Source of the DNA: an uncultured Clostridia bacterium
GTDB taxonomy: Bacteria; Bacillota; Clostridia; Christensenellales; UBA3700
DNA: 64,000 nt
Assembly (NCBI GenBank): GCA_945872615.1
Contig: CAMBZZ010000003.1
Span: 62,001-126,000 of the forward strand
Reading direction: 5' to 3'
The position numbers and the translations under genes were made by a program. The notes beneath the pieces were generated by a model. That model did not search any database, was not told where the DNA came from, and worked only from the letters and a program-made list of their open reading frames with translations. Shown here one piece after another: positions 1 to 64,000 of the stretch; the stretch's first letter is position 1, and every line of letters begins with the position of its first letter.

Positions 1-845
1 AGTCCATTCAGCTCATAGCGCTGATGCCTATGCTTGCCGTGTACAGTTACCAAGCCTACAATCACTATCACCTTGGCAAAAACTTGTATATCCGCTATCC
101 TAAAGACAACCTCTCGACGGCGGAAAATATCCTCTATTTGCTCAAAGGTAGCAAGGGCTTTACTCAAGAAGAAGCAAGAATGCTCGATATGTGTATGGTA
201 TTGCAAGCCGAGCACGGCGGCGGTAACAACTCGACCTTTACTACCCACGTAGTTACTTCTTCGGGCACCGATACCTACTCTTGCGTGGCAGCGTCGCTCG
301 CTTCTCTCAAAGGTCCTCGTCACGGAGGAGCCAACCTCAAAGTTATCCAAATGCTCGACGACATAATGAAAAACGCCGACGACATCACCGAAGAAGGCAT
401 CGCCGACTATCTGCGCAAGATTCTCAACAAAGAAGCCTTCGACGGTTCGGGACTAATCTACGGACTTGGACACGCGGTATATTCCCTCTCCGACCCGAGA
501 GCCAATATCCTGCACGAATATATCGAGAATTATATGTCTAAGAGATACCACAACAAGTTCCACCAACTCTATACAAGATTGCAAAAAATCGCGCCTAAGG
601 TCATCAGCGAAAATAGAGTTATGTATAAGGGCGTAAGCGTCAATATCGACTTCTACACGGGTTACGTGTATAGATTATTGGAGATACCAGAAGTGTTGTT
701 CACACCAATCTTCGCCGTATCGAGAATAGTTGGTTGGTCGGCGCACAGACTTGAAGAGCTCTCCAATAAGGGCAAGATTATTCGTCCCGCATATATAGCC
801 GTATCTCCGAGAAGAGAATACGTAGACTTGGAAGATAGAGATTGA
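1..845 (+). CDS. gltA: Citrate synthase, C-terminal part (5' end outside window)
   Basis: Condenses oxaloacetate and acetyl-CoA to citrate in the cytoplasm. The frame is open to the left edge of the window, so the N-terminus is missing; the first in-window ATG (24) is internal. The catalytic signatures are present in order: the His in QAEHGGGNNST, the His in YGLGHAVY and the Asp in NIDFYTGYVY. The C-terminus ends normally and is followed by a strong terminator. In an anaerobe it probably supplies 2-oxoglutarate for glutamate synthesis rather than running a full cycle; that is inference. Identity is secure, and only the gltA/citZ naming is open. Confidence 0.95.
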   Translation, partial: SIQLIALMPMLAVYSYQAYNHYHLGKNLYIRYPKDNLSTAENILYLLKGSKGFTQEEARMLDMCMVLQAEHGGGNNSTFTTHVVTSSGTDTYSCVAASLASLKGPRHGGANLKVIQMLDDIMKNADDITEEGIADYLRKILNKEAFDGSGLIYGLGHAVYSLSDPRANILHEYIENYMSKRYHNKFHQLYTRLQKIAPKVISENRVMYKGVSVNIDFYTGYVYRLLEIPEVLFTPIFAVSRIVGWSAHRLEELSNKGKIIRPAYIAVSPRREYVDLEDRD

Positions 846-858
846 TTGTTGGAGATAT

Positions 859-892
859 ATTCTCGCCGCCTATTGACGGCGAGAATTTTTTT
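859..892 (+). terminator. Intrinsic terminator of citrate synthase gene
   Basis: A perfect 10-bp stem (ATTCTCGCCG / CGGCGAGAAT) with an 8-nt loop is followed by a T run, starting 13 bp after the stop codon. Confidence 0.9.
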
Positions 893-922
893 GTAAAATT
901 TTGCAAACTTAATTTCAAATAT

Positions 923-951
923 TTGACCTCGTTTTATGCCTTTGTTATAAT
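923..951 (+). promoter_or_regulatory. bioY promoter, near-leaderless
   Basis: TTGACC (923-928), 17-bp spacer, TATAAT (946-951). The ATG is only 9 bp after the -10 box, so the predicted transcript starts about 3 nt before it and cannot contain a Shine-Dalgarno site. Confidence 0.8.
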
Positions 952-960
952 GTCGGTGAT

Positions 961-1554
961 ATGAAAAACTCTGCGACGACAACTATGACTACCAAAAACA
1001 TTGCATCGATAGGACTTATGACGGCGGTATTGTGTTTGCTCGGTCCTATTTCCCTTCCTATAGGTCTCGTTCCTATCACGTTGGGCACCCTCGGCATCTA
1101 TCTTACCGCTTATCTGTTAGGCTGGAAAAAGGGCGTCTTGTGCACGATAATATACCTACTTTTGGGAATGGTAGGAGTGCCTGTCTTTTCCAATTTCGGC
1201 GCAGGACTTGCCAAACTCGTCGGACCTACGGGCGGATACCTCATCGGATATATACCAATGTCGTTTATAATAGGTTTCTTCGCCGATAAATTCCGCAACA
1301 ACAAGCCTATGCAACTGCTCGGTATGATATTGGCGACGATAGTTTTGTACGCAATAGGTACTGCTTGGTTGAGTGTTGCGGCAAAACTCACCTTTGCCAA
1401 AGCTCTTGCCGCAGGCGTGACGCCTTTTATCGTAGGCGACGCAATCAAAATCGTTATGGCAATGATACTCGGTATGCCTATCAAGGATAGAGTTGCCTTG
1501 TTCAATCAACAAGACAAGGTTTCTAAAGAAAATCTCGAGGAAGAAAATAAATAA
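961..1554 (+). CDS. bioY: BioY family biotin transporter, S component
   Basis: Membrane substrate-binding (S) component of an ECF-type biotin uptake system. The 197-aa protein is almost entirely hydrophobic, with about six membrane segments, and carries the BioY-type stretches GPISLPIGLVPITLGTLGIY near residue 25 and LAKLVGPTGGYLIGYIP near residue 80. No ECF ATPase or EcfT gene is nearby, so it would use a shared energising module encoded elsewhere or work alone. The short charged tail (KENLEEENK) is cytoplasmic. The start at 961 follows directly on its promoter. No biotin biosynthesis gene lies in the window, consistent with scavenging. Confidence 0.9.
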   Translation: MKNSATTTMTTKNIASIGLMTAVLCLLGPISLPIGLVPITLGTLGIYLTAYLLGWKKGVLCTIIYLLLGMVGVPVFSNFGAGLAKLVGPTGGYLIGYIPMSFIIGFFADKFRNNKPMQLLGMILATIVLYAIGTAWLSVAAKLTFAKALAAGVTPFIVGDAIKIVMAMILGMPIKDRVALFNQQDKVSKENLEEENK

Positions 1555-1570
1555 CAATGCTTTAAACAAA

Positions 1571-1600
1571 AATGCGTATCTTAGCGATACGCATTTTTTA
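1571..1600. terminator. Bidirectional terminator between bioY and the lacZ operon
   Basis: A 10-bp perfect stem (AATGCGTATC / GATACGCATT) with a 5-nt loop has A/T tracts on both sides. It lies between two convergent transcription units and can serve both. Confidence 0.85.
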
Positions 1601-1636
1601 TTTGAATCTAGCATTTTGATAGCAACTAAATTGTTA

Positions 1637-2119
1637 TCAATCCTTTTTGACGGTCTGCACGGTCATAATAATCGGCACCGCCAAAAATACTATACCCATA
1701 ATAGTGCCCGCAACGAAGATAAAGTATTGTAGCCCCGTGGACTTGAATATGTCCATAAATTCGTTGCAAATATCGGTGACCATAGGCACGTTGATACCCT
1801 TCATTGCCCAAAAGCAACCTACGAAAGTACCCAAGAGCGGAAGGGTAAGAATAGTGCTGTAAGTGCAGTTGATGATTGCAAGCGTGTTCTTAACCTTACC
1901 CTTGAAGGTGGTGGCAAAGCGTGCAAAGAGCATAATCCCGCACGCCATAGTGACGACGATTACCACGTATTTTAGCAACAATCTCAAGTTGTCAAGGTAC
2001 GCCAAAAACGGTACGTTGAACACTTGTATCGTATGCAAAAGCGACAGAAGTCCCCAAATATTGAGCAGTACGGAAATCACCGCCATACTCGTCTGCAAAG
2101 TTAGCTTTTTCTTATCCAT
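1637..2119 (-). CDS. Four-helix membrane protein of unknown function
   Basis: A 160-aa protein with four predicted membrane helices (about residues 10-30, 45-68, 82-108 and 132-155) and a short basic N-terminus. I do not recognise the family. Its ATG sits 1 bp downstream of the beta-galactosidase stop codon, with a GGAGA-type ribosome site inside the end of that gene, so the two are co-transcribed and probably translationally coupled. The context suggests a role linked to galactoside use, but nothing in the sequence shows transport function and it is far too small for a typical sugar permease. Confidence 0.8.
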   Translation of the reverse strand: MDKKKLTLQTSMAVISVLLNIWGLLSLLHTIQVFNVPFLAYLDNLRLLLKYVVIVVTMACGIMLFARFATTFKGKVKNTLAIINCTYSTILTLPLLGTFVGCFWAMKGINVPMVTDICNEFMDIFKSTGLQYFIFVAGTIMGIVFLAVPIIMTVQTVKKD

Positions 2120-2120
2120 G

Positions 2121-5231
<3,111 letters not shown>

Positions 5232-5249
5232 TTATTTACTCTAAATAAT

Positions 5250-5278
5250 ATATTAACATAAAAAACAATAATTGGCAA
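5250..5278 (-). promoter_or_regulatory. lacZ promoter
   Basis: On the minus strand TTGCCA (5273-5278), 17-bp spacer, TAATAT (5250-5255), about 30 bp before the lacZ ATG. Confidence 0.6.
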
Positions 5279-5321
5279 TATCTATTTTGAAACAAGGTAT
5301 ATAAGCCAAACGACCTATATC

Positions 5322-5347
5322 AAAAAAGCTCTCCTTGTCGGAGAGCT
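5322..5347 (-). terminator. Terminator after the trxB-methyltransferase operon
   Basis: Perfect 8-bp stem (AGCTCTCC / GGAGAGCT) with a 5-nt loop; on the minus strand it is followed by TTTTTT. It lies 37 bp past the methyltransferase stop. Confidence 0.85.
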
Positions 5348-5383
5348 CGTTTTGTTACAACGCAATAGCTTTTGTTCAATTAT

Positions 5384-6055
5384 TCATTTTATAGCGACGA
5401 TGACCGCAAACTTTTGGTTGCTATACACACATTGGACAATATCGAAATTGCTGCATCTCAGCATTTCCGTCTCAGCTTCTACCGAGCATTCTTTGTCTAG
5501 CAATCGCCTCTGCCTCCACAACTGTATATCGCGCTCGGTAAGTTGGCTGCTTTGCAATTTGTTGACCCAAGTCTTATCGTACCAATCGTTGAGAGTAGCG
5601 TCTCCCGCCGAGAATTGGTCGTAATTGACTAACATTCCGCCCTTAGGCAGTCGCTTGTAAATATCCTCGAACAACGTTTTCTTGTCTTGGTCTTCTAAAT
5701 GATGGATAGAAAGTGCGGAAACCACGGCGTCAAAGTCGCCTTGAGGCAAGCCTTGCGTATAGTCGCCCAATAGATATTGCACTCTATCGTCACCCTCAAG
5801 CCTAAGGCGCGCTACGTCCAACATATCTCTAGCAACGTCAACCAAAGTAAAGCTTGTATCCTTACATTTTTGATACCAAAAACTAGTCAACAATCCAGTA
5901 CCAGCACCCAAGTCTAACACACTCTCGGGTTCGCCGTAATTGGATAGAATAAAGTCTGTCGCACCTATGTAAAAATCTTGAAAGCAAGGTATAAAAATCT
6001 TGCGTTTGGCATCGTATTCTTTGGCAATCATATTAAATTGACCGCGAATATCCAT
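5384..6055 (-). CDS. Class I SAM-dependent methyltransferase
   Basis: A 223-aa Rossmann-fold methyltransferase. Motif I, VLDLGAGTGLLT, lies at about residues 45-56 and binds S-adenosylmethionine; later features are the acidic residue in FTLVDVARDML, the motif LLGDYTQGLP, and FDAVVSALSIHHLED. The substrate cannot be read from the sequence; the family includes methylases of small molecules, quinones and proteins. The ATG lies 1 bp after the stop of thioredoxin reductase, so it is co-transcribed with trxB, but no functional link is obvious. A terminator follows. Confidence 0.85.
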   Translation of the reverse strand: MDIRGQFNMIAKEYDAKRKIFIPCFQDFYIGATDFILSNYGEPESVLDLGAGTGLLTSFWYQKCKDTSFTLVDVARDMLDVARLRLEGDDRVQYLLGDYTQGLPQGDFDAVVSALSIHHLEDQDKKTLFEDIYKRLPKGGMLVNYDQFSAGDATLNDWYDKTWVNKLQSSQLTERDIQLWRQRRLLDKECSVEAETEMLRCSNFDIVQCVYSNQKFAVIVAIK

Positions 6056-6056
6056 A

Positions 6057-6959
6057 TCAGCCCCTCACGTACTCAACCGCGCCCAGTGCGGCAACGGTGC
6101 CGTCGGCTACGGCAGTGGTGAGTTGGCGGATACGTTTGGCTCTGCAATCTCCCGCCACCCATACGCCGTCTACGTTGGTTTTGCAATCTTCACCCGCGAC
6201 GACATATCCTTGGTCGTCCATATCTATTTGACCTTGGAACATATCGGTATTAGGAATTTTGCCTATAGCAACGAATAATCCGCTCACGTCAAGTCGTCTT
6301 GTGCCACCTTGCTTATCCTTGACGACCACGCCTTGCAAGCAATCTTCTCCCTCCAAAGCGTCTACGGTATAGCCAAGCACCAACTCCACGTTAGACTTGC
6401 TCTTGAGTTGTTCCACTTTGATTTGCTCGGCTCTAAACTCGCTTCTACGATGCACCAAATACACCTTGGAGCAACGCTCCGCCAAAAAGAGCGCGTCGTC
6501 GATAGCGGTGTTTCCTCCCCCCGACACGGCAACGGCTTTGCCAGCAAAGAAAGCTCCGTCGCATATTGCGCAATAGCTTACCCCACAGCCAAACAAGTCC
6601 TCTTCTTTTTCGACTCCGAGTTCTCTCGACTTGGCGCCGACTGCTATGATGACGCTCTTCGCTTGATAGGTCGCGTTGCGAGTAACTACCGTCTTGACGT
6701 CACCGACAAGTTGCACCGACTTCACGTTCTCACGCTTGATAGTCGCCCCCAAAGCCTTGGCTTGCTCCGCCAAGTCGTCGGAATATTGCATTCCGCTGAT
6801 TTTCGCAATTGCGGGATAATTCTCTATCTCGGGGGTATTGCGGATTTGACCGCCCACCGCCATTGCTTCGAGTGCCAAAGCGGTTTTACCTGCTCTCTGT
6901 AGATATATGGATGCGGTAAGTCCGGCTGGTCCCGCTCCTATGATTATTGTATCGTACAT
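6057..6959 (-). CDS. trxB: Thioredoxin-disulfide reductase (flavoprotein)
   Basis: NADPH-dependent FAD enzyme that reduces thioredoxin or glutaredoxin-like partners. The 300-aa protein has the N-terminal FAD motif IIGAGPAGLTASIYLQRAG, the redox pair in YCAICDGAFF near residue 135, the NADPH-binding GGGNTAIDDALFLAERC followed by HRR, and the C-terminal FAD motif WVAGDCRAKRIRQL. TAGGAGAG precedes the ATG. It lies 63 bp downstream of nrdD, which carries its own C-terminal redoxin domain, making NrdD the likely physiological partner. The sequence between the two genes holds a perfect 13-bp hairpin. Confidence 0.95.
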   Translation of the reverse strand: MYDTIIIGAGPAGLTASIYLQRAGKTALALEAMAVGGQIRNTPEIENYPAIAKISGMQYSDDLAEQAKALGATIKRENVKSVQLVGDVKTVVTRNATYQAKSVIIAVGAKSRELGVEKEEDLFGCGVSYCAICDGAFFAGKAVAVSGGGNTAIDDALFLAERCSKVYLVHRRSEFRAEQIKVEQLKSKSNVELVLGYTVDALEGEDCLQGVVVKDKQGGTRRLDVSGLFVAIGKIPNTDMFQGQIDMDDQGYVVAGEDCKTNVDGVWVAGDCRAKRIRQLTTAVADGTVAALGAVEYVRG

Positions 6960-6973
6960 ATCTCTCCTATTAA

Positions 6974-7005
6974 GACAAAAGTAAGTGCTAAGACTTACTT
7001 TTGTC
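6974..7005 (-). repeat. Perfect 13-bp inverted repeat between nrdD and trxB
   Basis: Arms GACAAAAGTAAGT (6974-6986) and ACTTACTTTTGTC (6993-7005) with a 6-nt loop. The downstream T-content is weak, so it is either a partial terminator setting the nrdD:trxB ratio or an mRNA processing/stability element. Confidence 0.7.
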
Positions 7006-7022
7006 GACCTGTATTGAGTTTT

Positions 7023-9392
7023 TTACGCTTCTAGGTATTTTTTGATTTTCATTACGCCTGCGTATTTGTTGATTTGTCCGTCCTTGACAACCACCAAAGT
7101 AGGTACTTGCATTATTCCGTATTTTACCGACATATCCTCGTTAGCTTCGGCGTCGACCGGCTTATAATTTACGCCCGCCGCTTGCAACTCTTCTTTGGCG
7201 ATTGGACAGTTAGGACATCTGGTGGTCGTAAATAGATATACTCCGTCTTTCTCCTCTACTTGCGCCACAGGCTCTTCTTTGAGTTGAGCTGTGCAGCAAT
7301 GCTTTGCGCTCATCTTAGAGTTGGCGATGTCGTAAACCTTTCTATTCTTAAACTCAGCCAACTTACCGTCGTTCCAGTTTTGGACAGGTCTATAGTAACC
7401 CGTTATTCTGCTATATACTTCTGCAGGTTTGCCGCAGATAGGGCACTTATAGTGTTCGCCTATGATATAGCCGTGGTCGGCACATATCGAATAGGTAGGG
7501 CTCATGGTGTAGTATGGCAACTTATAGTTTTCCGCAATCTTTCTAACGAGGTTGGCGGTAGATTGCCAATCAGGAAGCTTCTCGCCTAGGAATGCATGGA
7601 ATACGGTACCCGAGGTGTAGAGAGTTTGCAACTCGTCTTGTACGTCGAGTGCCTCGAAAATGTCCGCCGTATATCCTACAGGCAAGTGAGAACTGTTGGT
7701 GTAGTATGGAGTTCCGTTCTCGGCGTCGCTGGCGGTGATGATGTCGGGATAACGCTTTTTGTCGTGCTTGGCAAGTCTGTAAGACGTCGACTCTGCAGGT
7801 GTTGCTTCGAGGTTGTAGAGATCGCCGTACTTTTCTTGATAGTCGGAAAGTCTGTTGCGCATATGGTTGAGTACGTCTTTTGCAAACTGTTGAGACTCTT
7901 TTTCGGTCAAGTCCTTACCAATCCACTTAGCGTTGAGACAAGCCTCGTTCATACCGACCAAACCGATAGTCGAGAAGTGGTTGCTAAACGTGCCGAGGTA
8001 TCTCTTGGTGTAAGGATAGAGCCCCTCTTCCAACAACTTGGTGATAATATCTCTCTTGTTTTTGAGGCTTCGTGCGGCAATGTCCATCATTCTGTCAAGA
8101 CGAGCGTAGAACTCTTCTTCGTTTTTGGACAAATATGCGATACGAGGCAAGTTGATGGTAACTACGCCCACGGAGCCGGTGCTCTCACCGCTACCGAAGA
8201 AACCACCCGATTTCTTTCTGAGTTCTCTAAGATCAAGTCTAAGTCTGCAGCACATACTTCTTACGTCGCTTGGCTCCATATCGCTGTTGATATAGTTGGA
8301 GAAGTAAGGAGTGCCGTACTTGGCAGTCATCTCAAACAAAAGTCTGTTGTTTTCGGTGTCCGACCAGTCGAAGTCCTTGGTGATAGAATAGGTAGGGATA
8401 GGATATTGGAATCCTCTACCGTTGGCGTCGCCCTCAATCATGATTTCGATAAACGCCTTGTTGACCATAGCCATCTCGTCTACACAATCCTTGTACTTGA
8501 AGTCAACTTCTTTTCCGCCTACGATACAGTTCTTTTCCGCAAGGTCGGCAGGGACTGTCCAGTCAAGGGTAATGTTGGTGAACGGAGCTTGCGTACCCCA
8601 ACGGCTAGGGGTGTTGACGCCGTAGATAAAGGATTGCAAGCATTGCTTAACTTCTTTGTAAGAGAGATTGTCTATCTTGACGAAAGGAGCAAGGTACGTG
8701 TCGAAGGAAGAAAAGGCTTGAGCGCCTGCCCATTCGTTTTGCATTATACCTAGAAAGTTGACCATTTGGTTGCAAAGCGTAGACAAGTGAGCTGCAGGTG
8801 CCGAGGTAATCTTACCTCTGATTCCGCCCAAACCTTCTTGAATGAGTTGTTTGAGCGACCAACCCGCACAGTAGCCGGTAAGCATCGACAAGTCGTGGAT
8901 ATGAATGTCGGCGTTGCGGTGTGCGTTGCCGATTTCTTCGTCGTAAACTTCACTTAGCCAGTAGTTGGCGGTGATAGCGCCCGAGTTGGAAAGGATAAGT
9001 CCGCCGACGGAATAGGTGACGGTGGAGTTCTCTTTTACACGCCAGTCCTCGAGTTTTACGTAGCTGTTGACGAGGTCTTTGTAGTCGAGAATAGTCGACT
9101 TCATGTTACGGATTTTTTCTCTTTGTTTGCGGTACAAGATATAAGCTCTTGCAACGTCGGTATAGCCCGATTGTTCCAAAACCGCTTCTACGCTGTCTTG
9201 GATGCTTTCTACGGAGATTTGGTTGTCCTTAATCTTTGGCTCAAAGTCCGCGGTAACTCTCAAAGCAAGCGTCTCGATGATGCTTGGAACGTATTGTCTG
9301 TTTTGCGCAACGAATGCTCTTTCGATAGCTTTGCCTATTTTGCTAAGGCTGAATTCTACGATTTCGCCGTCTCTTTTTACTACTTGGTACAT
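7023..9392 (-). CDS. nrdD: Anaerobic ribonucleoside-triphosphate reductase with C-terminal glutaredoxin-like domain
   Basis: Glycyl-radical enzyme that makes dNTPs without oxygen. The 789-aa protein has an N-terminal ATP-cone (residues 1-95), the ten-stranded barrel, a zinc site that includes YKCPICG near 650, and the glycyl-radical loop RITGYYRPVQNWN with the candidate Gly at about 665. Unusually, about 85 extra residues follow (704-789) with YLFTTTRCPNCPIAKEEL, a C-x-x-C redox site, and the cis-Pro motif QVPTLVVV, i.e. a glutaredoxin/NrdH-like domain. This suggests internal electron delivery to the active-site disulfide rather than formate use. The activase gene lies upstream with its own terminator, and trxB follows downstream. 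Confidence 0.95.
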   Translation of the reverse strand: MYQVVKRDGEIVEFSLSKIGKAIERAFVAQNRQYVPSIIETLALRVTADFEPKIKDNQISVESIQDSVEAVLEQSGYTDVARAYILYRKQREKIRNMKSTILDYKDLVNSYVKLEDWRVKENSTVTYSVGGLILSNSGAITANYWLSEVYDEEIGNAHRNADIHIHDLSMLTGYCAGWSLKQLIQEGLGGIRGKITSAPAAHLSTLCNQMVNFLGIMQNEWAGAQAFSSFDTYLAPFVKIDNLSYKEVKQCLQSFIYGVNTPSRWGTQAPFTNITLDWTVPADLAEKNCIVGGKEVDFKYKDCVDEMAMVNKAFIEIMIEGDANGRGFQYPIPTYSITKDFDWSDTENNRLLFEMTAKYGTPYFSNYINSDMEPSDVRSMCCRLRLDLRELRKKSGGFFGSGESTGSVGVVTINLPRIAYLSKNEEEFYARLDRMMDIAARSLKNKRDIITKLLEEGLYPYTKRYLGTFSNHFSTIGLVGMNEACLNAKWIGKDLTEKESQQFAKDVLNHMRNRLSDYQEKYGDLYNLEATPAESTSYRLAKHDKKRYPDIITASDAENGTPYYTNSSHLPVGYTADIFEALDVQDELQTLYTSGTVFHAFLGEKLPDWQSTANLVRKIAENYKLPYYTMSPTYSICADHGYIIGEHYKCPICGKPAEVYSRITGYYRPVQNWNDGKLAEFKNRKVYDIANSKMSAKHCCTAQLKEEPVAQVEEKDGVYLFTTTRCPNCPIAKEELQAAGVNYKPVDAEANEDMSVKYGIMQVPTLVVVKDGQINKYAGVMKIKKYLEA

Positions 9393-9429
9393 CTTATTTT
9401 GCTCCCCTTAAATTTTTCACTGTACAACC

Positions 9430-9458
9430 ATTATAAAACAACATATTGGGCTTGTCAA
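9430..9458 (-). promoter_or_regulatory. nrdD promoter
   Basis: Near-consensus minus-strand promoter: TTGACA (9453-9458), 17-bp spacer, TATAAT (9430-9435). AAGGGGAG precedes the ATG. Confidence 0.85.
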
Positions 9459-9481
9459 GAGCAAAAAACACAATATCTTGT
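9438..9481. promoter_or_regulatory. Pair of possible NrdR boxes at nrdD promoter
   Basis: ACACAATATCTTGT (9468-9481) closely fits the NrdR-box form ACAC-A/T-ATAT-A/C-TTGT. A weaker copy, ACAACATATTGG, starts at 9438 inside the promoter spacer. Centres are about 30 bp apart, as usual for NrdR box pairs. No nrdR gene is in the window. Confidence 0.45.
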
Positions 9482-9529
9482 ATATTTTGAGATTTTACAT
9501 ATAACCTAATCGAGAGGTCGTTTTTTAGC

Positions 9530-9566
9530 AAAAAGCACGCGTTTCGACAAAAATCGCTACGCGTGC
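9530..9566 (-). terminator. Terminator between nrdG and nrdD
   Basis: 8-bp stem GCACGCGT / ACGCGTGC (9535-9542, 9559-9566) with a nested CGA/TCG pair in the loop; on the minus strand it is followed by a T run. It separates nrdG from the nrdD promoter. Confidence 0.7.
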
Positions 9567-9638
9567 CGTTTGGCAAAATTATTTAATTTATTTCCTCGAC
9601 AATATTATCGCCTTCCCACGAGAAGTCGCCAATCCTAC

Positions 9639-10334
9639 TCAAAACACCCCTCTGATGTGAGTAGGGATGGATTTGGATATAAGCAAAGATTGGAACTGCT
9701 TCATCTCTTCGTCGCTGCAAGCCTCGAGCCCTTTGGCAATCGTACTGCCGGAGTCTACGAACTTTTGCAAAAAATAACTCTTTGCGCCCTTAATCCAATC
9801 GGCTATTGCCGACATTTCCTCTGCGGTATGGAACTGCTTTACAACCGTGGTGCGAAATTCGTAATCCACTCTCCCTTCAAGAAGCAATTCCACACTCTTT
9901 TTGACGCCCGACAAGTCAAAGTTTTTGATGCCGACGGTGCGAGGATAAGCCTCGGGACTGTTTTTAATATCCATAGCCACGTAGTCTACTAGTTTTTCAT
10001 CCACAAGTCTTTTCAACACTTCGTAATTGCTGCCGTTGGTATCGAGTTTGACCAAAAAGCCCCTATCCTTTATCTCTTGCATAAACTCGGCAATATCGGG
10101 TTGCAAAGTCGGCTCTCCGCCCGTAATGCACACCCCGTCAAGTAACCCTTTACGCTTAGCAAGGTAGGTAAATATTTCTTCCGTGCATATCAAAGGTTGA
10201 GAAGACGGATCGAGCACCAACGTCGAGTTGTGACAAAACGGGCAACGCATATTGCATCTTCCCGTAAACACCGTGCACGCCGTCTTGCGGTCGTAGTCCA
10301 CCAAAGTCAGTTTGTTAAGTCCGTGTATTTCCAT
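9639..10334 (-). CDS. nrdG: Anaerobic ribonucleotide reductase activating enzyme (radical SAM)
   Basis: Radical-SAM protein that installs the glycyl radical on NrdD. The 231-aa protein has the cluster-binding motif CNMRCPFC (C-x3-C-x2-C) at about residues 27-34, the SAM-binding GGE in CITGGEPTLQ near residue 70, and KLDTNGSNYEVL downstream. The length fits the longer NrdG class paired with NrdD enzymes that use a redoxin. It is encoded upstream of nrdD in the same direction but with its own promoter and a terminator between, so the two are probably transcribed separately. A pyruvate formate-lyase activase is the alternative, but context strongly favours NrdG. Confidence 0.9.
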   Translation of the reverse strand: MEIHGLNKLTLVDYDRKTACTVFTGRCNMRCPFCHNSTLVLDPSSQPLICTEEIFTYLAKRKGLLDGVCITGGEPTLQPDIAEFMQEIKDRGFLVKLDTNGSNYEVLKRLVDEKLVDYVAMDIKNSPEAYPRTVGIKNFDLSGVKKSVELLLEGRVDYEFRTTVVKQFHTAEEMSAIADWIKGAKSYFLQKFVDSGSTIAKGLEACSDEEMKQFQSLLISKSIPTHIRGVF

Positions 10335-10365
10335 AGTTACGTCTTGTCCTTATATTGATAGATAT

Positions 10366-10393
10366 ATTATACAATAATATTTGATTTTTTCAA
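10366..10393 (-). promoter_or_regulatory. nrdG promoter
   Basis: Minus-strand TTGAAA (10388-10393), 16-bp spacer, TATAAT (10366-10371), with AAGGAC before the ATG. Confidence 0.65.
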
Positions 10394-10474
10394 TACCTAT
10401 TTGCCTTGTTGGCGGAAAAAGTATTTTCTCTGTCTAATATCGCGCTCGACTAAAACGTTAGAGCAAACTCTTTA

Positions 10475-10500
10475 CAAAAAAAGGACGCCTAAGCGTCCTT
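10475..10500 (-). terminator. ftsH terminator
   Basis: Perfect 8-bp stem AAGGACGC / GCGTCCTT with a 4-nt loop, followed on the minus strand by a T run just after the ftsH stop. Confidence 0.9.
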
Positions 10501-10506
10501 AAAGTT

Positions 10507-12573
10507 TTAGTTGTCGTCACCGTCCGTCGGCTCTTCGCTATTTGGTTGAGATTTCTCTTGAGCCTTGTCTTCGGCGTCCTCTTCAACCAGGTCTTGGGCA
10601 GGTTGTTCTTGTCGCTTATTTTCTTCGGGTACGATTTCCACTTTAGGTGCGGAGGTCTTTTTGTATTTGTCGTTCTTCTCTTGACGGGCATCGATACTAG
10701 ATATTACCTCTTCGGCGCTCTTGCCTTCGAAGAGCATCTCGACTTCGTTCGTATAAATGGTCTCTTTTTCGTACAAAACTTTGACCATGTTGTCGAGTAT
10801 ATCGCGCTTACTCTTGAGCACCTCGATTGCCCTTGCGTAGCAATCGTCGATTATCTTTTTGATTTCGCTGTCAATCAAGTCTCCTATCTTTTCGCTATAG
10901 GTGTGTTGGGTGGCGTAGTCTTTGCCTAAGAATACTTCCTTTTCTCCGCCGAGGAAAATGTTGCCCACCTTGTCGGACATACCCCACTCGGTCACCATAC
11001 TTCTGGCGATAGAAGTTGCTCTTTGAATATCGTTGGAAGCGCCCGTCGACACGTCGTGAATGACGATTTCTTCCGCGGCTCTACCGCCGAGCATCATGGT
11101 GATGAGGTCGGTGAGCTTATTTTTGGATACGTGGCTATCGTCACTCTCGGGTCTAGTCAAAGTATATCCCGCAGCCATACCTCTAGGGATTATGCTGACC
11201 TCTTGCACTTCGTCGCAATGTGGCAAAACCTTGGCGATAATGGCGTGTCCCGACTCGTGATATGCCGTGATACGTTTGTCGCTGTCGGTGATGATTCTGC
11301 TCTTTTTCTGAGGTCCCGCAATTACTTTGTTGATTGCTTCGAGGATGTCCTCCATAATTATGACCTTTCTGTCGGCTCTCGCCGCAAGAATAGACGCTTC
11401 GTTGAGCAAGTTTTCTATATCCGCGCCGCTAAATCCGCTAGTCATGCGAGCAAGCACTTTGAAAGATATTTCGCTAGCGAGCGGTTTGTTGCGCGCGTGC
11501 ACCTTGAAGATTGCCTCTCTACCCTTGACGTCGGGCGTGTTGACGTATATTTGCCTGTCGAATCTGCCCGGTCTCATGAGAGCCGGATCGAGAATATCCA
11601 CTCTGTTGGTTGCCGCCATGATTATGATACCGTCGTTCTTTTCGAAGCCGTCCATCTGTACGAGCAACTGATTGAGGGTTTGTTCTCTCTCATCGTTTCC
11701 GCCGCCGAGACCCGCGCCACGATGTCTACCCACGGCGTCTATTTCGTCGATAAATATTATGCAAGGCATATTGCGCTTGGCTTGGTCGAACAAATCTCTA
11801 ACTCTTGCCGCGCCCGTACCTACGAACATCTCTACGAAGTCCGAGCCGCTAATGGAGAAGAAAGGCACGTTGCTCTCACCCGCTACCGCTTTGGCGAACA
11901 GAGTTTTACCCGTTCCCGGAGGTCCTACGAGCAAGACGCCCTTAGGTATCCTTGCGCCGAGCGCGGTAAACTTTTGCGGATTTTTGAGAAACTCTACGAT
12001 CTCGGCAAGTTCGAGTTTTTCTTCTTCCGCGCCCGCAACGTCGCTAAACTTGACGTTGACGTTCATGTTTAGCCTTGCTTTGGTCTTGCCAAAGTTCATG
12101 GCTTGTTTGTTGGCGCCGCCCGCTTGTCTAAACAAGAAGAATACCACTATTCCCATCAAAATGAGCGAGCCTATAGGGAAAAGTAGCGACGTCCAAGTCG
12201 AGCCGGAATTAGGGTCGTCGTATTTGACGACAGGCACGTTGGCGCCCGCCTCTACCAAACCGTCAAGCTTGCCTGCAAACTCCGTCCTTGACGGAATTCT
12301 TACGAAATACGTTGCCTTTTTGGTTGGGTTTTTGAAAAAAGCGTCCTTGGTAGTCGTCGAGCCTTCCGCAAGCACGTAAGCGGTGTATCCGCCGCTGATA
12401 TAAATACCCGCGACTTTGTTGTCCTTTAGCATTTGCATCAAAGATTCCTCACCCTCGTAGGTGAGCTCCTTCGGCTTTGCTCCTCCCAGCATCGTCCATA
12501 TCAAAACGAATATCAAAACGATACAAAGGGCAATTATCGAAAATCTAATTATGTTGGCTGTTTTTTTGTTCAC
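10507..12573 (-). CDS. ftsH: ATP-dependent zinc metalloprotease FtsH
   Basis: Membrane-anchored AAA+ protease that degrades misfolded membrane proteins and regulatory proteins. The 688-aa chain has two N-terminal membrane helices (about 8-28 and 130-150) around an extracytoplasmic domain, Walker A GPPGTGKT, Walker B IIFIDEID, the second-region motif [20 protein letters not shown], and the zinc-binding HESGH in [10 protein letters not shown]. The C-terminal 60 residues are rich in Glu, Asp, Lys and Gln. The start is a GTG (12571-12573) preceded by GGAGGAG. It is transcribed alone between its own promoter and terminator. Confidence 0.97.
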
Positions 12574-12614
12574 AGTCTCCTCCGCATTACAAATCTTAGT
12601 CTAAACGTTATTTT

Positions 12615-12643
12615 ATAATAGTATAATTACCTCTTCAAGTCAA
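12615..12643 (-). promoter_or_regulatory. ftsH promoter
   Basis: Minus-strand TTGACT (12638-12643), 17-bp spacer, TATTAT (12615-12620); a second TTGACA lies 10 bp further upstream. Confidence 0.6.
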
Positions 12644-12684
12644 GTATTGTCAAAAAATATAGTTATGCGGAGTGTAAAATGTTT

Positions 12685-13122
12685 CTAAAATTTATATCTA
12701 CTCACCAATTCAAAGGTCTTGCGAGACATTGCGTCTATAAAGCCCTCGTCGCGAGTTTTCAATTCCGTCATTCTATCCGAATCGCTGTCCCCGACAATCG
12801 CCATAACTCCTATATCACCTATACGCTTGCGATTGCTAAAAAATGCCCCTCCGGGCTTGATTCCGTTGGAAGTTAGTTTGATTTTTCCTATATCCTTGCT
12901 TTCTCCGAGCGTGGAGTCGATGACTATCACCACGTCGTTTTTGTGGCGTTTGTTAAGCATTTGCGCGTACTGCGCGACATTGAGCGAAGTTATTTGGTTG
13001 CCCGTGCAACCGTACACGTAAGCGTCAACTCCGCTTGCCTTGAGCAAATCGCCGACTTTGGGACCTATACTGTCACCGACGACCTTGGTCGTTCCTATAC
13101 ATACGAATACCAATTTTTTCAT
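12685..13122 (-). CDS. yyaC: YyaC-like protein (DUF1256), sporulation-linked family
   Basis: A 145-aa protein resembling the YyaC/DUF1256 family, which is distantly related to the germination protease Gpr and common in spore formers. Matching features are VCIGTTKVVGDSIGPKVG at the start, VYGCTGNQITSLN near residue 40, VIVIDSTLGESKDIGKI near 70 and IKPGGAFF near 90; the Asp residues in the first and third fit a protease-like site. The ATG at 13122 is preferred over an in-frame TTG eight codons earlier. A TATAAT lies upstream without a clear -35 box, and no strong ribosome site is seen. Assignment is by motif memory only. Confidence 0.7.
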   Translation of the reverse strand: MKKLVFVCIGTTKVVGDSIGPKVGDLLKASGVDAYVYGCTGNQITSLNVAQYAQMLNKRHKNDVVIVIDSTLGESKDIGKIKLTSNGIKPGGAFFSNRKRIGDIGVMAIVGDSDSDRMTELKTRDEGFIDAMSRKTFELVSRYKF

Positions 13123-13249
13123 ATTCAAAAGTCTTGCCCAAAACAAAAATATTATACCTGTATTGATTTATTTAACTTTTTTGGTCAATAATACCATCGT
13201 CGATTATTTGCCTTTGCCTTTGAACAAAATCAAAATAGTCAAAAGCATA

Positions 13250-13278
13250 TTGACATTTGAATAAAACTCTAATATAAT
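13250..13278 (+). promoter_or_regulatory. cvpA-like gene promoter
   Basis: Consensus TTGACA (13250-13255), 17-bp spacer, TATAAT (13273-13278), then AAGGAG before the ATG at 13321. Confidence 0.9.
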
Positions 13279-13320
13279 AATTATGCTAGACGGAGCTGTT
13301 CGTTTGGCAAGGAGAAGAAT

Positions 13321-13941
13321 ATGTTCAACTATATCTTAGCATTACCCGAGCTTCCTATACCGGTATCCTACGTTACGATAGGTGCGGCGGTCATTTTGTT
13401 ACTCGGGCTTATCATCGGAGCAAAACAAGGCTTGGTCAAGGCACTATTTTCGATTTTGTCCACTGCCGGTTCTATTGTTGCCGCAACTTTCATTATGCCT
13501 TATATCACCAACTTCTTGACGGGACAAGAAAAAATACAAGAAATGATTGCTACTTATGGAGAGATACTCAACAAAGCCGTCGCCGTTATTTCATTTATAA
13601 TGGCTTGGATAGTAGCTTTTGTTGTTCTCAAAATAATATTCGCAATCATCAACAAGATTTTTAGCGGAGACGGCGTGCTCGGCACTATCAACAGATTGCT
13701 CGGTGCGGTATTCGGCTTGGCAGCGTCGGCGTTGGTAGTAATTACGATAGTATACTTGATGAATATGTTTAGCAGTAGCCAATCTATCTTCCAAGAGTTG
13801 CTTGAAAATGCAAAGACCGACCCTGTAGGTACCTTCTTGGTCGAGAACAATCTGCTTGACAAACTCATTGGTTTACTTAGTTCCAAGATCCCTGCTTTTG
13901 CCGACTTTATGGCGTCGGTAGGCTATACCGCAGCAAGTTAG
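13321..13941 (+). CDS. CvpA family membrane protein
   Basis: A 206-aa integral membrane protein with four helices, fitting the CvpA/colicin V production family: a first helix followed by GLIIGAKQGLVKALFSILST, then helices around residues 95-120 and 130-150. The loop GTINRLLGAVFGLAASALVV matches the family's second conserved block. The molecular role of CvpA proteins is poorly defined. Its own strong promoter and terminator make it a single-gene unit. AAGGAG precedes the ATG. Confidence 0.8.
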   Translation: MFNYILALPELPIPVSYVTIGAAVILLLGLIIGAKQGLVKALFSILSTAGSIVAATFIMPYITNFLTGQEKIQEMIATYGEILNKAVAVISFIMAWIVAFVVLKIIFAIINKIFSGDGVLGTINRLLGAVFGLAASALVVITIVYLMNMFSSSQSIFQELLENAKTDPVGTFLVENNLLDKLIGLLSSKIPAFADFMASVGYTAAS

Positions 13942-14171
13942 AGCCATAAGGACAACAAATTACCGATTATTCCAAAAAGTCCGCTCAATACGAGAGTGGA
14001 CTTTTTTATTCCTTGCCATGCGATATATTCCGCAAGACAAACGACGAAAGCCAATCCGTCCGATATGCCGATAGCATATATCGTTTTCTTTTTTGTCCCC
14101 AACACCCAGCATATTAGGTACTTGATTGCAATAGTCACCAAAAAAACTGCCGCGTTTTCTATGCTCGTCAT
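13938..14171 (-). CDS. Possible small membrane protein
   Basis: A 77-aa open frame with three hydrophobic stretches separated by charged turns (WVLGTKKKTIY, WQGIKKSTLV). It converges on the preceding gene and overlaps its last four bases, and it runs through that gene's terminator hairpin. No ribosome site or clear promoter is seen before ATG 14171 or the in-frame TTG at 14189. The membrane-like pattern argues for a real small protein, but it could be a chance open frame. Confidence 0.35.
   Translation of the reverse strand: MTSIENAAVFLVTIAIKYLICWVLGTKKKTIYAIGISDGLAFVVCLAEYIAWQGIKKSTLVLSGLFGIIGNLLSLWL
13974..14007 (+). terminator. Terminator of the cvpA-like gene
   Basis: Stem of 13 pairs with one G-T wobble (AAAAAGTCCGCTC with GAG-AGTGGACTTTTT), loop of 7, then T run; 33 bp after the stop. 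Confidence 0.8.
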
Positions 14172-14222
14172 ATCATATTGTATTGTCAAAATAGCAAATA
14201 TTGTAAAAATTATGCTAACCTA

Positions 14223-14251
14223 TTGAAAAATAACTTTATTTAATCTATAAT
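14223..14251 (+). promoter_or_regulatory. Near-leaderless promoter of the acyltransferase gene
   Basis: TTGAAA (14223-14228), 17-bp spacer, TATAAT (14246-14251); the ATG at 14261 is only 9 bp past the -10 box. Confidence 0.8.
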
Positions 14252-14260
14252 ATTATAGTC

Positions 14261-15571
14261 ATGAACAAAAAGATTTCTAAGTGGCATAGGCTAGACAATT
14301 CCGCCAAAATATATCCTATGATGGAGCAAAGGGACAAGCACAATCTCTTTCGCATAACTTTCGTTATGAAGCAAGACGTTGCGCCCGACGTACTCCAAAA
14401 GGCTTTGGAATTGACTTTGACTCGTTTTCCTTCCTTCAAAGTAAGATTGAAAAAGGGGTTTTTTTGGTACTATTTCGACACCAACGACATGCCTGCCAAA
14501 ATCTATCCTCTCGACCCCGCACCTTTGCGCAAGGTCGTCGCCAAGAAGAACAACGACTATTGCTTTAAGATTAGTTATTATAACAAGTTGATTACGGGCG
14601 ACTTTTTCCACGCGCTGTGCGACGGCGTGGGGGCAAGTTGCTTTATGAAATCCCTCGTCTATACCTACGTCAATCTTTTGGGTTACGACGTGGCTTCCGA
14701 ATGCAAGATTATGACCATAGGCTCACCCGTACAGCCGTCGGAGCTTGAGGACAGCTTCCTTGCCAATTACAAAAAAGTAAAAATCAAAGACCTCAACATA
14801 TCTTCACTCAAGGGTGACAAAAAGAAAGCCTACCTTATCAAGGGCATAATGTTCGAGGACAACGGCACGGGCATAATCCACATTTACTGTCCTATTGCCG
14901 ATTTGCTAGCCAAGGCAAAAGAAAAGGGCTGCACCGCCACCGAATTGTTGACGGCAATCTTCATTCTTTCGATATACGAAGCGCAGATAGAGGGTAAAAA
15001 CAACGATGCGGGCAATATTCAGATATTTTGTCCTATCAATCTTCGCAAGATTTTCAATTCCAATACACTACTCAACTTCTCGCTCTTTTCGCGTATTAGC
15101 GCCAACCCACATACCGATATGGATATGGATACCCTCATATCCATTGTGCACGATTGCTTGCAACGCGACACCGACAAAGAGTTGCTTAGCAGCAAGATTT
15201 CCACTACCGTGATGGGCGAAAAGTTCTTCTTGATGCGCATAATGCCACTATTTATCAAACAGTTGATTTTTAAGATAAGCAATTTGTTCATCGGCAAAAA
15301 CAAAAAGACGGCAACCTTCTCCAACGTGGGCATTTTACAACTGCCCGACGGCTTGCGCGACCACGTAGAGTCGGCGTCGGTGAGCATAAGCGTCAACCAA
15401 ACCACGCCCGTCAGTCTCACGGCTCTCACCACCTACGAAACGCTGTGTCTGACCTTTACCAGATGTATCACCGACACGGCAATCGAGCGAGTATTTGTCA
15501 AGCATCTACAAGATCTCGGCATTGACGTATCCGTCAACAGTAACATGTGGGAGGTGAACTATGCGTTGTAA
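14261..15571 (+). CDS. Condensation/alcohol acetyltransferase-like protein
   Basis: A 436-aa CoA-dependent acyltransferase-fold protein like the alcohol acetyltransferase and NRPS condensation superfamily. The catalytic HxxxDG motif is seen in FFHALCDGVGAS near residue 125, and the second half carries NLRKIFNSNTLLNFSL and the DFG-region counterpart TATFSNVGILQLPDG. There is no carrier-protein or adenylation domain, so it is stand-alone. The stop overlaps the start of the next gene by 11 bp, so the two are one unit, and this protein type is known to sit next to a zinc-ribbon membrane protein in Clostridia. Substrates are unknown; a lipid or cell-surface acyl acceptor is plausible given the membrane partner. 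Confidence 0.75.
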   Translation: MNKKISKWHRLDNSAKIYPMMEQRDKHNLFRITFVMKQDVAPDVLQKALELTLTRFPSFKVRLKKGFFWYYFDTNDMPAKIYPLDPAPLRKVVAKKNNDYCFKISYYNKLITGDFFHALCDGVGASCFMKSLVYTYVNLLGYDVASECKIMTIGSPVQPSELEDSFLANYKKVKIKDLNISSLKGDKKKAYLIKGIMFEDNGTGIIHIYCPIADLLAKAKEKGCTATELLTAIFILSIYEAQIEGKNNDAGNIQIFCPINLRKIFNSNTLLNFSLFSRISANPHTDMDMDTLISIVHDCLQRDTDKELLSSKISTTVMGEKFFLMRIMPLFIKQLIFKISNLFIGKNKKTATFSNVGILQLPDGLRDHVESASVSISVNQTTPVSLTALTTYETLCLTFTRCITDTAIERVFVKHLQDLGIDVSVNSNMWEVNYAL

Positions 15572-16256
15572 GTATTGCGGCGTAGAAGTCAATGACAACG
15601 TCAAAGTTTGTCCTATCTGCCACGAAAAACTCGAAGGTTATCTCTCTGATGCTCCGTCGATGTATCCAGCAAAAAACAGCGTAAAACGCAAGAGAAAACA
15701 CACGCATTTTACCTTTGACAACCTATATTGGGGCATTGGGCTTGCTGTATGGATATGCTGTCTTGCCGTATGCGAGGTCCTTACGCCAACTCTACAATGG
15801 CATTGGCTAGTCATACTGCTGATATTGTACGGTTATCTCTTCGTCCGCAATACGATACTCTCCAACTCGTCCATAGGTCTCAAAATCTTTACCCAGATTA
15901 TTATGATTTTGGCAGTATTGATTAGTTCGTTGTATATATTCAAAGGGCTCAATCTACACCACGACCCGAAGTATTGGATATTAGAATACGCCTTGCCGAT
16001 AGTGCTTGGCACGGGACTAGTCATAATGATAGTTTTCGTGTGCATATTTGCCAAGAGATGCCCGTCACTCATTGCCGATTGCGTATTTATGATGCTACTA
16101 GGCTATACGCCTATCATTATGTATCTCACGGGCAATGTCACTCACCTGTGGCCGTCACTCGCCGTATCTATCGTCGCAACGCTGGCAATACTATCTTGCT
16201 TTATGTTCGGTAGAAAAGAATTGATTGACGAACTCAAAAAGCGGTTTCATCTATAA
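15561..16256 (+). CDS. Zinc-ribbon membrane protein (DUF6320-like)
   Basis: A 231-aa protein with an N-terminal zinc ribbon (MRCKYCG then KVCPICHEKL, residues 1-24; four Cys), a basic linker, and six membrane helices from about residue 55 onward. I believe this is the DUF6320 type, which usually accompanies the upstream acyltransferase. The two genes overlap by 11 bp, implying translational coupling and a joint complex at the membrane. No catalytic motif is visible. A bidirectional terminator follows 10 bp after the stop. Confidence 0.75.
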   Translation: MRCKYCGVEVNDNVKVCPICHEKLEGYLSDAPSMYPAKNSVKRKRKHTHFTFDNLYWGIGLAVWICCLAVCEVLTPTLQWHWLVILLILYGYLFVRNTILSNSSIGLKIFTQIIMILAVLISSLYIFKGLNLHHDPKYWILEYALPIVLGTGLVIMIVFVCIFAKRCPSLIADCVFMMLLGYTPIIMYLTGNVTHLWPSLAVSIVATLAILSCFMFGRKELIDELKKRFHL

Positions 16257-16265
16257 TTAATCAAC

Positions 16266-16293
16266 AAAACGCCACTATCAAAGTGGCGTTTTG
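16266..16293. terminator. Terminator after the acyltransferase operon
   Basis: Perfect 11-bp stem (AAAACGCCACT / AGTGGCGTTTT) with a 5-nt loop. Confidence 0.85.
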
Positions 16294-16322
16294 TATCAAT
16301 TATCGTTTAATATTTTTTAAGT

Positions 16323-16356
16323 TAAAAAGATACCGAACTCATCGTTCGGTATCTTT
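16323..16356 (-). terminator. gyrA terminator
   Basis: Perfect 13-bp stem AAAGATACCGAAC / GTTCGGTATCTTT with a 5-nt loop; minus-strand T run follows. Confidence 0.9.
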
Positions 16357-16363
16357 AATTAAT

Positions 16364-18934
16364 TTATTCTTGGTCGGTTGGTTGCTCGGGCGTTTCGGAA
16401 GTGTCCGACGTCTCGCCTTGTGGAGTTTCGGTTGCTTCTACCTCGACTTCTTCGTCGGCGTGCGGCACTATAGTAAAGCATACGACGTTGCCCTCGTCTC
16501 TCATTCTCATTACCTTGACGCCTTGGGTATTTCTACCAATCTTGGAGATTTCGTTGGCTCTTACCCTAATTATCGTGCCGTTGTCGGCTATAATCATCAC
16601 GTCGTCGGTGTCAGGGTTGACGAGTTTTAGGTTGACGATATCGCCCGTCTTTTCGTTGAGCACGCCCGCTTTGATACCCTTACCAGCTCTGCCTTGCAAG
16701 GTATATTCGGATATATCCGTTCTCTTGCCGTAGCCGTTGGAGGTAATGGTCAACACTTCGCTGCCTTCGATGACCTTGGTCATATCTACTACGTGTTCGC
16801 CCTTGGACTTGTCAATATTGATAGACTTGACGCCTTGGCTAGTTCTTCCCGTAGGTCTTACGTCCTTTTCGCTAAATCTTATGCACTTACCGCTGCTGGA
16901 AGCCATAATGATTTCGTCTTCGCCGCTAGTGAGTTGTACGCCGATAAGTTCGTCTCCGTCAACGAGGTTGATTGCGATTTTACCGTTGGACTGAATTCTG
17001 TCAAACTCGCCGAGGTCGGTCTTTTTGATAAGTCCGTTTTTGGTAGCCATCATCAGATAGCCTTGGCTTCCCTTTGGCACAGGGATTGCCTTGTTGATTT
17101 GTTCTCCCGCCTCCAAGTTGAGCAAGTTGACTATCGCTCTACCCTTGGCGTTTCTGCTTGCTTCGGGGATTTGGTAGCCCTTGATACGATATACTCTGCC
17201 CGTATTGCTAAAGAAGAGAATATTGTCGTGAGTAGAAGTCGCCATAACGTCCTCTACGAAGTCTTCTTCCTTGGTCTTGTGCGCCGATACTCCCACGCCG
17301 CCTCTTCTTTGAGCCTTGTACTCGTCTACCGGCATACGCTTGATATAGCCGTTGTGGGTAGCTGTGATGATTACGTCCTCTTCTTCGATGAGGTCTTCTA
17401 TGTCTAGGTCGGAGTAATCGTAAGTAATCTCCGATCTACGAGGGTCGGCATACTTTTCTTTGATTTCCGTCATTTCGGTTTTGATGATTTCCACCACTCT
17501 TTGAGGTTTTGCCAATATATCCTTGAGGTCGGCGATAGTCTTTTCCAATTCTTCGAGTTCACTCTTGAGTTTGTCGACTTCGAGTGCCGTCAATCTTTGC
17601 AATCTCATCTCGAGTATCGCCACGGCTTGACGCTCGCTGAGTTCGAATTTGTCGCACAGATTGCTGATAGCCACGTTGCGGTCGCTCGACGCCTTAATCG
17701 TTGCGATAACTTCGTCGATATTGGCTAGCGCTTTGACCAATCCCAATAAGATATGTTCCTTTTCTTGCGCCTTGTCGAGGTCGTATTGGGTACGACGAGT
17801 GATGACTGACTTTTGGTGCTTGATATACTCTTCGAGGATTTGCTTGAGGTTGAGCACCTTAGGCGTGCCGTCCACCAAAGCAAGCATAATCATAGAGTTG
17901 GAGACTTGCAGTTGGGTGTGCTTGAAAAGAAGGTTGAGCACGACTTGCGGATTGGCGTCTTTCTTGACTTCGATGACGATACGCATACCCTCTCTATCCG
18001 ACAACTCGTGAATATCGCTGATGCCCTCGACTCTCTTCTGTTTGACGAGGTCGGCTATACTCTCAATGAGTTTAGCCTTGTTGACTTGGTAAGGAATCTC
18101 CGTAATGATAATGCTCGACTTGCCGTTAGAATGTTCTTCTATCTCCGTCTTAGCTCTAATTATGCAGTTACCTTTACCCGTTCTATAAGCCTTTTTGATA
18201 CCGCTACCGCCCATAATGTAGGCACCCGTAGGATAGTCGGGGGCAGGTATATATTCCATCAGTTGCTCGATGTCAAGGTCAGGATCATCGAGCAAAGCGA
18301 TAGTACCGTCGATAACTTCGGCAAGGTTATGCGGAGGAATAGACGTTGCCATACCTACGGCTATACCGTCGCTACCGTTGACGAGTAAGTTAGGATAACG
18401 TGCAGGGAGCACGACAGGTTGCTCTCTCGTATCGTCGAAGTTCGGATAGAAGTCAACCGTCTTTTTGTCTATATCCCTTATCATTTCGTTGGCGATTTTG
18501 CTCATTCTCGCCTCGGTGTATCTATAAGCTGCGGCAGGGTCGCCGTCCACCGAGCCGAAGTTGCCGTGTCCGTCTACGAGAGTACATCTGATAGAAAAGT
18601 CTTGCGCCAATCTTACCAACGCGTCGTAAACCGATCTGTCGCCGTGTGGGTGGTATTTACCAAGCACGTCTCCGACGATAAGCGCGCACTTACGGTGTGG
18701 CTTATCCGCCGTCAAACCGAGTTCGTTCATATCATACAAAATTCTTCTATGAACGGGCTTTAGTCCGTCTCTTACGTCAGGGATCGCTCTCGAAACGTTG
18801 ACCGCCATAGCATAGGCGATAAAGGACTTCTTCATCTCGCTCTCGACTTCGACGTGTTCGATAGTCGTCCCCGCGAGCATCTCCATTATATCTTTTTTAT
18901 TGTCGATATTTTCGTTATCTTTTTTGATTGCCAT
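16364..18934 (-). CDS. gyrA: DNA gyrase subunit A
   Basis: Breakage-reunion subunit of DNA gyrase, which introduces negative supercoils. The 856-aa protein has the CAP-like DNA-binding region with [20 protein letters not shown] at residues 92-111, the catalytic Tyr139 in [10 protein letters not shown], and a C-terminal beta-pinwheel with the GyrA box QRRGGVG, which separates it from ParC. The acidic tail ([19 protein letters not shown]) is typical. At the position of E. coli Ser83, where small hydroxyl residues are usual, this protein has Arg100; the equivalent of Asp87 is kept. It is co-transcribed with gyrB 14 bp upstream. Confidence 0.97.
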
Positions 18935-18948
18935 AACTTATCCCTCCA

Positions 18949-20877
<1,929 letters not shown>

Positions 20878-20886
20878 TTATGCGCA

Positions 20887-20898
20887 CGCACGCGTGCG
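20887..20898. repeat. 12-bp palindrome in the gyrB leader
   Basis: CGCACGCGTGCG, perfectly self-complementary, sits between the gyrB -10 region and the ribosome site and contrasts with AT-rich flanks. Confidence 0.6.
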
Positions 20899-20918
20899 AG
20901 TATTATAATATTATAATT

Positions 20919-20947
20919 ATTATATCATCCTACGAAAAAAATAGCAA
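20919..20947 (-). promoter_or_regulatory. gyrB promoter
   Basis: Minus-strand TTGCTA (20942-20947), 17-bp spacer, TATAAT (20919-20924). Several overlapping TATAAT-like runs follow. Confidence 0.55.
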
Positions 20948-21031
20948 GGCTTTGCAGCAAAATAACGCTCTTTCGAGCAGGTTTTTCTCATGGAATTTTT
21001 TGCAAAATTTTGGCAATTTTTTTGAGCGTTA

Positions 21032-21060
21032 TTGACAAAAGACGACTGGTGTGCTACATT
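21032..21060 (+). promoter_or_regulatory. Rubrerythrin promoter
   Basis: TTGACA (21032-21037), 17-bp spacer, TACATT (21055-21060), then AAGGAG seven bases before the ATG. Confidence 0.85.
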
Positions 21061-21087
21061 ATTAAAAAACGATTAAGGAGATATAAT

Positions 21088-21624
21088 ATGCAACTAAAAG
21101 ATAGCAAAACTATGCAAAATCTTATGACCGCCTTTGCAGGTGAGTCGCAAGCTCGCAACAAATATACCTACTTTGCTTCCAAAGCTAAGAAGGAAGGCTA
21201 CGTTCAAATAGCCGCTCTCTTCGAAGAGACCGCCAACAACGAAAAAGAACACGCAAAAATGTGGTTCAAGCTCATCAACGGCGGTATAGGCTCTACCGCA
21301 GAAAATCTCAAAGCTGCTGCCGAGGGCGAAAACTACGAATGGACGGACATGTACGATACCTTTGCCAAAGAAGCTAGAGAAGAAGGCTTCGAAGAGATTG
21401 CCAAAATGTTCGAAGGCGTAGCAAAAATCGAGAAAGAACACGAAGAAAGATACACCGCCCTTCTAAACAACTTGCAAAACGGCAAAGTATTCGCCAAAGA
21501 CGAAGAAGTAGAATGGCATTGCGCTAACTGCGGACACGTTCACTACGGCAAGACGGCTCCCGAAGTTTGCCCTGTATGCGCTCATCCACAAGCTTACTTC
21601 CAAGTTAGAGCCAAAAACTTTTAA
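21088..21624 (+). CDS. rbr: Rubrerythrin
   Basis: Di-iron peroxidase that protects anaerobes by reducing hydrogen peroxide. The 178-aa protein has the ferritin-like four-helix part with iron-binding motifs [15 protein letters not shown] and [12 protein letters not shown], plus a C-terminal rubredoxin domain with CANCG (about residue 146) and CPVCAHP (about 161). The start at 21088 is chosen for its AAGGAG; the longer open frame upstream runs through the promoter. It is a single-gene unit between a strong promoter and a strong terminator. Confidence 0.97.
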
Positions 21625-21640
21625 TATAAAGTGACAACCA

Positions 21641-21676
21641 AAAACCGCATCTGCTAATAGATGCGGTTTTTTATTT
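21641..21676 (+). terminator. Rubrerythrin terminator
   Basis: Perfect 12-bp stem AAAACCGCATCT / AGATGCGGTTTT with a 6-nt loop and long T run; may also serve the convergent transporter gene. Confidence 0.9.
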
Positions 21677-21707
21677 TTGTCGATAAGTATTGAATTTTTG
21701 ATATTTT

Positions 21708-22643
21708 CTAATGCAACGCCGTCAAGATAAGCGTCATCATAGGAATGGTGACTATCGACGACATAGTACCCAGCAAAACAAGGTTGGCAGCCGTTTCTTG
21801 TCCCTCCCCCAGCATCTCGGCAAAGTTGAGCACGACGCTGGCAACGGGAGTGCACGCAAGGATAAACATAGTCTCCTTGAAGTAGGTAGGCAATGGCAAA
21901 AACCAAACTAAGAGCAAAGCGATAAGCCCAAATATTACTTGCTTAAACACTACCACCACGTACTGCATAGGACGGCAAAATACCGACCTAGGGCTGTTGA
22001 CGGCAAGTCGCATACCCATGATAAGCATACATAGCGGCGTCGTCATCTTACCTAACAAAGTAATCATTGCGTCCAACTGCGACGGCATCTTAGCCCCGGT
22101 AAAGAACAGCGGTAAGCCTATTATCAAGCCCACGGTGGCGGGGTTAAAAATTGCCTTTTTAATTGAAACGTACTTTTTGTCACGAGTAATGATAGCCGAA
22201 GCAAAAGTCCAACCGAGCAAGTTCATACCTATCAAAAAAGCCGTCGAATATACGAGCACTTCGGGATTGTCGGGGAAGATACTTTCGAGTAGAGGAACGC
22301 CCAAAAAGCCCACGTTGCCGAATGCCACGGCTACGTTGGATATTCTCACCGCGACGTTGTCTTGTTTTTTTCTAAAAATTAGGTAGTACACACCCAACAC
22401 GACGGCTTGCAAGACGAAGGTGAGCGCAAGGAATATCATCATTCTAACGAAGACGTCTCGGCTGTACTCTACTCTAGTCAACGAGTATATCGTCAAGCAA
22501 GGCTGACAAACGTACATCAAGATGACGGCAAAAGCCGAAATGGCTTGAGGCTTGATAATCCCCGTCTTGACGGTGACGAACCCCGGTATTGCGTAAGCAA
22601 GCATTATGCCTACCGTTGTCAAAGTTATCAAAAACAATTCCAT
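21708..22643 (-). CDS. AEC family transporter
   Basis: Auxin-efflux-carrier superfamily permease, 311 aa with about ten membrane helices in two five-helix halves. Family features are the first helix region FVTVKTGIIKPQAIS, NVAVAFGNVGFLGVPLLESIFP near residue 110, and TPLCMLIMGMRLA in the second half. Bacterial members export or import organic acids such as malate or malonate; the substrate here is unknown. ATG 22643 (MELFL) is preferred to a GTG eight codons upstream because the predicted transcript starts only about 5 nt before it. Confidence 0.85.
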   Translation of the reverse strand: MELFLITLTTVGIMLAYAIPGFVTVKTGIIKPQAISAFAVILMYVCQPCLTIYSLTRVEYSRDVFVRMMIFLALTFVLQAVVLGVYYLIFRKKQDNVAVRISNVAVAFGNVGFLGVPLLESIFPDNPEVLVYSTAFLIGMNLLGWTFASAIITRDKKYVSIKKAIFNPATVGLIIGLPLFFTGAKMPSQLDAMITLLGKMTTPLCMLIMGMRLAVNSPRSVFCRPMQYVVVVFKQVIFGLIALLLVWFLPLPTYFKETMFILACTPVASVVLNFAEMLGEGQETAANLVLLGTMSSIVTIPMMTLILTALH

Positions 22644-22654
22644 AAATCTATTAC

Positions 22655-22683
22655 ATATTACTCTCACATGGTATTATTGTCAA
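22655..22683 (-). promoter_or_regulatory. Near-leaderless promoter of the AEC transporter
   Basis: Minus-strand TTGACA (22678-22683), 17-bp spacer, TAATAT (22655-22660); ATG lies 11 bp past the -10 box. Confidence 0.75.
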
Positions 22684-22740
22684 CAAATACATCTTATTAT
22701 TCTTGCATATTTTTTGCATTGTTTTAGTAGTGGTTTTTCA

Positions 22741-22774
22741 AAAAAAAGACACGCCGTTTTGGTAGCGTGTCTTT
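22741..22774 (-). terminator. Terminator of the SNF transporter gene
   Basis: 10-bp stem AAAGACACGC / GCGTGTCTTT with a 10-nt loop and minus-strand T run, 24 bp after the stop. Confidence 0.85.
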
Positions 22775-22797
22775 ATCTTTTTGATTATATTTTGGTA

Positions 22798-24504
22798 TTA
22801 TTGAGCGTCGCTATCGTTTGGCGTTTCTTCAATTACAACGTCATTCGCTCCTTTTTCGACTTCTTCAGCCGAATTGAGCACGATAGCCTCTGCCTCGCTT
22901 TCCTCAACGCCCTCGTTGACGAGCTCTTCTATCTCCTCATCGTGCATATCGTCCCAACCCTTGTAGTCGTTTTCGAGTGCGGCAAACTTTTTGCTATGAT
23001 TGGTGACGAGTTGCAAAACTATACCTATAACGAATACGGCAATAAATACGAGCCAACCCGCAATCACTTGCGCCCAAATAGGATAGCCGCCGTATCCTCC
23101 GCCTTCTCCGCCGTAACTCTTGATAGTATCGATAAAATTCCATATAAACAAGCCGCCGAGAAGCATTGGCGCAACGATTTTGATTATCCAATCGTAACCG
23201 CTCTTGATTTTGATACTCGTTGCGGTACGATTGAGTTCGTCTCTGACCTTGCTTGTCTTAAAGAACCAACCAACCACGATACATTCGATTATACCTACGA
23301 GAATCAAGCTAAACGAGTTAGCCCATTTGTCTACTATATCGAGCCATTCCAATCCGCCCTTGGTGATATATATTACCGACACCAAAGCTGCGCATAGACA
23401 AGTGGTCAAACGCGTCTTGCGAGGGTCGAGTTTGAACTTGTCGCTGATAGAAGTTGCAACGCCTTCTACTATAGAGAACGCGCTGTCGATAGCCAGCGTC
23501 AACAAAGTCATATAGAACAAGAATGCTATAAAGCTGTTGAAAGCAGCACTATTCGACAACATAACCATAGCCTGAGGATATACTACGAAAGCAGTACCTA
23601 TACCGCCCGACGGATTGGCAAGGTAGCTCTCGAGCATTCCAGTACCGCTGAGGGTAGTAAACAAAACGATACCCGCAAGCACGCTGATTGCCATGTCGCT
23701 GATAGCTATTATCAAGGTATCCTTGACAATATCGCTCTTTTTGTTGACGAAAGAGCCGTACGCAATCATGATTGCCATCATTATCGACAAACTATAAAAT
23801 ACTTGTCCGAAAGCGTCAATCCAGAGACCGCTGTCTCCGAGTTTGCTAAAGTCGGGGACAAAGAACTGCTTAAGTCCCGCTCCCGAAGCGTTGCCGAAAT
23901 CTTTGATCATACCGTTGATAGCCAAAACTATCAACAAAACTACCGGAATGATTACGGTAAAAGGTACTACTTTGCCCGCGCTATGAGCACCCTTACGAAT
24001 ACATAAATATATTGCTATCCAAGCGATAATCAGCGCTACGAAAAGTCCGCCGGGAATATCAAAGGCACCCGCGCCGCTGGCGATTGGTTGATATTGCAGC
24101 GCTTCTCCGAAGAAGATACCGCCAGCCTCTTCCGAGGTAAGTCCGCCAAGCTTAAACGACTTGACTATCATCACCAAAATCCACGCCAATACTACTGCGT
24201 AATACGTTACGATAACGAATGCGTTGGCAACAGCCGCCCAACCTACGAATTCTGTCTTTTTGTTAAGACCTCTAAACGCTCCCGGAGCGCCGTGTTGCAT
24301 CTTACGACCGATAGAAATCTCCATCATAAGCAGAGGCCAGCCGAGTATAAACATTGCCAAGACATATACCAACAAAAAAGTTCCGCCGCCGTGCATCGCA
24401 GCCAAACCCGGGAATCTCCATGCGTTACCAAGACCTACCGCCGAGCCGATAGCCGCAAAAATAAACGTGGTGCGACTCGCCCAAGAATCTCTCTTTTTAG
24501 CCAT
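22798..24504 (-). CDS. Sodium-dependent SNF-family (LeuT-type) transporter
   Basis: Neurotransmitter:sodium symporter family protein, 568 aa, about twelve membrane helices. The helix 1 signature FIFAAIGSAVGLGNAWRFP at about residues 14-32 contains the sodium and substrate site, and helix 6 carries FGQVFYSLSIMMAIMIAYGS. Substrate is probably an amino acid. The C-terminal cytoplasmic tail of about 60 residues is strongly acidic (ENDYKGWDDMHDEEIEE). ATG 24504 is chosen because GGAGG precedes it; the open frame runs 45 codons further up through the promoter. Single-gene unit. Confidence 0.93.
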   Translation of the reverse strand: MAKKRDSWASRTTFIFAAIGSAVGLGNAWRFPGLAAMHGGGTFLLVYVLAMFILGWPLLMMEISIGRKMQHGAPGAFRGLNKKTEFVGWAAVANAFVIVTYYAVVLAWILVMIVKSFKLGGLTSEEAGGIFFGEALQYQPIASGAGAFDIPGGLFVALIIAWIAIYLCIRKGAHSAGKVVPFTVIIPVVLLIVLAINGMIKDFGNASGAGLKQFFVPDFSKLGDSGLWIDAFGQVFYSLSIMMAIMIAYGSFVNKKSDIVKDTLIIAISDMAISVLAGIVLFTTLSGTGMLESYLANPSGGIGTAFVVYPQAMVMLSNSAAFNSFIAFLFYMTLLTLAIDSAFSIVEGVATSISDKFKLDPRKTRLTTCLCAALVSVIYITKGGLEWLDIVDKWANSFSLILVGIIECIVVGWFFKTSKVRDELNRTATSIKIKSGYDWIIKIVAPMLLGGLFIWNFIDTIKSYGGEGGGYGGYPIWAQVIAGWLVFIAVFVIGIVLQLVTNHSKKFAALENDYKGWDDMHDEEIEELVNEGVEESEAEAIVLNSAEEVEKGANDVVIEETPNDSDAQ

Positions 24505-24534
24505 AATTCCTCCAAATATAAGAATAATATATTG

Positions 24535-24563
24535 ATTATAGCATACCGAGCAAAATTTTTCAA
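24535..24563 (-). promoter_or_regulatory. Promoter of the SNF transporter
   Basis: Minus-strand TTGAAA (24558-24563), 17-bp spacer, TATAAT (24535-24540). The rest of the roughly 250-bp gap up to 24750 holds only AT-rich sequence and a terminator. Confidence 0.75.
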
Positions 24564-24703
24564 ATATTTTACATATTATATTTATCTCTTTAATACAATA
24601 AATAGCTATCGCAACAATTTGCAATACATTACGGCGCAAGTCGTTTGCATAGCGTATTTTCCGACGCTACGACTTAGCTTGGTACTAAAATATACGCAAA
24701 CAA

Positions 24704-24731
24704 AAAAACACCGACGGATAATCCGTCGGTG
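24704..24731 (-). terminator. Terminator of the lipoprotein gene
   Basis: 10-bp stem CACCGACGGA / TCCGTCGGTG, 3-nt loop, minus-strand T run. Confidence 0.9.
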
Positions 24732-24750
24732 AAAAACTATCGTGTTGATA

Positions 24751-26181
24751 TTATTCTGCCGGATGAGCCTTGATATAAGACTCTTTGTCAGCCTCGCTCA
24801 TAAACTGAGGAATAAGTCCGTCTTTGGTTTTATCGCTCTCAACGTATCCGCTGACAATCTTGCCTTCGGCTTTGGTCACGACGCCCTCGGCAACGCCGTA
24901 AGCGGTGTAATCGAGCCTATAGAGATAATTGTAGTTGTTGCCGTCGATATAATAAATATAGTTGCCTAGTTTGACAGGAGACAGCCAAGAAGTCGACACG
25001 CTTTGGTCGCTTATTTGCTCTTCGCTAGGTACCGCTGCCATATAATTCATTCTCATAAGAGAATTGGATATGACGTAATAAACGTAGTCGCCATCGAAGA
25101 ATAGTATGGTAGGAGTAGAAGAAAGAGTAATCTCTTTGTCTATATCGTTGACATTGGCTTGCTCTGTAATTGGCTTGTACACCTTGACTGTAGAAGATGA
25201 AATATCGAGTATTCCTTGCTCAAAACCAAGCGGTACGAAACTGCTGACGGAAGACACTGCGAATTTCTTCTCCAACGTTTTGTCGATAGCGGTGAGGCTG
25301 TCCAACTTGTAACCGTAAGTTCCTACCGCAGCGGCTGTATCGTTGTCGGTCCTAGAATAATACAACACCTTCTCAACTTTATCGTACTTGATAAGGGAAA
25401 TGGTCTTTTGCTCTTTGAGAGTAGGAGTATCGCCGGAAGCGTAGGTGGTATCGCCGATGATTTGTATAGGTGCGGAGTTGCCGTCTAACGCCCAAACTAC
25501 GTTGTTGTTGAGCGTCTTATTTTCGCTGGCGGTGGTATAGAAAACCATATTGCTTTGAGCGGTAAAAAGCGAGCCCGTTACGTCGGAGGCAATCACGCTT
25601 TCTTTACCAACCTTCTTGTCATTATACTCAACCTTCTTGAGGTCGGTGCCCGATACGTAGATGAGCGCCGTCTCGGTAAAGGTAAACTTGACCGACGAGC
25701 CCTCTATTACGGCTATCGACTGAGTTTTGCTACCGTCGAGTTTGGTACGCATATATTCGAGGTTGCTCGTCAAAACGTTGCCGTATTTGTCAGTTTGGGT
25801 ACTTGGAGAGCAATAATAGAGCCACTCGCCAAAGATATAAAGTCCTGCCCCCGTGTTGCCGGTATAGTAGGTCTTAGGCACAACGACCGCGGTATCGCTC
25901 AAAGTACCGTCTGCGTTGATTTTGCTCTTCATAATGCTGCCTTTGACGCTTGCTTTGCCGAAGTGATTGTCCTCGGGCTTGGTTATATTGGCGGTGTCGT
26001 CCATTCCGTTGACGTAATAGAGATAATCGCCTTGTTTGACGACCATAGAGCCGTTATTTTCTACTTCTCCCGTCGTAATAGGGCCTACGGGACCCCACTT
26101 AAAATTTTGACAGCCAACCAATGCAAGCGCTATCGTTGCAACCATCAAAACTATCAAAATCGACTTGGTAAACTTTGTCAT
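24751..26181 (-). CDS. Lipoprotein with beta-propeller-like repeats (DUF5050-like)
   Basis: A 476-aa exported lipoprotein. The signal peptide ends in the lipobox LALVGC with Cys24. The mature part contains recurring short units of the form G-D-Y-L-Y-Y-V-N, G-E-W-L-Y-Y-C, G-D-Y-V-Y-Y-V and G-N-Y-I-Y-Y-I followed by lysine- and leucine-containing strands, as in DUF5050-type propellers. Function is unknown; such proteins may bind cell-wall or extracellular ligands. A clear promoter and GGGAGA ribosome site precede it, and a terminator follows 20 bp after the stop, so it is monocistronic. Confidence 0.8.
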   Translation of the reverse strand: MTKFTKSILIVLMVATIALALVGCQNFKWGPVGPITTGEVENNGSMVVKQGDYLYYVNGMDDTANITKPEDNHFGKASVKGSIMKSKINADGTLSDTAVVVPKTYYTGNTGAGLYIFGEWLYYCSPSTQTDKYGNVLTSNLEYMRTKLDGSKTQSIAVIEGSSVKFTFTETALIYVSGTDLKKVEYNDKKVGKESVIASDVTGSLFTAQSNMVFYTTASENKTLNNNVVWALDGNSAPIQIIGDTTYASGDTPTLKEQKTISLIKYDKVEKVLYYSRTDNDTAAAVGTYGYKLDSLTAIDKTLEKKFAVSSVSSFVPLGFEQGILDISSSTVKVYKPITEQANVNDIDKEITLSSTPTILFFDGDYVYYVISNSLMRMNYMAAVPSEEQISDQSVSTSWLSPVKLGNYIYYIDGNNYNYLYRLDYTAYGVAEGVVTKAEGKIVSGYVESDKTKDGLIPQFMSEADKESYIKAHPAE

Positions 26182-26219
26182 TCTATTCTCCCATATAAGA
26201 ATTGCTATATAATATAATA

Positions 26220-26248
26220 ATTATAGTATAATAGTTGATATAAATCAA
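26220..26248 (-). promoter_or_regulatory. Promoter of the lipoprotein gene
   Basis: Minus-strand TTGATT (26243-26248), 17-bp spacer, TATAAT (26220-26225). Confidence 0.75.
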
Positions 26249-26365
26249 TAAATTTTTCGCAAAATTTCACCTTGTAAGTTATTTTAACCTTTTTTGCTCA
26301 CTAATTACATACCTGCATCAAGTCGCCAAACCCGATACTACTCTTAGTTCGGCTATGCGCCTCGT

Positions 26366-27040
26366 CTACGACTTGTACGCCCAGTTGATCGGTTGCAGAC
26401 CGTGCGCCGCCAAAAAGTCGTTGGCTTTAGAAAAGTGCTTGCATTCCAAAAAGCCGTGATAAAAGGACAACGGGCTCGGATGAACGGCTTTGAGCACGAG
26501 ATGCTTTTTGTCGTCGATAAGCCTTGCCTTAGACTTGGCGTAGCCTCCCCAGAGCATAAATACTATAGGGGTATCGTGAGCGTTGAGCAATTCGATAATT
26601 CTATCGGTAAACCTATCCCAGCCGTATTGGGCATGCGACAACGGTTGTCCCTTGCGCACGCTGAGGTAGCTGTTGAGGAGCAACACCCCTTGTTCAGCCC
26701 ATCCCGTTAAGTCACCGTTGGAGTCGGGCTTAACACCTAAATCGTACTGCAAAGCCTTAAAAATGTTGACGAGCGAAGGAGGAAGTTTAGTGCCCTTTTC
26801 TACACTAAAGCACAAACCGTTGGCTTGTCCGTAGTCGTGATACGGATCTTGTCCGAGAATAACGACTTTTACCTTGTCGTAAGGACATAAGTCCAAAGCT
26901 CGAAATATTTTTTCTTTGGGCGGAAAACAAGTCGTCGACGCATATTCGTGCATTACCGACGTCCATAGTTTAGGGAAATACTCCTTATCTCCCTCGCTCT
27001 TGAGCAGTTGTCTCCATCCTTCGTCCGCAATTTTTACCAT
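26366..27040 (-). CDS. ung: Uracil-DNA glycosylase, family 1
   Basis: Removes uracil from DNA to start base-excision repair. The 224-aa protein carries the catalytic water-activating motif GQDPYHDYGQANG near residue 64, LLNSYLSVRKGQPLSH, and the DNA-intercalation loop HPSPLSFYHGF near residue 188. The length is standard. The -10 box lies only 6 bp before the ATG, so the message is predicted to be leaderless. The promoter is back-to-back with that of the PHP gene. Nothing suggests truncation. Confidence 0.97.
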   Translation of the reverse strand: MVKIADEGWRQLLKSEGDKEYFPKLWTSVMHEYASTTCFPPKEKIFRALDLCPYDKVKVVILGQDPYHDYGQANGLCFSVEKGTKLPPSLVNIFKALQYDLGVKPDSNGDLTGWAEQGVLLLNSYLSVRKGQPLSHAQYGWDRFTDRIIELLNAHDTPIVFMLWGGYAKSKARLIDDKKHLVLKAVHPSPLSFYHGFLECKHFSKANDFLAAHGLQPINWAYKS

Positions 27041-27046
27041 AGCAAC

Positions 27047-27075
27047 ATTATATTGCGCCCGCGCGTTTTTGTCAA
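27047..27075 (-). promoter_or_regulatory. ung promoter (leaderless)
   Basis: Minus-strand TTGACA (27070-27075), 17-bp spacer, TATAAT (27047-27052), then 6 bp to the ATG at 27040. Confidence 0.85.
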
Positions 27076-27078
27076 CGG

Positions 27079-27107
27079 TTGACTTTGCAATGGCTTTGTC
27101 TTACAAT
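27079..27107 (+). promoter_or_regulatory. PHP gene promoter (leaderless)
   Basis: TTGACT (27079-27084), 17-bp spacer, TACAAT (27102-27107), then 6 bp to the ATG at 27114. Its -35 box lies 3 bp from the ung -35 box; together they form the perfect palindrome GTCAACGGTTGAC (27071-27083). Confidence 0.85.
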
Positions 27108-27113
27108 GGAATT

Positions 27114-27908
27114 ATGATAGATACACATACACATTGTAACCACTCTCAAGACAGTAATACTCCACCGCGAGACATGATAGAGGGGGCAATAGCCAAAGGC
27201 TTGCAATACGTTGCTCTTACCGACCATTACGACCTCGACATGCTGAGTTTTCCACAAGTGCCGCAGATAGATTTGCCTCGGCACTTTGAAGAATTGGCTA
27301 TCCTCAAAGAGCAATACCGAGACAAAATTCAAGTCGGTATAGGCATAGAATGCGGCTGGGCAAAGGACGTCCAAGACGATTATGCACGCAATCTTGCACC
27401 TTACGAGATAGATATGACTATCAATTCCGTACATTTGATAGACGGCAAGGACTGCTACGCCGAGGGCTATTACGACGAATTGTCTCTCCAAAAGTGCTAC
27501 GACGACTATTTGGATAGCGTCATCGCTTCACTCGATGCCCCCTATCACTATGACAGTATCGGACATCTGGGATACATAATGCGCAAAGCGCCTTACCCCG
27601 ACCCGATTATGCAATACGGTATATTCGGCGACAAACTCGACCTTATCCTTCGCACGATCATCGACAAGGGAGTATCTCTCGAAGTCAATACTCACACCAA
27701 AAGTTTGCCTATCAGATGTTTACCGACTATAGAGATTTTGACAAGGTATCGCGAGTTGGGAGGAGAATTGCTTACTTTCGGCTCCGACGCCCATCAGCCG
27801 ACCCGACTTGCGGACAAGTATAACGAAACCGTGCAACGCCTGCAATCTTTGGGCTATAGATATATCTTCAAATATTTATCACACGAGCCTATCGCTCACA
27901 AAATTTAG
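27114..27908 (+). CDS. PHP-domain histidinol-phosphatase family protein
   Basis: A 264-aa metal-dependent phosphoesterase of the PHP superfamily, closest in form to HisK/HisJ histidinol phosphatases. Metal ligands are visible in MIDTHTHCNHS at the start, ALTDHYDL near residue 40, GIECGW near 80, SVHLIDG near 105 and FGSDAHQP near 220. No his gene is in the window, so the substrate may be another phosphate ester. The start is fixed by the leaderless promoter; the open frame continues upstream into the ung region without a plausible start. Confidence 0.85.
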   Translation: MIDTHTHCNHSQDSNTPPRDMIEGAIAKGLQYVALTDHYDLDMLSFPQVPQIDLPRHFEELAILKEQYRDKIQVGIGIECGWAKDVQDDYARNLAPYEIDMTINSVHLIDGKDCYAEGYYDELSLQKCYDDYLDSVIASLDAPYHYDSIGHLGYIMRKAPYPDPIMQYGIFGDKLDLILRTIIDKGVSLEVNTHTKSLPIRCLPTIEILTRYRELGGELLTFGSDAHQPTRLADKYNETVQRLQSLGYRYIFKYLSHEPIAHKI

Positions 27909-27953
27909 TAATCCTAACCAATCGCATTTCGAGCAAAAGTTTTTTCCGTCGTA

Positions 27954-27982
27954 CAAAAAAGCGGACGAATAAATCGTCCGCT
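27954..27982 (-). terminator. Terminator of the GH16 gene
   Basis: 9-bp stem AGCGGACGA / TCGTCCGCT with a 5-nt loop and minus-strand T run. Confidence 0.9.
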
Positions 27983-27995
27983 CGTTATTAATCTT

Positions 27996-28916
27996 TTATT
28001 GGTTTAGTTGATAAACTCTGACGTAATCTATCACAAAATCGTATTTTTTACTTTTATCGTTTTTTGCAAGGTCGCCGCACCAGCCTTTCGTCCCTCCCTC
28101 TTCTTCGGGATTTACTACCTCGCTGGATAGAATAATATATTCTTCCACTTGCGAAACAATATTTTGATAGACTGTTTCACCTTGTCTATTCTTATATTTT
28201 TCGTCGGTCACCGTCCACGTGCAAATACCGTCTACGTAAAACTTGTAGTAGTTTTCCGTCCATTCCAACCCGTAAGTATGGAAGTCCCCGTATAGATTAG
28301 GCACGTTGACGCCCGTCTTAGGCGCAGACTTCAAATGCTCGCCGTAGCCGTCGTAATGCACGGCATGGCTCACCGTTTGGCGCATAAATATATCGTAATA
28401 AAAAGGCGACTCGAATATATCGATTTCCGTACCGTCAATACCCGTATTCAAATATTCGGTATTGGCGTTGGCGAAATTGTCCGTCGGCATCATCCAAAAA
28501 GCCGACCACGAACCGTATATAGCGGGTACTTTGCATCTTATCTCGAAGTAACCGTATTTCTGAGCAAAACCGCCGTTGGTCTCTCCGCCGTAATCGTAGT
28601 ACGCAGTCGACAAAACGCCGCTATACCAACCCGCGCCGAAGTCGCCGTCTTCTCGCCATTCGGTCGTCATAACCAAATTGCCGTCTTCGACTTTGAATGC
28701 GTCGTCAACCCAATAGCCGCCGTTTCTCGGCGCACCGTTTTTGCCGTCTACGTAACGACCGTCAAAGTGCCACTTCGTATAGTCCAACTCTTCGCCGTCA
28801 AATTCGTCTTCCCACACAAGCGAAAATTTATCCGTGTCGATTTTTTGGCAACTCGAAAGCGACAATACGCCAACCGTCAATACGAAAAGTATGACGAGTG
28901 TCGCAAGTTTCTTCAT
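27996..28916 (-). CDS. Glycoside hydrolase family 16 lipoprotein (beta-glucanase-like)
   Basis: An exported 306-aa lipoprotein with the lipobox LSLSSC (Cys23) and a GH16 jelly-roll domain. The opening LVWEDEFDGEELDYTKWHFD, the catalytic E-x-D-x-x-E in GTEIDIFESP near residue 165, and the WTENYYKFYVDG strand identify the family. It probably cleaves beta-1,3- or mixed-linked glucans at the cell surface, including dietary laminarin or cereal glucans. It follows the large membrane protein gene by 37 bp with no terminator or promoter between, so they are likely co-transcribed. It shows no binding modules. Confidence 0.92.
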   Translation of the reverse strand: MKKLATLVILFVLTVGVLSLSSCQKIDTDKFSLVWEDEFDGEELDYTKWHFDGRYVDGKNGAPRNGGYWVDDAFKVEDGNLVMTTEWREDGDFGAGWYSGVLSTAYYDYGGETNGGFAQKYGYFEIRCKVPAIYGSWSAFWMMPTDNFANANTEYLNTGIDGTEIDIFESPFYYDIFMRQTVSHAVHYDGYGEHLKSAPKTGVNVPNLYGDFHTYGLEWTENYYKFYVDGICTWTVTDEKYKNRQGETVYQNIVSQVEEYIILSSEVVNPEEEGGTKGWCGDLAKNDKSKKYDFVIDYVRVYQLNQ

Positions 28917-28953
28917 ACGCTAAGCCCTACAATCTTTCGATGCTAGACGAGAT

Positions 28954-31392
28954 TTATTGCGGGTCAACTATCAAGAACGCTTCGCCACCCGCAAGGCAAA
29001 TCATCTTGACTGCGTCAGGGTTGTATTCGTTGGCAAATACTCTATACTTCTTGTTGAGTCTTTGCCCCTCTACCACCGACAGATAGTTGCAATCGGCAGG
29101 GCACATCTTTTTGCTAATTACGCTCTCGATGTCTACGACGGATCCCTCTTCGAAGTTGGCTAAGATGTCGTCTACGGAAATTGTGGCAACCACAGGCTTG
29201 ACGATTGCTTCGTCGCCCTCAACTACTTCGATAAGTTGAGAAGCTAAGCTATCCGGCAACTGCATAGCTTGACCGAGGTCGAGGTCGCCCACTACGAGGT
29301 AATCAAGACCTTTGCACTCTACGGTAGTATATCCGTCGAGACTAAACTCGTCGGCAAAATTCTCAGGCTCATAACCCTTCTTCTTTTTGATGACCATTCC
29401 TTCGCAAATCATCTCGATGAGTGCCTTAGCCTTTTTGACTGCTACTTTCGAACGAATCTTAAGCATAGTAGGCACGTCGACGGCACCCTTCTTGTCGGAG
29501 CAATCTTTGTGGTGATAGTAGCTCTCGTCCAAAGACGACGGATCGATTGCGAGATAGAGCACCAAAGTCTTACCGTTGATGGTAAATCTTGCTATTTGGT
29601 TGCGACCCTTGTTGAAGTTTTCTCTAAATCTCGACATACGGTTTTTGATACCGTAAGACAACAATTCGTTTTTGATTTCGCTATAGAAACTCTTGATATT
29701 GTCGTCGGCAAGTCTAAGTTTCATCTCAAAGCTGAGCTTAGGCTTAACTCTTGCGCTATCTTCGACTTCTTCCTGCCAGTTGGAGGAGGCAATGGTATGA
29801 CGAGGCTCTACGGCGATAGGCTCTTCAATTTCTTCTACTTCCTCTTCCTCAATCGGTTGCTCGACTATAGGAGCGACAGTCGTTGCGACAGCGCCCGCTA
29901 GGAGCATATCCAAAATTCTTTGAACGTTTTTCTCGATATTGTCGACTCTGATGTTGATGTCGGAGAGGGTATTGGCGTTTTCTTCCAGTTTTTCCACTCT
30001 TGGCTCGAGATTACCTCCGCCCAACGCTCTCAGTGAACTTTCAAGCGCGTCTATTCTGCTATACAGTTGTTCGATTTCTTCTCTCTTCACTTCTTCTTCC
30101 TCGTCTTCGATATTTTCTTGTTGCTCCTCGGTCGGAGCTTCCTCTGCCGCAACCTCTTGCGGCTGCTCTTCTTCGTTAGGTTGTTCTTCTTGTATTTGTT
30201 CTTCTATGATAGGCTCTTCTTGTGTCTCCTGCTCTTCCTGCTCGGTAGATTCTTCTTCGGCAGGGTGCTCTTCTTCAGGTTGACTATCTTGTTGCTCGGG
30301 CTCATCCTCTATCGGCTCGACGATACTTTCGTCAACTTTCTCGGCAAGCAACTCAATGTAATCGTCGTGTCGCTTGTCAACAGGCATAGCGGTATTGCAA
30401 CTGAGCAAAATAGCGCATAGACAAAATACGCCGAACGCTATAGCGCCCGCCAATACTTCCAGCTTGCCCGCCTCGAAATTAAAAGTGCCTCCTTCGAAAG
30501 CGTGCAACAAACCTATGGCAACCATAACCAAGCTAGTTGCACCTACAACGAAGTTGGCAAGGTCGATGGTGGTAGTTCTCTTTTTGATAAGTCTTGAGAT
30601 AAAACCTGCTACAAAAAACAGCGCGCCCGCTCCTCCGCAAACGGCGAAAGTGATGACGTTGGCTTGATTTTCAAACATAGCCGCCGCTTTGCCCGTAAAC
30701 ATGATAGCAAGCACGAAAGCGACCATTATGGCGGATATAGATATTCCTATTGCGGGATTAAACTTTTTGAAATAAGCTTTGAGATATTGCTTAGGTTTTA
30801 TCTTTTGAAGGCTCATCGCCTTTATCTCGCTCTTGGTCATATTCGGCGTATAGACAGCCGTGCGGATAATAAGCAGCACGACCATCAAAGCCAAAAATAT
30901 GGCTATGGCAATAAGTGCGGGAATAACGATGTTGTCTGTCTTGATGTCGTCGTAGATTGCCAAAGCCAACATTCCCACCGCGGTAAAAATACCTACGAAA
31001 ATCGCCTCGTCTATGTAACCTATCTTCTTAGCGGAAAACAGCGAAATCAGCGCTGATATGACAAAAACCAATATACCGAGCACAGCCACGCCGAGCACGA
31101 TAACGTATTGCATATTGGCTTGGAACACTTCCGCAATAGGCACTCCCGACACAAGCGAATTGAACAAACCCGTATAAATCTCTATCAGGTCTGTTTCTTG
31201 CACGGTAAAGAAAGTAGCCAATACAAAACCAATTATGGCAAACGCACCCGTAACGCCGTATTGGTTGACGGTTGCGCTGAAGTAGTCTATCTTGGATTCT
31301 TTCTTTTTTGGTTTGTGAGCGGAATCGTCGTCCAAAGATTTAGCCGTTTCGTCTTTTTCCGTAACGGTCAAATCGATTTTTTCCTCCTCCAT
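28954..31392 (-). CDS. Large membrane protein with acidic linker, coiled coil and uL15-like C-terminal domain
   Basis: An 812-aa protein of unknown function. Residues 1-35 are charged; about 40-365 contain some eight membrane helices; about 375-450 form a Glu/Gln/Pro-rich linker; a coiled coil follows (EEIEQLYSRIDALESSLRAL). Residues 550-665 are a conserved clostridial domain (KLSFEMKLRLADDNIKSFYS, then RNQIARFTINGKTLVLYLA). The last 70 residues (GSVVDIESVISKK, VVEGQRLNKKYRVFANEYN, AVKMICLAGGEAFLI) resemble the C-terminal fold of ribosomal protein uL15. It heads a unit with the GH16 gene. Confidence 0.8.
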   Translation of the reverse strand: MEEEKIDLTVTEKDETAKSLDDDSAHKPKKKESKIDYFSATVNQYGVTGAFAIIGFVLATFFTVQETDLIEIYTGLFNSLVSGVPIAEVFQANMQYVIVLGVAVLGILVFVISALISLFSAKKIGYIDEAIFVGIFTAVGMLALAIYDDIKTDNIVIPALIAIAIFLALMVVLLIIRTAVYTPNMTKSEIKAMSLQKIKPKQYLKAYFKKFNPAIGISISAIMVAFVLAIMFTGKAAAMFENQANVITFAVCGGAGALFFVAGFISRLIKKRTTTIDLANFVVGATSLVMVAIGLLHAFEGGTFNFEAGKLEVLAGAIAFGVFCLCAILLSCNTAMPVDKRHDDYIELLAEKVDESIVEPIEDEPEQQDSQPEEEHPAEEESTEQEEQETQEEPIIEEQIQEEQPNEEEQPQEVAAEEAPTEEQQENIEDEEEEVKREEIEQLYSRIDALESSLRALGGGNLEPRVEKLEENANTLSDINIRVDNIEKNVQRILDMLLAGAVATTVAPIVEQPIEEEEVEEIEEPIAVEPRHTIASSNWQEEVEDSARVKPKLSFEMKLRLADDNIKSFYSEIKNELLSYGIKNRMSRFRENFNKGRNQIARFTINGKTLVLYLAIDPSSLDESYYHHKDCSDKKGAVDVPTMLKIRSKVAVKKAKALIEMICEGMVIKKKKGYEPENFADEFSLDGYTTVECKGLDYLVVGDLDLGQAMQLPDSLASQLIEVVEGDEAIVKPVVATISVDDILANFEEGSVVDIESVISKKMCPADCNYLSVVEGQRLNKKYRVFANEYNPDAVKMICLAGGEAFLIVDPQ

Positions 31393-31436
31393 AAATAACC
31401 CCCAATGATTGATAAAAAACTATTATAGTAAAAAAA

Positions 31437-31465
31437 ATTATAATACAAAACGTCGCGTTTGTAAA
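31437..31465 (-). promoter_or_regulatory. Promoter of the uL15-like membrane protein gene
   Basis: Minus-strand TTTACA (31460-31465), 17-bp spacer, TATAAT (31437-31442). Confidence 0.7.
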
Positions 31466-31501
31466 TAGTTTTTTCAAAAAAGTCAAACCATATCTCAAAT
31501 T

Positions 31502-32098
31502 TTATGCAAAATTTACTACTATGACAGCCACGCCTTGTCTTATTTTGACGACTGCGCGCTCTTCGATTATGCGATTGCTGACGCCGATAGGGAAGTCGTT
31601 GGTCACGGTTAAGTCACGTGCCGCGTATTCGAAGCCATCCAAGTCGATTACCGCACGATCTGCCGCAAAGACGGATACCCCGCGCCCTACCATATCGTCA
31701 AACGTCACTTGCGAATTGACGACAAAGACGTCGTAACCGTTGCCCTTAAGCACCGCTTTGCAGTCTTTTTTTGCCAAGTTGGAGGCAAGTTGCACGTTGG
31801 CAAGCGTGTGGTCAAAACGTCCTCCCGTTGCCCCGTAAAGCCAAAACTCCCTATAACCCGATTCGTAGCCCTTTTGGCACGCCACCCACATATCGGTGTA
31901 GTCCTTTTTTACCTCGAGTTTGACTACTTCTCCGACCTTGGGCTCGTAGCCCAAGGAGTCGAAGTCGCCCACGACCATATCGACGGTTTGACCTTCTAGA
32001 TAATTCAATCCGCCGTCCACGGCTATGAGCAAATCGCCCGTCTCTTTGACGATATTATGATTGGGTTTTTCTCCCGCTCCTACGCAAATACATTTCAT
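31502..32098 (-). CDS. thiN: Thiamine pyrophosphokinase
   Basis: Transfers pyrophosphate from ATP to thiamine. The 198-aa protein shows the family motifs LLIAVDGGLNYL, VVGDFDSLG near residue 45, KKDYTDMWVA, and LYGATGGRFDHTLANVQLA near residue 90. ATG 32098 (MKCICVG) is selected because the -10 box is 6 bp upstream, making the mRNA leaderless; an in-frame start five codons further up would lie inside the promoter. No thiamine riboswitch is present before it. Confidence 0.93.
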   Translation of the reverse strand: MKCICVGAGEKPNHNIVKETGDLLIAVDGGLNYLEGQTVDMVVGDFDSLGYEPKVGEVVKLEVKKDYTDMWVACQKGYESGYREFWLYGATGGRFDHTLANVQLASNLAKKDCKAVLKGNGYDVFVVNSQVTFDDMVGRGVSVFAADRAVIDLDGFEYAARDLTVTNDFPIGVSNRIIEERAVVKIRQGVAVIVVNFA

Positions 32099-32104
32099 GT
32101 ATCT

Positions 32105-32133
32105 ATTATACAACGCATTCGTCTAAGTGACAA
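32105..32133 (-). promoter_or_regulatory. thiN promoter (leaderless)
   Basis: Minus-strand TTGTCA (32128-32133), 17-bp spacer, TATAAT (32105-32110), then 6 bp to the ATG. It overlaps nothing but starts just before the end of the upstream NlpC/P60 gene. Confidence 0.75.
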
Positions 32134-32134
32134 C

Positions 32135-32977
32135 CTATATCATTCTTTTGCCCACAATAAAATACGACCACCTAAGACTGCTTATAGGCTCGATGACGGC
32201 GTAGTCGCTGGCGGTGTGCAAGATATAATTGTCGCCGAGGTATATCGCAACGTGCCCCACTCTATCCAAACCGCTCAATCCCACTCTGTCCGCGTTGGTA
32301 AAAAACATCACGTCGCCTCTTGCCAATTCCGATACCGTGCGACCTTGATATACTTGCGTCCTGGTGTTGACGTCAAGCACTACCCCCGCCCCTATGTAAA
32401 AGACGTATTGGACGAGAGACGAACAGTCAAACTGCCCTTGCACGAAATTGTGATTGAGTATACCGTTGCCCCAATGGTATCTTTGCGCGCCCCACACGTA
32501 GGGATAACCCATCAATCCTTTGGCTACGTGCAACACGTCCTCAACGGCTTGATTGTTGCTCATCTGCATATATTTCAACTGAGTGTATGACGCCGACACG
32601 TAGCCATATCCCCTCTTGTATCGCACCTTATACCAACCGCCTTCGGTTGCCACGTAAGAGAGCATATCTTTGGCGTTGATACTGCCTAGAGCGGCATATC
32701 CGCTCCCCTTGCCCGACCTTACGTTCAAATTGTTGACGTTGGACATAACCATGACGTCGTATTTTATTGCGGGAGCAGGCTGTTCTTCGGGAGTTTGTTC
32801 GTTCTCTCCGTCGTTCGGCGCGTCGACGGTTTGATTATCGTCGTCCTCACCCGTTATAGGTCCGTCGCTCGGCAACTGCGTTTCTTCGTCTACTCCGCCC
32901 TTGACCGAAGTGGCACAACCGAACATGGCGACCAATATGTATATTATCGTTATTCCGACAATCAATACTCTTTTCAT
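32135..32977 (-). CDS. SH3-NlpC/P60 lipoprotein (peptidoglycan endopeptidase)
   Basis: A 280-aa exported lipoprotein with lipobox VAMFGC (Cys21), an acidic low-complexity linker (residues 28-70), a bacterial SH3 domain (NVNNLNVRSGKGSGYAALG through GYGYVSASY), and a C-terminal NlpC/P60 domain. The catalytic Cys is in FDCSSLVQYVF and the His in GHVAIYLGDN, followed by the third residue in ILHTAS. It probably cleaves stem peptides of the cell wall. AAAGGAGG gives a strong ribosome site. A single GCAAC-N5-GTTGC inverted repeat lies about 90 bp upstream. Confidence 0.92.
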   Translation of the reverse strand: MKRVLIVGITIIYILVAMFGCATSVKGGVDEETQLPSDGPITGEDDDNQTVDAPNDGENEQTPEEQPAPAIKYDVMVMSNVNNLNVRSGKGSGYAALGSINAKDMLSYVATEGGWYKVRYKRGYGYVSASYTQLKYMQMSNNQAVEDVLHVAKGLMGYPYVWGAQRYHWGNGILNHNFVQGQFDCSSLVQYVFYIGAGVVLDVNTRTQVYQGRTVSELARGDVMFFTNADRVGLSGLDRVGHVAIYLGDNYILHTASDYAVIEPISSLRWSYFIVGKRMI

Positions 32978-33244
32978 CTTTCCTCCTTTGCGAAAATTGT
33001 AGTCAAGTAAATTTTAACCCATTGCGCCCCGTCGTCGCAACACACAAATTTTGGAAATACTGTCGCAACGACCTGTTGCGGCTTCTCGTATTTTAGAATT
33101 AGTCGCTTAATTTTGGGCATAATTTACGTCTTAGAATAAACGACGTTACGCCATTCCAATGGCATTTGGCAACGGCTTGTATTATATTTAGTCCACAAGT
33201 TTAACTAACGTATTATCATTTGAATATACGACAAAAATTTTGCA
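32978..33244. other. Intergenic stretch upstream of the NlpC/P60 gene
   Basis: No gene is visible here. It holds a possible promoter for the NlpC/P60 gene (minus-strand TTGCGA at 33035-33040, 17-bp spacer, TTAAAA), the inverted repeat GCAAC-GACCT-GTTGC (33065-33079), and a short GCCATTCCAATGGC palindrome near 33151. Confidence 0.5.
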
Positions 33245-33274
33245 AAAAAAATAGCGACGCCTTTGGGCGTCGCT
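33245..33274 (-). terminator. Terminator of the DUF1508 protein gene
   Basis: 9-bp stem AGCGACGCC / GGCGTCGCT with a TTTG loop and minus-strand run of eight T. Confidence 0.9.
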
Positions 33275-33291
33275 ACGCATGTTCGACAATA

Positions 33292-34626
33292 TTACTCTTT
33301 GACTTCTTCTGCTTTTTCTACCAATTTCGCGCTGTTGCAGAACTTCTTGACAGACTCGATTGCACTTACGCAACGATCGAGAGTGTCGTAGGTCTCTCCT
33401 ACGCAGAGAATGGATTTTTGAGTGTTTCTAAGCTTATAATAATATCTGCCCGTCTTGTCTCTATCGATGATAAAGTTGTTTGCCAAGGCGTTTTTCTTGA
33501 TGTTTTCCATTGCGGACTTAGCGGCTGCTTCGGTGCTGTAAGACTCGGTCACGAGTAGCAACTCACCGTTGGATGCCCACAAGTTGGCAAGATACATATC
33601 GTCTACTTCTTCTATAGTCCACTTGCCCGTGTATCCCTTCTTAGCTACGGCAACTTCGCCCGTTGGCTCGTACTTGATGACGGTCTTGTCCTCGATTACG
33701 TCTTCCATCAAAATTGCGTTTTGAGCAAATTTCTTGACGGATTCGATAGAACTTTCGCAACTCGTCTTAGAACTATATACTTCGCCCACGCACAAAAGTC
33801 TGTTGGCGCCGCTCTTGAGTTTGTAGTAATAATTGCCCTTCTTATCGCAATGAACTTCAAACTTGCCGAGGTCCACGTTCTTTTTGATAGTTTCAATACC
33901 GTTCATTACGCCTTTGGCAGTAGAATAAGTTTCGCTGGTAAGCAAAACGGTACCGTTGTTGGCGTGAAGATATGCTACGAACTCGTCGTCGCTCTTTTGG
34001 TAAACTTGCCATTTGCCTACTGCTCCGCGTTTTGCGGCAGGCTTTTTAGCTTCGGTCTCTTTGACCGCTTCTTTCTTTTCTTTGGCAGGCTTTTCTTGAG
34101 CTGCGGCAACTTCGGTCTTTTTGACTGCCTCTTTCTTCTCTTTGGCAGGTTTCTCTTCTACGACTTCGGCTTTTGGCTCCTCTACGACCGCCTCTTCCTC
34201 TTGGGTCAAAGTCTCTTCCGCAACTTCTTCGACGGTGACTTCTTCCGCAACTTCTTCGGTCGTAGGCTCTTCTACCTCTTCTTGAGCTGCAACTTCTTCT
34301 ACCTCTTCTTGAACTGCAACTTCTTCTACCTCTTCGGCTTTTGGTTCTTCAACCACTTCGGTTGCTACCTCTTCTACCGGCTCTTCTACTGCTTCTTCGG
34401 TCTTAGCTTCCTCAACGACTTGAGGCTCCGCTACCGCTTCTTGAGCGTCGCTCTTTGCTTCGGTATGTACGTCCTCTGTCTCAACAACTTTATTGTCGTT
34501 TGCTTTCTTAGCTTTTTTCTTGCTTGCGCTGACTGCCACGAGTACGATGATAAGCAATACCACGACTGCAACTACAACGCAACATGCAATAAGATTATCT
34601 TTGATAAAATTGATCAATGCTTCCAT
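33292..34626 (-). CDS. Membrane-anchored protein with four DUF1508 (YegP-like) repeats
   Basis: A 444-aa protein with one N-terminal membrane helix (about 10-32), a long Glu/Val/Ala-rich low-complexity linker (45-200) with repeated EEV and KPAKEKKEAVK units, and two C-terminal tandem YegP-type modules. Each module has two repeats: GKWQVYQKSDDEFVAYLHA and FEVHCDKKGNYYYKLKSG in the first, GKWTIEEVDDMYLANLWAS and FIIDRDKTGRYYYKLRNT in the second. DUF1508 function is not established; a surface or stress role is usually supposed. The linker spans the wall or cytosol depending on topology. Confidence 0.85.
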   Translation of the reverse strand: MEALINFIKDNLIACCVVVAVVVLLIIVLVAVSASKKKAKKANDNKVVETEDVHTEAKSDAQEAVAEPQVVEEAKTEEAVEEPVEEVATEVVEEPKAEEVEEVAVQEEVEEVAAQEEVEEPTTEEVAEEVTVEEVAEETLTQEEEAVVEEPKAEVVEEKPAKEKKEAVKKTEVAAAQEKPAKEKKEAVKETEAKKPAAKRGAVGKWQVYQKSDDEFVAYLHANNGTVLLTSETYSTAKGVMNGIETIKKNVDLGKFEVHCDKKGNYYYKLKSGANRLLCVGEVYSSKTSCESSIESVKKFAQNAILMEDVIEDKTVIKYEPTGEVAVAKKGYTGKWTIEEVDDMYLANLWASNGELLLVTESYSTEAAAKSAMENIKKNALANNFIIDRDKTGRYYYKLRNTQKSILCVGETYDTLDRCVSAIESVKKFCNSAKLVEKAEEVKE

Positions 34627-34770
34627 TTGTCAAACCCCCACACATTTGTGTATAGCATAGCACTTTTTTTGATTTTTGGCTATTATTTTTAACCAAAATA
34701 TTAGATATTTATAAATTTTACTTGTACTATACAATTCCGACATCGTTGACGATAGTATTCAATAGCGCGA

Positions 34771-35298
34771 TCAGTCTGCCTTGTCGTCGATATTCTCCGT
34801 TGCTTTTTTGATTTCCCTTTGCCAAATCTCCAGTAATTTTTGTTCGTTCATCGCCGCATTGGCGGGACTGGTGGAAGGCATCGAAACAAGCCTATTAGTC
34901 CAATCGGGATTGTACTTTTTGGCGGTTTCGTAGCTCAATCTCCCGTTGCAAAGTACCGCCTTTATTTTACTGCCTTGCACCAGTTGAGAAATATCGGTGG
35001 CAGCTACTACCTTTACGCTACTGTCTTTGCTACCTTCTATCTCGCAACTATACACGCTGTCGTATAGCGCGATACCCGCGCCCAGCAACGCCTTAGTCTT
35101 GCCAGCGTTATCAATCTTCGTCAAGTCTTGTCCGACAATCTGCGACATTACTCTCCAAAATCTATTGCGAGGATTCATATAATAGAAACCTTGCTCCACC
35201 GACTTGACGGAAGGTACGCTACCCAATATCAATACTTTACAATCTAAGTCTATTATCGGCGAAAACGGGTGCGTCACAACTCTTACTTGCGCTTTCAT
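34771..35298 (-). CDS. DNA-deoxyinosine glycosylase (UDG superfamily family 6)
   Basis: A 175-aa hypoxanthine-DNA glycosylase-type protein that removes deaminated adenine. It has HPFSPIIDLDCKVLILGSVPSVKS at the N-terminus followed by GFYYMNPRNRFWRVM, and the C-terminal STSPANAAMN loop, in the pattern of this family. The ATG at 35298 overlaps the stop of the upstream alkylation-repair gene in an ATGA, so the genes are translationally coupled. A GTG extension 11 codons upstream is rejected. It closes a three-gene operon with FprA and AlkD. Confidence 0.85.
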   Translation of the reverse strand: MKAQVRVVTHPFSPIIDLDCKVLILGSVPSVKSVEQGFYYMNPRNRFWRVMSQIVGQDLTKIDNAGKTKALLGAGIALYDSVYSCEIEGSKDSSVKVVAATDISQLVQGSKIKAVLCNGRLSYETAKKYNPDWTNRLVSMPSTSPANAAMNEQKLLEIWQREIKKATENIDDKAD

Positions 35299-35993
35299 AC
35301 TTTCAACCCCTTGAGATATTCTTTTTGCCACGTCTCTATACGGTAGGACTCTCTAGCTTTGGATATGGCTCTATTGTGAGTGTCTTGGTCGAGCAGTTTC
35401 TTTTCCAAGATTGTTATCGTCTTATTCCACTCTTTGGCAAGTGCCGTAGCCACGAGCCAAGCTATTGCCATAGAAACGTAATAGTGTTTTGCGTCAATGC
35501 CTATTACCTCTCCCAACACCCCGTTTATATAATTATCGTCAAGGTAGTACGTCATCATCAAAACGATACCCGCGCGAGCCACGAACGGTCTGTCGTCAAA
35601 GGCAAGTCGCGATACAAAATCTCGATACGTATCGGGTTTTTTGCCTACAAACTTGCATGCGCACACAATGCTGTCACAACTCGCCCAGTTGTCAATCAAC
35701 CCGAAGTATCTCTCCAAATGCGTCATTCTTTCATCGTCTCGGAGGCGGGCGTAAGCCACCGCCAAGCCGCACACGTTGAGTTCTTCGAAACTCGTAGGAC
35801 GTGCGGTAGCAACGTACTCGTTTACTTCCTCCGCGTCTCGACTTGCAATCTCTTTAGCTAAATACTTTTGCCACGGCATTCTCACACCCAAAATCCGATA
35901 ATCGGTGGGCGTAAGTTTAGCAGAAAAAAGGCGGTATTCTTCCTCCGCCTTTTCTTCCAAAAATTGCTTAATTTTTATTTCAAGCTCTCGCAT
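35295..35993 (-). CDS. DNA alkylation repair protein, AlkD-like
   Basis: A 232-aa HEAT-repeat DNA glycosylase of the AlkD family, which excises alkylated purines such as 7-methylguanine and 3-methyladenine. Family marks are LGVRMPWQKYLAKEIA, ERYFGLIDNWASCDSI near residue 95 with the key Trp and Asp, and KHYYVSMAIAWLVATAL near 170. The start overlaps the end of fprA by 19 bp and the end overlaps the next glycosylase by 4 bp. It has no promoter of its own. The combination points to a stress-repair operon. Confidence 0.88.
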   Translation of the reverse strand: MRELEIKIKQFLEEKAEEEYRLFSAKLTPTDYRILGVRMPWQKYLAKEIASRDAEEVNEYVATARPTSFEELNVCGLAVAYARLRDDERMTHLERYFGLIDNWASCDSIVCACKFVGKKPDTYRDFVSRLAFDDRPFVARAGIVLMMTYYLDDNYINGVLGEVIGIDAKHYYVSMAIAWLVATALAKEWNKTITILEKKLLDQDTHNRAISKARESYRIETWQKEYLKGLKV

Positions 35994-37174
35994 ATTTCTT
36001 CCGCTAGTGCCTTGATAGAGTCCAAGTTATTTTCGCCAAGAGCCGCCTTAACCGATACCTTGTTGCCAAGCAAAGTGATATTTTTCATCTTTTCCAATTC
36101 CTTGGTTATCAAAGTTCCGCTAGTAGCCGACCAAGTGCCGTTTTCCACGATACCTATGGTGCGGTTTTGGAGATTGTGCGATATTATTTCTGCCAAATAT
36201 CTCTCTATCGGTGTAAATATCGCGCCGTTGTAGGTCGCCGAAGCAATGATAATATGCGAGCATCTAAAACTCTCTGCCACCAGATACGACACGTCTACGT
36301 TGGAGGCGTCATACACCTTCAAGTTGCTGGCGCCCAGGTTGTCCAACTGAGCGGCAAGCATATCCACTGCCTCGGCGGTATGTCCGTAAATCGAGCCGTA
36401 TATAAGCACGACCGCTTTGTCCTCATATTGGTAAGTGCTCCATTTAGCATACTTGTCGAGTATCTTGTCTATATCCTTTCTCCAAATAGGTCCATGGAGA
36501 GGCGCAAGCATTTTTATATCCTCACCCGTCAGTTTTGCGAGAGCGTTTTTGACTTGTACTCCGTACTTGCCCACGATATTGGTATAATATCTTCTCGACT
36601 CTTCTTGCCACTCGTCGCCCTTGTAGGCTTGGTCGGCAAAGATATTGCCGCTGAGCGCACCGAACGTGCCGAATGCGTCGGCAGAGAACAATATTCCCGT
36701 AGTCGTGTCCAAAGTCATCATAACTTCAGGCCAATGCACCATAGGCGCAAAGACAAACTTCAATTCGTGGTTGCCGATACTGAGAGTATCGTTGTCTTTG
36801 ACGATTATTCTTCTCTCCGCCCAATCGTAGCCGAAATATTCTTGTATCATCATCGCAGCCTTGTTGTTGGTGACGAGAGTGACGCTCGGGAACGTATTCA
36901 TCACGTCCTCGATGCACGCGCAATGGTCGGGCTCCATGTGGTTGACGATAAAATAATCCAAATCTCTGTCGCCAAGCGCATCCTTGACCTTTTGCAAAAA
37001 GACCTTGCCCACCGCGTCGTCCACGCTGTCGAGTAGCGCCGTCTTATCTCCCGCAATGAGATAGCTGTTGTAACTTACTCCTCTATCCAACGGATAGATG
37101 TTTTCGAACAACTTGATTCGTCTATCGCTTGCGCCTACGTAAAATATATCATTTGATATTGTTTGTTTTATCAT
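35975..37174 (-). CDS. fprA: FprA-type flavo-diiron protein (O2/NO reductase)
   Basis: Cytoplasmic A-type flavoprotein that reduces oxygen to water and/or nitric oxide to nitrous oxide. The 399-aa chain has a metallo-beta-lactamase domain with the di-iron ligands in NHMEPDHCACIED near residue 80, FAPMVHWPE near 145 and APLHGPIW near 225, then a C-terminal flavodoxin domain with the FMN loop IYGSIYGHTAEAVD and SATYNGAIF. ATG 37174 has GAGGTGG before it; an upstream GTG overlaps that site. It is first in an operon with two DNA glycosylases. Confidence 0.95.
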   Translation of the reverse strand: MIKQTISNDIFYVGASDRRIKLFENIYPLDRGVSYNSYLIAGDKTALLDSVDDAVGKVFLQKVKDALGDRDLDYFIVNHMEPDHCACIEDVMNTFPSVTLVTNNKAAMMIQEYFGYDWAERRIIVKDNDTLSIGNHELKFVFAPMVHWPEVMMTLDTTTGILFSADAFGTFGALSGNIFADQAYKGDEWQEESRRYYTNIVGKYGVQVKNALAKLTGEDIKMLAPLHGPIWRKDIDKILDKYAKWSTYQYEDKAVVLIYGSIYGHTAEAVDMLAAQLDNLGASNLKVYDASNVDVSYLVAESFRCSHIIIASATYNGAIFTPIERYLAEIISHNLQNRTIGIVENGTWSATSGTLITKELEKMKNITLLGNKVSVKAALGENNLDSIKALAEEICESLK

Positions 37175-37203
37175 AAAAACCACCTCTATTATGTTCTGCT
37201 TGT

Positions 37204-37232
37204 ATTATATATCTTTTTCGTATCAAAGTAAA
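37204..37232 (-). promoter_or_regulatory. fprA operon promoter
   Basis: Minus-strand TTTACT (37227-37232), 17-bp spacer, TATAAT (37204-37209). Confidence 0.7.
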
Positions 37233-37343
37233 ACACATTTATATTCTGCGCAAGTATATATTTTGTCAAGTCCTCCTTTTTCCGCCGTGCGCCACTCTCT
37301 CGATTATGCTGTAAGTATTCTCATACACACCTTAGCAATCAAA

Positions 37344-37510
37344 AATAACCCTCTATCCATAAGATAGACGGGCTATTCTTAGTAATGTTTTAACCAAAGG
37401 CTAAACGTGACCAATATCAACAACTTCTCCTTTGGGAGAAAATCACTTACCCTTAGGCAAATATCACGCCGCAAGACGAACGTCACAGCATTTGCCTTTA
37501 GTATGAGATA
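37344..37510 (-). ncRNA. Candidate structured RNA ending in a terminator
   Basis: Between the fprA promoter and the upstream gene is about 340 bp without a large frame. Read on the minus strand it shows a 9-bp closing helix (ACTAAAGGC near 37505 with GCCTTTGGT near 37400), inner hairpins GGCAAAT/ATTTGCC and TTCTCC/GGAGAA (loop CAAA), a GTGAC/GTCAC pairing, and then a terminator-like hairpin with TTATTTTT (37344-37376). A short frame with AAGGAG before a TTG (about 14 codons) lies inside. I do not recognise it as a known riboswitch. It could be a small RNA or an attenuator. Confidence 0.4.
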
Positions 37511-37518
37511 AACGTTTA

Positions 37519-38049
37519 TTAATTGACTTTACTTGCTATCTCGTCGAGCAATGCCTTTACGTCCCTCTCCAAGTCGGCTCGTGCTGTTTCCGCATACTCA
37601 AACTTACACGATAATCCTTGACACACTATCGTCGCCACGCTTGCGTTTTCCGTTGTCGTCAGTTTATACGTCGCTTGCAAGCCTTGATAAGTTGCCGCCG
37701 TCATTTCGTCGTCAATTACGTTGCTTAGGCTTCTTGCGTCTATAGTCAGTTTTTTGTTTTGACCTACCACAACCAATATATAGCCCGTCGCTCTTTCGTC
37801 GCTAAGCTCAAACCTCACGGGCACCGTCCCGTCGTATCCTTGCGGATAGGTGATTGCGCAAAACTCTACTATTCCGTCAAACGGCAAATTATTCGGCACG
37901 ACTTTTCCGTCAAGTTTGCCGTTCTTTTTTTGTAGTTGTTCGTAAGTCACTTGCTGTTGTTGCACGGGTTGCAATCCCCATATAAGCACCGCAACCAACA
38001 CGATAATTGCAACCGCTATCACTACTCCGATTATCGCTTTTTTCGTCAT
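37519..38049 (-). CDS. Single-pass exported protein of the XRE cassette 1
   Basis: A 176-aa protein with an N-terminal anchor (KKAIIGVVIAVAIIVLVAVLI, residues 3-23), a beta-rich outer domain with two Cys pairs of residues (FCAITY, VCQGLSCKF), and a C-terminal amphipathic helix ending DVKALLDEIASKVN. No family recognised. It shares this layout with three proteins 1.4-3 kb away. GGAGGG precedes ATG 38049. Its promoter has a GCAAC-N5-GTTGC repeat directly abutting the -35 box, the same arrangement as at the regulator gene upstream. Confidence 0.75.
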   Translation of the reverse strand: MTKKAIIGVVIAVAIIVLVAVLIWGLQPVQQQQVTYEQLQKKNGKLDGKVVPNNLPFDGIVEFCAITYPQGYDGTVPVRFELSDERATGYILVVVGQNKKLTIDARSLSNVIDDEMTAATYQGLQATYKLTTTENASVATIVCQGLSCKFEYAETARADLERDVKALLDEIASKVN

Positions 38050-38091
38050 AAGCCCTCCGTACGCGCTCTTAATCGCGTTCCTCTCAATATC

Positions 38092-38120
38092 ATTATATCG
38101 CCCCAGTTCGTCTACTTCAA
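38092..38120 (-). promoter_or_regulatory. Promoter of the cassette 1 exported protein
   Basis: Minus-strand TTGAAG (38115-38120), 17-bp spacer, TATAAT (38092-38097). The inverted repeat at 38121-38135 touches the -35 box. Confidence 0.8.
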
Positions 38121-38156
38121 GCAACGAAACGTTGCGTCTTGTCAACAAAATGTTGC
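38121..38156. promoter_or_regulatory. Paired operator-like repeats, cassette 1, downstream gene
   Basis: GCAAC-GAAAC-GTTGC (38121-38135, perfect arms) and TCAAC-AAAAT-GTTGC (38142-38156, one mismatch). Centres are 21 bp apart, two helical turns. Predicted binding site of the XRE regulator encoded at 38607-39203. Confidence 0.65.
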
Positions 38157-38158
38157 TT

Positions 38159-38623
38159 TTAGTTAGACGGCAGACACTCTTTGCCCTGTCCGTCAAAAGC
38201 GATGATTGCCGTACTGCAAGTTTTCCACGGTTTGTCGTCGTGTTTATATTCTACTACGGCGCACCAGTATCGAGTTTTGCCTTCGGTGTTTGCCACCACA
38301 TATACGTTCTCGCCAATGTCCAAGTAAAACTTTTCTACGACGTCAACCAAAGTCATATCTTCGACTTTATACGCTTGGTAATCGCTACCGTATAGTTTGA
38401 GCCTTATCTGCAATCTCGTCGTGCCGAGACAAAATTCGTTGGTTGCCTTCGCCAATATCAACCCGTTGCTTCCGCCGACGTCTACCGCTAGCACCGCCGC
38501 CATTCCGTGACTTGGTGTTGAAGGGTATTTTTCAACAAGCACGAAGCAACAAACTGCTCCCGCCAACGATAAGATTAGCACTATTGCCACAACCATCGTC
38601 GAATATTTATATTTGTCGGTCAT
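38159..38623 (-). CDS. Exported partner protein of the XRE regulator, cassette 1
   Basis: A 154-aa protein with an N-terminal membrane helix (about 9-31) and an outer beta-rich domain. It is homologous to the partner in cassette 2: both have an Asp-x-x-GSN stretch, ATN-E/K-F-x-LG, V-x-x-MTL and the near-identical block STEGKTRYWCAVVEY (here NTEGKTRYWCAVVEY). The family is not known to me. The ATG with GGAGAA lies 17 bp inside the end of the regulator gene, so the two are translationally coupled. It probably senses or modulates signals for the membrane-anchored regulator. Confidence 0.75.
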   Translation of the reverse strand: MTDKYKYSTMVVAIVLILSLAGAVCCFVLVEKYPSTPSHGMAAVLAVDVGGSNGLILAKATNEFCLGTTRLQIRLKLYGSDYQAYKVEDMTLVDVVEKFYLDIGENVYVVANTEGKTRYWCAVVEYKHDDKPWKTCSTAIIAFDGQGKECLPSN

Positions 38624-39203
38624 TACTTTTCTCCGCATCTTGTTTGCTTTTCTTGTTTTCTATGGCAGTTTCTACCAACCACACACAGGCGACTACCGCA
38701 ACAGCCGTGCACGCAATCGCTACGGATTTCATCTTATCGGCAGTAGTCAAATTGAAAGATACCGAATAGGCTACGTTGGAATTTAGTGGATTAAAAAACG
38801 GCAAAGACGCAACGACCCCAACAACTACCACCGCCGACAACACGAGCACAACGAGTACTATGAGGCTCTTTTTGACGCGTTTTTTCGGCAAACTATTCTC
38901 ACGATTATCCCGTCGTTCCTCTATGCTATCGTCTTGATTTTTCAATTCCTTGGTTTCGCCTACGATAGCACTACTCTCCATACTTACCGCGTCTTGTAGT
39001 TTTTCTACGCCTATTAATTTATTCGCGTCGACACTCAACGCCTTGCACAATCCTAAGATCCCCAAATAATCGGGCTCACAAATGCCTTTTTCCCAATTAG
39101 ACAAAGCCTGTCGCGACATGTCCAACTTCTCAGCCAACTGAGCTTGCGTCATACCGCTTTGTTTCCGCAATTCTCTTATTCTCTCTCCAAACTCGTTGTT
39201 CAT
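38607..39203 (-). CDS. Membrane-anchored XRE regulator, cassette 1
   Basis: A 198-aa one-component regulator: an N-terminal XRE helix-turn-helix (IRELRKQSGMTQAQLAEKLD, then MSRQALSNWEKG), a charged linker, and two membrane helices near the C-terminus (about 128-150 and 172-192) around a loop with YSVSFNLTTADKMKSVAIAC. The paralogue in cassette 2 shares PFF-P-S-YS-SF-T-DK-K in the same loop. MNN at 39203 is chosen to match that paralogue; ATG 39236 and GTG 39260 are possible. The leader has an 8-bp inverted repeat overlapping ATG 39236. Confidence 0.85.
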   Translation of the reverse strand: MNNEFGERIRELRKQSGMTQAQLAEKLDMSRQALSNWEKGICEPDYLGILGLCKALSVDANKLIGVEKLQDAVSMESSAIVGETKELKNQDDSIEERRDNRENSLPKKRVKKSLIVLVVLVLSAVVVVGVVASLPFFNPLNSNVAYSVSFNLTTADKMKSVAIACTAVAVVACVWLVETAIENKKSKQDAEKSNDRQI

Positions 39204-39235
39204 TTGTTCTAATACCGCACCTTCTGATTTTGTCA

Positions 39236-39274
39236 TAGACGACGATAGGTGTATTTTCACAATGCTGTCGTCTA
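39236..39274 (-). repeat. Inverted repeat in the leader of XRE regulator 1
   Basis: TAGACGAC (39236-39243) and GTCGTCTA (39267-39274), 23 bp apart. In the mRNA it would form a stem that includes the ATG at 39236, so it may control start choice, or it may be a second operator. Confidence 0.5.
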
Positions 39275-39287
39275 GGTTGACACAATA

Positions 39288-39316
39288 ATTTTATTATTAT
39301 TTCTTACTTTTTTCAA
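39288..39316 (-). promoter_or_regulatory. Promoter of XRE regulator 1
   Basis: Minus-strand TTGAAA (39311-39316), 17-bp spacer, TAAAAT (39288-39293), with the repeat 39317-39331 directly upstream of the -35 box. Confidence 0.8.
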
Positions 39317-39352
39317 GCAACAAAATGTGGCAATCGCGCAACAAATCGTTGC
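39317..39352. promoter_or_regulatory. Paired operator-like repeats at XRE regulator 1 promoter
   Basis: GCAAC-AAAAT-GTGGC (39317-39331, one mismatch) and GCAAC-AAATC-GTTGC (39338-39352, perfect). Centres 21 bp apart, same design as 38121-38156, implying autoregulation. Confidence 0.65.
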
Positions 39353-39390
39353 CTTTGCCATATTGACAAGATTAATTTACAAAATGCGAG

Positions 39391-39422
39391 CAAAAAACCG
39401 CCCTTGTGTTTAGCGAGAGCGG
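39391..39422 (-). terminator. Terminator of cassette 2
   Basis: 7-bp GC-rich stem with one wobble (minus strand CCGCTCT / AGGGCGG) followed by TTTTTT, 10 bp after the last gene's stop. Confidence 0.7.
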
Positions 39423-39431
39423 CTGAATGGT

Positions 39432-39956
39432 TTACAAAATCGCATCGATAATCTGCTTAATATCTTTGCCATACTTGGTTTGAATTTCCTCAATGCTTTC
39501 TTGCACCTTAGGCACTCTAACTACGTAATATTCCGCAAGATATATCTTTACGGAGCAATACTCATCGTCACTAGACGTCAAGTCTTGATAGTATATCTTG
39601 TTGCCGCCCAAGTCGTACTCTATCGCGTCGGAAACGTCCACCTTTTCGACGTGTCTCTCCACAACAAAATCTCGCGATTCGAGGGATATAGTATTGACGG
39701 CGGCATAGAAGTACTTTACCACGTCCTTGTTTTGTGTGATGCGAGGCTGATAAGAACTTACGTCGTCTCTATACGCCACGTACCAGGTCGCGCCCTGCAA
39801 TGCTCCCTCGTCCACTACTTGCACGCCGTATATTTTCTTGATTTCGTCAGCGTTGCGACTATAACCAAACACGTTGGGTAATCCCCAACCCAATACGGTC
39901 GCCGTAACTGCCAACACTACCAAAACTACGATCGATATTATCGCTTTCTTTTTCAT
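39432..39956 (-). CDS. Single-pass exported protein, cassette 2, third in row
   Basis: A 174-aa protein with an N-terminal membrane helix (KKKAIISIVVLVVLAVTATV) and a polar outer domain rich in Tyr and Val, ending in a helix KDIKQIIDAIL. Its ATG lies 1 bp after the previous stop, with GGGAGG before it, so it is co-transcribed. The layout of anchor, beta-rich part and C-terminal helix matches the two genes before it and the cassette 1 protein at 37519. No family recognised. Confidence 0.75.
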   Translation of the reverse strand: MKKKAIISIVVLVVLAVTATVLGWGLPNVFGYSRNADEIKKIYGVQVVDEGALQGATWYVAYRDDVSSYQPRITQNKDVVKYFYAAVNTISLESRDFVVERHVEKVDVSDAIEYDLGGNKIYYQDLTSSDDEYCSVKIYLAEYYVVRVPKVQESIEEIQTKYGKDIKQIIDAIL

Positions 39957-39957
39957 A

Positions 39958-40485
39958 TTACGCCTCCCATATACCAGCCAACACGCATGCGACGTCGCTC
40001 TCTATTTGCTCGATATTGGCAATAGACGAATAGGTAAACTTAATACGATAGCGGTCTATCGAAAAGTAAAGTCGTTTGTTTCCGTTTTCGCTTTCTACCC
40101 TATAGTTGATTTCTTTGCCTTTATATTGCGCACTTTCGTCAAGATAATAATACAAGTTTTGCGTGCAAGGTATAATTATCTCGACACGGCTTGCACTCAA
40201 CTCCTTGGAAGCCGTAATTGCGTACACGTATTGAGTTTTCCTGTGGAGTGCGGGGATACTGTCACCCACGTTTGCCCTATTGTTATACTGCACTCGCCAA
40301 GTCAAATCTGCCCACAATCCTTGCATACACACTTGACAATCCAAATCAAAGGAGTCGTTCAACTCGGCGGAAGAATAATATATGATATTCTTCACGTCCC
40401 TATTGACGTAGACGACCACCGCAACGCTTGCCACAACTACGACGACTATAGCTAAAACTATACATATTTTCCAAGTGTTTTTCAT
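39958..40485 (-). CDS. Single-pass exported protein, cassette 2, second in row
   Basis: A 175-aa protein with an N-terminal anchor (residues 6-27, very Val-rich), four Cys residues in the outer part (DLDCQVCMQGLW, IPCTQNLYYY, DVACVLAGIW), and a beta-rich character. AAGGAG precedes the ATG, 48 bp after the preceding gene's stop. It sits in a row of three similar single-pass proteins behind one promoter with a GCAAG-N5-CTTGC site. No family recognised. Confidence 0.75.
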   Translation of the reverse strand: MKNTWKICIVLAIVVVVVASVAVVVYVNRDVKNIIYYSSAELNDSFDLDCQVCMQGLWADLTWRVQYNNRANVGDSIPALHRKTQYVYAITASKELSASRVEIIIPCTQNLYYYLDESAQYKGKEINYRVESENGNKRLYFSIDRYRIKFTYSSIANIEQIESDVACVLAGIWEA

Positions 40486-40533
40486 TGTCGGTCTCCTTCG
40501 TCCGTTATCGTATATGGCAATAATCGTCAGTCG

Positions 40534-41115
40534 TCATCCTTCCACGATATTGTCCATTATCGTTTTTGCAAAGGTAGTCATATCCTCGGAGTTAATCTTA
40601 GCGCCTTGTTCCAAATAGGCTTGGACACCGATAAAGCGTTCGTCTTTGAGTATCCTCACCGATATTGCGTTTTCCATCATTAAGACGTCGTACGAGCAAT
40701 CTCCGTATCTCCAATCTCCAAACAGTTGATACTTTTTGGTGGATTTATCAAACTTGACGTTCATACGTACGATTGCCGCACCGTCAAGGTCAAGCCTACC
40801 CGTGTATTCCATATTGTAAGATTCTGCCTTTTTGTCATAACCGCTTATGCCCTCGGGTATAGTCTTAGTTCTACCGCTAAAATGCACGGATACGGGTTTT
40901 CTGAGTTCAAATCCGATACTTTCAAAATATGCTTGGTCGACGTACAATCCGTCGCCACCCAACACCAGTTTTACCTCTTCGTACGACGCCTCCAAATCAC
41001 CTGAACCATAATAGTGGAATTGAGACAGACTGTAGTACGTAATGCCAAAGACGCCTATCAACAACACCGCCACCACGACAGCAACTATTATCGCAATTTT
41101 CTTCTTTTTGGTCAT
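40534..41115 (-). CDS. Single-pass exported protein, cassette 2, first in row
   Basis: A 193-aa protein with an N-terminal anchor (KKKKIAIIVAVVVAVLLIGV), an outer domain with YYGSGDLEASYEEVKLVLGG, and a C-terminal amphipathic helix (MTTFAKTIMDNIVEG). It heads a three-gene row with its own promoter, which directly abuts the inverted repeat 41196-41210. A ribosome site GGAGTG lies before the ATG. It has the same overall plan as its two downstream neighbours, suggesting old duplication, though sequence identity is low by eye. Confidence 0.75.
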   Translation of the reverse strand: MTKKKKIAIIVAVVVAVLLIGVFGITYYSLSQFHYYGSGDLEASYEEVKLVLGGDGLYVDQAYFESIGFELRKPVSVHFSGRTKTIPEGISGYDKKAESYNMEYTGRLDLDGAAIVRMNVKFDKSTKKYQLFGDWRYGDCSYDVLMMENAISVRILKDERFIGVQAYLEQGAKINSEDMTTFAKTIMDNIVEG

Positions 41116-41166
41116 AACGTCACTCCATAATTGTATTTGATTCCGAATAATATCTTCCTCAACTTA

Positions 41167-41195
41167 ATTGTATTATAGAACTATCTACTATTCAA
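41167..41195 (-). promoter_or_regulatory. Promoter of the cassette 2 exported protein row
   Basis: Minus-strand TTGAAT (41190-41195), 17-bp spacer, TACAAT (41167-41172). A competing TATAAT lies at 41172-41177. Confidence 0.75.
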
Positions 41196-41210
41196 GCAAG
41201 TATTTCTTGC
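41196..41210. promoter_or_regulatory. Operator-like repeat, cassette 2, downstream genes
   Basis: GCAAG-TATTT-CTTGC, perfect arms, abutting the -35 box. Two degenerate copies of its right half, ATTTCTTTGACA, end at 41231 and 41253, giving steps of about 20-22 bp. Confidence 0.6.
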
Positions 41211-41247
41211 ATTTGTCCGATTTCTTTGACATCCATGCCCAATTTCT

Positions 41248-41280
41248 TTGACATATGCCCAAAAAATGGGCATATGTCAA
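41248..41280 (-). repeat. Perfect 14-bp inverted repeat after the cassette 2 partner gene
   Basis: TTGACATATGCCCA (41248-41261) and TGGGCATATGTCAA (41267-41280) with a 5-nt loop, 18 bp after the stop of the gene at 41299. No T run follows on the minus strand, so it is not a typical terminator; RNA processing or protein binding is possible. Confidence 0.7.
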
Positions 41281-41298
41281 GTTGTCGAAGCTAATTGC

Positions 41299-41787
41299 CT
41301 AAATAGTAGTATTGCCGTATGCGTCGAATTTTTTTATTAAACTTTCTTCTCTTACCCAACCCCTATTGTCTTGATTATATTCTACAACGGCGCACCAGTA
41401 TTGGGTTTTGCCTTCTGTTGAGCACGATACTGTCAAAGTTTTATTTATATCGAGGTCGGCGATTTCTGCCGTTCCTCTCAGCGTCATTTCATCCACGTAC
41501 TGTACGAAAGTCTCGCTGGAATATAAATACACCTTCACCGGTATGACGGAATATCCCAACGTAAACTTGTTGGTAGCAATGCCGCTGATAGTACCGTAAG
41601 AGCCCGTCGAATCGTTGGAGCCTACTACGTCAATGGAGATACTTGTAAATAATCCATAAGTAGAGCTCTCTTTCTCTCGTTCTTGTGCGTAAGCCTTGCC
41701 GAAACCGTAAAACGATATGGATAGCAACACCGCTATTGCCAACACCGTTACGACAATTTTCAATTTCAATTCGTTGATTTTAGTCAT
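41299..41787 (-). CDS. Exported partner protein of the XRE regulator, cassette 2
   Basis: A 162-aa protein with an N-terminal hydrophobic segment (about 9-29) that may be a signal peptide or anchor. The outer domain is homologous to the cassette 1 partner: DVVGSN, GIATNKFTLG, VDEMTLRG and STEGKTQYWCAVVEY. The start overlaps the regulator gene by 8 bp and AAGGAGA precedes it, so expression is coupled to the regulator. Function unknown; conservation of the regulator-partner pairing suggests a joint signalling unit. Confidence 0.78.
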   Translation of the reverse strand: MTKINELKLKIVVTVLAIAVLLSISFYGFGKAYAQEREKESSTYGLFTSISIDVVGSNDSTGSYGTISGIATNKFTLGYSVIPVKVYLYSSETFVQYVDEMTLRGTAEIADLDINKTLTVSCSTEGKTQYWCAVVEYNQDNRGWVREESLIKKFDAYGNTTI

Positions 41788-42460
41788 GTTTATTCTCCTT
41801 GTTATTCTTTAGTGTCTTAATCATTCCTACCAATTTCACAACCAACCATATAACCGCCACGAGGCACGCTATAGCCACAGTCTTCGATTTGTCCACAGTC
41901 GACATATAAAAAGACATGCTATACTGAGCTGTAGACCCGATTGGCTCAAAGAACGGTATTGCGGCAACACCGCCTACAAATATCAATAGCGCAATAGCTA
42001 TCGACGTCACTATTATTCTACCTATCTTTTTCTTTTTGACGGGTTTGCACTCCTCTGTCTCAGTCGGTTTAACTTGCTCTTGAGCCGCCTCGTCTTGCGC
42101 TATATTTTGCACAATATCGCCAATCGTCTCTTCGGGCTCGGCATCGGGCGCAACGTCGCAAGCCGTCTCTTCAAGCTCGATTGTCTGCGCAATATCGCAA
42201 GCCGTCTCTTCAAGTTCGATTGTCTGCGCAATATCGCAAGCCTCCTCATCTTGATTTTGACCATGTCCGTATAGACAGTTGGGGTCTGTACCCAAAACTT
42301 TGCAAAGCTTAAGGACGCTATCGCAGTCGGGTTGGCAAGTGCCCTTCTCCCAATTAGATACGGTCTGGCGAGAAACGTTTAGCTTGTCCGCCAGTTGATT
42401 TTGTGTCAAGATTTGCTTGTTCCTCAAGTCTTTGATTTTCTCTCCGAGATAGTTATTCAT
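41780..42460 (-). CDS. Membrane-anchored XRE regulator, cassette 2
   Basis: A 226-aa paralogue of the regulator at 38607. It has an N-terminal XRE domain (IKDLRNKQILTQNQLADKLN, VSRQTVSNWEKG), a linker containing 13-residue units (ACDIAQTIELEET twice, then ACDVAPDAEPEET), and two membrane helices (about 146-168 and 190-210) around a loop with IPFFEPIGSTAQYSMSF and TVDKSKTVAIAC. The ATG at 42460 has AGAGG before it; the frame extends upstream through the promoter without a start of merit. Paired repeats upstream suggest autoregulation. Confidence 0.85.
   Translation of the reverse strand: MNNYLGEKIKDLRNKQILTQNQLADKLNVSRQTVSNWEKGTCQPDCDSVLKLCKVLGTDPNCLYGHGQNQDEEACDIAQTIELEETACDIAQTIELEETACDVAPDAEPEETIGDIVQNIAQDEAAQEQVKPTETEECKPVKKKKIGRIIVTSIAIALLIFVGGVAAIPFFEPIGSTAQYSMSFYMSTVDKSKTVAIACLVAVIWLVVKLVGMIKTLKNNKENKHD
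42157..42234 (-). repeat. 39-bp in-frame tandem repeat in the XRE 2 linker
   Basis: Two near-identical 39-bp copies (42157-42195, 42196-42234; one base differs) plus the start of a third encode the 13-residue linker units. Such a repeat can change copy number by slippage. Confidence 0.85.
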
Positions 42461-42506
42461 TTTTCCTCTTGCGATTATATAATTTAAATATTTATTATTA
42501 TATTCA

Positions 42507-42535
42507 ATAATATCACATTTCCTTTTACTTTTCAA
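42507..42535 (-). promoter_or_regulatory. Promoter of XRE regulator 2
   Basis: Minus-strand TTGAAA (42530-42535), 17-bp spacer, TATTAT (42507-42512). The nearest repeat ends 10 bp upstream, one helical turn. Confidence 0.75.
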
Positions 42536-42545
42536 GCCAAGTCGC

Positions 42546-42581
42546 GCAAGAGTTTCTTGCATTCGCGCAAGAAACTCTTGC
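42546..42581. promoter_or_regulatory. Paired operator-like repeats at XRE regulator 2 promoter
   Basis: GCAAG-AGTTT-CTTGC (42546-42560) and GCAAG-AAACT-CTTGC (42567-42581), both with perfect arms and centres 21 bp apart; the two are also reverse complements of each other. Confidence 0.7.
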
Positions 42582-42619
42582 ATTTTGCCAATTTTGTCAT
42601 ATTTTAACCACTAATACGA

Positions 42620-42650
42620 AGAATCCACTCGCATTACGAGTGGACTTTTT
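42620..42650. terminator. Hairpin after dpaB
   Basis: 7-bp stem CCACTCG / CGAGTGG, loop CATTA, next to the dpaB stop. The T run is strong on the plus strand and weak on the minus strand. Confidence 0.55.
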
Positions 42651-43234
42651 TATTTTGCCACGATGATGGGCTGAATTTGTTCTCCGTCTAAAGCTTTTTC
42701 CAAAGTCTCCGCTACTTTCTCGAAGTCTGCCACCAACGAACGCGCTTTTTTGATTGGGTCGTCTTGCCCAAACGGTACGAAGTACACGTTACGATAATTG
42801 AGCAGTTTGCCTATATTCTTTGCGCTTCCGCTCAGTCCGTCGTTGGTGGATACGGCTATGACCAAAGGTCTGTTGTTGCGCAAATGCGCCTTGCACGCCA
42901 TAGTCACCGCACCGTCGGTCATCGAATTAGCCAGTTTCGCAAGCGTATTTCCCGTGCACGGAGCTACCAGCAGCACGTCGAACATTTTCTTTGGTCCTAT
43001 CGGCTCGGCTCCCACTATATCGGTTATGGGGCTTTTTCCCGTCAACTCCACAACTCTGTTCCAAAAGTCGGTAGCAAGGAAAAACCTCGTGTCGGTGCTC
43101 GCCACCTTTTCCGAAAAAATCGGAGTTACGTCACAGCCCATTTCTACTAATCGCCGTATCATATTCAAACAACGTGACAAGGTGCAAAACGAACCCGTTA
43201 TTGCCACGCCGATTTTTTTACCCGTCAGGTCCAT
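42650..43234 (-). CDS. dpaB: Dipicolinate synthase subunit B
   Basis: Flavoprotein-type subunit of the enzyme that makes dipicolinic acid, the calcium-chelating compound of spore cores. The 194-aa protein has KIGVAITGSFCTLSRC at the start, VGAEPIGPKKMFDVLLVAPCTGNTLAKLANSM in the middle split over residues 75-106, and a late ISTNDGLSG-type loop (VSTNDGLSGSAKNIG). AAGGAGA precedes the ATG, 12 bp after dpaA. It indicates endospore formation. Confidence 0.92.
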   Translation of the reverse strand: MDLTGKKIGVAITGSFCTLSRCLNMIRRLVEMGCDVTPIFSEKVASTDTRFFLATDFWNRVVELTGKSPITDIVGAEPIGPKKMFDVLLVAPCTGNTLAKLANSMTDGAVTMACKAHLRNNRPLVIAVSTNDGLSGSAKNIGKLLNYRNVYFVPFGQDDPIKKARSLVADFEKVAETLEKALDGEQIQPIIVAK

Positions 43235-43246
43235 AATCTCTCCTTG

Positions 43247-44002
43247 TCAGGGTGAATAGGACAGCACCGCGTCGCACAAAAGCCGTGCGGCGGATAGCGG
43301 ACAGGTCTTGGACGGCACGGAAGACGCTATCAGATAATTGACGCCCGCCTTCGACCACTCGTCGTAGTCAAAGGGATAGACTTTGCTAGCCAGTTCCAAC
43401 ACGAAGACGCCCTTTTTGACAGTCGGGTTGACCTCAAATAGTCTGCTCGGCGCGGTGTTGATTATACAATCGAACTGCGTATAATCGCACTCCTTCCAAG
43501 ATACGTGACTATATCCTACGACGGTTGGATTTTTGTCCTCTCTCGAGCAAGTTATCACTATGATTTTGCTACCAAACTTTTGCAATACTTCCGCCATGGC
43601 TTTGGCAAGTTTTCCCCACCCGATCACTCCAAACGTCATATCTCTTAGGCACTTATCCGTGTTGTCGATTATATATTTCAGGCTTCCTTCCGCCGTCAAA
43701 TAGCTGTTTTCTTGACCAAAGAGCGGCAGCCCCAAAATAGACACGCACTCACATCCCTTAGCCGTCAGCCTTTCCGCCGCCCTGCCGTCGAGAAAAAAGT
43801 AGAACACCTTACTCCCCGCGGCAATCTTATCCGTGTCGCCGTCCTCCAACTTGGACGATACCGACAAAATAATATTCGCAACTCTGTCGCTTGCTTTGTC
43901 GAGATATTCTTTGAGCGTAATCGTTTCGCACTCACTCTCCAACGTATCTTTTGTCAGCCGACTTCGTTGGTCTACGACGTCCACCACCATCAATCTGTTC
44001 AT
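43247..44002 (-). CDS. dpaA: Dipicolinate synthase subunit A
   Basis: Dehydrogenase-like subunit of dipicolinate synthase. The 251-aa protein is somewhat shorter than Bacillus SpoVFA. It has the Rossmann motif FGVIGWGKLAKAMAEVL near residue 122 and the conserved VLELASKVYPFD near 195 and the C-terminal PSKTCPLSAARLLCDAV. It is first in a two-gene unit with dpaB. In Bacillus the pair is expressed in the mother cell late in sporulation; I did not find a convincing mother-cell sigma promoter here. Confidence 0.9.
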   Translation of the reverse strand: MNRLMVVDVVDQRSRLTKDTLESECETITLKEYLDKASDRVANIILSVSSKLEDGDTDKIAAGSKVFYFFLDGRAAERLTAKGCECVSILGLPLFGQENSYLTAEGSLKYIIDNTDKCLRDMTFGVIGWGKLAKAMAEVLQKFGSKIIVITCSREDKNPTVVGYSHVSWKECDYTQFDCIINTAPSRLFEVNPTVKKGVFVLELASKVYPFDYDEWSKAGVNYLIASSVPSKTCPLSAARLLCDAVLSYSP

Positions 44003-44077
44003 TATTCACCCTGTTTTCATATTTATTGCGCAAATGCAATATACTTAGATATATGAATTTTTGTTGTGAGGTGTTCT

Positions 44078-45091
44078 ATGGAAAACTCTTTTTTTGCAGG
44101 CGCAACCACTTCTCGCGGATTCGTCAATCTCTACGACAACATAGTAGATAGAAACGACTGCACGGCATTTTTCGTCGTCAAAGGCGGCTCGGGCGTAGGC
44201 AAAAGCACTATGCTCAAAAAAATCGCAGCTTCTCTCCAAGAAAATCACGAGGTGGAATATTTTAGATGTTCCGCCGACACAGACAGCCTTGACGGCATTG
44301 CTTTGCCGGGCAAAGGCATTGCGCTGGTAGACGGTACCGCTCCCCACGTCATAGAGAGCAAATACGTATGTTGTACCGACTGGACTGTCGACCTCTCTAC
44401 TTGCCTCGACTACAAGGTTTTGCAAAGTTACAAGTCGACCCTCGTTGGTCTCAACAAGGACAAAGCCGACTGCTACCGCTACGCTACCGACGCCATTGCC
44501 GCCGCAGGCAAAATATTCGATACGCTCTACCTAATGACCAAGGACAAGGTAGACTTCCAAGGTGTACTTTCTCTGTCGCAACGCCTCGTCGAAGGTATGG
44601 GACTTACTCGCAAGCGCGCCTTGTTCGGCTATGCAATCACTTCTCTCGGCGAAGTGTATCTTCCTTGCAAGTTCTCCAAAAAACTCTATCGCCTCGTAGG
44701 CAACCGCTACGTCTCTCATATCATTCTAGACACAATCAAAGCCTTGGCGGACGTACAAGGAATAAAGTATCAAGTCTTTTATTCTCCTCTCAATCCCGAC
44801 GTCGTTTGCGACTTGGTTTTTGGCGACAAAGTCGTCTCCACCAATCCCAACTTCTCGGCAGACGACGAAGCAATCATCGACGCCTCGGCGTTCCTTCCAA
44901 GCGAGCCCGACGTTTATTCGCTCCAGCTCTCCGAGCGTAGGCTGTTGGATTGGGCTGTGCAAAGATTGCAAAAAGCCAAAGCCCTCCACGCCGAGATAGA
45001 GAAGATTTACATTCCGTCGGTAGATTTCGACAAAGTCAATAGAATTACCGCCGAAACTATCGAAAAAATCAATACGTGTCTACAAAAATAA
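44078..45091 (+). CDS. PRK06851-type P-loop ATPase
   Basis: A 337-aa cytoplasmic ATPase of a family conserved in clostridia. The Walker A motif is in FFVVKGGSGVGKSTMLKKI at about residues 31-49, followed by YFRCSADTDSLDGIALPGKG and ALVDGTAPHV. Family members are about 350-370 aa and function is not established; the divergent placement next to dpaA hints at a link with sporulation. ATG 44078 has GAGGTG before it; a GTG four codons earlier overlaps that site. Confidence 0.8.
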   Translation: MENSFFAGATTSRGFVNLYDNIVDRNDCTAFFVVKGGSGVGKSTMLKKIAASLQENHEVEYFRCSADTDSLDGIALPGKGIALVDGTAPHVIESKYVCCTDWTVDLSTCLDYKVLQSYKSTLVGLNKDKADCYRYATDAIAAAGKIFDTLYLMTKDKVDFQGVLSLSQRLVEGMGLTRKRALFGYAITSLGEVYLPCKFSKKLYRLVGNRYVSHIILDTIKALADVQGIKYQVFYSPLNPDVVCDLVFGDKVVSTNPNFSADDEAIIDASAFLPSEPDVYSLQLSERRLLDWAVQRLQKAKALHAEIEKIYIPSVDFDKVNRITAETIEKINTCLQK

Positions 45092-45278
45092 AAACACCGC
45101 TTGTGCGACAAAACGTTGTACAAGTAAGAATTACGCCATTGCAAGGGTGTATTATAACTATCTCTTCGCCTACCGAGCAATGCGTCATTACGAGATTTTT
45201 CCATTGCGTTGTGCACGTCTTGCAATAGCAAAGCCCATAGGCTAAATATATTTACGAACGACTATCCTAACTCTATCA

Positions 45279-45305
45279 AAAAAGGTGGCGTATTTGCCAC
45301 CTTTT
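45279..45305 (-). terminator. sigH operon terminator
   Basis: Stem AAAAGGTGGC / GCCACCTTTT with a 6-nt loop and minus-strand T run at the sigH stop codon. Confidence 0.9.
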
Positions 45306-45877
45306 TATTCTAGCCAACCTTTGGACAGTACCTTGATTTTTCGCTTAATCTTTTGCAGAGTGTTGTCCACGAATTTCTCCGCCTTACCCACTTGCGCGGC
45401 AATCTCGCCGTACGACTCGCCGTCAAGATACAGTCTTAGAATTTGTTGTTCCAACTCGCTCAATTCCTTATTTAGACCTTGTATCACCGAGTCTACTATT
45501 TGCCTTTCCATGGTCTTTTCTTCCATGGACGGACCGTGGTCCTCTATCTCGCTATTTTGAGTTATGTCCACGCTCTCGCTGAGGGTATTGTGAGATGCCG
45601 CGTTATACTTTTTGATAGCGTCGAAGAGTTTGTTTCTTATGCACGAGCATGCGTAAGTATAGAAGGTGACGTTGCTATCGGCGTCGTAACTCAACACCGC
45701 CTTGTAAAGTCCTATCCAACCCTCTTCGAACAAGTCTTCCTTGTCCGCGCCCTTGAGAAAATAATCTCTCATCAAAGAACTGACGACCCCTTTGTAGGCG
45801 GTCATCAACTCTTCGAGCGCTCTGTCGTCGCCCTCTCTAATCTTTTGCAAAAGAACTAAATCTCTATTATTGTCCAT
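45305..45877 (-). CDS. sigH: RNA polymerase sigma factor, SigH-like
   Basis: A 190-aa sigma-70 family protein with region 2 (DYFLKGADKEDLFEEGWIGLYKA then FYTYACSCIRNKLFDAIK) and region 4 (LSELEQQILRLYLDGESYGEIAAQVG followed by a helix-turn-helix). Length and sequence best fit the stationary-phase and sporulation sigma factor SigH. Its start overlaps the end of thyX by 11 bp, so it is the last gene of a long unit. An ECF-type or other sporulation sigma is less likely. Confidence 0.88.
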   Translation of the reverse strand: MDNNRDLVLLQKIREGDDRALEELMTAYKGVVSSLMRDYFLKGADKEDLFEEGWIGLYKAVLSYDADSNVTFYTYACSCIRNKLFDAIKKYNAASHNTLSESVDITQNSEIEDHGPSMEEKTMERQIVDSVIQGLNKELSELEQQILRLYLDGESYGEIAAQVGKAEKFVDNTLQKIKRKIKVLSKGWLE

Positions 45878-46610
45878 TCTTTAGTCCTTGTTGTTTTTCT
45901 CTCATTTCTTTGGCTTTGCCACAACACTTGGCGCCCTCGGTACAAGCCCCCGCTACGCAGTTAGGTCCGCTGGTACAAAAGACGTTAGGCGCAACTTGCA
46001 ACACGAGACCAAGCATTTGCCAAGCCACTTCTCTTATCTCCCATTGAGCTCTATTGCAACATCTGAGGTGGAAGAAGTGTTGCAACTCTCTTGCATTCAT
46101 CGTCACCACCATTTTCGTTTCCGCGGCGTTAGGCAAGACGAAACGCGCGTCCTCGTTGGACTTTTCACAGTCGCCGCCGAGAAGCCCTTGCCATTCGTTG
46201 TACCATCGTTGCATGGTTGCCATTTGGTCTTGATATTTTTTGACGGCTTCTTCGCCCAACTCTTCTATGCTTGGCGGAATGATATAATTGAAGACGTCGA
46301 CGTTCTTACCCGCGGCAACGTAACGCTGTGACTTGACGCTAAAACTTGCAAGTCTGTGACGGGTGATTTGAGCTAGTAGCGCTCTCGATACGCCCTCGAT
46401 ACCAAAGGTAAAACTTGCGTGTTCGAAGGGCGACATGTGTCCGAATGACGACAGACGGGCGATAAACTTGGATACGTCTCCGCTCTCCACACCGTCTTTT
46501 AGGTCCTCTATAGTTGCGTCGCTATAACACAATTTTGCCGCCAAAGCAATAGTTTGCTCGGGGTCGGGCGTATATTTCAACAATGTCACTTGTGGCTTAA
46601 CTTGTGCCAT
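45867..46610 (-). CDS. thyX: FAD-dependent thymidylate synthase
   Basis: Makes dTMP from dUMP with FAD and methylene-tetrahydrofolate. The 247-aa protein carries the ThyX signature RHRLASFSVKSQRY near residue 85, SPFEHASFTF before it, and LQHFFHLRCCNRAQWEIR near 175. The C-terminal part is Cys-rich (NCVAGACTEGAKCCGKAKEM), as in several clostridial members. It sits 1 bp after mrnC and overlaps sigH, an order seen in other Firmicutes around this region. Confidence 0.96.
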   Translation of the reverse strand: MAQVKPQVTLLKYTPDPEQTIALAAKLCYSDATIEDLKDGVESGDVSKFIARLSSFGHMSPFEHASFTFGIEGVSRALLAQITRHRLASFSVKSQRYVAAGKNVDVFNYIIPPSIEELGEEAVKKYQDQMATMQRWYNEWQGLLGGDCEKSNEDARFVLPNAAETKMVVTMNARELQHFFHLRCCNRAQWEIREVAWQMLGLVLQVAPNVFCTSGPNCVAGACTEGAKCCGKAKEMREKQQGLKNGQ

Positions 46611-46611
46611 C

Positions 46612-47010
46612 TTATCCTCCTATATTCAACAATTCTTCTATTCTTTTGCTATTGCCTACGAGATAAAGGTAGCCAATGAGGCACTCCAAGCCCGTGGCTT
46701 GCTTGTAGTCGGCAACGCTTGCGTTTTTGGCAATGGTATGCACTTTGGCGTTGCGACCGCGGTGAAAAATCTCCTCCTCTTCTTGCGTCAGCAATGGCAA
46801 AATCTCTTGCATTTTGCTCGCCTGTGCCGAGGCTTTGACCATATCCGACACGGAGGTGTGCAACTGATTGGGTTTGCACCCCGTACTAATCGAGAGGCTC
46901 GTCCTCACGTAGAGGGTATGTACGCTGTCTCCGATATAAGCCAAAGCAAGCGGGCTCATTTGTGCGGCTTGCTTGGGCGTAAGCGGATTGTCTATCGTAG
47001 GCAAACTCAT
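46612..47010 (-). CDS. mrnC: Mini-ribonuclease III
   Basis: A 132-aa RNase III catalytic domain without a double-stranded RNA-binding domain, which matures 23S rRNA in Firmicutes. The signature LALAYIGDSVHTLYVRT at about residues 17-33 contains a metal-binding Asp, and the rest follows the family through GYLYLVGNSKRIEELL. It often lies beside cysS; here cysS is absent and mrnC overlaps a sugar aldolase gene by 4 bp. Confidence 0.92.
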   Translation of the reverse strand: MSLPTIDNPLTPKQAAQMSPLALAYIGDSVHTLYVRTSLSISTGCKPNQLHTSVSDMVKASAQASKMQEILPLLTQEEEEIFHRGRNAKVHTIAKNASVADYKQATGLECLIGYLYLVGNSKRIEELLNIGG

Positions 47011-47663
47011 TTGCCGTACTTGGACACGAAGTAATCGAAGAGCAACTCGTCGCTGTAGGTGCTTTGTCCCGTTGCCTTGAGGGTTTGCTCTTTGATATAG
47101 TCGTAGCTGCTCTTCTCCATAATCCTAATTATTTCGAATGCTTCGTCCATATCCTTGCCTGCGCAGAAGACGCCGTGGTTAGCCATAAAGCAAGCGTTTC
47201 TACCCGTCATAGCTTCCACCGTTCCCTTTTTGAGGGTCTTAGTTCCCGGCAATCCGTATGCTCCCACTCTTGCGCTTCCGCCCACAAGTCTTTGCATTTC
47301 GTCGCTCATCACCGGGAGTTCGATTCTTGCCGAAGCGAGAATGGAGCAATATACGGGGTGCGAGTGAATGGTCGCGTTTATCTCCGGTCTTGCCATCATT
47401 ATTGCGGCGTGAATCTTTCTCTCGCTGGTAGGCTTTTTGCCGTCGCTCCATATCGAAGGGTCGGATATTTGCACCACGGGCATATCCTCGGGTTGCAGAG
47501 CGATGTAGTCCAAGCCCGTAGGGGTAACCAACATATGGTCTTCGTCCAATCTTACCGCAGTGTTGCCCCAAGTGCCTTGCACGAGGTTTTCTTTGAGCAA
47601 GTTTACTCCGCTGTCCTTGATAACTTGACGCAATCTTAGTTCTGTTTCTTTATCCCAAGCCAT
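47007..47663 (-). CDS. Class II aldolase/adducin family protein, active-site complete
   Basis: A 218-aa zinc-dependent aldolase or epimerase of the L-fuculose-1-phosphate aldolase / L-ribulose-5-phosphate 4-epimerase family. The zinc ligands are in TIHSHPVYCS near residue 95 and the third in ANHGVFCAGK near 150; the catalytic Glu lies in TSERKIHAAIM. ATG 47663 (MAWDKE) with AGAGGGGG before it is preferred to a start seven codons upstream. It follows a degenerate paralogue by 1 bp, within the operon of kinase and aminotransferase. Its substrate is unknown. Confidence 0.88.
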   Translation of the reverse strand: MAWDKETELRLRQVIKDSGVNLLKENLVQGTWGNTAVRLDEDHMLVTPTGLDYIALQPEDMPVVQISDPSIWSDGKKPTSERKIHAAIMMARPEINATIHSHPVYCSILASARIELPVMSDEMQRLVGGSARVGAYGLPGTKTLKKGTVEAMTGRNACFMANHGVFCAGKDMDEAFEIIRIMEKSSYDYIKEQTLKATGQSTYSDELLFDYFVSKYGK

Positions 47664-47664
47664 A

Positions 47665-48294
47665 TTATACTTCCCCCTCTGCACTCTTCAAATTCTCTTG
47701 ATTTTTCTTGCTATATTTTACCTTGTATACAAACCTCATCAGTCTTGCCTCCAAGCCGTTGATGATGACGTTTTTGCCGATAACAGCCGAAGACACGTAA
47801 CAGTGAGCCGCCTTGTCCAAGACGAGCACGCAGGTGTAAGCCTCGTCCATAGTTCTACCCGAAGTGAGACATCCGTCCTCTTTGATGAGGCAAGAGTTTC
47901 TACCCTTGAGGGTTTTGATAATGCTTGCGCTATCGTTTTTGCTGGTTTTGCAAGTAGATCCGACTATTTGTGCCATATCGTCAAGCACGGCAGGAATAGT
48001 TGCGCCCACCTTAGCAAGAGGGGCTATCCAAGCAGGATAACAATGGCAGATTGCGCCTATATCTTCTCTTGCGTTAAAGACGTCGGCAAAGAGCTTGTAC
48101 TCTCCCTCCGCCTTGTCCAATTCTACGACGTCGATGTCGCTATCGACAAGCGAGGCAAAGTCGGCTCCCGCCTTGGTAACGTACATTGCGCTGCCGCTTC
48201 TCATGGCAATCATATCCTTTATACCGCACACCTTTTCCTCGGCGAGTTTGTGCGCGTATTCTACCAAAGTAGCTACGATTTTTTCGTTTTTCAT
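47665..48294 (-). CDS. Degenerate class II aldolase-like protein
   Basis: A 209-aa paralogue of the next gene in which the zinc site is damaged. The His-x-His of the aldolase reads ICHCYPAWIA here, so the second His is Tyr, and the Asn-His-Gly motif reads LIKEDGCLTSGRTMDEA, so the third His is Asp. The fold-defining parts are kept (GRNSC, SGRTMDEAY). It is therefore probably a non-catalytic partner of the active aldolase, or binds a different ligand. It overlaps the kinase gene by 4 bp, with GGAGGAG before the ATG. Confidence 0.82.
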   Translation of the reverse strand: MKNEKIVATLVEYAHKLAEEKVCGIKDMIAMRSGSAMYVTKAGADFASLVDSDIDVVELDKAEGEYKLFADVFNAREDIGAICHCYPAWIAPLAKVGATIPAVLDDMAQIVGSTCKTSKNDSASIIKTLKGRNSCLIKEDGCLTSGRTMDEAYTCVLVLDKAAHCYVSSAVIGKNVIINGLEARLMRFVYKVKYSKKNQENLKSAEGEV

Positions 48295-49826
48295 TCTTCT
48301 CCTCCTTCAAATCTTCTGCTGTTGGCTTTTTTGTAAGCCTTCCTAAGACTGTAATATACGTCCTTATAGCTTTGGAACAGCTCGTTGTAGATATGTTGAT
48401 TTTGAGCGTTAGGTCGATAAGTCTTAGTCTCTTTGACGAAGTTCTTTGCGTCGGCAAATGATGCTATCTCGCCAAGTCCTATCAAAGCAACGATAGCCAC
48501 GCCCAATGCGCCCGCGTTACGAGGGTTGTCCACTATGGCAAACTCAACGCCCGTCACGTCGGCAATGATTTGCATCCAAGCGTCGTCCAACGCGCCGCCA
48601 CCGATAATTCTAAACTTTCTACAGCTGAGCTTGTAATCTTTCTTAAAGTTTTCGAGTATCCATCTGAGGTTGTATGCAATACCTTCGTAGACGGCTCTCA
48701 TAAGGTGTTCTCTGGTATGCTCGGGCGTGATGTTGAATAGCGTTGCTCTAGTCGTCGTCGAGCTGACGGGACATCTTTCGCCAAGCATCCAAGGAGTGCA
48801 AATGAGGTGGTCGGATCCCGGTGGAATAGACTCTATCACCTTGTCCATATAGGCGTAGATTCCGTCTCCTAGCTGCTTTTGTTCGCTGCTAAAGAATTGG
48901 TCGCACAGCCATTGGATATTGCTACCCGCCGCCTCGGTGATACCTACCACGAGGTTCATCTCGGGGTCTGCCGACTGAATTGCAGCGGCGCCGTTCTTAA
49001 ATTTAGTATGAGTTTTGCTCGTTGCTCCTACCCAAGCCGAAGTACCGAGGTAGATATGTATGTCGCCGTCGCCGTTCATACCGCTACCGATTGCAGCCGA
49101 CTGAGTGTCGTCGCAGCCGCCGAATACGCAAGTGCCTTCTCTCAGTCCCATTGCCTTTGCTGCCTCGGCAGTCAAGCCGTTACCTATCTTGTCGGTACTC
49201 TTGACTAGCGGAGGAAGTTTGCTCATGTCTAGTCCCGTCAAGGACAAAACGCTCAGCCAATCCTTCTTTTTGAGGTCAAAACCGTAACTCGACGCACCCG
49301 TCAGTTCCGCCACCATTTCGCCCGTGCATTTATATTTCATAAATCCGTTGACGTCCAAGAAGTACTTGGTGTGGTTGTACACGTCGGGTCTTTCTTCTTT
49401 GAGCCAAATAAGCTTGGCGATGACGTCCTTACCCATGATAGGCGTGCCCGCCACCAAGGTAAAGATAGCCTTACCGCCCAATTTTTTCATTATCGAATCG
49501 GCTTGTTTTTGTGCTCTGCCGTCCACCCAAGTGATGTTCGGGTGCAACACGTTGCCCCTATCGTCAACGGGGATAATGCCCATTGCTTGAGTGCTAAAAA
49601 CTACGCCCTCGACGTCATCGGGGTTGATTTCGTGCTCTTGCATTATCAGTCTGGAGGCTTCGCAAGCAGCGTTCCAATAATCCATCGGGTCTTGCTCGAC
49701 GAATCCGGGAGACGGATAATAGGTAGGATACGGTATGGCTTTGGTGCCGATTATTTTACCCTCGAAACTCACCAATACAGCCTTGTCCGAACTTGTGCCT
49801 AAGTCGTGCGCCATTATGTATTTCAT
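48291..49826 (-). CDS. FGGY family carbohydrate kinase
   Basis: A 511-aa sugar kinase of the xylulokinase/FGGY family that phosphorylates a sugar or polyol. It opens with YIMAHDLGTSSDKAVLV (phosphate loop), has WVDGRAQKQAD near residue 100, the catalytic Asp in FGGCDDTQSAAIGSG near 245, and the second ATP-binding motif IIGGGALDDAWMQIIADV near 415. ATG 49826 follows an AGAGG site. It lies between an aminotransferase and two aldolase-like proteins, so its product probably feeds the aldolase. Confidence 0.9.
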   Translation of the reverse strand: MKYIMAHDLGTSSDKAVLVSFEGKIIGTKAIPYPTYYPSPGFVEQDPMDYWNAACEASRLIMQEHEINPDDVEGVVFSTQAMGIIPVDDRGNVLHPNITWVDGRAQKQADSIMKKLGGKAIFTLVAGTPIMGKDVIAKLIWLKEERPDVYNHTKYFLDVNGFMKYKCTGEMVAELTGASSYGFDLKKKDWLSVLSLTGLDMSKLPPLVKSTDKIGNGLTAEAAKAMGLREGTCVFGGCDDTQSAAIGSGMNGDGDIHIYLGTSAWVGATSKTHTKFKNGAAAIQSADPEMNLVVGITEAAGSNIQWLCDQFFSSEQKQLGDGIYAYMDKVIESIPPGSDHLICTPWMLGERCPVSSTTTRATLFNITPEHTREHLMRAVYEGIAYNLRWILENFKKDYKLSCRKFRIIGGGALDDAWMQIIADVTGVEFAIVDNPRNAGALGVAIVALIGLGEIASFADAKNFVKETKTYRPNAQNQHIYNELFQSYKDVYYSLRKAYKKANSRRFEGGEE

Positions 49827-49889
49827 AGTTTTACCTCTTTTCAAGACAAAAGGGCTGTCTGTCTTCACAAACAACCCTCTATATCGTTA

Positions 49890-51476
49890 CTAGTTCTTTT
49901 TAGCTGCGGCTTTGCTAGCTTCTTTTTCTGCTCTGTACTCTGCCACTTGCTCTTCGATAGGTTGTGTACGAACCTTAACCAACTTAAATACGTCTTCGAA
50001 TCTATTGAGTGCTTCGTCGATGATTTCGTCGGTGTCAGCCATAGAGGTGTAGAGTCTGGAGCCTGCAAGAGTAACGATACCCTTGGACATATAAGCTGCG
50101 CCCATGTGTTCCATAGCCACTTTTCTTACCATGATGCTGTCCTTCTTCTTCAATACCTTGACGAGGTTGAGGATATTCATAGACGAGAAGTCGTAACTCA
50201 TTGCGCCCGTGCACTCGAGGTGAACGATAGAGCCTTGGTTGTAAGCAACGTATGGGAGGTCGTAAGCTTCAATCAATCTTACGAGACCGTCGGTAAGTCT
50301 GTTACCCGCAAGACCTGCTTTGACGCAAGCGTTGTTCTTAGCAATCTCTTTGATAGCAACGTAACCTGCCATAGCAGAGAGTGGGTTAGCCGCCAAAGTA
50401 CCGCCGACGTAAGCCTTCTTAGCGCCACCTGCAACGCCTGCCGCCATAAGATTTACGAGGTCTCTTCTACCGCCTACGCCGCCTGCCGCAGGATAACCGC
50501 CGGCAACGATTTTACCGAAGATAGTGAGGTCAGGCTTAACTCCGAACAAGCCTTGCGCACCGCCCAAGCCTACGCGGAAGCCGGTAACTACTTCGTCGAA
50601 GATAAACAAGCAACCGTACTTGTCGCACAATGCTCTTACGCCCGCATTGTAGTCCCAATCTACAGGTCTGGTACCCGACTCAGGTCCTACAGGCTCTACG
50701 ATAACGGCAGCCGTACCGCCACGCATCTTGTTGAGCTTGAGATAGGTCTCGAGCATATTGAGGTCGTTAGGTCTAACCTCGTCGATTACGCTAAAGATAT
50801 TGTTAGGGATACCGTGCGACTCGAGGAATTGTCTCGTTCCCGGTACCTTAAGTCCGTAAACCATTTGGTCGGACCAACCGTGATATGCGCCGCCTACCTT
50901 GATAATTCTCTTTTTCTTGGTAGCGCATCTTGCTATACGGATAGCAGCCATAACGGATTCGGTACCGCTGCCGAGCATACGGAATTTTTCTACGTTAGGC
51001 ATATTTTTGTTGATTTCTTTTGCAATGAGGAGTTCCGCTTCGTGGAAAAGACCGGTAACGGGACCGCACTCTTCGATGAGTTTGATAGCCTCCTCTCTAA
51101 CTGCAGGATAGTTGCTACCCAAGATGGTAGGACCGCCCGCTTGCAAAAAGTCTATGTATTTGTTGCCGTCAATGTCTTCGAGGTATGCGCCCTCTGCTTT
51201 GGTCATACACATTGGGAACGGCTTGTTGAATGCAAGGTTGTGTTGCACGCCGCCGGGGATATACTCTTTAGCTTCGGCGGTGATAGCCTTGGACTTAGAG
51301 CACTTTTTGTCGTAATATTCGGTGCAAATCTCTTGATAGGTATCTTTTGGAATGCTGTAGATATTCTTATCGGTCAATTCCTTGAGACTTGCGTTGATTT
51401 CTTGTGCGTTAGGCCAACGGGTAACGCCGTATCCGGCTTCTTGTTTGCCTTTGAGTTCGGTATATGTTACTTTCAT
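49890..51476 (-). CDS. PLP-dependent class III aminotransferase (glutamate-1-semialdehyde mutase-like)
   Basis: A 528-aa fold-type I PLP enzyme. Visible motifs are MLGSGTESVMAAIRIAR (phosphate binding), GGAYHGWSDQMV, FIFDEVVTGFRVGLGG with the cofactor Asp, and the PLP Lys in IFGKIVAGGYPAAG. It resembles glutamate-1-semialdehyde aminomutase and beta-amino acid transaminases but is about 100 residues longer, with an extended N-terminus and a charged C-terminal tail. No haem genes lie nearby; the downstream kinase and aldolases suggest an amino-sugar or amino-alcohol pathway. AGGAGG precedes the ATG. Confidence 0.88.
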   Translation of the reverse strand: MKVTYTELKGKQEAGYGVTRWPNAQEINASLKELTDKNIYSIPKDTYQEICTEYYDKKCSKSKAITAEAKEYIPGGVQHNLAFNKPFPMCMTKAEGAYLEDIDGNKYIDFLQAGGPTILGSNYPAVREEAIKLIEECGPVTGLFHEAELLIAKEINKNMPNVEKFRMLGSGTESVMAAIRIARCATKKKRIIKVGGAYHGWSDQMVYGLKVPGTRQFLESHGIPNNIFSVIDEVRPNDLNMLETYLKLNKMRGGTAAVIVEPVGPESGTRPVDWDYNAGVRALCDKYGCLFIFDEVVTGFRVGLGGAQGLFGVKPDLTIFGKIVAGGYPAAGGVGGRRDLVNLMAAGVAGGAKKAYVGGTLAANPLSAMAGYVAIKEIAKNNACVKAGLAGNRLTDGLVRLIEAYDLPYVAYNQGSIVHLECTGAMSYDFSSMNILNLVKVLKKKDSIMVRKVAMEHMGAAYMSKGIVTLAGSRLYTSMADTDEIIDEALNRFEDVFKLVKVRTQPIEEQVAEYRAEKEASKAAAKKN

Positions 51477-51512
51477 AATTACCTCCTGCGTAACAAAATT
51501 ACTAATAATAAA

Positions 51513-51541
51513 ATTTTAGCATATTTTGCGCGTGTAGTCAA
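51513..51541 (-). promoter_or_regulatory. Promoter of the aminotransferase-to-sigH unit
   Basis: Minus-strand TTGACT (51536-51541), 17-bp spacer, TAAAAT (51513-51518). Confidence 0.75.
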
Positions 51542-51593
51542 TAAGCATTTTTATAATAATAATTATTTTTAGTTACAAATTATTGCAATGCGC

Positions 51594-51622
51594 TTGAATA
51601 TTACTATTTCTTTTGTTATAAT
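51594..51622 (+). promoter_or_regulatory. M28 peptidase promoter
   Basis: TTGAAT (51594-51599), 17-bp spacer, TATAAT (51617-51622), then AGGAGA before ATG 51645. Confidence 0.8.
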
Positions 51623-51644
51623 TTAGATATTCTAGGAGAAATTT

Positions 51645-52919
51645 ATGGACAGACAAGAGACAATCAAGCAAAAAGGCAAGTACGTCTACGATCTTATCAA
51701 AGAAGTCGTCGACACGACCGGTGCAAGACTTCCCGCTTCCAAAGAAGAAGAGTTGGGTTGCCAAATGGTCGAACAACAAATGAAGCGAGAGCTCGGTGCA
51801 AAGGAAGTCGTAACTCAAGCCTTCACCCACGCACCTCGCGCGTCTATCGGCGCCATTCCGCTACTCGGCATTGGCGGAGGCATACAGTTCGCTCTGTTCT
51901 ATCTATCGCCTATCGCCGCTTTGATATGGGGCTTGTTGCTGTTTACGGCTGCTTGCTTGCAAATCTTTTCTTACAGCGGCGCGCTTGACAAACTTTTCCC
52001 TCAAGGCACTTCTCACAACGTCTATTCGGTTTTCGAGCCTAAAGGCGAAGCCAAATACACCGTGATGATGTCGGGACACATCGACAGTTGTTGGAACTGG
52101 AACTTGTCTCTCAAAAATCCAAAGACTATGATACTCAAGACGGTATGCGGAGTAGTGGCTATCGTGACGATGATTATATCTTCGTTTATTCTCGTACTCA
52201 GAGGAGCGTATAGCTTTACTTATATGGCGCAATTCTCTACTGCAGTCGGCGGACTTAGCGGGCTCCAAATATTCGACCTCATACTTTATATGTTGCCATT
52301 CTTCTGCTTGCCCGGTTGCTATTGGCTCTCCGACTTCCTCACCACCACCGTCGGTGCTCCCGGCGCAATGGACAATATGAGCGGAATCGAGATTGGACTT
52401 GCCACCGTCAAATATATGCAAGAAAATCCCGACCAATGGCCTGAAAATTGCCGTTTCGTACTTGCAGCACTCGGCGCTGAAGAATCGGGGCTCAAAGGCT
52501 CTTCGGCTTTTTGCCGTGACAACAAGGGCAAGCTCCAATGGCTCGACGACAACTTCTACAATATCAACCTCGATTCCTTTAGAGACGACGACCACTTCTG
52601 CGCAGTCAAAGGCGACGTATGGCTCCTCAGCCACTTCGACAAGGACCTAATCGATATGTCTATCGAGGCTATGAAAGAAGCGGGTCTTAGCCCCAAGATA
52701 GTCTCCAACCCCGTGGGTGGTTGCGACTCTACGCCTTTTGCAAGAGCAGGCTACAAGACCGTTACCCTCAACGCCCAAAACCCTACCGCTACCGACTACT
52801 ATCACACCATCAAAGATACGGTGGACGGACTGAGTATGTTCTCTCTCGAGAAGGGTTTCGAGACAATGCTCAACCTCATTCCTAAGATTGACGCATACCA
52901 AAAAAACAGACAAAAATAA
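51645..52919 (+). CDS. M28 family zinc peptidase with membrane segments
   Basis: A 424-aa aminopeptidase-type protein. The di-zinc ligands of M28 are visible: His in MMSGHIDSCW near residue 147, Asp in GAMDNMSG near 245, the Glu pair in LGAEESGLKG near 283, Asp in NINLDSF near 307 and His in TDYYHTIKDT near 385. Hydrophobic segments at about 66-112 and 160-230 interrupt the domain and suggest membrane association. It is a monocistronic unit between its own promoter and a strong terminator. Substrates are unknown. Confidence 0.85.
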   Translation: MDRQETIKQKGKYVYDLIKEVVDTTGARLPASKEEELGCQMVEQQMKRELGAKEVVTQAFTHAPRASIGAIPLLGIGGGIQFALFYLSPIAALIWGLLLFTAACLQIFSYSGALDKLFPQGTSHNVYSVFEPKGEAKYTVMMSGHIDSCWNWNLSLKNPKTMILKTVCGVVAIVTMIISSFILVLRGAYSFTYMAQFSTAVGGLSGLQIFDLILYMLPFFCLPGCYWLSDFLTTTVGAPGAMDNMSGIEIGLATVKYMQENPDQWPENCRFVLAALGAEESGLKGSSAFCRDNKGKLQWLDDNFYNINLDSFRDDDHFCAVKGDVWLLSHFDKDLIDMSIEAMKEAGLSPKIVSNPVGGCDSTPFARAGYKTVTLNAQNPTATDYYHTIKDTVDGLSMFSLEKGFETMLNLIPKIDAYQKNRQK

Positions 52920-52944
52920 TCCAAATTACATATCAAAAAATACC

Positions 52945-52975
52945 AAAGCGTGACTTATGCGGTCACGCTTTTTGT
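52945..52975 (+). terminator. M28 peptidase terminator
   Basis: 10-bp stem AAAGCGTGAC / GTCACGCTTT with a 7-nt loop and T run. Confidence 0.85.
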
Positions 52976-53110
52976 TAGTCTAAATATTCAATTTTTCAAA
53001 AATTCGTCTTGACAATCAATATCGCCCTGCAGGTTACCGTTGCCTATGCGCGCAAGATTTTCATTGCTACCGCGCGGCAACTTTTGACCGTCGACTTTTG
53101 CTTTTTTGCG

Positions 53111-53788
53111 TCATTGCCTATCTTTTATTTCTACGATTTTGCCGTCTTTCATCTCAACGGTTATGTCGGCTTGCCGAGCTTCTTCCAAGTTGTGCGTCAC
53201 CATAATCACCGTCTTACCCTCGTCTGCCAATCGGCGCAAGATAGCCACCACCTCGGAGCTATTGTCGCTGTCGAGATTACCCGTCGGCTCGTCGGCAAGG
53301 ATAATGCTCGCGTCCGCCACCAAAGCCCTCGCTATAGCAACTCTCTGCTTTTGTCCGCCGGATAGATTTTTCGTAGGCTCGTTGGTCTTGCTTTCCAATC
53401 CCAAAGCCGAGATTCTATCTTGGGCTAGTCGGCTTATTTCTTGAGCTTTTTTGCCCGCAATAATCAGCGGAACGCTGACGTTGTCAATCACGCTGAGTTC
53501 GGGCTCGAGATAAAAGTCCTGAAAGACGTACCCTATAGTCTTGTTGCGGTAGTATGCCAGTTCGCTTTCTTTTTTTGCATACAAGTCCACGCCGTCAATA
53601 ATAACGCTTCCGCTCGTGGGTTTTTCTAGTCCGCCTATCAAGTTGAGCAAGGTAGATTTACCGCAGCCCGACTTGCCGACTATCGATATAAATTTCCCTT
53701 GCGGCAACTCACACGACACGTTGTCGAGAGCCACGACTTTGTTACTTTCTTTTCCGAATTCTTTAGTCAAATCTTTTAGTACAATCAC
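53111..53788 (-). CDS. ABC transporter ATP-binding protein (MacB/LolD type)
   Basis: A 225-aa ABC ATPase with Walker A VGKSGCGKSTLLNLIGG at about 35-51, the Q-loop region, the signature LSGGQKQRVAIARALV near 140, and Walker B IILADEPTGNLDSDN. This is the subfamily that works with FtsX-like permeases in export of peptides, lipids or in resistance and cell-wall regulation. It follows its two permease genes by 1 bp, so all three form one transporter. The C-terminus is standard. Confidence 0.93.
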   Translation of the reverse strand: MIVLKDLTKEFGKESNKVVALDNVSCELPQGKFISIVGKSGCGKSTLLNLIGGLEKPTSGSVIIDGVDLYAKKESELAYYRNKTIGYVFQDFYLEPELSVIDNVSVPLIIAGKKAQEISRLAQDRISALGLESKTNEPTKNLSGGQKQRVAIARALVADASIILADEPTGNLDSDNSSEVVAILRRLADEGKTVIMVTHNLEEARQADITVEMKDGKIVEIKDRQ

Positions 53789-53789
53789 G

Positions 53790-55187
53790 TTATTCTCCTC
53801 TCAGCGTTTCTATTATTTCTTTTTTTGACACGCTTTTCACCGAAGCGTAGCCAATGAATATGGCGGTGGCGAAAATCAAAGCTACCATAGCTATTATCGG
53901 CACGATTATACTCAGCCAAGATATGCTTATCGCAGTCATTGCGCCGGGCACGCCGAGTTTCATAACGGCATTGACGGCATATTTTATTCCCACGCATACT
54001 CCAAAGCCTATCGTTGCAAAGATAGCGCTTGCCTTGGCGCAGATAATGATTGCTTGCACCATATAAATCTTGGGTAGGTCTTGCTTTTGAGCGCCCATTG
54101 CCCGAAGCATCATCATATACTTCTTGCGTTTTTCTACGTCAAACCTCACGTTGAGGAAGTAATACGCAATAGTTACGATAAGCAACACGATACCCGTGAG
54201 CATAAGCATAAACCCAAGCGATTGTGCTATCTTATATAGCAATCTATAACCGCTAAAGGCGGCGGATTCACCTACGTGCTCGTCGGCAATTCCCTCTTTC
54301 GTCAGCAGCAAGTCCCTATAACTATCGGCTTCTACGTAGACTGAGGTGTTTCTAAAATGGCTCTTGCCTATATCGAGCATCATATATCGTTGCTCTTGGT
54401 TAAGCGATACCTTGTCGGCGATATTAGCGTATCCTTCACTACCGCCGACCAATCTCAACACGGGCTCGTCGTTCCTATACACGTTGGTGTCCACGACAAA
54501 AAACCAACTCCTCATAGGGTGCTCCGTCTCTTTCTTAAACTCGTTATAAAATCGGCTTTTTATTACGCCCACCACCCTATATTTATAACAAACGTATCCG
54601 TCTACTTCTTGTTGCCTACTATTGGCGTAGATACTTACCTCTTTACCGTAGACGTCGTGCGCGCTCAGCCCGAGCTTATCCAACAAGGCTTGCGAAAGTA
54701 TAATCTGTCCTCTACCGTCTCCGCTAAAAGCCTCGTCGCATCCTTCCACAAAAAGTCCGCCTGCCTTGTCAAAGTTTTTCGGCAACAAAATATTGCTTTT
54801 TTCTGCGTCCAATATCGCTATATTCGACGTCTCACCCGCAAGCGAAAACTCCCTGTCTTCCACTATCATATTGACTTCAACCGACAAAAACTCGTCTGTC
54901 AACGTATATTCTTCATATACTATTCTCCTATCTGCTCTCTCGTACCCCGCAAGCCTACTCGCGCCCTTTTCGTTTTGACGATAATCTTCAAAACTAGCGC
55001 TAAGATAGAGTAAATACGGCGCTTTGTTTAGTTCGGCGTTCATAGAAACGCTCACGCCCATCAGTAGGACGAATACGGGAATGATAATTATCATACTCAC
55101 CGCCATCATAGCTATTATCGTTTTGGTGCTCTTTTTGTTGGCTTTGAGCCCTTGTTTTGCTAGGGCAAATATAGAATTTCTATTCAT
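53790..55187 (-). CDS. FtsX-like ABC permease 1
   Basis: A 465-aa permease with one N-terminal membrane helix (about 21-47), a large extracytoplasmic domain (about 50-330) and three C-terminal helices, the standard MacB/FtsX layout. The cytoplasmic coupling segment FDVEKRKKYMMMLRAMGAQKQDL and the terminal SVSKKEIIETLRGE are typical. It overlaps the other permease gene by 4 bp, forming a heterodimeric exporter with the ATPase downstream. Substrate unknown. Confidence 0.9.
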   Translation of the reverse strand: MNRNSIFALAKQGLKANKKSTKTIIAMMAVSMIIIIPVFVLLMGVSVSMNAELNKAPYLLYLSASFEDYRQNEKGASRLAGYERADRRIVYEEYTLTDEFLSVEVNMIVEDREFSLAGETSNIAILDAEKSNILLPKNFDKAGGLFVEGCDEAFSGDGRGQIILSQALLDKLGLSAHDVYGKEVSIYANSRQQEVDGYVCYKYRVVGVIKSRFYNEFKKETEHPMRSWFFVVDTNVYRNDEPVLRLVGGSEGYANIADKVSLNQEQRYMMLDIGKSHFRNTSVYVEADSYRDLLLTKEGIADEHVGESAAFSGYRLLYKIAQSLGFMLMLTGIVLLIVTIAYYFLNVRFDVEKRKKYMMMLRAMGAQKQDLPKIYMVQAIIICAKASAIFATIGFGVCVGIKYAVNAVMKLGVPGAMTAISISWLSIIVPIIAMVALIFATAIFIGYASVKSVSKKEIIETLRGE

Positions 55188-56407
55188 ACCTCACCCCTTA
55201 TCAATATCGTAGCGTCAACTCGGTTTATCCTACTAGACGCTCTCCAAGCTACCAACGCGCATACTATCTCCATAACGACTAAGGCAACGAGAGCAAATAG
55301 CGCGTTGAAACCTAAGATAAACTTGTCGGAAGTAAAATATACCACGTCAAACAAAGCCGTCAAAACGTCTAGCATACAAAAGTGCAATACCGTGGCGGAT
55401 ACGACGGTGGCTATTATCGTACCGACCACGACGTACACCGACCACACCGCCATATAATAACACCAAATATTTTTGGCTCTCAGCCCCATAGCCTTGAGCA
55501 AGCCCCAACTTCTACGATTAGCCAAAAAGTTGAGCTTGATAGAATTGACCATGCCCGCAAGGTTGAGCATCATTCCTATCGCTATCAAAAAGGAATATAT
55601 TCCGTCCACGCCCAAGCGGAACTTGTGTAGCGAGTCGTAAGAGGAAACGGCGTCCGAGCCCATCACCAAAGGATTGTCGTCTATCTTGCCGTATTCTATA
55701 GTGCACTCTTCGAGTAGCTCCGACAATTTCTTCACCTCGGATATATCTTCAAATCCGTCGGGCTTGACAATATTTATTCGAGCAATATTGTCAAAGTTGC
55801 GATAGTCGACGTAACTATTCCTACCTTTGACTATTCCTTTGACGAGATACGTCTTGCCGTTTACGTCTATACTGTCCCCTACGGCAAAGTCTTCCCCCGC
55901 ATTTTCCGCCAGCCATATATAGTCCTTACCGTCGGCTTCCTCGTCCAACTCTTCGCCCGCTATCGTCTCAAAGCCGATAAGGAATGTCTCGGAATAGGTA
56001 CTTGGCATACCGTACGCGCAGTAGGCTTTTAGCCCCGCGTATTTGCCTTCTCCCCACGAGTGCCCCACGTATCCCGTCGAAAAGTCGTATTCGAGGTTGT
56101 CGTACTCTTGATGCAACCTATTGACTACACTCTCCGTCTGTTGCGCCGTCAAATAAAACGCCATAGGTTTATTTTTCGGTATTCCGTCCCTTACTCTTAT
56201 CTTTTCCTCGTCGGGATATATCCAAATCTCTGCGCCGTTTTTGGACTGTTTCAAGACTATATCGTCGGCGTTGACGCCCGTATAATAGCCCAAGTTGCCA
56301 AGGATAATAATCATCGTGCACACAAGACCAACGCAACACACGATGACCGCCATCTGCACCACGTCTTTTTTGAAGTTTCTTTTTAGTAACCAAGCCGTTA
56401 TTCCCAT
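55184..56407 (-). CDS. FtsX-like ABC permease 2
   Basis: A 407-aa permease with the same layout as its partner: a first helix at about 16-38, an outer domain to about 270, and three helices at the end. The coupling segment FLANRRSWGLLKAMGLRAKNIW and the end RVDATILIRGE match the FtsX family. It begins 45 bp after the AT-rich exported protein gene and is in line with the third XRE regulator. The ATG is preceded only by AT-rich sequence with no clear ribosome site. Confidence 0.9.
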   Translation of the reverse strand: MGITAWLLKRNFKKDVVQMAVIVCCVGLVCTMIIILGNLGYYTGVNADDIVLKQSKNGAEIWIYPDEEKIRVRDGIPKNKPMAFYLTAQQTESVVNRLHQEYDNLEYDFSTGYVGHSWGEGKYAGLKAYCAYGMPSTYSETFLIGFETIAGEELDEEADGKDYIWLAENAGEDFAVGDSIDVNGKTYLVKGIVKGRNSYVDYRNFDNIARINIVKPDGFEDISEVKKLSELLEECTIEYGKIDDNPLVMGSDAVSSYDSLHKFRLGVDGIYSFLIAIGMMLNLAGMVNSIKLNFLANRRSWGLLKAMGLRAKNIWCYYMAVWSVYVVVGTIIATVVSATVLHFCMLDVLTALFDVVYFTSDKFILGFNALFALVALVVMEIVCALVAWRASSRINRVDATILIRGEV

Positions 56408-56452
56408 TTATCACCAAAATAAAAAAAATTTGTGGCATTAACAAAATTATTA

Positions 56453-56947
56453 TTAGCCTATTATACTATAGGTTATTGTTTTATTAATATATTCCGTTGA
56501 AGTAGCCTTAATTGTTCCACTTACTATTACTTCATAATCCCCGTATCCATAAAATATACTAGTTATTGTAATATTTTGTTTCATATCGTTAGCTGTATAA
56601 ATTGTTTTGGAAATATTATCAGTAGCAACATTATTCCCATTAAGTTTCACAACAACGTCTAAATTCATCTCAAATGCGGGAGCAAATAATATCCTTTTAA
56701 ATGATGCATATTCCATATATAAATTATAATATGTATGATCAGTTATTGTATTGCCATTAATACCATGTGCTGTAAGATAAACATTATAACTCATATAATT
56801 TGTAGTACCTGTATATCCGATAGTCCCTTTATTTAATATAGGATTTTCTTCTGCCGTACTAATATTCATTTGCATAAAAAGCAAACAAAGCGTAATCAAC
56901 AATATTGTAATCGTAATAATTTGTAATTTTCTAATTGTTTTAGTCAT
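56453..56947 (-). CDS. AT-rich exported protein of cassette 3
   Basis: A 164-aa protein with an N-terminal hydrophobic segment (about 9-25), then a Thr-, Asn- and Tyr-rich beta-like domain (NKGTIGYTGTTNYMSYNVYL). It has no Cys. Codon use is strikingly AT-rich compared with the genes on both sides, a hint of different origin or recent acquisition. AAGGAGA precedes the ATG. It lies between the XRE regulator and the permeases, so it may be the exporter's cargo or a sensor. It is not clearly related to the cassette 1 and 2 partners. No family recognised. Confidence 0.7.
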   Translation of the reverse strand: MTKTIRKLQIITITILLITLCLLFMQMNISTAEENPILNKGTIGYTGTTNYMSYNVYLTAHGINGNTITDHTYYNLYMEYASFKRILFAPAFEMNLDVVVKLNGNNVATDNISKTIYTANDMKQNITITSIFYGYGDYEVIVSGTIKATSTEYINKTITYSIIG

Positions 56948-57026
56948 ATCAATTTCTCTCCTTGATTAATTGCTAATGCCACAACTCAATGATAAGAGAG
57001 TCTGTACAAATAGTCAGTAAAAATCA

Positions 57027-57054
57027 CTTTACAATTTTGCTATACTTTTTTACA
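57027..57054. promoter_or_regulatory. Operator-like repeats before the cassette 3 exported protein
   Basis: CTTTACAA (57027-57034) repeats the core of the element upstream of the regulator; a further TTTACA (57049-57054) lies 21 bp from the first TTTACA (57028-57033). Confidence 0.4.
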
Positions 57055-57074
57055 GTGTATCAGATGCGTTCTTT

Positions 57075-57656
57075 TTAATTGCTTTTATTAGTTCTATCTT
57101 CAACATCTACATATTTTCGCTCACTCATCTTTGACACAATCAACTCTATAGCATTTATCACCACGTCTACGACTGCTATCGATATAACACATACTATCGC
57201 TATCGTTTGTTCGTAGTCGCTTATACCGCTAAACAACTTTTCGGGTTTTCTAAACAAAAACGCCACCGTCAACAATATGACTATCAATGATAACGCTACC
57301 ACCGTTCCGATCACAACGATATGCTTTTTTGCCTTGATTTTGGCAAGTTTTTCTATCTCCTTATGCTCGGTTCGTTGCCTGTCGATGACCTTTGTCAACT
57401 TGTCCACTATTTGCATATCCTTAGACGAGCCACCCTCGACTTCTTCTTCCCCTGCCGCTTGTTTGAGGAATTCTTCTACCGTCAAGTCAAACTCGTGACA
57501 CAACAATATCATACTGTCCACGTCTATCGAGGATAGTCCTCTCTCCCACGCGCTCACGGTCTGCCTACTCACTTGCACCCTGCTCGCCAGTTCCTCTTGC
57601 GACCAGCCTTTGGATTTTCTCAATTTTACTATCACGTCTTTAGTTTTCAGTTCCAT
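57075..57656 (-). CDS. Membrane-anchored XRE regulator, cassette 3
   Basis: A 193-aa regulator with an N-terminal XRE domain (VKLRKSKGWSQEELASRVQ, VSRQTVSAWERG), a charged and probably coiled linker (LTKVIDRQRTEHKEIEKLAKI), and two C-terminal membrane helices (about 112-134 and 148-170) with a short loop (RKPEKLFSGISDYEQ). The plan equals that of the two other regulators, but the loop is shorter and different. An inverted repeat with the core CTTTACAA lies about 50 bp upstream. It is first in line with the exported protein and exporter genes. Confidence 0.85.
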   Translation of the reverse strand: MELKTKDVIVKLRKSKGWSQEELASRVQVSRQTVSAWERGLSSIDVDSMILLCHEFDLTVEEFLKQAAGEEEVEGGSSKDMQIVDKLTKVIDRQRTEHKEIEKLAKIKAKKHIVVIGTVVALSLIVILLTVAFLFRKPEKLFSGISDYEQTIAIVCVISIAVVDVVINAIELIVSKMSERKYVDVEDRTNKSN

Positions 57657-57708
57657 AGCCTTTTCCTTATATCATTGTAGCAATCAACTATCGTTTTGTT
57701 TGTCAAAA

Positions 57709-57723
57709 AACCTTTACAAGGTT
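57709..57723. promoter_or_regulatory. Operator-like repeat upstream of XRE regulator 3
   Basis: AACCT-TTACA-AGGTT, perfect 5-bp arms around 5 bp, with TTGACA (minus strand, 57701-57706) two bases away. No good -10 box lies 17 bp from that TTGACA; a TACAAT is 21 bp away. Confidence 0.5.
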
Positions 57724-57839
57724 GCCATTTTTTCTTAACTTTTGCTATCTTACATTATAAGCAATAATTTATTGTTATTACCATAATAACACATAGAGCA
57801 ACTATTTGCAATATCATATTTTATACGTAATGAGCACAC

Positions 57840-57868
57840 AAAAGAGCACCGTGTTATCCACGATGCTC
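57840..57868 (-). terminator. atp operon terminator
   Basis: 10-pair stem with one wobble (minus strand GAGCATCGTG / CACGGTGCTC), 5-nt loop, then TTTT, 24 bp after the atpC stop. Confidence 0.85.
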
Positions 57869-57891
57869 TTGCTTTCTTTACTATATGGTTG

Positions 57892-58155
57892 TTACTCCCT
57901 ATCTATCGTCATATTGCCTACTAGCAAGATGACTTTTTCTTGACCGACAACCAACATGCCCGCGTCTATAACGGCATTTATATCCTCGTCGTCCGTCCAA
58001 ATTTTGCATCTACAAGGCTTGACAGCCGTGCAAAAGGGCACGTGCCCCGCCATAACGGCAAGTTCGCCGTCCACTCCGCGCACGCTAATCATTTGCACTT
58101 GTCTATCCAAGGCGTTGCCGTTGGGTGTAGAAACTATCAACCTAAAGTCTTTCAT
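57892..58155 (-). CDS. atpC: ATP synthase epsilon subunit, short form
   Basis: Central-stalk subunit of F-type ATP synthase. Only the N-terminal beta-sandwich is present (87 aa against the usual 130-140): FRLIVSTPNGNALDRQVQMISVRGVDGELAVMAGHVPF split over residues 4-41, ending VGNMTIDRE. The C-terminal helical hairpin, which inhibits ATP hydrolysis in many bacteria, is absent. The stop is followed within 24 bp by the operon terminator, so this is not a frameshift. It follows atpD by 2 bp. Confidence 0.9.
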   Translation of the reverse strand: MKDFRLIVSTPNGNALDRQVQMISVRGVDGELAVMAGHVPFCTAVKPCRCKIWTDDEDINAVIDAGMLVVGQEKVILLVGNMTIDRE

Positions 58156-58157
58156 TA

Positions 58158-59555
<1,398 letters not shown>

Positions 59556-59565
59556 CTATCCTCCT

Positions 59566-60369
59566 TTAGTTTCCGCTGCCCGCCACTATTTCGGTAATTT
59601 CTTGCGTAATAGTGCCTTGTCTTGCGCGGTTGTATTGCAGTTGTAAATCGTCTATCATTGTTTGAGCGTTATTGCCCGCCGAATCCATGGCAGTTCTTCT
59701 CGCCACCACTTCGCTTGCAAAACTCTCTCTCACCGAGCCGTAAATCATTCCCGCCACGTAGGTGGGCACGGCTCGCTCCAACACCGTCATTCTATCGGGC
59801 TCGAATATCATTCCCGTTGCGGTAGGATTTTCCGCTATCTCTAATGGAAAAATCCATCTCACGCGGGTCTGTTGCGTCAACATTGACACGTACTTGGTAT
59901 CCACGATGCCTATCTTGTCATACTTGCCCTCGCGCCATTCTTGACACAGTACTTCGGCAAGTTTATATATCTCGTCGTAGTCGATTTTCTCCGAAGAATT
60001 GACAGGTTGAGAGAACCTCTCGCACGCTCTCTTACCTATAGCCACCACGTCGGCGCCTTCGTATTCTTTGACTGCTCTAAAGACGTTGGCGTTGTATCCG
60101 CCCGCAAGTCCTCTGTCGCCCGCAATGACGATAAGCTTAATTCTATCGCCCTCGCGCTGTTTCATGTAGACGGAACTTCTACACTCTCCGCCCGCAGTCA
60201 AAGCGCCAATCAGTCCTTGCACTGCGTCCACGTACTCGTTTGCTTTAGTCATATTGATTTGAGCCCTACGGATTTTGGACGAAGCCACCAATCCCATAGC
60301 CGTGGTGAGGTGCAAAGTCGAGTCGACGCTCTTTATTCTCACGCGCAGATTTTTGATATTTGCGCCCAT
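59566..60369 (-). CDS. atpG: ATP synthase gamma subunit
   Basis: Rotor shaft of F1, 267 aa, slightly shorter than usual. The N-terminal coiled coil starts LRVRIKSVDSTLHLTTAMGLVASSKIRRAQ in two halves over residues 8-37 and the C-terminal helix carries ARRTAMDSAGNNAQTMIDDL with the family's conserved Ala-Asn-Ala region. It lies between atpA and atpD as usual, 1 bp after atpA. Confidence 0.95.
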   Translation of the reverse strand: MGANIKNLRVRIKSVDSTLHLTTAMGLVASSKIRRAQINMTKANEYVDAVQGLIGALTAGGECRSSVYMKQREGDRIKLIVIAGDRGLAGGYNANVFRAVKEYEGADVVAIGKRACERFSQPVNSSEKIDYDEIYKLAEVLCQEWREGKYDKIGIVDTKYVSMLTQQTRVRWIFPLEIAENPTATGMIFEPDRMTVLERAVPTYVAGMIYGSVRESFASEVVARRTAMDSAGNNAQTMIDDLQLQYNRARQGTITQEITEIVAGSGN

Positions 60370-60370
60370 T

Positions 60371-61864
60371 TTACCACCTCAAACCGCTCAGAGCTTGCTT
60401 TAGTTCTTCTATCTCGCTATCTCCGTACTCACCGTTCTCGATTCTCGTCAATAGGTCGAGATAATCGCTCTCTAAGGTTTCGTATAGAGCCTTTTCATAC
60501 TTCTTTACTTTATCAACAGGCACTTCGTCTAGATAGCCGTTGACGACTGCGTAGACGATAGCCACTTGACAGCCCACTCTAACGGGAGCGTTGCGCTTTT
60601 GTTTTAGCACTTCGGCAATTCTTTCACCCAGAGCGAGACGCTTTTTGGTGTCTTGGTCAAGGTCGCTACCGAATTGAGCGAATGCTTGCAACTCTCTATA
60701 TTGCGAGTATAGCAGTTTTAGTTCGCCCGCCACCTTTTTCATACCCTTGATTTGCGCCGAACCGCCTACACGGCTGACTGAGATACCCGGGTTGATAGCA
60801 GGCATAACGCCGGCGTTAAAGAGCTCGGTTTCTAGGAATATTTGTCCGTCGGTTATCGATATTACGTTGGTTGGAATGTACGCCGACACGTCGCCCGCTT
60901 GCGTTTCTATGATAGGTAGAGCCGTAATCGAGCCTCCGCCGTACTCGGGCGCAACGCACGCCGCTCTCTCCAAAAGACGAGAGTGCAAGTAGAATACGTC
61001 GCCGGGGTACGCTTCACGTCCCGGTGGCCTACGAATAAGCAAGGACAGCGCACGATACGCTACCGCGTGCTTGGACAAGTCGTCGTAAATAATCAACACG
61101 TCCTTACCTTGTTCTCTAAAGTATTCCGCCATAGCGCAACCCGCATACGGCGCGATATATTGCAAAGGCGCGCTCTCCGCTGCCGAAGCCGATACGATAA
61201 TGGTATATTCCATTGCGCCCGCCTTGCTGAGTTCTTGCGCCAGTTGCACCACCGACGTACTCTTTTGACCTATAGCCACGTATATACACAACACGCCGGT
61301 ATTTTTTTGGTTGATGATAGTATCGGTAACGATAGCCGTCTTACCCGTCTGTCTGTCGCCGATGATAAGTTCACGCTGCCCTCTACCTATAGGAATCATA
61401 CTGTCAATCGCCTTGATACCCGTCTGTAAAGGCACCGATACACTCTGTCTTTCGATAATTCCGGGGGCTTCGGCTTCCACGGGCTTGGTCGTCGTGTAAG
61501 CCACGGGACCTTTGCCGTCTATCGGTTGACCGAGAGCGTTGACTATTCTGCCCAGCAACGCTTCGCCCACGGGCACGGACACTACTCTACCCGTCCTCTT
61601 GACGATACTTCCCTCGTGGATTTGGTTGGTGTCGGAGAGAATTGCCACCGACACGGTCTCGGCTTCGAGGTTTTGAGCAATGCCGAAACTTCCGTCGTCG
61701 AATTCCAACAATTCGCTAGACATACAGTCCTTTAGTCCGTAGACCTTGGCGATAGAGTCGCCGACAAGAATAACCTTGCCCGTCTCTTTCATCTCGATAC
61801 GGGAATTGTAGTTCTTGATTTGGTCTTTGATGATACTGCTTATTTCTTCGGGTCTGCCGTTCAT
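60371..61864 (-). CDS. atpA: ATP synthase alpha subunit
   Basis: Non-catalytic nucleotide-binding subunit of F1, 497 aa. It has the N-terminal barrel with [14 protein letters not shown], the P-loop [16 protein letters not shown] near residue 170, and the signature [17 protein letters not shown] near 355. Standard length. Its start overlaps the end of atpH in an ATGA. Confidence 0.97.
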
Positions 61865-62394
61865 TTATCAATCACTTCCTTTATTCTGTTAAGACGGGTT
61901 TTTAGGCTTCCGTCTATGATTTTGCCGTCGAGTTCGATTATCATTCCGCCCAAAATCTTCTCGTCTATTTCTAGGTCGAGTTTGACCTTGTTTCCGCTTC
62001 TCTTTTCCAGCGCTTGTTTGAGTTTTTTCTCCTCTTCTTTGCTCAGCGGAGTTGCCGTCCTAACCTTTGCCGGCAAAATCTTGCTTGCCTCGTTGTATAA
62101 GGTTTCGTAGTCTCGACACACGAAGTCAAACATTCCGAAGCGCTTTTTTTCGCACAACAATTTGACCAAGGACACCACGTCCTCGCTCAAAGAGCCGAAA
62201 GTTTGGTCTATGACCTCTTTCTTTTGTGCGAGCGTCACGTTGGGCGACAAGAGAATCTCCGCAAAGAGCGGATTTTCCTTGATTGCCTCGCTCACCGTCA
62301 TCAAGTCGTCGTAGTATTTCTTTTGCTTACCCTTCTCAATCGACAGCTCAAACAATGCGCCCGCATATTCCGCGCTTACCTTATTGGTTATCAT
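61861..62394 (-). CDS. atpH: ATP synthase delta subunit
   Basis: Connects F1 to the peripheral stalk, 177 aa. It has an N-terminal six-helix domain ([20 protein letters not shown]) and the C-terminal signature [20 protein letters not shown] near 145. ATG 62394 with GGAGAGG is chosen over a TTG four codons upstream. It overlaps the end of atpF by 14 bp. Confidence 0.92.
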
Positions 62395-62893
62395 CGTCCT
62401 CTCCAATCTTGTCGATAAAGCTGTCTATCAACTTGCGGTGGTCGTCCACGTCGATTTCTCTCTCGATTATCTTTTCGGCAAGACAAGACGACACGTCGAC
62501 AATCTCCTTCTTAATGTCGTCCACAGCCTTCTTTCTCTCGAGGTCTGCGTCGACTTGAGCTTGTCTGACGATAGCGTCGGCTTTTTCTCTCGCTTCCAAA
62601 GCGGCTTTTTCGTTGATTTTTTCGGCACGCTTGTTGGCGGAATCGATGATACCCTTTGCCTCGGCGTCGGCGGTGGACATTTTGTCGTCCCACTCGGCTT
62701 TGGCAGCTTCTGCATCATCTTGAGCCTTTTGAGCCTTGTCGTACTGTTCGTCAATCATATTTTTGCGCTTGTCCAGCATCTTTTGGATAGGCTTAAAGAG
62801 CAATTTTTTGAGAATGACGAAGATAATCAAAAGGTTGCACAGCGAGATGATTATTTGCCAGATATTGACAGATATAATCTCTGAAGTTTGCAT
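62381..62893 (-). CDS. atpF: ATP synthase b subunit
   Basis: Peripheral stalk subunit, 170 aa, with one N-terminal membrane helix (about 10-32), then LFKPIQKMLDKRKNMIDEQYD, and a long charged coiled coil rich in Ala, Glu and Lys. It ends in an acidic tail. It lies 12 bp after atpE with a GGAGG-like site. Confidence 0.93.
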   Translation of the reverse strand: MQTSEIISVNIWQIIISLCNLLIIFVILKKLLFKPIQKMLDKRKNMIDEQYDKAQKAQDDAEAAKAEWDDKMSTADAEAKGIIDSANKRAEKINEKAALEAREKADAIVRQAQVDADLERKKAVDDIKKEIVDVSSCLAEKIIEREIDVDDHRKLIDSFIDKIGEDDDNQ

Positions 62894-62905
62894 TTTTGCC
62901 TCCGA

Positions 62906-63199
<294 letters not shown>

Positions 63200-63227
63200 T
63201 TATATTGTTTTTTATTTTTATATTAGG

Positions 63228-64000
63228 CTATGCGTTAGCGGCAGCCTTTTTTTGTTTCTTTTTTTGCTTGTCGTTTTGCCTTTGACTGTACAAGTCGTAA
63301 TCGAAGGCGCTGGACACGTACATCATAGTCAGCATTGCAAAGATATAGGCTTGCAATAGCGAACTAAACACGTCGAAGTACAACGACAATACTGCGGGAA
63401 TACCAACTTGAAGATAAGGTATGTCTCCCAAAAATCCAGGCAACCAACCTAGTATCTTTGCCGACAAAGTCCTCAGCGCCGCCCCCAGCAATACCGATAT
63501 TACCGTGCCCGAAAGTATGTTGCCGTAGTGACGGAACGCCATAGATACGGGGGTCGCGAATTCACTGATGATATTGATAGGCAACAATAGCGCCACGGGC
63601 TTGGTAAATCCCTTGAGATAATTGACGGGACCGCACTTCATCTTGTAGTAGGTGATGATAAAGAATACCAATATCGCCCAACCCGCAACCACGTTGATGT
63701 CGGAGGTTGGAGGGAATAGCCCCACCAGCGACATAAGGCTAGAGAATGCCGACAACACCATAATGCCCGCGATAAAAGAAGCAAACCCCGCGAAGTATTC
63801 TCCCATGCTCTCGCCCACCATGGCTTTGACCTTGTCCACCGCCCATTCGATGACGTATTGTCTCTTGAGATTAGGTCTTTCCTTGATGCCGTGCGTCATA
63901 AAGAGGCAAAGGAAGATTATCGATATAATGAGTAGCCAGCTATTGACTTGCGACTCGCCTATCGGCAAGTCCATAAAAGGCATAGGAATGGTGAAATAAA
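63228..64000 (-). CDS. atpB: ATP synthase a subunit (5' end outside window)
   Basis: Stator channel subunit of Fo. The frame is open to the window edge; residues encoded upstream of ATG 63983 (YFTIP) look like the usual N-terminal region, so the true start lies outside. The essential Arg is in SMAFRHYGNILSG, and the C-terminal helices contain LQVGIPAVLSLYFDVFSSLLQAYIF split at about 210-235. A basic tail (KQKKKQKKAAANA) ends the protein. It starts the preserved gene order a-c-b-delta-alpha-gamma-beta-epsilon. Confidence 0.93.
   Translation of the reverse strand, partial: YFTIPMPFMDLPIGESQVNSWLLIISIIFLCLFMTHGIKERPNLKRQYVIEWAVDKVKAMVGESMGEYFAGFASFIAGIMVLSAFSSLMSLVGLFPPTSDINVVAGWAILVFFIITYYKMKCGPVNYLKGFTKPVALLLPINIISEFATPVSMAFRHYGNILSGTVISVLLGAALRTLSAKILGWLPGFLGDIPYLQVGIPAVLSLYFDVFSSLLQAYIFAMLTMMYVSSAFDYDLYSQRQNDKQKKKQKKAAANA

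Follow-up and report, generated by a model that had tools for sequence, protein, structure and literature searches.

Transmembrane transcription regulators, which combine a DNA-binding domain and a transmembrane region in one protein, were surveyed in 2023; the survey gives no associated protein for the Gram-positive regulators BcrR, BreG, AguR, LP_2991, HcrR, MmsR, MtbS and NanR, and the partner proteins in its table are proteobacterial (PMC10269533). In co-component systems, a membrane-anchored helix-turn-helix (HTH) protein and the exported beta-rich protein of an overlapping downstream gene constitute a single receptor (PMC9214523).

The locus described here lies in a window of 64,000 nucleotides (the whole stretch of DNA that was analysed) from an uncultured bacterium with a genome of 1.68 Mb. 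It consists of two paralogous cassettes, with every gene on the minus strand, in each of which an XRE regulator that ends in two C-terminal membrane helices (REG) is paired with a small exported protein (PAR). With its DNA-binding domain and transmembrane region in one protein, REG is a transmembrane transcription regulator (PMC10269533). It resembles VtrA/VtrC and ToxR/ToxS, in which a membrane-anchored DNA-binding protein likewise has an exported beta-rich partner, encoded just downstream and often by an overlapping gene (PMC9214523). However, these systems come from a different phylum, and their regulators carry a winged OmpR/CadC-like HTH and one helix with a folded outer domain, whereas REG has an XRE (HTH_3) domain and two helices joined by a loop of 19-34 aa. 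Their partner is lipocalin-like and forms an obligate heterodimer with its regulator; PAR appears to be mostly cleaved free and is predicted to be a beta-sandwich, with Ig-like and FN3-like domains as its best structural matches, and REG and PAR occur in one relative as a natural fusion frame. Because the HTH type and the topology differ, REG/PAR is not a member of the co-component systems, and the resemblance is one of design.

Another point of comparison is BcrR of Enterococcus faecalis, whose DNA-binding domain is an XRE-type HTH. Like REG, it is a membrane-anchored Gram-positive regulator that lacks a large outer domain; it acts on an export gene set, as REG may do (PMC3968067). It possesses a four-helix membrane domain (PMC13384398) and no partner, whereas REG has two helices and a dedicated exported PAR. 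REG/PAR also goes beyond BcrR in its predicted autoregulation and several predicted surface-protein targets. In the BcrR type, the target export/ABC gene adjoins the regulator; here, ABC-FtsX genes accompany some relatives and also follow a distant B-type operator, and are absent from the cassettes of the window. LytTR regulatory systems also encode a regulator and a membrane partner by two genes in one operon, but there a membrane inhibitor holds a regulator that is itself soluble, a LytTR protein (PMC13384398), whereas REG is itself anchored and PAR is exported. The initial annotation of this DNA knew of no described system with this gene set, which was too strong given the transmembrane transcription regulators (PMC10269533), BcrR (PMC3968067) and VtrA/VtrC (PMC9214523); nevertheless, the present combination occurs in none of them.

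Architecture of the regulators and their partners

Cassette A comprises REG-A (38607-39203) and PAR-A (38159-38638), followed by one single-pass gene (37519-38049). Cassette B comprises REG-B (41780-42460) and PAR-B (41299-41787), followed by three single-pass genes down to position 39432. The REG and PAR genes overlap by 32 nt in cassette A and by 8 nt in cassette B. The two REGs are 36% identical over their length and the two PARs 34% identical (E 7e-26), so that both the paralogy of the cassettes and the overlap at the start of PAR, as initially annotated, hold.

Both regulators match Pfam HTH_3 (E 9.7e-13 for REG-A and 7.8e-14 for REG-B), and no match to a LytTR domain was obtained for REG. 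Their recognition helices read SRQALSNWEKG in REG-A and SRQTVSNWEKG in REG-B, and the linker of REG-B contains a 14-aa tandem repeat, ACDIAQTIELEET. By hydropathy, two hydrophobic segments with a loop of 19-34 aa between them (about 30 aa in REG-A) are present in all 35 REG relatives. Summed over these 35 proteins, there are 176 Lys and Arg residues ahead of the first helix and 161 behind the second, compared with 49 in the loop; since they are concentrated on the two flanks, REG is predicted to have both termini inside and the loop outside. In the AlphaFold2 model, the HTH domain is confident, the linker disordered and the loop free of strands, and two helices are formed (residues 107-133 and 154-195 in REG-A). 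The XRE domain and paired C-terminal membrane helices of the initial annotation are thus borne out by the HTH_3 matches, by hydropathy and charge in 35/35 relatives, and by the modelled helices. Its conserved outer loop with a VAIAC motif fared less well: the loop is predicted to be outside, but VAIAC belongs to the beginning of membrane helix 2 and not to the loop, which is short and only loosely conserved across the family. We count both its shortness and its poor conservation against our best reading (see below).

PAR-B carries a signal-peptidase site (AYA/QE) ahead of a predicted beta-sandwich at residues 47-154. PAR-B and nearly all PAR relatives have an AxA signal-peptidase motif in front of the domain, which suggests that most PARs are released rather than anchored. 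PAR-A was assigned as an exported partner from its identity to PAR-B, the family alignment and its N-terminal segment; it has no clear signal-peptidase site and is possibly membrane-anchored, and two distant PARs (L099 and L100) are lipoprotein-like. The PAR model (mean pLDDT 89.9, about 97 over the domain) consists of one N-terminal helix and eight strands, predicted to form an Ig-like beta-sandwich. Its best structural matches are Ig-like and FN3-like domains (Z up to 9.3), a common arrangement that is uninformative on function. The VIA-align matches are generic ones of this kind and include the RsgI4 anti-sigma sensor domain (Z 8.1), which we did not accept as kin; Foldseek matches to large enzymes had low TM-scores and were set aside. 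Searches of PAR against Pfam, NCBIfam and PDB sequences matched no family. A third exported protein of the window, at 56453-56947, was rejected as a PAR homologue, as profile comparison shows no homology.

Regulator and partner genes in other genomes

Taking family and order together, REG lies directly before a same-strand PAR for 36 of 37 full-length PAR genes. At the family level (46 genomes) this concerns 26/26 PAR genes, and at the order level 10 of 11 additional full-length PARs; these counts include near-identical pairs from closely related species, so that not every case is independent. In the window genome, about 16 loci are matched by the REG profile at a threshold of E<=1e-10, from which chance adjacency would be of the order of one percent. 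Adjacency above chance was the check named beforehand in the initial annotation, and the 26/26 within the family and 10/11 further in the order answer it positively. The two genes are separated by a median of 6 nt, overlap in 16 of 35 pairs and lie within 30 nt of each other in 29 of 35. One full-length PAR stands alone without REG (L097), another locus retains PAR as a truncated fragment (L101), and in a third (L096:6448-7554) REG and PAR form a single in-frame natural fusion. Downstream of the pair the genes vary between relatives, and PAR is the constant element.

The REG and PAR trees have most supported clades in common, with a few weak conflicts, and the two window proteins are sisters in each tree. 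The distance correlation between REG and PAR (r 0.53-0.59) is not much above that between the HTH and membrane parts of REG itself (0.44), and we count this against our best reading. The named relatives in which PAR occurs are genomes from metagenomes, with the labels Christensenellaceae, Christensenella sp., Clostridia or Clostridiales. A class-wide search outside the order detected no full-length PAR in the sampled genomes, only weak, partial N-terminal matches, one of which (L165) was inspected and is not a PAR. No PAR relative was found in viral contigs.

Predicted operators and target genes

Each cassette has its own 15-bp palindrome, GCAAC-N5-GTTGC (A-type) or GCAAG-N5-CTTGC (B-type). 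The A-type is found before REG-A and before the single-pass gene 37519-38049, and the B-type before REG-B and before the probable operon 41115-39432. At the predicted REG-A/PAR-A promoter, two A-type sites 21 bp apart, GCAACGATTTGTTGC and GCCACATTTTGTTGC, occupy 39317-39352 (minus strand, as are all sites that follow); the proximal one abuts a -35 box TTGAAA (39311-39316), with the -10 box TAAAAT (39288-39293) 17 bp further. The arrangement before 37519-38049 is the same, with an A-type pair 21 bp apart at 38121-38156, its proximal palindrome abutting TTGAAG (38115-38120), and TATAAT (38092-38097) after 17 bp. Before REG-B/PAR-B, two perfect B-type palindromes 21 bp apart (42546-42581) end 10 bp from the -35 box TTGAAA (42530-42535), which is followed after 17 bp by TATTAT (42507-42512). 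The operon 41115-39432 has one B-type site, GCAAGAAATACTTGC (41196-41210), abutting TTGAAT (41190-41195), again with 17 bp to the -10 box TACAAT (41167-41172). Hence the palindrome abuts the TTGAA box in three of four promoters and lies 10 bp, about one helical turn, upstream of it in that of REG-B, and a -10 box follows after 17 bp in all four. A generic promoter scan recovers the same four promoters.

Palindrome pairs with the exact 21-bp spacing occur three times in the window versus once in total over 60 shuffled windows. Genome-wide, the palindrome by itself has 50 sites versus 12 in the control; it is too common to inform alone, and becomes specific only with the adjoining -35 box. The exact palindrome joined to TTGAA is found four times in the whole genome, versus 0.025 per random genome. 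Two of these four matches, both B-type and both with a -10 box at 17 bp, played no part in defining the motif. One (C1:32938) precedes a 37-aa single-helix frame, and the other (C12:23461) precedes a row of genes for small lipoproteins and single-pass proteins, the gene of a BspA/InlB-repeat protein of 955 aa and two ABC-FtsX genes. A palindrome at the edge of the -35 box is typical of activators, as for lambda CI at PRM. As the operators adjoin the -35 box or lie some 10 bp before it, we prefer activation over repression. The two types differ by one base per half-site, of which the difference between the recognition helices of REG-A and REG-B could be the cause. Among the relatives, no operator was detected that the REG promoter shares with the gene that follows, which we also count against our best reading.

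Behind these promoters lie single-pass exported proteins. The predicted REG-A target, 37519-38049, has one N-terminal membrane helix and its own A-type operator and promoter; the predicted REG-B target, 40534-41115, has the B-type operator upstream, and 39958-40485 and 39432-39956 are probably part of the same operon. The initial annotation had included such proteins in the set. They do lie downstream in the window, but they are not a conserved part of it: 39958-40485 is an orphan with no relative among the 46 family genomes, and the relatives of 40534-41115 are on contigs other than those with cassettes. The single-pass proteins are therefore likely targets, a predicted regulon, and not parts of the cassette.

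A possible mechanism and its alternatives

Our best reading, to which we assign a probability of about 0.55, is that REG is a membrane-anchored, autoregulating one-component regulator with a dedicated secreted partner, PAR. It would operate in the manner of ToxR/ToxS or VtrA/VtrC, with a BcrR-like XRE protein as its basis. The sequences support the architecture and topology of REG, the near-obligate pairing, the secretion signals and the operators at four promoters; we infer from them that REG binds DNA and activates rather than represses, and that PAR acts as a sensor or modulator. In REG, a flexible linker would connect the cytoplasmic XRE domain to the two membrane helices, which have a short loop between them on the outside. 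Coupled translation of the overlapping downstream gene would yield PAR, which would be secreted as a beta-sandwich partner dedicated to REG, perhaps staying anchored in cassette A. REG would bind the tandem palindromes that adjoin the -35 box or precede it by about 10 bp, and would most likely activate the operon that encodes it together with a small regulon of genes for surface and export functions, with REG-A and REG-B insulated by the half-site difference GCAAC versus GCAAG. PAR would most likely touch the outer loop or the outer helix ends of REG, directly or with an extracellular ligand, and this contact would set the dimer state of REG. The signal would thus be conveyed by PAR, and the cassette probably allows an outside cue to control whether surface genes are expressed, with no kinase relay of the usual sort in between. 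Overall, what the initial annotation observed is confirmed and its interpretation partly supported; direct reading of a signal at the surface by REG, as it suggested, is plausible.

The strongest rival explanation is that REG, in the manner of BcrR, senses the membrane or an envelope-active compound on its own, while PAR is only its most constant output, a secreted Ig-like surface protein without a signalling role. It has precedent in BcrR, which detects bacitracin without a partner or an outer domain (PMC3968067). Other XRE regulators with two membrane helices carry no PAR, and some adjoin ABC-FtsX genes; one REG relative without PAR (L144:2994-3575) lies directly before a giant surface protein, of a type that follows a complete cassette in another locus (L037); these regulators without PAR also weigh against our best reading. 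Against the rival stand the overlap and near-obligate association of PAR with REG, where the other downstream genes vary, and the in-frame REG-PAR fusion, and we consider this explanation rather unlikely, if still worth weighing.

We give little credence to PAR being a released protein signal that reports cell density or wall state to REG in the same or neighbouring cells. The cleavable signal peptide of nearly all members and the autoregulatory operator layout would suit such a role, but PAR-A seemingly has no cleavage site, two members are lipoprotein-like, the REG-PAR fusion would tether PAR, and no export or processing partner is conserved. Least probable is that the two genes form a toxin-antitoxin-like or bacteriocin-immunity pair in which REG would be the autorepressing antitoxin. 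A small overlapping two-gene operon that includes an XRE gene and has autoregulatory operators would be compatible with it, but PAR combines a signal peptide with a well-ordered 110-aa beta-sandwich, and REG is a membrane protein with separate predicted targets elsewhere.

Returning to REG with a dedicated secreted partner, we put forward, tentatively and with less confidence than that reading itself, that these cassettes represent a class of co-component design that arose independently in Bacillota, in which a two-helix XRE regulator is switched by a dedicated secreted Ig-like protein and paralogue-specific operator codes select which surface-protein and exporter operons are displayed.

Partner-coupled membrane-anchored transcription factors have been described in proteobacteria, and the compact two-gene version presented here is found in gut Christensenellales, where REG/PAR, with its unnamed protein family, recurs in uncultured members. 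The predicted operators for two paralogues within one genome are a new element of the analysis. The system provides a model, open to experimental test, of how a repressor-like protein bound to the membrane may read the outside, and of how two paralogues may be kept insulated by a one-base operator difference.

B-type operators and repeats

The B-type operator, a predicted palindrome (GCAAG-N5-CTTGC) located at or just upstream of the -35 box of the cassette B promoters, is also found elsewhere in the same genome. On contig C12 it accompanies an operon (L160:962-10501) of small lipoprotein and single-pass genes, a BspA/InlB-repeat surface protein and two ABC-FtsX fusions; no regulator was seen adjoining this operon. 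On contig C1 it occurs in tandem (L161:3737-3958), upstream of a 37-aa single-helix reading frame that itself lies downstream of a BspA-type gene.

Between the gene for the exported partner of cassette B and the next gene, degenerate 22-bp repeats (41214-41280) adjoin the operator, and the same stretch holds a perfect 14-nt inverted repeat (TTGACATATGCCCA). Elsewhere in the window, the minus-strand gene at 33292-34626 encodes a single-pass protein of 444 aa, in which an E/V-rich linker is combined with four DUF1508 repeats.

Further membrane-anchored XRE regulators

The region 55184-57656 holds, all on the minus strand, a third regulator that joins an XRE domain to two membrane helices (57075-57656), followed by a 164-aa exported protein (56453-56947) and an FtsX-type permease (55184-56407). 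Profile comparison detected no homology of this exported protein to the partner family. A fourth such regulator, on contig C2 of the same genome, forms a pair (L035:3138-4337) with a lipoprotein-like 220-aa protein directly behind it.

Cassettes in relatives

Two tandem regulator genes precede a single partner at L042, L059 and L096, and site-specific recombinase-like frames lie near the cassette at L048:115-1659, L053:8386-9069 and L053:10791-11672. In several relatives, a giant exported protein, 1550-1630 aa when complete, directly follows the cassette (L037:2319-7205, L052:7027-11745, L055:1490-6202, L057:7451-12109); the same giant is found at L144:1-2784, here behind a regulator without a partner.
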